Below, piece by piece: positions 1 through 29,922 of a stretch of 29,922 nt of DNA. Both the position numbers and the translations under genes were made by a program. The stretch comes from a virus, in the IMG/VR virus record IMGVR_UViG_3300029309_000232, positions 1 through 29,922 of that record; one strand, given 5' to 3'. Positions within the stretch are counted from its first letter, which is position 1, and each line of letters starts with the position of its first letter. The notes below the pieces were generated by a model. The model was not told where the DNA came from and did no database searches. It worked only from the letters and a program-made list of their open reading frames with translations.

Positions 1-1235
1 TTTATTGTCTGATCTCCACCACCAGAGCCACAAACTAAATTCATATCTCCACCGCTTAATTGCAGCGTAGAAGCCATATCCACAGCACCGTCTATGTCTA
101 CGGCATCGAGGTTCGTTGTTCCATCGATATCCACATCGCCTGAGATATCCAGGTTAGTGAACACAGATGTTCCAACCGCCGTGATTTTATCGTTGAATGT
201 GGCGGCTCCCGCTGCTGACATATCAAGAGTTAACGCAGTAATCTCAGAACCACCGTCATTACCCTTGAACAGCATATCTTTGTCAGAGACGCTAGACTTG
301 ATGACAAAATCGCTTGATGAGTTTGTGAACTCACCAAACTGTGTACCATCATCTTTGAGCAGGACATCTGCTCCGTTGGCATCTAATATGATATCCCCAG
401 CCACATCGATGGTCAGATCGCCAGAAGATAGATCAATCTCTGTGCCATCAATCGTGATGTTGTCGATTGATATACCAGCATTTGCTGTCACCGCTCCGGT
501 CACGCCTAGAGTGCCACCCAAGGTGGCGTTGCCACTGACATCGATAGTTCCGTTTACATCAATAGCAGTTGCAGTTAGGTCTATCTCATCTGTAGCACCC
601 AGCGATAGAACCGTAGCAGACGATCCCTGGATGAACTGACTCGCATCGTTGAACATGATCTTGTTCGTAGAGTTGAGCGTTAGACCAGAGCCATCGGTAT
701 GAGTCAGTGTCGTGTCTGCGTCAGCGCCAAACTTAATGATAGCGCTGTCTGAGGAAAGGATCAGATCATCGCCAACCGTGAGATCGTCATCGACAAAAAG
801 ATCTGGGATCGAGAGGTCTTGAAACGCATCGACCATCGCAGCACCGGAACCAGCGCCGTCAGAATAGATCGCCTTAGTTTGGCCGTTAGGAATAGTTATG
901 TTCGCACCAGATCCCTGACTGATGATGATGTTTTGAGAACCACTGGTGGCGTTCTCGATGAACCACAATTTGGAAACTGTATTTGGCGCTATCGTAATCG
1001 TACAGGCTGAATCAAGCGTTCCTGTATACTGAAGAAACATTGATCGACCGGGATCTGTTGCGCCGTCAGCTATTGTTGTAGTATGCGTGTCGGCATTGGT
1101 GGTGATTGCCTCAGTGCCAAATGAGAAAGCCTCACCAATCAATTCCAAATTTACATTTGTGGTCGTGCCCCAAGAGCCCGAGCCCTCCCCGGTGGCCAAT
1201 TCTGTGAGGCGAAGGTCGTTTACGAACGTAGCCAT
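1..1235 (-). CDS. Tail fibre protein, C-terminus cut by the left window edge
   Basis: I read this frame by hand: it is open from an ATG at 1235 to the window edge, 411 codons without a stop. The protein starts MATFVNDLRLTELATGEGSG and continues SWGTTTNVNLELIGEAFSFG, the usual N-terminus of marine phage tail fibres. The rest is Gly/Asp/Ser/Thr-rich with many short beta repeats such as DLTIDVAGDIILDANGADVL and FTNLDISGDVDIDGTTNLDA, which suggests a trimeric beta-helical shaft. The N-terminus probably attaches to the tail and the missing C-terminus would hold receptor binding. A GAGAGGAA ribosome site lies just upstream, and the preceding repeat-protein gene ends 12 bp before the start, so the two are co-transcribed. 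The fibre family is clear; the receptor is unknown. Confidence 0.85.
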   Translation of the reverse strand, partial: MATFVNDLRLTELATGEGSGSWGTTTNVNLELIGEAFSFGTEAITTNADTHTTTIADGATDPGRSMFLQYTGTLDSACTITIAPNTVSKLWFIENATSGSQNIIISQGSGANITIPNGQTKAIYSDGAGSGAAMVDAFQDLSIPDLFVDDDLTVGDDLILSSDSAIIKFGADADTTLTHTDGSGLTLNSTNKIMFNDASQFIQGSSATVLSLGATDEIDLTATAIDVNGTIDVSGNATLGGTLGVTGAVTANAGISIDNITIDGTEIDLSSGDLTIDVAGDIILDANGADVLLKDDGTQFGEFTNSSSDFVIKSSVSDKDMLFKGNDGGSEITALTLDMSAAGAATFNDKITAVGTSVFTNLDISGDVDIDGTTNLDAVDIDGAVDMASTLQLSGGDMNLVCGSGGGDQTI

Positions 1236-1247
1236 ATTTGTTCCTCT

Positions 1248-1964
1248 CTATGCTGCATCTCTGCCAGCGTCTATTTCGTCATAACCAGGCGACTGTGCAG
1301 TTGACACGCCAGAATACCCAGCCGACTGTGATGTACTTACATTAGTGTAATTTGGTGTTTGGTCAGTGTCTATGTTGCCGTACACCAATACGGAACTCAG
1401 ATCAAGTGTCGCACCAACACCCGTGAGCTGCACGATGCTCTTCGCGACAGTGCTGGGATCACCAACCGCCGATGTAATCTGCTGACCATCAACAGTGATA
1501 TTGTTATCGCAAGTGAGCGTGACAGAGCCAAGCCCAGATGTAATGCCTTGACCCGTGGGTGATACGTTTGCTTTTGCAACGGTGGTGACAGATCCAAGCC
1601 CACTGGTCATGCCGGAGATGACCGGCAGATTCACGATTGCTCTGGCAACGACCGTTGCCGCACCCACACCGGATGTGATTGCTTGGCCAGTTAACGATAC
1701 GTTTGCTTTCGCGACCACCGAAGGTGCGCCAAGTCCAGATGTGATCTGCTGACCCGCTGGCTCTGCGTTTGCTTTTGCAATGACGGTGACTGCACCAACA
1801 CCTGATGTCAGTCCAAATCCGGTGACAGATGTATTCGCATCTGCCGTAATTGATGGTGCGCCTAGACCAGAGGTAATCGCTTGACCAGTGGGTTCAACCG
1901 GGATCGCTTCGTTCCACGCTCCCTGACCCCAAGTGCCACGACCCCAACCTGTAATGTTAGCCAT
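1248..1964 (-). CDS. Repeat-rich virion-associated protein, probably tail fibre related
   Basis: The 238-aa protein opens MANITGWGRGTWGQGAWNE, a Gly/Trp-rich head seen in marine phage tail proteins; a similar GWGVGTWGAGTWGSAS stretch occurs in the tail protein at 26540-28438. From about residue 24 to 180 it holds seven tandem copies of a 22-23 residue unit with consensus TGQxITSGLGxxSVxAKANV. The tail from about 190 has QTPNYTNVSTSQSAGYSGV-type repeats. There is no signal peptide or catalytic motif. It sits between a 47-aa protein (8-bp overlap at its start) and the fibre gene. A fibre-base or fibre-adaptor role is inferred from position and composition only. Confidence 0.75.
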   Translation of the reverse strand: MANITGWGRGTWGQGAWNEAIPVEPTGQAITSGLGAPSITADANTSVTGFGLTSGVGAVTVIAKANAEPAGQQITSGLGAPSVVAKANVSLTGQAITSGVGAATVVARAIVNLPVISGMTSGLGSVTTVAKANVSPTGQGITSGLGSVTLTCDNNITVDGQQITSAVGDPSTVAKSIVQLTGVGATLDLSSVLVYGNIDTDQTPNYTNVSTSQSAGYSGVSTAQSPGYDEIDAGRDAA

Positions 1965-2100
1965 CTAGCTGAGACTCTGCATCTTTCAAAAAGTTGACTG
2001 CTCTAGTCATGATGTCGCGAACCGAGTCCGTAAGAAAGTCGGTTGCTAAGGAGGCTTCCATTTCCTTGATAGCCTCTTGGATATTTTCTTTCGCTGTCAT
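1957..2100 (-). CDS. Small helical hypothetical protein (47 aa)
   Basis: This short gene starts at ATG 2100 behind a strong GGAGG (5-nt spacing) and ends TAA, overlapping the start of the repeat protein by 8 bp, so translation is likely coupled. The product begins MTAKENIQEAIKEMEASLAT and ends NFLKDAESQLDG. It is charged, probably all-helical, and has no membrane segment. It lies between the recombinase and the tail-fibre genes. The function is not recognised; an accessory or chaperone for the fibre module is one possibility, without direct evidence. Confidence 0.6.
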   Translation of the reverse strand: MTAKENIQEAIKEMEASLATDFLTDSVRDIMTRAVNFLKDAESQLDG

Positions 2101-2132
2101 GATGGCCTCCGAAAAGACCATCATTCTATATT

Positions 2133-2930
2133 CTATTTCACTTTGCGAACAGCTTGGAATTTGCGATCCAGAATGTTCTGGACTTTGCGATGGTTGAAGT
2201 CCACATCGAACAACGAGTTGATCTGCTTACAGATTCGTCTGGGTCCAAGCCCTCTATCGCGTAACCGATAGATGTGTTCCAGAACCTTCTGTTCCTCTTC
2301 GACCTCAACCAGTTTCACGCGACGTTTATGACCATGCCACTCTTCTACTTTGCGAAACCCGTAAGGTGTAGGACCGCCGATAGAGTATCCCTCTTTTGAC
2401 CAGTACATCTTGCCGTCAGCAAAACGATCTAAAATCGTACCGTGTTCGATTTCTGCAACTGCCGATAAAACCATCAGCATGATCTCGTTAGCGATCCTGT
2501 TCATATCGAATCTGCCACGCAAACCTTGGTTGTCTTTCTCATTGGGATACACCACCGGCATATCACCGAACTGTTCGCAGAAGTAAACTAAGACTCGTGA
2601 ATCTTGAAAGGCTGGAATAGTAGCCAAAAGATCTTTTGCGTTCCTCGATAGTCGGTCAAGGCGAGTGCAGATGATGACATCGTTCTCTTCCATATAGTCA
2701 GTCATCTCTCTGGCTTTCTCTCTTTCCAGAATCGGTATGGTTCCAGACTTGCCTTCATCCAAGAAGTGTACGATCTCGCAGTGTGGCCATTTAGCCCTGG
2801 CAAACTCCTCGCAGATGTTTACCTGTTGGCAAAGCGACGTTCCGCTTTTAACTTGTTCGCTGGTGGATACACGGGCATAGATCAATACCCGACTTACCAC
2901 CATTGCATTTGCTGGTCTGACTACTGACAT
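2133..2930 (-). CDS. Serine recombinase (resolvase/invertase superfamily)
   Basis: The N-terminal catalytic domain shows YARVSTSEQ with nucleophile Ser22 (residues 18-26) and the second active-site block TRLDRLSRN (89-97). After it comes a GGPTPYGFRKVE segment and a short Recombinase-type DNA-binding region (RLRDRGLGPRRICKQIN). At 265 aa it is longer than classic resolvases (about 190 aa) but far shorter than large serine integrases, and lacks their zinc ribbon and coiled coil. It would make a covalent 5'-phosphoserine intermediate and exchange DNA at short sites. The start at 2930 has a GGAG site 5 nt upstream; Met10 is an alternative. A strong promoter (TTGTGT-17-TATAAT) precedes it. Whether it is an integrase, invertase or resolvase cannot be decided; its position at the head of the tail-fibre genes is suggestive of inversion. 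Confidence 0.92.
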   Translation of the reverse strand: MSVVRPANAMVVSRVLIYARVSTSEQVKSGTSLCQQVNICEEFARAKWPHCEIVHFLDEGKSGTIPILEREKAREMTDYMEENDVIICTRLDRLSRNAKDLLATIPAFQDSRVLVYFCEQFGDMPVVYPNEKDNQGLRGRFDMNRIANEIMLMVLSAVAEIEHGTILDRFADGKMYWSKEGYSIGGPTPYGFRKVEEWHGHKRRVKLVEVEEEQKVLEHIYRLRDRGLGPRRICKQINSLFDVDFNHRKVQNILDRKFQAVRKVK

Positions 2931-2960
2931 TTGAACTCCATTTTAGAATAAGAAGATAAA

Positions 2961-2989
2961 ATTATAGGCAAAAAATAGTGTGTACACAA
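2961..2989 (-). promoter_or_regulatory. Promoter of the recombinase gene
   Basis: On the minus strand there is a -35 TTGTGT (complement of 2984-2989), a 17-bp spacer and a perfect -10 TATAAT (complement of 2961-2966), about 30 bp before the recombinase start codon. This is the best sigma70-like promoter in the window. The GTGTACAC palindrome at 2980-2987 overlaps the -35, so a protein bound there would block it. Confidence 0.65.
2980..2987. promoter_or_regulatory. GTGTACAC palindrome, candidate operator
   Basis: This perfect 8-bp palindrome lies between two divergent promoters, overlapping the -35 of the recombinase promoter and ending 4 bp before the -35 of the rightward promoter. TGTACA or TGTATACA cores recur in other intergenic regions (9449, 9480, 10373, 10500, 10537, 10547, 10566, 12785, 17683). 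A shared phage regulator is inferred, not shown. Confidence 0.4.
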
Positions 2990-2991
2990 AC

Positions 2992-3020
2992 TTGCAAATA
3001 AATGTTGTGATGTGTAGATT
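2992..3020 (+). promoter_or_regulatory. Promoter of the 593-aa gene
   Basis: TTGCAA (2992-2997), a 17-bp spacer and TAGATT (3015-3020) lie 30 bp before the ATG at 3050, which also has a TAGGAGGA ribosome site. The same TTGCAA-17 architecture occurs at 18402-18430, supporting both. Confidence 0.5.
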
Positions 3021-3049
3021 TAGAGATTCTTGAATAGGAGGATCAATTT

Positions 3050-4831
3050 ATGAAAGGTTACAAACCAATAGTCAGCATCCAGCAGACAGCACTTGGCAAA
3101 TACTTCAAAGGTATACAGGGCCGGGTCAAACTTCTTCTCAAAACAAGTCGTCAAGAAAACTTCATGTTTTTCAAAAGCAAAGAGTGGCTATCACCTGTCT
3201 TTGAGAGGATTATCAAACAAGACAACATAGGTGCGCTGAACTTCGTTTTCGCAGAGCTAATGTCGCAGACAGCTTATTTTCGGTCTGGCTTTACAAAAGA
3301 GATTGGTCTTTGCCCAATGTTCGTTACAAAAACGGCAGAGTCACGATTTTTGTCACGGCTTGGTTCTGATCAGATGAAAGACATTTGCAGACCAGATAGC
3401 GTCTTTCTAACGACTCCTTTTAAGCAGGAGGGAAAAAGACATTTGAGGGACACAGCACCTTTCATTAAGAAAAAAGCGCATTTAACCAAGGTCAAAAACG
3501 TAAAGGTAGACACTGATATATCCGGCTTTACGGAAGCTATCTTTGATGCTGAAGATGATGATCTGGTTGAGTTATTGGGAAATGCCCATGTAGAAGCTAA
3601 TGAGGATTTTTTCGCGACTGAGCTTGAGCAAACGGCTTTGGACAATATTCGTCCCTTTTTCGATTGGAGAACGTGGCAAGCAAACATGGGCGATATGGAT
3701 GATCAACTGCTTGGATATTACACAGACGAAATGTGTTCAGAGTATGCTGCACTTAGCTGGTTTTTTAATGACCCAGACTCTAGCCGGTTGGTAATCTATC
3801 CTGAGTCCAGCGACTTGTTAGAAGACATAGCAAACGCCGAGTATCACGTAGACGGTCTGGATCTGTCAGCTTGTCTCAAAAATTTTATGCTGATGATCCC
3901 AGAAGGGTTTGAGTTTGAGGGAGTAGATGTGCCATCTGTCTTTGTCAGCATCTCTCCCTTTTCTCACAAGCAAATGGTCGCTGCGAAAGCAGGAATAGAA
4001 TACGCGAAATCTAAAGGTGGCGTATCTACTGCATACCATCTTGAAGGTCTTTACAGAGGGGTTCGCACAAACTTTGAAAAGCGTAGAACGGAGCTATCAG
4101 AAATGTCAGAAAAGCCCTTCAGTTCTTCTTACACGGATGAGCAGATTGAGGAATTGATAGAACTTGAGTTTGAGGAACAGTTCTATGCGCGAACCTCTGT
4201 AGCAATTAGCTTCGGTGGTGAAACTAAGCATTACTCCATACCGCTGTTCACTGGCTTGCTGATGTCGCAAGCTGGAGACAAAAAGGCAAAGAAGTTCGTT
4301 GATGGTTGGCTGACAAGATACAAAAAAACTCAGGATGATGAGATAGGTGAAGAGATAGAGTCCATTGGTTTGAATCTCATCTCCAGTAAATCCCTTGAGC
4401 GTCGCCCTGTCAAAATGGATGGTGATGTTATTGTGATAGTCAAGCTCGTAGCAAGCATCATGGTCTACATCAACGCATTGGGCGATGAGGTGTTGCACAG
4501 AGGAGTGCCGTTCAAAAAAGAGAACGCTAAGTTCCTTAGTAAAGGTCTAAATCCGACAGACAAGAAAGAGCCTGACCTTTTCACACTCCGAGGGCCGAAA
4601 GGTTACACGGGCCGGAAGCAAGGCGCACACTATCGTCGCTGGCATTTCAGAACCTTGAAGCATGAGAGGTATTACCAATCCGGTGAGTGGGCTGGAAAAC
4701 CGATTGGCTCAAGGGTGGTGTTCGTGAGAGATTCTTTCGTGAATAAAGAGATATGTCCACACGTTCTTACTGACGGAACAGATACCGAGGCAAAGGTTAT
4801 CGCGCCAGAAGACTTGGAGACAACGGTTTGA
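3050..4831 (+). CDS. Hypothetical protein with an AcrVA2-like C-terminal motif (593 aa)
   Basis: The gene has its own promoter, a strong ribosome site and its own terminator, so it is probably expressed alone. The product has no signal peptide or membrane span. It begins MKGYKPIVSIQQTALGKYF, has an acidic region around 175-215, and ends in a compact basic block, GAHYRRWHFRTLKHERYYQS followed by SRVVFVRDSFV. The pattern H-x-R-R-x-H-x-R, a gap, then a hydrophobic strand ending in V-x-x-x-F-V resembles the C-terminus I recall for the Cas12a-directed anti-CRISPR AcrVA2 and its broad phage family, and a VIVIVKLVASIMVYINAL segment precedes it, as in that family. The remainder matches nothing I recognise. 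At 593 aa it is much longer than AcrVA2 (about 320 aa). The similarity is by eye and does not establish anti-CRISPR activity; an RNA- or DNA-binding regulator is equally possible. Confidence 0.55.
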   Translation: MKGYKPIVSIQQTALGKYFKGIQGRVKLLLKTSRQENFMFFKSKEWLSPVFERIIKQDNIGALNFVFAELMSQTAYFRSGFTKEIGLCPMFVTKTAESRFLSRLGSDQMKDICRPDSVFLTTPFKQEGKRHLRDTAPFIKKKAHLTKVKNVKVDTDISGFTEAIFDAEDDDLVELLGNAHVEANEDFFATELEQTALDNIRPFFDWRTWQANMGDMDDQLLGYYTDEMCSEYAALSWFFNDPDSSRLVIYPESSDLLEDIANAEYHVDGLDLSACLKNFMLMIPEGFEFEGVDVPSVFVSISPFSHKQMVAAKAGIEYAKSKGGVSTAYHLEGLYRGVRTNFEKRRTELSEMSEKPFSSSYTDEQIEELIELEFEEQFYARTSVAISFGGETKHYSIPLFTGLLMSQAGDKKAKKFVDGWLTRYKKTQDDEIGEEIESIGLNLISSKSLERRPVKMDGDVIVIVKLVASIMVYINALGDEVLHRGVPFKKENAKFLSKGLNPTDKKEPDLFTLRGPKGYTGRKQGAHYRRWHFRTLKHERYYQSGEWAGKPIGSRVVFVRDSFVNKEICPHVLTDGTDTEAKVIAPEDLETTV

Positions 4832-4863
4832 CCAAGGGCTTACTCCGTCCTAAGAAGCGTCGC

Positions 4864-4898
4864 CCCCGACCGGCGTGGTCGAAAGTCGGGGATTTTTT
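4864..4898 (+). terminator. Rho-independent terminator
   Basis: A 7-bp perfect stem, CCCCGAC (4864-4870) with GTCGGGG (4885-4891), is followed by A and six T residues (4893-4898). The loop can itself form a competing GACC/GGTC hairpin. It lies 32 bp after the 593-aa gene and just before the ribosome site of the next gene, insulating the two. Confidence 0.85.
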
Positions 4899-4912
4899 AA
4901 ACAGGAGTAAAC

Positions 4913-5092
4913 ATGGATAAATACTTTCTGACATTAGATCGCTTATACGCCGTGTTCCATGTGGAACAATCTGGACGTATCTCAAACCAGTTGATGAAAA
5001 CGATGCGTCATGCTCTGGATGGAGAACATGACGCTGGACCCGAAGCAAACTATATTATTAGACTCTGGAAACAGGAGAGAGACTATGAATGA
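4913..5092 (+). CDS. Small hypothetical protein (59 aa)
   Basis: ATG 4913 sits 6 nt after an AGGAG ribosome site directly downstream of the terminator. The product begins MDKYFLTLDRLYAVFHVEQS and ends YIIRLWKQERDYE. It is mixed-charge and probably helical, with no recognised motif. Its stop overlaps the start of the next gene by 8 bp, making a three-gene coupled set ending at 5485. Expression would require read-through of the terminator or a promoter within it, as no clear promoter is visible between terminator and ATG. Function unknown. Confidence 0.6.
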   Translation: MDKYFLTLDRLYAVFHVEQSGRISNQLMKTMRHALDGEHDAGPEANYIIRLWKQERDYE

Positions 5093-5282
5093 TGTGTACG
5101 AGCTAGAAGAGTTCATGGAAACGCCAGGGGGAAAAGGCTTTGTCATGACTCGCAAATGCCCAGCCGATCAGTACGAGAACCTGATTGAGAAGAAGGTCAA
5201 ACAGCTATCACGGAGCAACAAATCGTTTCGGGTGTATGTGAATACACCAGAGGGTGACAGAGAGTTGGTTAACGCCTCATGA
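5085..5282 (+). CDS. Small hypothetical protein (65 aa)
   Basis: I place the start at ATG 5085, 7 nt after AGGAG, giving MNDVYELEEFMETPGGKGFV. A longer in-frame ATG at 5010 lies inside the preceding gene without a ribosome site. The product is small and soluble, with a predicted helix-strand pattern (ENLIEKKVKQLSRSNKSFRV). The gene overlaps both neighbours, typical of compact phage early operons. No family was recognised. Confidence 0.65.
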   Translation: MNDVYELEEFMETPGGKGFVMTRKCPADQYENLIEKKVKQLSRSNKSFRVYVNTPEGDRELVNAS

Positions 5283-5485
5283 GCTACAATCCCAGAGAAA
5301 AGATGTATCGGAATATGAGTTCTGCTTTGGCTAGATCAGGCAACGATAAAGAAGCAGTAGAGATGATCCATCACGTTCTGAAAAAGCATCACTACGTCGA
5401 AGACGAAGATGAAAGGATCGACCTGATATACCAGTGGATGGAAGAATATTCTAAAGAGGCTGGACGGCTTCAACCACTGGTCTAG
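5279..5485 (+). CDS. Small helical hypothetical protein (68 aa)
   Basis: The start overlaps the previous stop as ATGA. The product begins MSYNPREKMYRNMSSALARS and contains the helical stretch EAVEMIHHVLKKHHYVEDED, rich in His and acidic residues. It ends convergently with the 923-aa gene on the other strand, and the last 35 bp code on both strands. There is no catalytic or binding motif. It is the last gene of the small coupled operon. Confidence 0.6.
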   Translation: MSYNPREKMYRNMSSALARSGNDKEAVEMIHHVLKKHHYVEDEDERIDLIYQWMEEYSKEAGRLQPLV

Positions 5486-8222
5486 CAGCTTCTTTCCGGA
5501 TCCTTTCTTGCTCTGGCGTATCTCTGGGGTCTAGCCCGATAATTCCCAGACCGGCCTCAGTCATGGCCTCTGTTGCTGGAACAAGCCCTTCTTGGAACAT
5601 AGCTTTGAGGTAATAAGGGTCGTATTCCCTTGTCGGCTCCATGAGATACTCACCCAGAGATCCCAGACCTTGTAAGGCGCGCTCTTTCAGCTCTCTGCCT
5701 TGAGGGCTCTGAGTTTCAAAATCAATCAAACCGATTGTTCGCTTTCGCGCCTCTTCAATCTCTTCCGGACTCGCACCTTTCTCAAAAGCAGCCTCTGCTC
5801 CAGCCATGCCCATCAAAGGTTCCAGTAACAAATCAGACAAACCCTCATACGCAACCTCACCAGCTCCGTACAACGTCTTGCCGATATCGCTGAAGATGTT
5901 GGTGATACCTGTTTCTTCCGGCACTCGCATCATGGTTTCAGCTTCGGCGGCAGTCACCTCTTGAGCAGCAGCTTCTTCTGGCGACAAGGCTTGTAAGCCG
6001 ATCACTCCAGCACCGATGGGTGCGCTGAACATCGTAGCCCTTTGCGACTTGTCAGCGATGGTCTTGCCATCCTTAGTAGGATCTTCAAACCGATAGATCT
6101 TCGCCGAGTATTCTTCACCGTCAGCGGATTCTAGAGGCAGAAGCTTTGGTTTATTGCTATCGGGTGTGGCCGGGTTTATGACTTTGCTGATCGCGAAAGG
6201 GATCGTTTTGTCATACGCATCAATCAAACCCTCACGGCCCCAACGGTCGTATTGAACTTGTCCAGGCGAAAAGGCTACACCGTCGTAACCTTCTTCGGCT
6301 GCTTTGTTGAATATGTATTTGATGCCGAGTCGGTTCCAACCTTCAGAGCTAGTCACAAACGGAGCTCTGTTTTGAAAACTGGTATTCGGAGCTGTCATCT
6401 CCAAAGCTTTTTTGTTGGTAGGATCTCTTTCAAAGTCAGCGATAGCAGAGTCAATTTTGTCTATGAAGTCTCTTGGAAGACCTCGCTGTTCCAACTCATC
6501 GTCTGAGTTCCTTAGTGCTTTCATGAGATATTGGTTGCGAAGAGTTAACTCCATATCCTGTATAGTTGGACCATCTGACAATACTCCACCTTCGCGCTCA
6601 AAAAGCCCCCGTATAATCTGCTGTTCAAGTTCTGGATCCTGTCTCAATGCGTCTCTCAGAATCCCTCTCACCGAACTGTTTTCGACATCGAAGTTCCCTG
6701 ATTCATCAATCGGTATGTCCTGCAACTCTTTCGATATCGCATCAAACATCTCCTGCCTAGATCCAAACTCATCAATATCGTACCGCCTTGCTATACGATT
6801 CTTAACGAGGTTGTCTCTGTATTCCGGAGACAGGAAACTAGCCTTCGCGATTGAATACATTCTATTTCCAACCTCTCGCTGAACTCGGAATATATCTCTT
6901 CTAGCTGCTATCAATCTTCGGAAGTTGTTCAACTGATCAGATCGAATCTCTACTTCTGGAGGTAGTTCCCCACGATAAACCGTTTCAGTCGGTATTTTTC
7001 CGGTTCCGACGACATTCGCGAGTTGGTTGAAATAGGTGTTCGGAGAATCAAGATTCATCAAAGATTCTAACGACACATCGATATCTGCCGCCAACCGCTC
7101 TATGATCCTTTGTGCTTCAGCTCCACCAGCTTTAATGACATCTGGTTCTACGAAACCGAAGTTACGTCCTGTTTGACCCCAATCCGATTGAAACTCTTCT
7201 ATAAAGAGTATTTTGTCACCATCGGGTGCGAATCGATCCTTCGTTCTGACATGAAAGACCTGGTTGTATTGATCTGGGTAATGAACGTCTTCCTCAAACC
7301 GGATCTCTGGAAGTTTTAGCTTGAATACGAGTTCTTGAGCATTCTCTCCACCTGGGAGGGTGTGTTCTCCCCATCGTAACCCGTCTTCTGCTTCAAAGGA
7401 TATTTCTCCCATATCCAAGGCTAGGGCTTCAAGTTGTACCTCCGCTTCATTAAGACTGCTGACATCGGGCGCTCTAGGTCCAACACCTCGCATTCCATCG
7501 CCAGTGAAGTGTCTTCGGAGAAACGGGGGTGCATCACCTCTTGGGAACCACTCATCTCCTGCGCCCTCTTGATTGATCAGCGCATAATCAGTCGGCTCTC
7601 CATCAACATATAGTCTTACCTCGGTAACGGGATCAAAATCATAACTACTACGAACATACTGTTCAGCCATCACCTCTAACGCAGTTTGAACATCATCCGG
7701 TAATTCATCGAAATTAAGGGTCCTTTCCCACCATTGGGTGAGCTGATCGTTTAACTCCTCTACAGCTGCGTCGCTGGATCTCAAGCGCTTTGCGAATTCT
7801 TCTATATCTCCTCCAGCCTGATAAGGCTGAGAGAACAGCAGATCCGGCTCATCTCTTGTGAAGTGATCTATTTCTTCATCAAGATATCCGCTACCTTCAT
7901 AAGCCTCATCGAAAGATAAATCCCTACTTTCCATGTGATGGTTGGTCGGCGCACTGCCTTTGTACTCGGCTACCTCAAACTCAATACGATTCTCCGAGAT
8001 CGTGTCAAGGATCTCCCGCTGATTCACCCGGTCTTGCTTAAACAGCTCATTCAAACCAAGCTCTTCGAGCTCCGCTGGCTTCACGCCGTTATTCAAGAAC
8101 ATCCGCTTATAATCATCACCGCGCTGAATGTTTTGCGGTGAGTTCAAAGCGATCTCTTCGGCTAGGCTGTAAACACCAAAGTCAGTCTGCGCTTTTTTTA
8201 TGAGGCGTCGTAGGAGTCCCAT
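5451..8222 (-). CDS. Large polyvalent-type protein, probable virion/ejection protein (923 aa)
   Basis: Residues 286-353 carry HTLPGGENAQELVFKLKLPE, then HVRTKDRF and FIEEFQSDWGQTGR. Residues 618-660 carry APFVTSSEGWNRLGIKYIF and a GYDGVAFSPGQVQYDRW block. Both halves match the 'large polyvalent protein-associated domain' described in giant phage and conjugative-element proteins that are injected with DNA. In that family the halves are normally close together; here about 265 residues of helical, charged sequence separate them. The C-terminal part (from about 700) is Ala/Glu-rich. Only a 2-bp gap separates it from the upstream gene, and no strong ribosome site is visible, so coupling is likely. 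Delivery into the host with the genome is inferred from the family. Confidence 0.75.
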   Translation of the reverse strand: MGLLRRLIKKAQTDFGVYSLAEEIALNSPQNIQRGDDYKRMFLNNGVKPAELEELGLNELFKQDRVNQREILDTISENRIEFEVAEYKGSAPTNHHMESRDLSFDEAYEGSGYLDEEIDHFTRDEPDLLFSQPYQAGGDIEEFAKRLRSSDAAVEELNDQLTQWWERTLNFDELPDDVQTALEVMAEQYVRSSYDFDPVTEVRLYVDGEPTDYALINQEGAGDEWFPRGDAPPFLRRHFTGDGMRGVGPRAPDVSSLNEAEVQLEALALDMGEISFEAEDGLRWGEHTLPGGENAQELVFKLKLPEIRFEEDVHYPDQYNQVFHVRTKDRFAPDGDKILFIEEFQSDWGQTGRNFGFVEPDVIKAGGAEAQRIIERLAADIDVSLESLMNLDSPNTYFNQLANVVGTGKIPTETVYRGELPPEVEIRSDQLNNFRRLIAARRDIFRVQREVGNRMYSIAKASFLSPEYRDNLVKNRIARRYDIDEFGSRQEMFDAISKELQDIPIDESGNFDVENSSVRGILRDALRQDPELEQQIIRGLFEREGGVLSDGPTIQDMELTLRNQYLMKALRNSDDELEQRGLPRDFIDKIDSAIADFERDPTNKKALEMTAPNTSFQNRAPFVTSSEGWNRLGIKYIFNKAAEEGYDGVAFSPGQVQYDRWGREGLIDAYDKTIPFAISKVINPATPDSNKPKLLPLESADGEEYSAKIYRFEDPTKDGKTIADKSQRATMFSAPIGAGVIGLQALSPEEAAAQEVTAAEAETMMRVPEETGITNIFSDIGKTLYGAGEVAYEGLSDLLLEPLMGMAGAEAAFEKGASPEEIEEARKRTIGLIDFETQSPQGRELKERALQGLGSLGEYLMEPTREYDPYYLKAMFQEGLVPATEAMTEAGLGIIGLDPRDTPEQERIRKEAARPVVEAVQPL

Positions 8223-8224
8223 GG

Positions 8225-8713
8225 TTATCGCAAAGCGTTTATGCCTCTGTCCATCGGATCACCAGATGACATAACAGATTCATTGTATGTAGTAATCCGC
8301 TGTTCTATAGGAGAGACACCCAAACTCTCACGAATAGGTAAATCAGACTTCGGAGCCTGGCCAAAAGTCTCAAAAAGATACTTAACCGCATCATTGATGG
8401 ATCTTTCTTTCACCAAGTAATCAAAAACCCGTTTTGATTCAGCCAAAGTCGCTGGTGGTATGTCTTCGACCTCTATATAAGCGCGAAAATTAGGAGAACT
8501 CATCAACTGCCGGAAAACCTGATCAGTTCCACGGCTCCCAACGATGTCCACGACATTTTTCGTGTTCCCATCGCCTTGTATGCTTCGCATCCTTTCCATA
8601 GGACCGCCAAACATCGGCTGTTCAACCATTACTTCTGGCCTTTGAGGTCTGTTTTCGCGCCTAAGCATCTCCATCGTTGGTTCAAAGATGTCTTCGTCGT
8701 CAATTCTTGCCAT
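8225..8713 (-). CDS. Hypothetical protein (162 aa)
   Basis: I place the start at ATG 8713, which shares its A with the stop of the nuclease gene (TGATG); a GTG one codon upstream is the alternative. The N-terminus, MARIDDEDIFEPTMEMLRRE, is acidic and Met-rich, similar in style to the N-termini of internal virion proteins further right. The middle (VVDIVGSRGTDQVFRQLMSS) is probably helical. There is no known domain. Packed between the nuclease and the 923-aa protein, it may be a virion or scaffolding-type accessory, but nothing in the sequence proves this. Confidence 0.7.
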   Translation of the reverse strand: MARIDDEDIFEPTMEMLRRENRPQRPEVMVEQPMFGGPMERMRSIQGDGNTKNVVDIVGSRGTDQVFRQLMSSPNFRAYIEVEDIPPATLAESKRVFDYLVKERSINDAVKYLFETFGQAPKSDLPIRESLGVSPIEQRITTYNESVMSSGDPMDRGINALR

Positions 8714-9123
8714 CACGCGACCTCACGTTGGAAATATTTGTTGTTGATCAGGATATCCAACCACTGATCGAATGTCACGACCACAACCTTGTCGTTATCT
8801 TTGGGGAAACCGATGTTGATTGCGTGAATCGGTAACGTGACACGCACTGGCTTGTTGTTGAACTTCCAGATCAGGGCTGGGATTCGGTCGCCGCAAGCCT
8901 CTTTGACTTGTTTCCACCACGCCTCCTGATACCACCACCCATCTTTGTACGCTTTGCACTCAATCGCCCAACCTGGAATCTCGATGTCGCAGAGGTTGTT
9001 GGCTTGGTATTGATCAAGGTTGCGCTTGCACTGAATCTCGATTTCGTTGTCCACAAAGAAGTCGTTCAAAGACCTGACGATCTTTCTCTCAAACGATGCT
9101 CCTTTGTCACGACTTGAAACCAT
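8713..9123 (-). CDS. PD-(D/E)XK nuclease, Holliday-junction resolvase (Hjc)-like
   Basis: From Met at 9123 the 136-aa product shows SSRDKGASFERKIVRSLN with Glu12, CDIEIPG with Asp46, and the AIECKAYK strand with Glu55-x-Lys57: the complete PD-(D/E)XK active site in the order seen in Hjc-like resolvases. Length fits that family. Its likely role is cutting branched recombination or replication intermediates before packaging. The frame stays open upstream to ATG 9192, which has AAGGAG only 1 nt away; I prefer 9123 because the family begins right before SxRDKG, although no ribosome site is obvious there. The next gene starts on its stop codon. A folded RNA element lies directly upstream (9193-9254). 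Confidence 0.8.
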   Translation of the reverse strand: MVSSRDKGASFERKIVRSLNDFFVDNEIEIQCKRNLDQYQANNLCDIEIPGWAIECKAYKDGWWYQEAWWKQVKEACGDRIPALIWKFNNKPVRVTLPIHAINIGFPKDNDKVVVVTFDQWLDILINNKYFQREVA

Positions 9124-9192
9124 GTGGCGATTGTATTCAAAAAAACTAGATTTTCCACTCGGAAGTGGATACCTTTGGGTCCTTCTCCTCAT

Positions 9193-9254
9193 ACTCCTTG
9201 TAGCTCGGAGGACCTTCGGGTCTCCTTACACGACACGACCGGGCTGCAAGGAGT
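9193..9254 (-). promoter_or_regulatory. Structured 5' leader upstream of the nuclease
   Basis: An 11-bp inverted repeat, 9193-9203 with 9244-9254 (10 of 11 pairs plus one G-T wobble), encloses a second hairpin, 9207-9214 with 9219-9225, closed by a TTCG (CGAA on the RNA) tetraloop. On the minus-strand RNA the 3' arm contains the AAGGAG ribosome-site sequence and ends immediately before an in-frame ATG (9192). Folding would hide that site. A weaker hairpin and a run of seven T follow before the preferred start at 9123. This is consistent with translational control or attenuation. Confidence 0.5.
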
Positions 9255-9626
9255 CCCACAAACTTTTTTTCCCAGCATTGAATGTATAAAACTTAGCTAT
9301 AGCAACGCGACGACGCGACGCTGCTATTTAGGGGGGTGCGGGGGTCCTAATTTAACGCGATCTGACAGGCTTTTTCCGAGTCCATAGGGGTCCCTTGGGC
9401 CTGATCGAGCGCGACACACACGCTCATACAGGCTGTCGCGACCGTTTTGTACACTGTCTACACACTTTGTGACCACATATGTACACAATCCCACACTTTT
9501 TTATGCGTTTTGGGCATAAAAACCATGCGTTCTGAGCATTTTTTGGATTTTTTTCTGAGTTTTGACGGACTGGGGAGAAAGAGGTCACTTTCTCAACCAA
9601 ACTTCGTTATTACACCCAGCCGCTAG
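9255..9626. other. Non-coding, repeat- and hairpin-rich region (candidate cos/pac or control site)
   Basis: No convincing gene is present on either strand. It contains a perfect hairpin GAGAAAG/CTTTCTC (9575-9581 with 9588-9594), an ATAGCA/TGCTAT inverted repeat (9299-9304 with 9322-9327) around two tandem ACGCGACG octamers (9305-9320), GAGCG/CGCTC arms (9407-9411 with 9421-9425), GCGACA/TGTCGC arms (9411-9416 with 9434-9439), two TGTACA boxes (9449, 9480) and two 15-bp direct repeats (9503-9539). Phage packaging sites often lie beside the small terminase gene, which ends at 9627, so a packaging site is one reading; an origin or operator cluster is another. Confidence 0.4.
9503..9539. repeat. 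Two 15-bp iterons, 22-bp period
   Basis: ATGCGTTTTGGGCAT (9503-9517) and ATGCGTTCTGAGCAT (9525-9539) differ at two positions and are spaced 22 bp start to start, about two helical turns. Each has ATGC/GCAT palindromic ends. This spacing puts both on one face of the DNA, as expected for a protein-binding array. Confidence 0.55.
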
Positions 9627-10148
9627 TCACATATCATCGTCGCGAATCGTATCGTCCAAGCCCAGCAGTTGGTTGAGCCGTTTCTTGATATCGTCCTTGT
9701 TCATGTTCTCAAGCGTGGCGTTGATGTTGAGGTTTTGTGAGCGATGCACAGTCAAACCGCCTAGCTGATTGAGCTCTTTGATCGCTTGGACTGAGGCATT
9801 GAAAGCGCCGTTCTCAAATGCGGTGTTTGCGATCTTCCATAACATAGAGCCCGTCTTCTCTGGCGTGACGCTGTACTTCGCTCTGAACTCTTCCTGCGCC
9901 AGCCTCACGGCCTTCGTCACGTTTGGAAAATCCCTGCCGTTGAGCATCTTGTTTGCAGCCTGGGATGGAAACGTGAATCCAGCCCGTCGGGCTGCTTCCG
10001 TCATCGAACACCCACCTTCGGTGTAGTGCCATACGAAACTGCTCTGCATATCTGTCAGTCCCAGTTCCGGATCTGACTCAAACTGTATTGGTACTTCGAC
10101 TAACTTGGGCTTCTCTTTCCTTGGTCTGCCAACTGGTCGATTCGCCAT
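9627..10148 (-). CDS. terS: Terminase small subunit
   Basis: The 173-aa protein has the Terminase_2-like core LTDMQSSFVWHYTEGG followed by TEAARRAGFTF, a helix-turn-helix that recognises the packaging site, then a long helical oligomerisation region and a C-terminus (KKRLNQLLGLDD) of the kind that contacts the large subunit. The N-terminus MANRPVGRPRKEKPK contains a GRPRK AT-hook-like element. Start ATG 10148 has GGAGAAGAGG directly upstream. The 66-aa gene upstream overlaps it by 49 bp. Unusually, no large terminase gene follows: the next 434 bp or more are non-coding and then comes a nuclease gene. Confident for family, moderate for exact subfamily. Confidence 0.8.
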   Translation of the reverse strand: MANRPVGRPRKEKPKLVEVPIQFESDPELGLTDMQSSFVWHYTEGGCSMTEAARRAGFTFPSQAANKMLNGRDFPNVTKAVRLAQEEFRAKYSVTPEKTGSMLWKIANTAFENGAFNASVQAIKELNQLGGLTVHRSQNLNINATLENMNKDDIKKRLNQLLGLDDTIRDDDM

Positions 10149-10300
10149 CCTCTTCTCCGCATCACATCAAATGTTCGTCGCGCCTCATCATAACTCAATC
10201 GAGGTTCTCGCCAAACAAATCTCTCTCGATCATTCTCAGCCCTCCACCTCGCGAACTCGATCTCGTAATCCGAACAGTGTATTTTAAACTGCTGTTGCAT
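10100..10300 (-). CDS. Small hypothetical protein overlapping terS (66 aa)
   Basis: ATG 10300 follows a near-perfect ribosome site (GGAGG, 4-nt spacing). The product begins MQQQFKIHCSDYEIEFARWR and is rich in Arg, Glu and Trp, for example VMRRRGWRIDQLADQG, which could be a nucleic-acid-binding helix. Its last 49 bp code in another frame for the start of terS, which has its own ribosome site. It is the first gene after the AT-rich gap, so it probably leads the packaging mini-operon. No family recognised. Confidence 0.6.
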   Translation of the reverse strand: MQQQFKIHCSDYEIEFARWRAENDRERFVWREPRLSYDEARRTFDVMRRRGWRIDQLADQGKRSPS

Positions 10301-10592
10301 ACGCCCTCCTACTTAGTGAGTAGAGGTAATGTAAGTACCCCATATACCCCATATAGAAAACATATATACATTTGTATACATATACTAAGTAAAATAAAGT
10401 TTACTATTTACTATACTCACTCTACCTCTATCATAATCAACAGCAAAAACAAACACTTAACAATGGAAAAAAAATGTATAGTGTAATGTAATTTAACTTT
10501 GTACATCTCAACACTTTTGTCTACACCAAAAACTGATGTATACATTTGTACATTCACACCATTGGTGTACACACCCACACCACCATACACAC
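10301..10592. other. AT-rich intergenic control region
   Basis: No gene is seen in these 292 bp. The stretch separates the primase-helicase stop from the terS mini-operon and must hold the promoter for the latter, though I could not choose one. It is rich in TA steps and carries TGTATACA at 10373 and 10537 and TGTACA at 10500, 10547 and 10566. An ATACATTTGTA segment occurs in both halves. A tandem CCCCATATA repeat lies 38 bp before the small gene. It could be an operator cluster or an origin. Confidence 0.45.
10338..10355. repeat. Tandem CCCCATATA repeat
   Basis: Two exact adjacent 9-bp copies lie at 10338-10346 and 10347-10355. They are just upstream of the leftward terS mini-operon, in a position suitable for regulator binding. 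Confidence 0.5.
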
Positions 10593-12761
10593 CTAACCAG
10601 ACCAGCCCGAAGTGGGGTATTGGTCCTTCTCAATGGGTGTGTAATCTACGTCGTAGACCTTCTTGCCACCCGTGTATCTTGGTTGGATGCCATGGTCGGT
10701 AAGGACTCGCGCAGCCTCCTTGAAGTCAGCCATCCTTGGATTAGCGATGCCCAGATCTCTGAGCAGTTGAGTCTGTTGAACTGGTTTGGTGTTGTCGCTG
10801 TCAAACGTAACGTGCTGTAAGAGCAAGTCTTCGACTGCGCTTTGGGTTCTGCTAAGTTCGTTGCTGTCCTGTAACAGCTCACGCTCCTCACTGGAGAGAA
10901 ACCAGGATTCGCCCATATCAAACATGGTTTGTTTAATCTCAGCCCAGACCTGTTGCATATTGATGGAGTGTCGGTAGTTGATCTTGGTGCATCTGACTGT
11001 GTAGAACCTTCGGTTGCCGGTTGTGTCAGTCAGGAACTCACGCTCATTGACCGAACCATAGAAAGCGGTTCGTCTATTGTAATTCGACCAGGTACGGTCG
11101 TATGGCAGTCTGAGTTCGTCACTATCCTTAGTGGTGAACTGTTTCAATTGATCGATGTCTGCTTTCTTGAACGTAGATCCGAGCTCACCCAGCTCACATA
11201 TCCAGTAGCTCACACATTGCTTCACACTGTCCTTTGATGCCGGGTTAAGTGTTGCACCCTCTAACAGCCAATCGCTGTCCCTTGGAGCCAGAGATTTGAG
11301 CCACTGGGTCTTACCCAGCCCTTGCTTGCCCTGGAATACGAGTATGCCCTCCAGACTCACGCCTTTATGACTGCAAGCTGCCGCAACACATCCTAACAGC
11401 CAACGCTTCATCAATATGTTCTTGAGCCTGTCATCCTCTGCTTGAACCGTATCCAAAAGCATTTGCAGTCGGGATTTGCCATCCCATGGTTTGCTCATGA
11501 TCCATTCCTTAACCGGATTGAATTCTCTGGCCACAAGCGGAATGTTGAACACCACCCTGTTATGAGGCACACCTTTCTGGATACAACGATCCTCGATCTC
11601 CGCAATCGCTGATCCCTCTTCCAAATCTGATATGAAGTCTGCGTCGGGGATCTTGATCTCCATACGCTTCTTTATGACGTTGTACGCCACATCAATATTG
11701 TTCTCTAACAGAACCCCCACTAGGTTTTGTTTGACGTTGAGATACGTTCCCTTGTCCGTCTTTTGCCAATCCGGGAGGGTCGGGACCGGCACATTCTCCA
11801 TGTCTTTTGCGAGAAACTCTTGGTCTGGTGCTGTAACCATGTCGTTATAGTCACCCACCTCAGACGGCATCTTGATCTCTACATTGCCATTCTTTTGTTT
11901 GAGCAAACCAGCAGCCTGTTCTGCTTTCTCTTTCCCAGTGTTGCTCTCATCATTGTCTGCAATGAATCGGTGTAGTTTCTCCTGCTGTCTTTCAAAGATC
12001 TGACCTGATACAACCTTGAGGCCCTCAGCGCTGAAACATACGATCACTGGTTCTCTGTAATCGTTATAGAAGCTGGCCCCGGTCGCATAGCCTTCAACAT
12101 AGTTCAGTGTGTGCGATTGTTTGATCAGCTCCTTGCCGATGATAAAGAAACCGCCACTGGCCTTGCCCCCCTTGTGCATAAGCTTGCGATTGTTGTCATC
12201 GATGTATTGAAGCGATTGGATCTTGAACTCCATGTTGTACAAAGGGATCAGTAACCGTCCATCCTTGTGGACTCGTAAGCCATGGCTTATCACACCTTTC
12301 TTTTGCAGATAAGGATGTGTGTCAGTCTTCTGGGCCTTGTCCCAGATCTCCTGACATTCCAGTGCCGCCTGATCCCATTTGATCTTTTGTTCCCTGTCGT
12401 ACTCCTCCTTGCGGATCCGTGTCTCTTCTTTGATCTGCTCGATCTGAGCTTTGGTGAGCTTACGACCCTCGCTGTTTTCTGCGTTCCATTGCCCTAACAC
12501 ATCCTTACCCGATGTCTTCCAATCGCCATAGCGTCCGTATGGTCTACTCTGATCAAACCAGCATTGAAACCAAACGTCTTTTTTATTCTTGTGTGAACCA
12601 ACCCACTTAGCGCGATTAACTGCGCCCTGATCCATGATCTTGGTTTCATCGACCTCTACACCTTGTTCAGTAAGCCAAGCTACAAATTGTGCTCTCAGAT
12701 CGCCCGTTATTGGAAAACTCGTATCTCTTGCTGACTTATCTTGAATTATAAATTCTGACAT
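10593..12761 (-). CDS. Primase-helicase: Toprim domain fused to VirE-type P-loop ATPase
   Basis: I start it at Met 12761 (MSEFIIQDKSARDTSFPITG), because an upstream in-frame ATG at 12869 lies inside the divergent SSB-like gene. In the 722-aa product, residues 150-290 form a Toprim-type primase core: LNYVEGYATG with Glu223 and FIADNDES with Asp269/Asp271. Residues 470-490 contain the Walker A GKQGLGKT (478-485), and the WICELGELG block (520-528) is the probable Walker B region, as in virulence-associated E/phage replicative ATPases. It would prime and unwind DNA at replication forks. No zinc-binding domain is evident at the N-terminus. It is divergent from the SSB-like gene, sharing a 65-bp control region with a TGTACA box. 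Confidence 0.85.
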   Translation of the reverse strand: MSEFIIQDKSARDTSFPITGDLRAQFVAWLTEQGVEVDETKIMDQGAVNRAKWVGSHKNKKDVWFQCWFDQSRPYGRYGDWKTSGKDVLGQWNAENSEGRKLTKAQIEQIKEETRIRKEEYDREQKIKWDQAALECQEIWDKAQKTDTHPYLQKKGVISHGLRVHKDGRLLIPLYNMEFKIQSLQYIDDNNRKLMHKGGKASGGFFIIGKELIKQSHTLNYVEGYATGASFYNDYREPVIVCFSAEGLKVVSGQIFERQQEKLHRFIADNDESNTGKEKAEQAAGLLKQKNGNVEIKMPSEVGDYNDMVTAPDQEFLAKDMENVPVPTLPDWQKTDKGTYLNVKQNLVGVLLENNIDVAYNVIKKRMEIKIPDADFISDLEEGSAIAEIEDRCIQKGVPHNRVVFNIPLVAREFNPVKEWIMSKPWDGKSRLQMLLDTVQAEDDRLKNILMKRWLLGCVAAACSHKGVSLEGILVFQGKQGLGKTQWLKSLAPRDSDWLLEGATLNPASKDSVKQCVSYWICELGELGSTFKKADIDQLKQFTTKDSDELRLPYDRTWSNYNRRTAFYGSVNEREFLTDTTGNRRFYTVRCTKINYRHSINMQQVWAEIKQTMFDMGESWFLSSEERELLQDSNELSRTQSAVEDLLLQHVTFDSDNTKPVQQTQLLRDLGIANPRMADFKEAARVLTDHGIQPRYTGGKKVYDVDYTPIEKDQYPTSGWSG

Positions 12762-12764
12762 GGG

Positions 12765-12792
12765 TTGTCCAATATATTCGGATGTGTACAAT
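12765..12792 (+). promoter_or_regulatory. Promoter of the replication operon
   Basis: TTGTCC (12765-12770), a 16-bp spacer and TACAAT (12787-12792) lie 34 bp before the ATG at 12827. A TGTACA box (12785-12790) overlaps the -10, so a bound regulator could block it. A second TACAAT follows 5 bp later (12792-12797). Confidence 0.45.
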
Positions 12793-12826
12793 ACAATATC
12801 TTTTTGCAAAAACACAAGGAGCGCAA

Positions 12827-13594
12827 ATGGAAAGTTTCGTTGTATCGGACCAGTATGACGGAGAGTCAAAAGAGTTCGAGGCCATTGAGCCTGGGAAACA
12901 TAAAGCGATCTGTTACAAGATCGTAGATGGAGGCACTGCCGAAGAGGGTGGTGCGTATCCCGGCATCAAACATAAGATCTATGTCTATTGGGAACTGCCA
13001 GATGAGAGAACCACTGATGATAAGCCTAAGAGCATATTCAAATCTTACAATCTGGTTTTCGGTGAGAAGTCAGCTATCGCTGAGGATTTTGGTGAGTGGC
13101 GTGGCAAGATGTTTACGGATGCAGAGAGAAAGACGGGCATCGATATTCTCCAGTTCTTAGGCAAGGGCTGTATGTTGCGAACTGGGAAAACCAACACGGG
13201 TAACGACAAGGTAGAGAGAGTCTTGGAGTTTGAAAACGCTTTCGATAAAGACGGTGAGTTACGCAAACTGCCAACTCATAATGAGCTGGAGTTTTTCAAC
13301 CTCAGAGCCTACTGCAAAGAGTTCTCTGGTGAGAGCGATGCAGAGAGCAAAGAGATGTGTGACAAGTTTGAGCTGTTACCTAGATTCTTACAATACCGTA
13401 TCGGCGGGTGTGATGAGATAGGTAAGGATCAAGTCGATCCATGCTTAGAGGTTCAGAACGCCATGAAGAAAGGATCTGGCAAAGGTGGTGAGGCTGTTGT
13501 TACTGAACCAGCACCAGAACCTAAGTCGCCAGAGTCAGGAACAAAGCCACCACAAAAGATTGCGGATGATTTTGAGGATGACATACCATTCTAG
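12827..13594 (+). CDS. Single-stranded DNA-binding-like protein with DDIPF tail
   Basis: The start is ATG 12827, 5 nt after AAGGAG; the longer frame from 12782 runs through the promoter. The 255-aa product begins MESFVVSDQYDGESKEFEAI. Its N-terminal half is strand-rich (HKIYVYWELPDER, FKSYNLVFG), as in OB-like phage proteins. A Pro/Glu-rich linker (about 215-245) then leads to a last stretch, ADDFEDDIPF, which is the acidic tip used by bacterial SSB proteins to recruit replication partners. Gene order (divergent from primase, ahead of a recombination exonuclease) fits. The family is inferred mainly from the tail and context. Confidence 0.6.
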   Translation: MESFVVSDQYDGESKEFEAIEPGKHKAICYKIVDGGTAEEGGAYPGIKHKIYVYWELPDERTTDDKPKSIFKSYNLVFGEKSAIAEDFGEWRGKMFTDAERKTGIDILQFLGKGCMLRTGKTNTGNDKVERVLEFENAFDKDGELRKLPTHNELEFFNLRAYCKEFSGESDAESKEMCDKFELLPRFLQYRIGGCDEIGKDQVDPCLEVQNAMKKGSGKGGEAVVTEPAPEPKSPESGTKPPQKIADDFEDDIPF

Positions 13595-13595
13595 T

Positions 13596-13677
13596 GGGGC
13601 GTAACACTTAAGGTCGGCCAGCGGTGGGGTCAGCTCCCTGATGAGAAAGAGGTGAGATGCCACATCCGTTACACCCC
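13596..13677 (+). other. Possible structured RNA between the SSB-like and DUF3310 genes
   Basis: GGGGCGTAAC (13596-13605) can pair with GTTACACCCC (13668-13677), 9 of 10 bases, closing a 62-nt interior that contains small helices TCAG/CTGA (13630-13633 with 13638-13641) and GATG/CATC (13656-13659 with 13663-13666). It starts right after a stop codon and ends 49 bp before the next start. No known riboswitch fits by eye. Confidence 0.35.
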
Positions 13678-13726
13678 GATCTAACACGGGATTAATCTTA
13701 CCAACCACCGCACATGAGGAGAAAAC

Positions 13727-13990
13727 ATGGCTAAACGTGGCAGACCTAGAAAAACCGATCTGGTTAATTCACCACCGCACTATAAAGATACGGAGAACGG
13801 CATAGAATGTATCGATGCGATGGTTGCCGCCTTCGGTCTTGATGCGGTGAAAACCTATTGCAAGATCGCAAGTTTCAAATACTTGTGGAGAGCCAGCAAA
13901 AAGGAGGGCAACGATGAGTCGCAAGACTTGGCTAAAAGTGCTTGGTACATTCGGTTTGCCAGAGGCGACGATCCTAGATTGGATAACTAG
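13727..13990 (+). CDS. DUF3310 domain protein
   Basis: The 87-aa product starts MAKRGRPRKTDLVNSPPHYK and contains the DUF3310 signature: VNSPPHYK, GIECIDAM, then the helix ASFKYLWRASKKEGNDESQD ending in AWYIRFARG. DUF3310 proteins are common in phage replication operons and their biochemical role is not settled; a nucleotide-metabolism link has been suggested. RGRPRK at residues 4-9 is an AT-hook-like extension. The start has a GAGGAG site. Its last 77 bp overlap a membrane microprotein in another frame. Confidence 0.8.
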   Translation: MAKRGRPRKTDLVNSPPHYKDTENGIECIDAMVAAFGLDAVKTYCKIASFKYLWRASKKEGNDESQDLAKSAWYIRFARGDDPRLDN

Positions 13991-14081
13991 ATACGTCAGC
14001 ATACCCCGCTATACCGGGTATGCGCTTTCGTTAGCTTTTCTTGCCGGTTTGATCTTAGGAGGATTATTTAGTGTCGTTTAA
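13914..14081 (+). CDS. Membrane microprotein hidden in an overlap (55 aa)
   Basis: ATG 13914 follows AAGGAGG by 6 nt, one of the best ribosome sites in the window, although it lies within the DUF3310 gene. The product begins MSRKTWLKVLGTFGLPEATI and ends in one clear membrane segment, YALSLAFLAGLILGGLFSVV (residues 36-55). The basic N-terminus suggests it faces the cytoplasm. The stop overlaps the GTG start of the exonuclease gene by 11 bp, so it bridges two genes by coupling. It could be a holin-like or superinfection-exclusion protein, or a membrane anchor for replication; the sequence does not decide. Confidence 0.65.
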   Translation: MSRKTWLKVLGTFGLPEATILDWITRYVSIPRYTGYALSLAFLAGLILGGLFSVV

Positions 14082-14841
14082 AGAAGGTGTCTTTGAGGGC
14101 CTCAGTTATGAGGAGTATGCAGCAATCAAAGCGTGGAGATCTCACGATCTGACAACCATCATCGCTGATCCTTACACATGGAAAAACCAGAAAGAGATGG
14201 TGCAAACCCCAGCTCTCTTAGAAGGCAGAGTTCAACACACTGTCTTTCTTGAGCTGGATAAGTTCAATGATGAGTTTGTAATAGAACCAAAGTTCGACCG
14301 CCGCACTAAGGCGGGTAAGGATGAATACGAAGATTTCATGAGCAGCCTTGGTGATCGCACACCGATCAAACAAGAACTGTTTGATGTGTGTATGGATCGT
14401 CGTGAGGTCGTGCTGGATCATGTGCCAAGTGATGATGACAAGGTGGAGCTCACGCTTTGTTTCATGTGGAATGGCAAGAAATGTAAGGCCCGTTTGGATT
14501 GGTACGATGGATCAAACATCTGGGACTTAAAGACTTGCCGGGATGCAAGCCCTCGAGGTTTTACAGCAGCAATCCGAAACTTCCGTTACTACCAGCAAGC
14601 AGCTTTCTACCTGATGGGTTGCAAGATCCTTGGCATGGAGGCAGAAAAGTTTTTCTTTCTGGCTCAACAGAAAGCACATCCCTATCCGTATCTCATATAC
14701 ACATTGTCGGATGAGGCAGTGACTTACGGAGATGCGAAGAACGAACAGGCTATGCAGATCGCTGAAGAGTGTAGTCGTCAGGGCAAATGGTTGCCATTCA
14801 ACCATGGCGGTATTGTGACCGTGGATGCCACTCAGCTTTGA
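14071..14841 (+). CDS. RecE-like PD-(D/E)XK exonuclease (DUF3799 type)
   Basis: The 256-aa protein shows the YqaJ/RecE pattern: LLEGRVQHTVFLE with His56, KARLDWYDGSNIWDLKTCR with Asp143 and Asp152-x-Lys154, and the RYYQQAAFY helix (172-180). This fold degrades the 5' strand of double-stranded ends to give 3' tails for annealing. GTG 14071 is the start, with TAGGAGGA upstream. It lies with the SSB-like gene and may cooperate with it in recombination-dependent replication; no separate annealase gene is seen in the window. Its stop overlaps the TTG start proposed for the methyltransferase. Confidence 0.8.
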   Translation: MSFKEGVFEGLSYEEYAAIKAWRSHDLTTIIADPYTWKNQKEMVQTPALLEGRVQHTVFLELDKFNDEFVIEPKFDRRTKAGKDEYEDFMSSLGDRTPIKQELFDVCMDRREVVLDHVPSDDDKVELTLCFMWNGKKCKARLDWYDGSNIWDLKTCRDASPRGFTAAIRNFRYYQQAAFYLMGCKILGMEAEKFFFLAQQKAHPYPYLIYTLSDEAVTYGDAKNEQAMQIAEECSRQGKWLPFNHGGIVTVDATQL

Positions 14842-15929
14842 GATTCCTAGACCTGTTCAGTGGCATAGGAGGCTTTTCGCTGGGGTTAGAATCCGTCGGT
14901 ATGGAAACAGTTGCTTTCTGTGAGATGGATAAATTCTGTCAGAAGGTGTTAAAAAAGCATTGGCCTGATGTGCCGATACACTCAGATATAAAGGAGCTAG
15001 ATGGTTATGAGTACAGAGGAGCAGTTGAGCTTGTTTGCGGCGGGTTCCCCTGCCAGCCTTACTCCGTTGCCGGGGAGCAGAGAGGCTCTCTCGATGACCG
15101 CGCACTCTGGCCGGAAATGTTGCGAGTCATATCAGAGGTTCAGCCAACTTGGGTCATTGGCGAAAATGTTTCTGGAATCATCAACATGGAACTCGACAAC
15201 GTGCTATCTGACTTGGAAGCCCAAAGTTACCAATCACAATGCTTTGTACTTCCAGCTTGCGCCGTCGATGCCAAGCACAGAAGAGATAGAGTCTTCATTA
15301 TTTCATACGCCGACCGCCAAGGCGAACCAGATGAGCCCACACGAAGTCAAGAAAGGGAGCGGTTTTTGGCCAACTCCGGATGCAAGTCCGAGGGGATCCA
15401 GGGCAACGGATCTAGTGGTGAACGAGTCTACAGTTCAAAGAAGGAACAGCAGTCAGAAAAGAGGAATGGATCTACAGACAGCAGCCAAATTATGGCCAAC
15501 CCCGACAGCAAACCTATCTGGGGAGGCAGACTTCATGGAGAGTCTTGTAACGAAAGATGGGAAACCAGCGCAACCGGGGGAGAGAGCTTACAGTCCCAAG
15601 TCGGGAAAGCACACATCCATCAGTCTGAATCGAGCGGTCAAGATGTGGCCTACTCCCGTGGCACACGAGGCGAGGCTGGGTTATCAAGACAGGAGCCGTG
15701 GGAAGAAAGGAACTCAGGAGAGCTTGATTACAACGGTCATCAACAATCTCGGAGGGAGGAAGTCTGTGAGTGGCTCACTGAACCCGGCGTGGGTAGAGTG
15801 GCTGATGGGGTTCCCAATCGGACACACCGACTTAGAGGATTAGGCAATGCGGTTGTACCGCAACTCGTAGCCGAAATAGGTAGGATCGTTATGTACCACC
15901 ACGAGAACAACATTGACCCCAGAGGATGA
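14838..15929 (+). CDS. DNA (cytosine-5) methyltransferase
   Basis: From TTG 14838 the product reads MRFLDLFSGIGGFSLGLESV (motif I, AdoMet binding), then GGFPCQPYSVAG with the catalytic Cys72 (motif IV), GENVSG (motif VI), HRRDRVFI (motif VIII) and GLGNAVVPQ (motif X). All catalytic motifs are intact, so the enzyme should be active. The target-recognition region (about 160-330) is unusually polar and low in hydrophobics, and a second gene is read through it in another frame. The TTG overlaps the previous stop (TTGA); ATG 14787 is an alternative that would add 17 residues inside the exonuclease gene. No restriction endonuclease is nearby, so protection from host restriction is the likely role. 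Target sequence unknown. Confidence 0.88.
   Translation: MRFLDLFSGIGGFSLGLESVGMETVAFCEMDKFCQKVLKKHWPDVPIHSDIKELDGYEYRGAVELVCGGFPCQPYSVAGEQRGSLDDRALWPEMLRVISEVQPTWVIGENVSGIINMELDNVLSDLEAQSYQSQCFVLPACAVDAKHRRDRVFIISYADRQGEPDEPTRSQERERFLANSGCKSEGIQGNGSSGERVYSSKKEQQSEKRNGSTDSSQIMANPDSKPIWGGRLHGESCNERWETSATGGESLQSQVGKAHIHQSESSGQDVAYSRGTRGEAGLSRQEPWEERNSGELDYNGHQQSRREEVCEWLTEPGVGRVADGVPNRTHRLRGLGNAVVPQLVAEIGRIVMYHHENNIDPRG
15001..15843 (+). CDS. Nested gene in a second frame of the methyltransferase (280 aa)
   Basis: The frame opens at ATG 15001, 4 nt after a perfect AAGGAG, with a second in-frame ATG at 15007. It runs 280 codons inside the methyltransferase gene. The product has recurrent WPTP blocks (FWPTPDA, LWPTPTA, MWPTPVA) and ends LNPAWVEWLMGFPIGHTDLE. 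I recognise this ending and the WPTP repeats from phage proteins of unknown function encoded beside or within C5 methyltransferase genes. The ribosome site and family-like ending support real translation; a conserved shadow of the methyltransferase frame is the alternative. The role is unknown; a partner of the methyltransferase is a guess. Confidence 0.6.
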   Translation: MVMSTEEQLSLFAAGSPASLTPLPGSREALSMTAHSGRKCCESYQRFSQLGSLAKMFLESSTWNSTTCYLTWKPKVTNHNALYFQLAPSMPSTEEIESSLFHTPTAKANQMSPHEVKKGSGFWPTPDASPRGSRATDLVVNESTVQRRNSSQKRGMDLQTAAKLWPTPTANLSGEADFMESLVTKDGKPAQPGERAYSPKSGKHTSISLNRAVKMWPTPVAHEARLGYQDRSRGKKGTQESLITTVINNLGGRKSVSGSLNPAWVEWLMGFPIGHTDLED

Positions 15930-16137
15930 GGCTAGGGAAAATCGTTGGGCTGAGGAGATCAAATACTTTGCGGCAAGGGATGTATGGCGCAAAAGAACAG
16001 CAATCTGTCCGATCAGTAAATTAACCTGGCAAGAGTGGTGGGAGAAAAAATTCAACGACGACTACATGGCTTATGTAGCGCAAAAGAAAGAGGAAAGGCT
16101 TAAACCTCAGACGGCTTCTTTGTTTGATGATCTATGA
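15913..16137 (+). CDS. Small Trp-rich hypothetical protein (74 aa)
   Basis: TTG 15913 is the only useful start before MTPEDEARENRWAEEIKYFA, and overlaps the methyltransferase end by 17 bp. The protein is highly charged with several Trp (RDVWRKRT, TWQEWWEKKF) and ends SLFDDL, an acidic tip that could dock onto a DNA-replication partner such as the sliding clamp (QTASLFDDL resembles a QxxLF peptide). It is the last gene of the rightward operon. The function is not recognised. Confidence 0.6.
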   Translation: MTPEDEARENRWAEEIKYFAARDVWRKRTAICPISKLTWQEWWEKKFNDDYMAYVAQKKEERLKPQTASLFDDL

Positions 16138-16142
16138 AAGCA

Positions 16143-16165
16143 GAGACAGCCTTTTCGACTGTCTC
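16143..16165. other. Stable hairpin after the rightward operon
   Basis: GAGACAG (16143-16149) pairs perfectly with CTGTCTC (16159-16165) around a 9-nt loop, 5 bp after a stop codon. It has no T run and may protect the 3' end of the RNA or assist the terminator that follows. Confidence 0.45.
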
Positions 16166-16187
16166 CTCTTCCATAAGGGATAAAGAT

Positions 16188-16206
16188 AAGATCAAGAGGA
16201 TCTTTT
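16188..16206. terminator. Probable bidirectional terminator between convergent operons
   Basis: AAGATC (16188-16193) pairs with GATCTT (16199-16204), followed by two more T on the plus strand, with an A-rich left flank giving T on the minus strand. It lies 14 bp from the end of the leftward gene at 16221 and after the rightward operon. The stem is short, so strength is uncertain. Confidence 0.45.
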
Positions 16207-16220
16207 CACGATCTGATCGA

Positions 16221-16598
16221 TCAAGCTTCAGCAGTCTCGTGATCGTTGGTTTCAGATTCTTCACGCTCATCTAGTTTCCTTTCGATCATCTCACTGACCC
16301 AAGTCGTCATCCCCCAATAAGCCATGATTGCTGCGTAATGATTGAAAGATTCGGCCTTGTACTCTGTGTCCTGAATCATCTCCTCAGCAGCGTCATAGTG
16401 TTCATAGTGCATCGCATCAACAAACTGGTGAGCTTTATGATAGTAGATCACAAACTCGTGTTGATCGATGTACGGGTGAGCCTTATCCATAAAGTCTTCA
16501 AGATCTTCGCACTCTTCGCTGTACTCTGCCAACATTTCATCAGCCAAGCTTTCGACCGCCTCGTAACAATCCTTGTAGGTCAATCTCTCCTCACTCAT
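16221..16598 (-). CDS. Acidic hypothetical protein (125 aa)
   Basis: ATG 16598 overlaps the previous stop (TAATG) and follows GGAG by 8 nt; the longer frame from 16706 runs through the neighbouring gene. The product begins MSEERLTYKDCYEAVESLAD and is strongly acidic, with an aromatic-rich centre (YIDQHEFVIYYHKAHQFVDA) that recurs in phage proteins of unknown function. High negative charge raises a DNA-mimic idea, but nothing specific supports it. It is the last gene of a four-gene leftward operon. Confidence 0.65.
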   Translation of the reverse strand: MSEERLTYKDCYEAVESLADEMLAEYSEECEDLEDFMDKAHPYIDQHEFVIYYHKAHQFVDAMHYEHYDAAEEMIQDTEYKAESFNHYAAIMAYWGMTTWVSEMIERKLDEREESETNDHETAEA

Positions 16599-16957
16599 TA
16601 GTGAATCTCCTTCTGGATTTCGACTCTCATCGCAGCTACCAGATTTCTGATCTCTGGGTACATCATGCGAAACCGTTTCATATAAAGGGTGGTGTCTACA
16701 CCCCACAAGTTTTTGTTAACGGTTGCAACGACCGTTCTGATTGCGTTGTCAATTTCTCTCTCGTGGATCGCGTCTAGAGTTTGTTTGCTAGTCAGCTCCG
16801 GAATGATCAGATCGTACTTATCAACCATCTGCTCACAATCCGTACAAGTGATCGCGCCAAAAGAGAATCCATATAAGGTTTGTAGAGAACCGCACTTAGG
16901 ACATTGAACAACCTTGCCGTTGCGACCCGCTCTAGTATGTTTGTTTACTTTCTTCAC
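16598..16957 (-). CDS. Zinc-ribbon protein (119 aa)
   Basis: The start is GTG 16957 (MKKVNKHTRAGRNGKVVQCP) after a GAGGAGAGGG region. Residues 19-41 hold CPKC and CTDC, a four-cysteine zinc ribbon with a 15-residue spacing. The C-terminal half is helical (RTVVATVNKNLWGVDTTLYM, RNLVAAMRVEIQKEIH). Such ribbons usually bind nucleic acid or basal transcription and replication factors; a phage transcription role is possible. It is coupled to both neighbours. Confidence 0.7.
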   Translation of the reverse strand: MKKVNKHTRAGRNGKVVQCPKCGSLQTLYGFSFGAITCTDCEQMVDKYDLIIPELTSKQTLDAIHEREIDNAIRTVVATVNKNLWGVDTTLYMKRFRMMYPEIRNLVAAMRVEIQKEIH

Positions 16958-16959
16958 GA

Positions 16960-17094
16960 TTATTCCCTCTCCTCAGCTTCAAGATCTTCAGCTTCATTCG
17001 CACAATGAACACAAAGGAAATCATCTCCAACAAAGCTCATGCTGATTTCGTGATCTTCCTTTCCACAATGATCGCAGTTGTATAAATCGCTCAT
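16960..17094 (-). CDS. Zinc-finger microprotein (44 aa)
   Basis: ATG 17094 starts immediately after the stop of the upstream gene. The product begins MSDLYNCDHCGKEDHEISMS and contains two cysteine pairs, CDHC (7-10) and CVHC (28-31), spaced as a small zinc knuckle, followed by an acidic tail (EAEDLEAEERE). It ends 2 bp before the GTG of the zinc-ribbon gene, so two zinc proteins are made from neighbouring reading frames. Function unknown. Confidence 0.65.
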   Translation of the reverse strand: MSDLYNCDHCGKEDHEISMSFVGDDFLCVHCANEAEDLEAEERE

Positions 17095-17616
17095 CTAGCA
17101 GTCCCTCCAACCGTGTATTCTGGCCATGCCTATGATGTCATCTATCTGATCAATGGCGTTCATAACCTCCCATCCGCAACCGTTGATATCGTCATCGAAT
17201 GTTCCAGCGTCAATCATTTTTGCAAGCTTGATCGCGCCGTTCTTAGTCATGAGGCCAGTATCTACCTCTGCTTTGATTGACAGCTTAAGTTTTTCGTATT
17301 CCGTCAGTTTGTTAACGTGAACTTCTTTGAAGGCTTCCCATTGTTCTATATCCTCCTCCACGATAGTCCAGCACAAATCACAACCAATTATATAAAGGCC
17401 ATCTTCATTTGGTTCCACTGACTCAAGGTCTTCTACGACCTCTTCGATTCCTGCTTCTGACATCTTGGACAAGATATCTTTTTGCCAAGCGATTACCTCC
17501 TCCCAAACTTTTTTCGTAACCGCCGGAACTAACCAACCATTCCATTCACCAGCATCAAAGCCCTCAAAAACTTTGCTAGGCGCATAACCGCCGATGTTGA
17601 ATCTAACTCTTTCCAT
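17095..17616 (-). CDS. Hypothetical protein, first gene of a leftward operon (173 aa)
   Basis: ATG 17616 follows TAGGAG by 5 nt. The protein begins MERVRFNIGGYAPSKVFEGF, has a GEWNGWLVPAVTKKVWEEVI stretch followed by a strand-rich, acidic centre (DGLYIIGCDLCWTIVEEDIE) and a helical end. The layout resembles small phage proteins that carry a beta-rich N-terminus, but no family is recognised. It heads the zinc-protein operon. Confidence 0.7.
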   Translation of the reverse strand: MERVRFNIGGYAPSKVFEGFDAGEWNGWLVPAVTKKVWEEVIAWQKDILSKMSEAGIEEVVEDLESVEPNEDGLYIIGCDLCWTIVEEDIEQWEAFKEVHVNKLTEYEKLKLSIKAEVDTGLMTKNGAIKLAKMIDAGTFDDDINGCGWEVMNAIDQIDDIIGMARIHGWRDC

Positions 17617-17705
17617 GTCTACTCCTATCTAAGAACGTAAGCTTTATTGCCTACCCCTTTATTATGCACATTTATGCACAAATGTATACACCTAGTGTTA
17701 CTTAT
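17617..17705 (-). promoter_or_regulatory. Control region of the leftward operon
   Basis: This 89-bp gap contains TGTATACA (17683-17690) and, read on the minus strand, two direct TGCATAA copies 10 bp apart; the second includes CATAAT, a near-consensus -10. No convincing -35 is visible. The one-turn spacing of the repeats suggests a bound regulator. Confidence 0.4.
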
Positions 17706-18437
17706 TTACTCACTCTTTCCATCAAAGAGCCAGAACACCAACAGGTAGCGATCACCTTTTTCGACCGCTAATCCTCTGTGCATTTTGGTAAAGGAGGGAA
17801 ACATTAGTGCGTGTCCGTTAGGCAACGGCTTCAACACACCATGGTTGTGGAACTCTGTGCCACCACCGACGTAACCGCCAGTGTTAAGTGGAACGACAAC
17901 AGAGATGTCAGCAGAGTCATCATGATGCCAGGCTCCGGCTTGCTGACCCTCTGGATTGTAGTTCGCGATCTGAACTGACGCTATCTGAGCACAATCACGC
18001 TGAAACAAACTGTAGATCATCGGGTTGATCACATTCTGCACGACGAACCACATATTCCAATACAGCTCTGGGCAATGCTCTTCTAGCACGATCTCTGGTA
18101 TCTGTCGCAACGGATCCTCACTGGGATTCGGTTTAAACTCGATCTCCTTCTCCATCTGTTTGATCTCTTCAACCAGCATCTTGCAGAACTGTCTACGGAA
18201 CAAAGGGAATCTATATATGTCAGGGAACACAGACTTAGCCATCTGAGCCGCTGGGGTCGTTTCTAAGCGATTTCTCCCTAAATTGGCTCTGTACTTAGCA
18301 ATCAACGGTATCGAGTCTTGTACGGCCTTATATAAAGGCTGGTTTACCATCCAATGAGATTGGAGGCTCAACATATAGTTCTTGAGTTGATACATAGTGT
18401 TTTGCAAAAAAATGCCCAAGACTATACAATTTAACAT
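17706..18437 (-). CDS. 2-oxoglutarate/Fe(II)-dependent oxygenase
   Basis: The C-terminal half is a double-stranded beta-helix oxygenase: AWHHDDSADISVVVPLN with the H-x-D iron ligands (His171/Asp173 or His172/Asp174), GGGTEFHNHG, the distal ligand His220 in KMHRG, and Arg230 in GDRYLLVFW for 2-oxoglutarate. Residues 1-120 are helical and unassigned. Marine phages often carry such enzymes; substrates could be DNA bases, protein side chains or small molecules. No ribosome site is evident at 18437; Met15 (18395) is an alternative, as the upstream part overlaps the promoter of the divergent gene. It is separated from the downstream operon by 89 bp. Confidence 0.8.
   Translation of the reverse strand: MLNCIVLGIFLQNTMYQLKNYMLSLQSHWMVNQPLYKAVQDSIPLIAKYRANLGRNRLETTPAAQMAKSVFPDIYRFPLFRRQFCKMLVEEIKQMEKEIEFKPNPSEDPLRQIPEIVLEEHCPELYWNMWFVVQNVINPMIYSLFQRDCAQIASVQIANYNPEGQQAGAWHHDDSADISVVVPLNTGGYVGGGTEFHNHGVLKPLPNGHALMFPSFTKMHRGLAVEKGDRYLLVFWLFDGKSE
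18402..18430 (+). promoter_or_regulatory. Promoter of the ribbon-helix-helix gene
   Basis: TTGCAA (18402-18407), a 17-bp spacer and TACAAT (18425-18430) lie 29 bp before the ATG at 18460. It overlaps the 5' end of the divergent oxygenase gene, so regulation of one could affect the other. Confidence 0.5.
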
Positions 18438-18459
18438 CTTTTGATGAGGAATAGAACTG

Positions 18460-18639
18460 ATGGCAGATGAAGACGTTCAACAGAAACGCAAGTCGTTAGC
18501 TGTTGACTTAGATACCTATACCTTGCTTTGTGAGATCTGTGCCAAGAAAGACAGAAACAAGATTGCAGAGCTGAGGCGATTGATAAAGGGCGAACACGAT
18601 AAGATTTTTGATGAGAACTATGAGGGAGTGTGGGATTGA
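18460..18639 (+). CDS. Ribbon-helix-helix-like small regulator (59 aa)
   Basis: ATG 18460 is 9 nt after GAGGA. The product begins MADEDVQQKRKSLAVDLDTY, where KSLAVDLDTY is the beta strand expected of Arc/MetJ-type proteins, followed by two helices (TLLCEICAKK, KIAELRRLIKG). Such proteins dimerise and bind short palindromes. It may control its own divergent promoter region or the TGTACA boxes; neither is shown. Its stop overlaps the next start. Confidence 0.65.
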   Translation: MADEDVQQKRKSLAVDLDTYTLLCEICAKKDRNKIAELRRLIKGEHDKIFDENYEGVWD

Positions 18640-18917
18640 ATTTTTTTGGCAAGAAACGCAAAGAGATCCCGCAAACCTATCAGCCGATGTTGGAAGCCAA
18701 AGAGGTCATTGAGCTTTTTGGTCGAACCACATTACATCAGCAAGCTGCGTTGTTGCGTCTGATATCCAGAAACATAGCCATAGATGTCGATGGTCAAGTA
18801 ACCATGGGTTATGAGCTTGATTGGAACCTAGAAGGCGCGATGATCGTAGGAAGGCTCACAGAACCAGAAGAGATTATCCCAGCCCAGCAATCCCTCCCTG
18901 TAGTTGACGGCGCATAG
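18636..18917 (+). CDS. Small hypothetical protein coupled to the regulator (93 aa)
   Basis: I prefer TTG 18636 (MNFFGKKRKEIPQTYQPMLE) because GAGGGAG lies 7 nt upstream and the codon overlaps the preceding TGA; GTG 18630 is the alternative. The N-terminus is basic, followed by a helical region (EVIELFGRTTLHQQAALLRL) and a strand-rich end. There is no membrane segment. The last 44 bp overlap the end of the 821-aa late gene on the other strand. Function unknown. Confidence 0.6.
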   Translation: MNFFGKKRKEIPQTYQPMLEAKEVIELFGRTTLHQQAALLRLISRNIAIDVDGQVTMGYELDWNLEGAMIVGRLTEPEEIIPAQQSLPVVDGA

Positions 18918-21339
18918 CAAGCTCTTGATTCTCAGGTGATCCCAACAACGTCGGTGAGGGCATCGGCGGTCTGATCGTGGGCCTTGCTGTTTGTGGCAAC
19001 GGTTCAAAGGTCGGCATCTCTACTTGCGCTGATGGTTGCTCCTCTTCCTCAAACACCTCTTCATCTGGTGCTGGCGACTGCTCGATATCGTCTAGCTGTT
19101 GCATCATGTTTGCTCGGATGTCGTCAGGCAACGGATCAAAAACCATGCCCTCTCTTTCATCTCGGAACTGAGGCTTCAGTGCTGCTTGTGTGCTTGCAGA
19201 GAACAGTGGTCGGTTGCCACTCAGATAAGCTTGTCTTGTAGCATCCTTGGCAATCGATCTTTCCTCCATGGCTAAGGCTTGCTTTCTACCCATACCCAAA
19301 GCCTCAAAGCCAGGTAAGCTGAATAACCCACGCCTAGCCAAAGCACCCATAATTGTCCAAGCCGAACCGGATGGATTGTTGTTGATCTCAGCCCATAAAG
19401 TAGGCATTACATCATCTCTGAACTGCTGTATTCGTTTCAGCTCTTCTGGCGTAAACAGCTCTTCGATTACACCTTTGTTATTCTTGAAAACGCTGTTGTA
19501 ATTTTTAACAATTGCAGATCTAGTAACCGCCCGATCTTTGGATACAGGTAGTTCGTTGGTAAACCCACGAATCAAAGCAGCTTCTTTCATAAGCCTCTGA
19601 ACACGATCAAACTCATCTTCGGGCAAAAGTTCTCTGAGTCGTCTGATGACCAAAGGGACTGCATCTTTGCTACCTAATTGGTTGTGACCAAACAACGCTC
19701 CCATGACTTGATGCACGTTGTAATCTGAATCAGTAATTTGTTGGAGTATTTTATTTGCAGCTCTTTGTATGTCTGTTTTGGCTCCTACTTTCCCAGTGAG
19801 GCCGAGATATTCTCTATATACCTCGTTGGCTGCTTGCAGTTGTTCTAAGACCTCTGGATCACCGGACAACAAGCCTTTATCCACACTACCGAAAAGCTTG
19901 TCGTCAAACTTTTCTTTCATAAGTGTGAGTATTCTTTTTTCTGTCGGATCAGTCGTGGATCCTATCCTGCCGCCGAGTCGTTTCCTCAGATTGTTCAGCT
20001 CTTTGAGAGAAACATCTCTGAACTTATCTTGCTGTAACTTTTTCTTAAGATTAGCCAGCTTGTTATATTCTAGTTTCAGAGGGCCTTCTAAAAAATCCTC
20101 CAGATCCATACCGAACTCTGCATATGGGACATCGAGCATTTCGTCAATGACTTCAACAACGCCATCTGCTGTAGCTACGGGAGTTGGGTCAGCTTCATCA
20201 ACCGTCTTGAATAACTTGTTAGCTTCTTCTCGTTTCGCCTCTGCTCTCTGTTTGACTACCGGGCGTATCTCTTCTGTGGCTCTGCCCGGTATTTCTTTGA
20301 GATCAACCTCACGAGACATCCCCACACCAAACTCTTCGCCAAATGCCAGCGCATCCTCTGTAATTTCTTGAAGCTGTCGCTCATCAAACTCTCTGATGCC
20401 AACCGGATCGTCAGCCATGGTTCTCCTGAGCTCCGCTTCTTGTCCCAACTGCTCAGTGCCTCTTGGTGTCACACCTGTAGGTGGGGGCGCAGTTCTTTGT
20501 CCGACCGTCAGTGGGTATTTCGATGTTTGCTCAATATCTGGCTCAACCTCTTTCAAAACTTCTTCTTTGAAAACTGGCGGTAGCTCACTCTCTCTCACCC
20601 GTTCTGCTACCCGACCTTGTGCATTTTCTACGAAGTTACGAACCACCTGGCCAACGTAGGGTAGCCGTTTCACAACATCGGGTAAGACATCTGCACCCAC
20701 ACCAACTGCTGTAGCTGTACCTATTTCAGATCCGGTCTCAACCAAGGCCCTGTCCCTTGCGGCAGTTGTTTTCGGCGTAGCTGCTGTTTCCAAACCTGTC
20801 AAAGCGGTTTCGGTAGCGCCATAGCCAAGAGCGCCTCTTTTCGCAGTTTGCAGAAGACCTTTAGCCTGACCAGCATATTTTGTTGGCGCTGCGAATTTGA
20901 GGGTTTCGCCGAGAAACTCTTTGAAATCCATCATGCTCATACCGGGCTTATTGATATAGTAAGGAACATCGTTCCAAACTATCAGTGGCAAACCAAACTT
21001 ATCTTGATAAACCCCACCGTATCTGGGATCACCGCTATAGATCTCATCGAAAACCTCTGCCTTACCCACATCATCTCTTGCAGCCAATATTGGAATGTAA
21101 GAGAGAAACTGGTCTTTGAAATCTGCTTGATCACCGGACATTTCGGTGATCTCTGGTAAGTCTGGAAACTCTATCGGAACACCAATGCCAGTAATGTATT
21201 TACCTAACGCAGAAGCGCCACCTCTTACCCGATCAAAAATAGTTTCGTCGGGTTTTGGAGTAACTTGAGCTTGGGCAGCGCTGTCTTCGGTTGGTTCTCC
21301 CGATCCGACATAATCATCTGGATTAAATCTCGCACTCAT
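18874..21339 (-). CDS. Internal virion/ejection-type protein (821 aa)
   Basis: The product begins MSARFNPDDYVGSGEPTEDS and is long, charged and mostly helical (for example KLEYNKLANLKKKLQQDKFR), with an Ala/Gly-rich stretch at about 160-225 (GALGYGATETALTGLETAAT) that could enter membranes, and a Pro/Glu-rich tail. It shows no enzyme motif. Last gene of the late operon, it follows three other large internal-type proteins with a 4-bp ATGA overlap. By analogy with P22 gp7/gp16/gp20 and T7 core proteins, ejection with the DNA is inferred; direct family identity is not evident. Confidence 0.65.
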   Translation of the reverse strand: MSARFNPDDYVGSGEPTEDSAAQAQVTPKPDETIFDRVRGGASALGKYITGIGVPIEFPDLPEITEMSGDQADFKDQFLSYIPILAARDDVGKAEVFDEIYSGDPRYGGVYQDKFGLPLIVWNDVPYYINKPGMSMMDFKEFLGETLKFAAPTKYAGQAKGLLQTAKRGALGYGATETALTGLETAATPKTTAARDRALVETGSEIGTATAVGVGADVLPDVVKRLPYVGQVVRNFVENAQGRVAERVRESELPPVFKEEVLKEVEPDIEQTSKYPLTVGQRTAPPPTGVTPRGTEQLGQEAELRRTMADDPVGIREFDERQLQEITEDALAFGEEFGVGMSREVDLKEIPGRATEEIRPVVKQRAEAKREEANKLFKTVDEADPTPVATADGVVEVIDEMLDVPYAEFGMDLEDFLEGPLKLEYNKLANLKKKLQQDKFRDVSLKELNNLRKRLGGRIGSTTDPTEKRILTLMKEKFDDKLFGSVDKGLLSGDPEVLEQLQAANEVYREYLGLTGKVGAKTDIQRAANKILQQITDSDYNVHQVMGALFGHNQLGSKDAVPLVIRRLRELLPEDEFDRVQRLMKEAALIRGFTNELPVSKDRAVTRSAIVKNYNSVFKNNKGVIEELFTPEELKRIQQFRDDVMPTLWAEINNNPSGSAWTIMGALARRGLFSLPGFEALGMGRKQALAMEERSIAKDATRQAYLSGNRPLFSASTQAALKPQFRDEREGMVFDPLPDDIRANMMQQLDDIEQSPAPDEEVFEEEEQPSAQVEMPTFEPLPQTARPTIRPPMPSPTLLGSPENQELAMRRQLQGGIAGLG

Positions 21340-22961
21340 CGTCTACCGCCTTTCCAACCTTTAATAACAAAAGCGCCCATCTCCGGCAGTTCTGGATTAT
21401 ATTTTTCAAAAAGTCGGTCGAAATTGTCTATAACAGCTCCCTCTGGGAGTGCAGCCAAAAAATTATTGTAAGATTCTGCGTCGTCAGGTCCGGTATATTT
21501 TTCAATAATACCTTGATCGACTTCCTTCATTGCCTGTGTGATCTGATCAATGGACTCCACATCATCAGATAGCAACATTCGTCTCTCTAACTCAAATAGT
21601 TGAATACTGTTCTCTATCTTCTTTCTAAGCGCGTAAAGTGAGACATAATTTGCAATCGCAGTATTCCCTAATGAAAGTATAGCGTCCCGATAAGCTTGAA
21701 ACTCCATATCGGATGTTGATCCTGACCCTTTCATTCGCATCAAGGGAGCCAGTTGGTTCGATATCGCGTTTAGGGTGTCTAAAGCTTCTGTGACTTCGCT
21801 TGGTTTACCAGTGAGCAAAATCTCTAAGTTTCTTTTAAAAAATCTGAGTTCATTAGCAGCTATGTTACCAGTGCGTATGTTTTCATTAGTTCGCAGGATC
21901 GACATGGCTTGACTTACTGTCGGTAATATTTTCACCCCTTGGTCAATCGATTCTTTAGCCTCTTCAGCCATATCTTTCAATCTTTCGTCTTTGTATGTGT
22001 TAAAACGAGCGTTGATTTCTTTGCTTGCTTGCCTAGATGGCCCCAAGACAACCTTAATTACTGAACCGTCTTTGCTCAACGGTGTCAGCTCACCAAACAA
22101 TCCTTGCACTGGGACCGGCTTACCTAACTTGGTATCTCCTGCGGGAACCGTGATCTTGGCAACGATGCGTTCAAACTCTTCACCGGGTTCAAGACCCAGA
22201 CTTTCGATAAGCTTTCTCGCTTCCGCTTCTAACATGTAATAAGCGGGTTCTCCTACAGCCGTAGCTTTTAAGCCAGTACCTTTCTTTCCCTCGCGACGAA
22301 TCTTACTACGAGCGCCCATGGCCTCTTGATCAGTCAGCATCACGGTTTCACCGGGACCGTAATATTGCTCATCAACAGTAAGCCCTGCGCTATCTACCAC
22401 TACATAGTCGCTTGTTTTGTTATCAGGGTTGGTTTTAGAAACCGCTATGTCTGCATCTCTAAGATATCTGATCGCAGCATCTTCGTCGTTCTTTGCAAGC
22501 TCAAACGCTTTTGCTGCTATGGATCTTCTCTGACTCTCAAACTCTGCTTGTTGTTTTCTTCGCCTAATACCAGCCTCAGCAATGCCACGACCTAGCGATC
22601 TGAAAGCTCCTTCTCTGGGGTCTGCGGCAAGCATACTTGCACCAACCTGAGATGCGACATCGAAAATGTTGGGTCGTCGTGGAGGGCCTCCAGCAATACC
22701 TGTCAGTATGTCTGTGTATTCTTTCACTCTTTCTGCGGAGGGAGCACCACCCAAAGCCGGTAGATTCGGTCTTCTTTGCCCAGCACGAAAAGCTTCTTGT
22801 AAGGCCCTGAGTTCATCCTCATCAACCTTAAACTGCTCCATATCTAAACCGCCTAAGTCTGTGCCGGTTCTGAAGTCGTCTTCAAAGATATTGGATTCCA
22901 CGATATCTCCGCTCTTATATCCTTTTATCTGCTCTGGTATCTGGGCTCTGGATATCGGCAT
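21336..22961 (-). CDS. Internal virion-type protein (541 aa)
   Basis: The N-terminus MPISRAQIPEQIKGYKSGDI is followed by an acidic linker, then PPRRPNIFDVASQVGASMLA leading into a long charged helix (EAGIRRRKQQAEFESQRRSI). Proteins with this plan occur in the same place in marine phage late operons. The rest is alpha-helical with no catalytic motif. It overlaps the upstream gene by one base and the downstream gene by 4 bp. A role as injected core protein is inferred from its neighbours. Confidence 0.65.
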   Translation of the reverse strand: MPISRAQIPEQIKGYKSGDIVESNIFEDDFRTGTDLGGLDMEQFKVDEDELRALQEAFRAGQRRPNLPALGGAPSAERVKEYTDILTGIAGGPPRRPNIFDVASQVGASMLAADPREGAFRSLGRGIAEAGIRRRKQQAEFESQRRSIAAKAFELAKNDEDAAIRYLRDADIAVSKTNPDNKTSDYVVVDSAGLTVDEQYYGPGETVMLTDQEAMGARSKIRREGKKGTGLKATAVGEPAYYMLEAEARKLIESLGLEPGEEFERIVAKITVPAGDTKLGKPVPVQGLFGELTPLSKDGSVIKVVLGPSRQASKEINARFNTYKDERLKDMAEEAKESIDQGVKILPTVSQAMSILRTNENIRTGNIAANELRFFKRNLEILLTGKPSEVTEALDTLNAISNQLAPLMRMKGSGSTSDMEFQAYRDAILSLGNTAIANYVSLYALRKKIENSIQLFELERRMLLSDDVESIDQITQAMKEVDQGIIEKYTGPDDAESYNNFLAALPEGAVIDNFDRLFEKYNPELPEMGAFVIKGWKGGRR

Positions 22962-24466
22962 TAGATTGAGGCTGGTGGCGTATAACCAGCATAGTTACCA
23001 CCTCCTCCGTATAAACTACCCAGACCGCCGAACACACCTAATCCAGTGCCTATCGCAGTTTGCAGTGCGCTGGGTGGTGCGGTGAAGTCAGTCCTGATAT
23101 CCGTTCTACCCGCTGGAACCATCTCGATGAATGGTTTCGCAGCTTGGAACTGTGCCAGCGGTGCGGTCCTTGCTTTCTCCAAAGTTTCTCTCTGAGCATC
23201 CAGCTCTGCTTGTCGCTGTCTTTGTATGTCTCCACCAATCGTGCCTAACGTGCCGACATCAGTTCTCCTAGCTTGTGCCACCCGACCGCCAAGATCTGCA
23301 ACGGTTTGACCGAATCCAGCTTGAGCTTGTCCTAATGCTTGGCCAGCACCCGCCATGGTTCGTCCGATGTTTCTTGTTTGTTGTGCGATCTGATCAGCAA
23401 TACTCAATCCAGTAGTACCGGCTTGCCTCCTTGCTGCTGCTGTTCTTTGACCTAAAGCACCAAGCGTTTGACCTAAACCAGTTCCGGCTCTAAATCTTTG
23501 TTGACCGACATCTGCCACTTGAGCGCCCAATCCGCTTAACGCTCTTTGTCGTTGTGCTGCCAAACCACTCAAACCAGCAGCTCCGGTTCTAGCTGTCTGC
23601 CGTCGTCTTTCATCCTCTTCTAACGCAGTTCTTTGTGCCTGTTGAAATCCTTGAGATCTCAAGGCTCCAACTCGCTCACCCAAACCGCGACCGACAGCCT
23701 CAGCTCTTTCAGCAGCACTCAACCTGGCTCGTGATCCGAAAGCAGATTCACCTCCAGTTTGGATATCTCTGGCGGTGGCAGCCATATCTCTCTGAGCTAG
23801 ACCTTTCAAAGCGTCATCTATGGTTTGTTGAACAACCGCTTGCTCAAAAGGATCCATGAATCTTTGTGTTGCGGCAACTGGATCAAAGTCAGCCAGAGCT
23901 GCTCTTTGTAAGTTTTCAGCCTCACCCAAGGCCCCAGAAAACTGCTGTGTTGCTAACGTGCCGATACCCAAAGCATCTGTCAGATCGCGCCGTAGCCCTC
24001 TTTCGGCAGCTAAGGCTCTGGCTTCTTGTCTGCCAGCGCCACCTAACTCCTCTAACAAACCGATATCTCTCTGATCAAGCGCGAAACGCGCGCCTTCTCG
24101 TAACTCTTGCGCTGCTCTGCGATCTGCCTCAGCTTGTGCTGTCAGCCCCTCTCGTAAGGAACCGATTCCAGCCCTAGCTGATCGTAGCGCCTCTTCAAAA
24201 AACGGCTCTTGCGCTCCAACTCCTGCTCTGGCTAAACGCATCGCCTCTAACTGATCTGGCGTAAGGCCAGCGATCTGTCTGCCAATGACGATTGGCTTGC
24301 CGGTTACAGGGTCAAAAAACGTCCTATCAATAGCTCTCAGTGCATCCGGAACAAAACCGCCTTGCCCATCGAGGCCCAACAAAATCTGCTGAGTGATTGG
24401 ATCAAGCCTCTGATCCATTCGTGATACGGACGCTACAAACGGTTCCTCGTAACTTACCTCAGCCAT
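22961..24466 (-). CDS. Ala/Gln/Arg-rich coiled internal virion protein (501 aa)
   Basis: After MAEVSYEEPFVASVSRMDQR the protein becomes a very long Ala/Gln/Arg/Gly-rich helical region (residues about 80-430) with repeated RxxA/QxxLxxLG patterns, for example AAQRQRALSGLGAQVADVGQ. It ends with a Gly-rich, hydrophobic patch (GTGLGVFGGLGSLYGGGGN) that could insert in a membrane. This composition is typical of DNA-ejection channel proteins such as T7 gp14/gp15, though sequence homology to them is not claimed. It lies 2 bp after the 588-aa gene. Confidence 0.65.
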   Translation of the reverse strand: MAEVSYEEPFVASVSRMDQRLDPITQQILLGLDGQGGFVPDALRAIDRTFFDPVTGKPIVIGRQIAGLTPDQLEAMRLARAGVGAQEPFFEEALRSARAGIGSLREGLTAQAEADRRAAQELREGARFALDQRDIGLLEELGGAGRQEARALAAERGLRRDLTDALGIGTLATQQFSGALGEAENLQRAALADFDPVAATQRFMDPFEQAVVQQTIDDALKGLAQRDMAATARDIQTGGESAFGSRARLSAAERAEAVGRGLGERVGALRSQGFQQAQRTALEEDERRRQTARTGAAGLSGLAAQRQRALSGLGAQVADVGQQRFRAGTGLGQTLGALGQRTAAARRQAGTTGLSIADQIAQQTRNIGRTMAGAGQALGQAQAGFGQTVADLGGRVAQARRTDVGTLGTIGGDIQRQRQAELDAQRETLEKARTAPLAQFQAAKPFIEMVPAGRTDIRTDFTAPPSALQTAIGTGLGVFGGLGSLYGGGGNYAGYTPPASI

Positions 24467-24468
24467 CG

Positions 24469-26235
24469 TTATGCACTCGCCTTAGCTTTGCCAGCGAACA
24501 GATCCATCATGTCATACATGAGCTTGGTTCCCCGTTCACGGTCTTCTTCTCTGGTCGGTCGTAGCTCTACGATCCCCCCTTTTTTCTTTGTCATGTCAAA
24601 AGCCCCAGCACCTCGCACTGCTTGAGACTTCATTACAAACTCGCCGTCACTCAACATAGCCGGTATGTCATCTGAAGTTTCAGTGCCAGGTCCGTCTATT
24701 TCTCCATTCATTCTCTTAAACTCTTCGGCAGCTACGTTACCGCCTTTTGCGTAAGCCATCGGCATCACCATGCCACCACCCATCATAAGTCTTGGTGGAG
24801 CAGCGATCCCAGCAACATCAGTGGGTAGAGCTTGCGGAACATTTCTTTGTGGAGCTTGACGACCCGCTGTAAGTTTCGGAATCGTGCCTGTTGGCAATAA
24901 ACCAAACTCAACCGGATTCGGAGCTTCTTTGCCCATACGCCGGGCTATCTCAGCCTCAATGTTATATCTTCCTGTTGCGGTCTCTTGGGTTAATGGAGTG
25001 AGCGGAACGCCTCTTCGGTTTTTCGCCTCATCAAAAGCCAGTTTAGCCAACAAAGCGCCAATACCACCAATACCTAATGCTCTGCCAAAAGGAACTTGCC
25101 CTTCCTCCGAGCCGATGCCTAAAGCGCCACCAATCCTTTGTAAAATGTTTTGATCACCGCCTTGCTGTCCCGGCATAGCTGATGATAATTGATTCATTAT
25201 GTCAGCCGGTGTTTTGCCTTGCCCTAACGCAGACTCAATCTGCTCTTTCAAACCAGCATCCGACTGAGCTAATTGTTCTAGGGTGTCCATTGCGTCCAAG
25301 GGATCTGCTCCGAACACACCTTGTCCACCGGGAAGACCCGCTCCGCTCAAAATGCTCTGTATGGTTTCACTAGGCTTTGTAATCAGACTACCAATTCCAC
25401 TCGCTATGTTACCGGGTAGGTTGGTCAAAGTGTCTTGTAGAGCGCCAGGGGTTTGTCTCAATAAGCTGCCTAAACCAGAAAGGAAGTTGCCACTCTCTCC
25501 TCCGGCTTTTGCGATATTCGCGATTGCTCCTGTCTCACCAAAAATTTTAGGTCCTGTTGCAAGCGTAGCCAAAGCTAAGGGACTCGCTTCTCCCTTTGCC
25601 ACTTTGTAAACGGTGTCGGCTTTTGATATCAGGGCTGCTGGAGCTTGCCAAGGACCGGGAACGAACTGCGCTACTTTTGCAACAGGTCTTACAACCTTCT
25701 TAAAAAGCTTCTTTCCGAACTTGGCGATCTTTTTGAGAAAAAATTCCTCTAACCCTGTTTGTGGATTGAGAGATGCGATGCCCAAACCAACCACATATTC
25801 TTCTGGATTCAGTCCTACCTCTTTGAATCTTGTCTCAACAGCAGACTCAAACTGAGGATCTTCCATCATCTCAGCCGGTAGAACTACTTCTCCAGGGGTA
25901 ACATGAGCTAGGGTGGTGTCACCACCACGACCAGCTTGGGATACTTGTAAAGCTGCGTCAGCCAATGGAGCGGTTTGGCTAATCTGTGCAGCTTCGATCA
26001 ACTGCTCTGCTTTTCTCTTTTCAAAAGGATCTTCGGCAGTATCTCTGGCGACCATCAACTCTTCAATCGCCTGTCGCAGATCTGCGTCGCGATCAACGGG
26101 TTCTTGCATAGCGGCGTTGTATTCCATCGACTCTTCTTCAGTCAAAGGATCCTCAACCATGCCACCCTCTTGGAACCCCATCGGACTAGCCGGTTCCATC
26201 ATATTTTGTATCCGCTGTTGCAAAAACTCATTCAT
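24469..26235 (-). CDS. Internal/tail protein with conserved IPAMLSDGEFVM motif (588 aa)
   Basis: The product begins MNEFLQQRIQNMMEPASPMG. It contains GRGGDTTLAHVTPGEVVLPA near residue 110, an EEFFLKKIAKFGKKLFKKVV basic helix near 165-185, Gly/Ala-rich hydrophobic stretches, and near the C-terminus GPGTETSDDIPAMLSDGEFV. The TPGEVVLP and SDDIPAMLSDGEFVM motifs recur in marine phage virion proteins; their function is unknown to me. It overlaps the upstream gene by 4 bp. A structural role is well supported by context, the precise place in the virion is not. Confidence 0.7.
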   Translation of the reverse strand: MNEFLQQRIQNMMEPASPMGFQEGGMVEDPLTEEESMEYNAAMQEPVDRDADLRQAIEELMVARDTAEDPFEKRKAEQLIEAAQISQTAPLADAALQVSQAGRGGDTTLAHVTPGEVVLPAEMMEDPQFESAVETRFKEVGLNPEEYVVGLGIASLNPQTGLEEFFLKKIAKFGKKLFKKVVRPVAKVAQFVPGPWQAPAALISKADTVYKVAKGEASPLALATLATGPKIFGETGAIANIAKAGGESGNFLSGLGSLLRQTPGALQDTLTNLPGNIASGIGSLITKPSETIQSILSGAGLPGGQGVFGADPLDAMDTLEQLAQSDAGLKEQIESALGQGKTPADIMNQLSSAMPGQQGGDQNILQRIGGALGIGSEEGQVPFGRALGIGGIGALLAKLAFDEAKNRRGVPLTPLTQETATGRYNIEAEIARRMGKEAPNPVEFGLLPTGTIPKLTAGRQAPQRNVPQALPTDVAGIAAPPRLMMGGGMVMPMAYAKGGNVAAEEFKRMNGEIDGPGTETSDDIPAMLSDGEFVMKSQAVRGAGAFDMTKKKGGIVELRPTREEDRERGTKLMYDMMDLFAGKAKASA

Positions 26236-26543
26236 GATATTGTTACCGTTACTGCTCCTACCCCAAAGGTCGCTTGCTGACCAGTTGGGTATGTCTGATG
26301 ATTATACAAATCTCTAAGCTGAGTGCCATCAAAAGCCTGATGAATACTCAACGTCGAATTAAATATTATCGCACCTGTGGCGAACTGTAACTCGCTGATT
26401 TCAGTGGCGTTGAAGTGCGGAGAGATGGTTATATCCACTCCGCTGAGGTTTAATTCTAAGACACGAACCAATCTGTTGAACGTGCCTGAGTCAACTGTTT
26501 CACCTTGAGCTAGCGGTAAACGAGTCTCAAGGATCTTACTCAC
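26232..26543 (-). CDS. Small tail-module hypothetical protein (103 aa)
   Basis: The protein begins MSKILETRLPLAQGETVDSG and is mainly beta-strand with low charge (TISPHFNATEISELQFATGA, QQATFGVGAVTVTIS). It has 4-bp overlaps with both neighbours, showing tight co-translation with the tail protein and the 588-aa protein. This size and strand-rich composition fit a small tail-completion or head-tail connector protein, but no family is recognised. Confidence 0.65.
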   Translation of the reverse strand: MSKILETRLPLAQGETVDSGTFNRLVRVLELNLSGVDITISPHFNATEISELQFATGAIIFNSTLSIHQAFDGTQLRDLYNHQTYPTGQQATFGVGAVTVTIS

Positions 26544-28438
26544 GATCTCCTTCCGCTTGGCTGTATATCAATCCGTGTGGATCCTAACCGCCACTTATAA
26601 CCTTTCTGGTTGATGGTGTCGTTGTCGTCATCGCTCTCAAACCGGAACACCACCTGTCTTGCTCTGGTTCGTAATGATGAAAAGGTGCTGGTTTGCGATA
26701 CCTGGGTGGTGGCATCTGTCGATAACGATTGACCGGGGAAGTCCCGTCTTTTGATAACGATATTCATTGCTGGAGTGTTTGAGATCGTGGGATCCGTCAC
26801 AAACCGCATATCTGGGATAATCTTTTTCACAAAGCTATAGTTTTCACCAGAGGCGATATCCAGATCACCAGACTCAATGAACACACCACTCATCGGTGAT
26901 CCGTTGTCGTCGTATCCTTTTTCATGCTCAAACAAACAATTTGTGCCAGATGTTTGAGCTCCAGCTCTGGGCAAATCCTCGATACCGCTATCAAGCCAGC
27001 TATATCTTACTAAGTTGCCTACTGACCAGTTGCCATCCTCATAGTTATAGATCACATACCGACTAATCTCACCAGTGCCGTCTTCGATGCTAGGATAGAA
27101 GAACCACATCTCGCCGTATTCGGTGTTCATGCCCATGAAACACTTGAACGCTTGATCAAGATCTAAATCGTTAAAGACATATTCTTGGACCGCACAAGGT
27201 AGTTTTTGAACTGAACCGTTATAGAAATAGAAAGCGGTTTTAGAGGCGAAATACACGCCGTTTGGTCCGTTGGTGGCAGCTTTGGGACCAATCAAGCCAC
27301 TGCCTTCGTTTACGAGATTCACGGCGAAGGTCAGCGGTGGGCCGATGAAATTCATGCTATATAGACTCGTGTCAGTCCAAATCAGGATCTCTTGGCGTGA
27401 CTTAATACCGCCCACGATGAAAGATCCGGTGGATAGCCGGACACTACCGGCGCTGTTTGTTGCGGTTGGCTCAAAATCTAGCTCGTTCTCTGAGTCAGAA
27501 AAGGCGACCAACATAGGATCGATCACACCTGTTCTTGAACCGCTGGATATCGGATCAGCCCCTAACACAACAAGATGGCGATCTGTCTCTGATGTGATCA
27601 CTTGTAAAGCCACTGTCGGAACCAGATTGGCTCCTGAGATACCAGATAACTGTAAAGCCCTGGTCGATGTGCCGTTATTCTCTACCCATCTAAATATGCC
27701 AGCCCCTCTGGGATTGATGATCAGGTTTTCACCGAAGTTATCGTGCGTCCATAATCTCAGTTGGTTTGTCGCACTGATCGCAGATGCCGATCCCCAAGTT
27801 CCCGCTCCCCATGTCCCAACACCCCAACCAGAGCTTGATACATAAGTATCCAAACCGACGTTTACTTGATAAGCACCCACGACTGAGCTGCCGCCGTTGC
27901 CACTGTCAGAGCTGTTCGCAGTGACAGTCGTTCCGCTGGTGTCTTTGGCAGTGATGGTGTAGGTATTCGTCCCGGTGACTAGCAGGATTTGATACTCTTG
28001 ATTAAGAACCGCTGCTGTCACGTTACCACCTAAAGTCGCAGCTCCAGAAAACGTCACAAAATCATTTGTTACTGCGCCATGGTTTGTATCCGTTACCGTG
28101 ATCGTGCTGGATCCGTTAGTGGCAGCGAAAGTTACATCACCGGCAGATGTGGTCGATCTGATAGGAGTGACATCATAATAAGCATCACCCTCTTCTATGT
28201 AATATTTGAAGGTGGTTCCGATACCCTGGTAACGAGTACCACCGAGCGATATGAAAGAGTGTAAAGCTCTGGCTAAACCAAGGAAGGTGTTTGTGCCTAA
28301 CTTTTGCCAGCCACCGACTTTTTCAACAAGACCCTTTCGGAAACGAACAAGGTTGCCATCAACCCATCCACCACCAGCGGAGTAATCGGTTGACTCTTTA
28401 TCTATACCAGCACGAAAATCCAGTTTTTGGAGTGGCAT
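26540..28438 (-). CDS. Tail/portal-adaptor protein, P22 gp10-like stabilisation type
   Basis: The N-terminus MPLQKLDFRAGIDKESTDYS followed by GGGWVDGNLVRFRKGLVEKV and GGWQKL is the usual opening of the 'phage stabilisation protein' type (P22 gp10-like), which closes the portal channel in short-tailed phages. The 632-aa body is strand-rich, with an Ig-like Thr/Ser-rich insertion at about 100-190 (FAATNGSSTITVTDTNHGAV), a Trp/Gly repeat (GWGVGTWGAGTWGSAS) near 205 and many WS/WF strands. The C-terminus lists RRDFPGQSL-type strands. Assignment to the gp10-like group is by N-terminal pattern and gene order. Confidence 0.65.
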   Translation of the reverse strand: MPLQKLDFRAGIDKESTDYSAGGGWVDGNLVRFRKGLVEKVGGWQKLGTNTFLGLARALHSFISLGGTRYQGIGTTFKYYIEEGDAYYDVTPIRSTTSAGDVTFAATNGSSTITVTDTNHGAVTNDFVTFSGAATLGGNVTAAVLNQEYQILLVTGTNTYTITAKDTSGTTVTANSSDSGNGGSSVVGAYQVNVGLDTYVSSSGWGVGTWGAGTWGSASAISATNQLRLWTHDNFGENLIINPRGAGIFRWVENNGTSTRALQLSGISGANLVPTVALQVITSETDRHLVVLGADPISSGSRTGVIDPMLVAFSDSENELDFEPTATNSAGSVRLSTGSFIVGGIKSRQEILIWTDTSLYSMNFIGPPLTFAVNLVNEGSGLIGPKAATNGPNGVYFASKTAFYFYNGSVQKLPCAVQEYVFNDLDLDQAFKCFMGMNTEYGEMWFFYPSIEDGTGEISRYVIYNYEDGNWSVGNLVRYSWLDSGIEDLPRAGAQTSGTNCLFEHEKGYDDNGSPMSGVFIESGDLDIASGENYSFVKKIIPDMRFVTDPTISNTPAMNIVIKRRDFPGQSLSTDATTQVSQTSTFSSLRTRARQVVFRFESDDDNDTINQKGYKWRLGSTRIDIQPSGRRS

Positions 28439-28444
28439 CAGGCA

Positions 28445-28870
28445 TCAAGCTAAACGAATGATCGCACCAGTAGCGGTCGGTGAAGGGAAAACCACCGTGA
28501 AGTCACCCGCTGTACTGGTCTTATCGCCACCGAAGTCTATTGCGGCGATTGCTTTGTTTGAGTTAGTGGAGTTAAAAATTAGGGCCCCACGAGCTGTGAC
28601 GGTCGCAGTTCCGAATGTAAAATCGTTGAAGTCGCACACCGCCACTGAGCCTGACAGCGTTGGCGTGACGTTTGTAAGAGAGCCACCCCCAGAACTATAG
28701 TTCGTGCCGGATGATTGCCCGGTGGTTACAAAAGCTGTTGTACCAGCTCCAAGCGTTGCTGATGAGGTGTATAAAGCAAGCTTTATGGTATCGGCTCCAT
28801 TTGTGAGGTTATGGCCCTCAACCAAAAGTTCTTGCTTAAATGAATTGCAAATGGCAGAAGTGATAGCCAT
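28445..28870 (-). CDS. Beta-rich virion protein (141 aa)
   Basis: I place the start at ATG 28870 (MAITSAICNSFKQELLVEGH), 9 nt after GGAG; a TTG two codons upstream overlaps the previous stop. The protein is Thr/Ser/Gly-rich and predicted all-beta (DTIKLALYTSSATLGAGTTA, ARGALIFNSTNSNKAIAAID, FTVVFPSPTATGAIIRLA). Near-identical architectures are frequent in marine phage late operons. A decoration, tail-tube or small fibre role is plausible; none is proven. Confidence 0.7.
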   Translation of the reverse strand: MAITSAICNSFKQELLVEGHNLTNGADTIKLALYTSSATLGAGTTAFVTTGQSSGTNYSSGGGSLTNVTPTLSGSVAVCDFNDFTFGTATVTARGALIFNSTNSNKAIAAIDFGGDKTSTAGDFTVVFPSPTATGAIIRLA

Positions 28871-28872
28871 GG

Positions 28873-29163
28873 TCAAAGCTCCTTTATAATGTTGGCCATA
28901 TCCTCATGCCCTTGTGAGGCGAGTAACCCTCGGATCGTCACTCGGTCAGAGGCAATAGCGTTTTTCACACCCAACAATATTAGAGTATAAACATGGTTTC
29001 GGAAAGCCTCTGCTTGCTGTCTGATGTGGGGGTCTGCTTGCTCTGATATGCCCACTATCTTCTTCGTGATTTGTGTTGCCCAAAACTCTGCGTCATGTCC
29101 ACGATTCTCAGTGGTAGAAACCATCACCTGGCCTAGTTCAAAACCTATCTTATCTTCTATCAT
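28873..29163 (-). CDS. Small helical late protein (96 aa)
   Basis: The product begins MIEDKIGFELGQVMVSTTEN and consists of two or three helices (GHDAEFWATQITKKIVGISE, RQQAEAFRNHVYTLILLGVK, QGHEDMANIIKEL). The family is familiar from marine phage genomes in this position, but with no function known to me. It lies 2 bp after the 240-aa gene and runs into the beta-rich protein, so it is part of the late operon. It may be a connector or chaperone. Confidence 0.7.
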   Translation of the reverse strand: MIEDKIGFELGQVMVSTTENRGHDAEFWATQITKKIVGISEQADPHIRQQAEAFRNHVYTLILLGVKNAIASDRVTIRGLLASQGHEDMANIIKEL

Positions 29164-29165
29164 TG

Positions 29166-29888
29166 CTACCCCTTGTAAGGCTCTGGCGCAGACGGCATTT
29201 CGACGGTTTCTAACTTATGTTTTTTGACCATCTTTGCCAGTTCTGATCTATCACAAACCATCCACTCATCTGCCGGTGTGGGCATCGCTACTTTCGGATC
29301 ATCCAATCTATGATAACCATAGAGTCTTTCCTCTAACGGTACGTTTTGATCAAGCAACGATGATCGAGGGCTTACGCCGACCGTGATACCAGCGTTGATA
29401 CACTTACAGATCCAAAACTCCAGACAGGCCCTACCCGCTTCCGCAAAGTGCAGATTGTGTTTGTACGAGAAGTCCATGCCAAACATATCTATTTGATTGA
29501 CCTCGTTCCACAAAGCGAAAGCTATCGCGTATGCGGTCGTGTTGTTCATATACGCACAACGCTGGCTTTCGATCACCTCTTCTAACGGGTACTCAACCAA
29601 AGCAGGAACTCGCTCATCAAGCTCACAAGTGTAGATTGGTTTCTTATAAGTAGGCAGAACCCGACGCATAACATCGGTTTGGTTGCCAGCATCGTCCGTA
29701 TCTAAGAACCGGCTGACCGGATCCATCATGAATACACGATCTACATCAAAAACCGACAAAGCAGAGTTGATACCCCACACTTCGTCCCACGTTTTGCTGT
29801 TTTCTACGCCGATGACGTAATCTATCTGGCTTGCACCAAGACCGATTATCGCTACGTTTTGCCCTTTGAGACTTTCAATTTTTTCCAC
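29166..29888 (-). CDS. Rossmann-like hypothetical protein (240 aa)
   Basis: GTG 29888 begins the product, MEKIESLKGQNVAIIGLGAS, where NVAIIGLGAS is a Gly-rich strand-loop typical of Rossmann folds. Further on, VFMMDPVSRFLDTDDA and IDMFGMDFSYKHNLHFAEAG resemble the DUF115/MptE-like glycosyl- or pyrophosphokinase-related domains often found in marine phages. Catalysis is not established. It is in the late operon yet looks enzymatic, so it may modify host surface glycans or virion components; a DUF115-like assignment is tentative. Confidence 0.6.
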   Translation of the reverse strand: MEKIESLKGQNVAIIGLGASQIDYVIGVENSKTWDEVWGINSALSVFDVDRVFMMDPVSRFLDTDDAGNQTDVMRRVLPTYKKPIYTCELDERVPALVEYPLEEVIESQRCAYMNNTTAYAIAFALWNEVNQIDMFGMDFSYKHNLHFAEAGRACLEFWICKCINAGITVGVSPRSSLLDQNVPLEERLYGYHRLDDPKVAMPTPADEWMVCDRSELAKMVKKHKLETVEMPSAPEPYKG

Positions 29889-29892
29889 TAAC

Positions 29893-29922
29893 TCACCCCA
29901 GATCGTAATAAGTCATACCGGA
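29893..29922 (-). CDS. C-terminal end of a gene cut by the right window edge
   Basis: Only the last nine codons and a TGA are inside the window (ending ...GMTYYDLG). The stop lies 4 bp before the GTG of the next late gene, the usual spacing in this operon, and the ribosome site for that gene lies within this tail. Frame and strand fit a preceding late gene, but ten codons cannot prove it. Confidence 0.35.
   Translation of the reverse strand, partial: SGMTYYDLG

Follow-up and report, generated by a model that had tools for sequence, protein, structure and literature searches.

The window, by which we mean the whole stretch of 29,922 nucleotides that was analysed, is an IMG/VR virus record (IMGVR_UViG_3300029309_000232) with phage primase/helicase and virion genes that also carries a C5 cytosine methyltransferase (MTase) locus. 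The MTase ORF was listed as 14787-15929, and the start supported by an alignment with 26 homologues is the TTG at 14838. Because the homologues point to this codon and because its TTGA overlaps the stop of the preceding exonuclease-like gene, we placed the start there, resulting in a large polypeptide of 363 aa, termed alpha (14838..15929, + strand), that matches PF00145 (1.8e-45), TIGR00675 (3.5e-35) and PHROG_363 (7.8e-80). The preceding gene (14071..14841, + strand) encodes a PDDEXK exonuclease of the DUF3799 or exonuclease VIII-like type (PF12684, 4.2e-19; PHROG_412, 3e-56). A 2OG-Fe(II) oxygenase-like gene (17706-18437, - strand; PHROG_61, 1.9e-24) is located near the MTase locus, and no adjoining restriction nuclease was recognised among the neighbouring genes examined.

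Within alpha, and in the +1 frame relative to it, lies a second ORF of 280 codons with an ATG start, termed beta (15001..15843, + strand; PHROG_1008, 2.4e-31). The initial annotation had proposed a nested gene of this length in a second MTase frame, and both its coordinates and the ORF itself are correct. It had also pointed to an internal AAGGAG/ATG start signal, which is equally present: the Shine-Dalgarno-like AAGGAG (14991..14996, + strand) is located 4 nt ahead of ATG 15001 and 10 nt ahead of ATG 15007, both of which are possible starts of beta. Across 139 distinct loci, an ATG with a strong Shine-Dalgarno sequence was found at the start of beta in 55, compared to 12.7 expected.

According to the homologue alignment, alpha contains the AdoMet-binding motif I (DLFSGIGG, 14850..14873), motif IV with the catalytic Cys (PCQPYSVAG, 15048..15074), motif VI (ENV, 15162..15170), motif VIII (HRRDRVF, 15276..15296) and motif X (GNAVVPQ, 15843..15863), all on the + strand, the last of which begins at the last base of the beta stop and is read in alpha only. 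In all 26 homologues, motifs I, IV (PCQ), VI (ENV), VIII and X are on alpha, in this order, and invariant. Between motif VIII and the W...EP...R...GNAVVPQ block, however, the alignment of alpha shows nothing conserved, no target-recognition domain (TRD) and no motif IX; this polar linker (15300..15779, + strand) has no conserved columns, and invariant residues reappear only with W312, E315, P316 and R320. The MTase frame had been described as intact and equipped with all catalytic motifs, which does not apply to a polypeptide that lacks motif IX and a conserved TRD and is thus not self-sufficient.

What alpha lacks is present in beta, in which (W/L)PTPxAxDxK repeats are followed by LNPxWVEWLMGFPxGWTDL as the equivalent of motif IX. 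In the window, the TRD of beta (15298..15774, + strand) consists of four xTP units (FHTPTAK, WPTPDAS, WPTPTAN and WPTPVAH), the same repeats that separate motif VIII from motif IX in the single-chain Gordonia phage Sanjuju gp4 and in Mycobacterium phage Peaches gp76, and its motif IX equivalent is LNPAWVEWLMGFPIGHTDLE (15778..15837, + strand). Most beta members have one to five (W/L)xTP units ahead of this ending. In a profile-profile comparison of relatives comprising the TRD and motifs IX and X with conventional C5 MTases, LNPxWVEWLMGFP aligned with LTxRExaRLQsFP and GNAV with GNAV in a collinear manner (P=3.2e-5). The profile of beta alone also aligned at motif IX when compared with a small set of conventional templates, a weak match of no significance by itself, and with a larger template set the alignment was at motif X of fused members only. 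Taken together, alpha and beta contain the motif IX and the TRD that a C5 MTase (PF00145) has between motifs VIII and X.

Relatives in which the same parts are arranged differently connect the two polypeptides. In the loci L117, L025, L023/L191, L018, L108 and L199, alpha ends just past motif VIII, and beta continues in the same frame, covering the LNPxWVEWLMGFP block and then motif X. In Peaches, gp77 contains motifs I-VIII, and the consecutive gene gp76 contains LPTP repeats, a motif IX-like block and motif X (beta HMM, 1.9e-15; PHROG_1008, 1.7e-79). The single chains of Sanjuju (gp4) and Mycobacterium phage Tweety (gp72) read in one frame through motifs I-VIII, then LPTP repeats, then the IX-like block and finally motif X, and their C-terminal halves match PHROG_1008, the family of the window beta, at 3.5e-67 and 3.9e-51, respectively; the beta HMM matches Sanjuju gp4 at 1.6e-9. 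Because the split, consecutive-gene and single-chain relatives have like parts, we regard beta as the missing half of alpha.

A different explanation for beta would be an overprinted protein with no relation to the MTase, such as an inhibitor or a host-takeover protein, that is merely housed in the MTase gene. In line with this explanation, profile searches of Pfam, NCBIfam and PDB with beta gave no match, and Foldseek comparison of beta models with the PDB yielded no C5 MTase structure and no meaningful match. The two underlying AlphaFold models of beta alone, made for the window beta and the short beta of L146, had pLDDT values of 62 and 55 and pTM values of 0.33 and 0.28; such poor models would be expected for half a domain, yet they lend no support. 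Against an unrelated protein stand the observations that in single-chain and split C5 MTases the half comprising the TRD, IX and X belongs to the family of beta, that motif X is located on alpha in some loci and on beta in others, and that beta has exactly what alpha is missing. In addition, every beta match in 20 bacterial genomes accompanies a PF00145 match, and among these genomes and all gathered loci there were no stand-alone beta genes: homologues away from any MTase, which had been suggested as a check, were absent, and all homologues are nested in alpha, encoded by the next gene or part of the C-terminal half of a single-chain MTase. We therefore give the unrelated protein a very slim chance. 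Among the roles initially considered for the nested protein, that of a partner or specificity factor of the MTase is supported, and the single-chain and split relatives and the complementarity of the motifs speak against that of an inhibitor.

To follow the two frames across loci, we gathered 146 IMG/VR loci that resembled the nested protein, 30 loci that resembled the MTase frame, 10 phage records and 80 loci from bacterial genomes. Because most of these loci were collected via beta similarity, the constant co-occurrence of alpha and beta is partly a matter of selection, but all 30 loci collected via alpha similarity also carry beta. Apart from a few loci broken by indels, the nested frame is located inside or overlaps the MTase frame with the same +1 offset in all gathered loci, and homologous loci with a nested frame broken by stops next to an intact MTase were not found. 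L092 and L158 (contig IMGVR_UViG_3300030102_005181, with 94% identity to the window) are nearly identical to the window locus except for the loss of 17 bases just past motif IV, which disrupts alpha as well as beta; this is either a pseudogene or an assembly error. The C-terminal halves are exchanged in L153, L154 and L260 by a frame change within the stretch where both frames code, resulting in a beta N-terminal part joined to the motif X of alpha and a beta motif IX block that stands alone in the next frame.

The expected number of stops was obtained by shuffling synonymous codons. When alpha-synonymous codons of the window were shuffled, 7.1 stops were predicted in the nested frame, which was open in none of 200 shuffles, whereas the real sequence has none. 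Over the 139 distinct loci, no nested-frame stop was observed compared to 813 expected, and the third frame is unconstrained, with 1931 stops observed versus 2042 expected. Conversely, when beta-synonymous codons were shuffled in 144 loci, 604 stops were expected in the alpha frame of the TRD stretch, and none was observed. Because the expected stops are absent under both shufflings, we conclude that both frames are held open, and the dual-coding overlap assumed in the initial annotation is borne out. The corresponding frame of the conventional single-chain E. coli dcm and of two streptococcal phage MTases contains 14, 11 and 25 stops, respectively.

These counts bear on the possibility that the nested frame is not a gene but a by-product of the conserved codons and composition of alpha. 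In the +1 frame, the PCQPFS motif of alpha is bound to read SPASLS, and alpha thereby dictates part of the conservation of the beta N-terminus, but the complete lack of nested-frame stops against 813 expected is not explained in this way, and the TRD stretch is conserved in beta and not in alpha, with changes falling on the third codon position of beta. A by-product therefore has next to no chance of being the correct explanation.

The distribution of substitutions was determined for 69 independent pairs of related loci and is given by alpha codon positions 1/2/3, where alpha position 1 corresponds to beta position 3. It was 22/12/66% in the alpha-only 5′ part, 33/18/50% in the catalytic overlap, 68/18/14% in the TRD overlap (68% on the third position of beta and 14% on that of alpha), 61/19/20% in the IX/X overlap and 16/9/76% in the alpha-only 3′ part, with a chi-square of 929 for the TRD versus the alpha-only spectra. 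The nearest relatives of the window gave 10/1/2 (L158) and 35/8/3 (L159) substitutions in the TRD/IX overlap and 5/0/18 and 3/0/12, respectively, in the alpha-only parts. Because substitutions beyond motif VIII fall on the third codon position of beta, beta is the selected frame there: it evolves as a coding gene does, with the MTase frame as its passenger. Constraint acts on both frames in the catalytic part and is stronger on alpha. The initial annotation had noted a polar, low-complexity region of the MTase at the overlap and regarded it as a target-recognition region constrained by dual coding. The region has this composition, but because the ANSG/ANPD/AYSR repeats of alpha are the other frame of the WPTP repeats of beta, it is a passenger of the nested frame and not a squeezed TRD.

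The same data address whether beta is made separately. A programmed +1 frameshift near the end of motif VIII could fuse the N-terminal half of alpha to the TRD and motif IX of beta, with alpha proper as a by-product. Such fusion would agree with the order in which the parts are joined in single-chain relatives and with a register that is always +1, and in the split loci the shift would yield a complete conventional MTase. However, a frameshift needs no open beta frame upstream, yet this frame is open for approximately 100 codons across the catalytic region in essentially all loci, the substitutions in the catalytic overlap are shifted relative to the alpha-only part (33/18/50 versus 22/12/66), and the Shine-Dalgarno sequence with ATG is enriched at the start of beta. 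Furthermore, the fused chain of nested loci would be without motif X, which stays on alpha. We consider a frameshift distinctly unlikely and favour an independently started beta.

Altogether, these results are best explained by one two-polypeptide C5 cytosine MTase, in which alpha would be the catalytic polypeptide and the independently started, nested beta the subunit with the TRD and motif IX, and we hold this explanation to be very probable. At the sequence level, the open frames, the selection on beta in the TRD, the complementarity of the motifs and the relatives with like parts in like order are established. Alpha would bind AdoMet and hold the catalytic cysteine and the flipped base through motifs I, IV, VI, VIII and X, and would cross the TRD-coding stretch merely as a stop-free linker to motif X. 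Translation of beta would begin separately, at position 15001 within the alpha message and in the +1 frame, and beta would bring the WPTPxAxDxK units of the TRD and motif IX, which in C5 MTases organises the small (target-recognition) domain. We infer that alpha and beta associate as a heterodimer to form the complete enzyme and that both polypeptides are needed for activity. In a phage without a linked nuclease, this enzyme would most likely mark the phage DNA against host restriction.

Two-polypeptide C5 MTases are known. The polypeptides of M.EcoHK31I are approximately 38 and 23 kDa in size, which fits alpha and beta of the window, and in 1995, Lee, Kam and Shaw reportedly described an alternative frame inside its alpha as the one encoding beta; if so, the window, with beta (15001-15843) in the +1 frame inside alpha (14838-15929), has the same layout. 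M.EcoHK31I has been termed naturally split (PMC3439449), and the section of PMC3404938 that deals with this enzyme (YGGCCR) assigns motifs I-VIII and X to the large and motif IX to the small polypeptide, the same division as in the window, so the arrangement is not new in kind, contrary to the initial suggestion. That section assigns the TRD, as a prediction, to the large polypeptide, unlike the window, in which the 68/18/14 selection and the single-chain relatives, with their TRD in the beta frame, put it on beta; because the placement on the large polypeptide is given there as a prediction only, it is perhaps not truly defining. M.EcoHK31I is also part of a restriction-modification system, whereas the window locus shows no linked nuclease. 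In our analysis, the window is best called a member of the M.EcoHK31I kind on the basis of gene layout and motif division. A search for an EcoHK31I-like copy in 5,426 E. coli genomes turned up relatives of the Guernseyvirinae form in prophages, none of which was identified as EcoHK31I.

M.AquI (CYCGRG) consists of two subunits cut between motifs VIII and IX, within the variable region that they share, with motifs IX and X on the second, small polypeptide (PMC3404938). It works like the split relatives L117, L018, L025 and Peaches gp77/gp76, and a motif X on the second polypeptide is found in these as well as in L108 and L199. In the window, unlike in M.AquI, motif X remains on alpha, and beta is fully nested.

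On a catalytic-domain tree, at least eight changes among single, split and nested forms are required, although the tree was built quickly and sequencing frameshifts may account for some of the differences between single and split forms. One strongly supported clade contains both nested and split forms, and another contains both single and split forms. L342, split after motif VIII, and L343, a single ORF of 747 aa, are sister sequences with nearly alike catalytic domains and represent a useful pair for recent fission or fusion. More distant nested-type loci with minimal TRDs are L271 (Mycobacterium phage Zerg gp69) and L319 (a Stenotrophomonas phage), whose nested frames end in RPNPTWLAWLMGFPVEW and YLNPCFGDWVMGWVTGW, respectively. 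In the downstream gene of L117 (4105-4725), which contains short tandem repeats (VYGDAQVCDNAQ...), a second frame is also open.

Similarity to beta was found in at least 590 viral stretches and in 386 stretches of bacterial genomes, and the 80 genome loci kept from the latter cover 12 named bacterial phyla. The nested form is thus present in hundreds of phage and prophage loci in one fixed register, with beta mostly unannotated. Depositors noticed beta in Paenibacillus phage Shelly (SHELLY_56, 'g55 internal gene') and Escherichia phage K1ind2 (ORF28, 'putative Mte8-like protein'), in both cases with no function given. PHROG_1008, which matches the window beta, Peaches gp76 and the C-terminal halves of Sanjuju and Tweety, is labelled 'DNA methyltransferase', and this label is silent on its being the TRD/motif IX(/X) half and on the nesting of its members in PHROG_363. 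Literature searches did not find a widespread nested form of this breadth or a TRD on beta described, and although two-polypeptide C5 MTases as a kind are already known, these two aspects appear undocumented in the searched literature.

A prophage of E. coli XYEH3314 (NZ_CP110988.1; L352:2318-3530) has an open alpha of 404 aa with a nested beta of 343 aa, but RefSeq lists this intact alpha as two pseudogenes, each a partial DNA cytosine methyltransferase, and leaves beta unannotated; beta is likewise unannotated in E. coli O103:H2 12009 (L351) and A16 (L353). Five copies of the nested locus are present in OX638333.1 of an uncultured Roseovarius (L211-L215) and three in Lihuaxuella thermophila DSM 46701 (L204-L206), probably as repeated prophages or other mobile elements.

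Many records annotate alpha alone as a complete MTase and thereby omit the half that would decide the target site; because of this omission, specificity predictions and heterologous expression based on alpha-only annotations would fail. If our interpretation is true, the TRD of M.EcoHK31I, an enzyme used in targeted methylation work, would be expected on its beta polypeptide too. Somewhat less firmly, we lean towards the view that these loci form a class of C5 MTases of phages and prophages, spread over at least 12 phyla, in which the recognition subunit is nested in a fixed register, the centre of alpha is a stop-free passenger, and single, split and nested forms have been interconverted repeatedly. 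Every gain, loss or exchange of WPTP units would then have to preserve two open frames simultaneously. Prokaryotes rarely have a same-strand nested gene of this length in which both frames are clearly selected and of which hundreds of natural copies exist, and the nested MTase loci would be a clean test bed for the evolution of overlapping genes.
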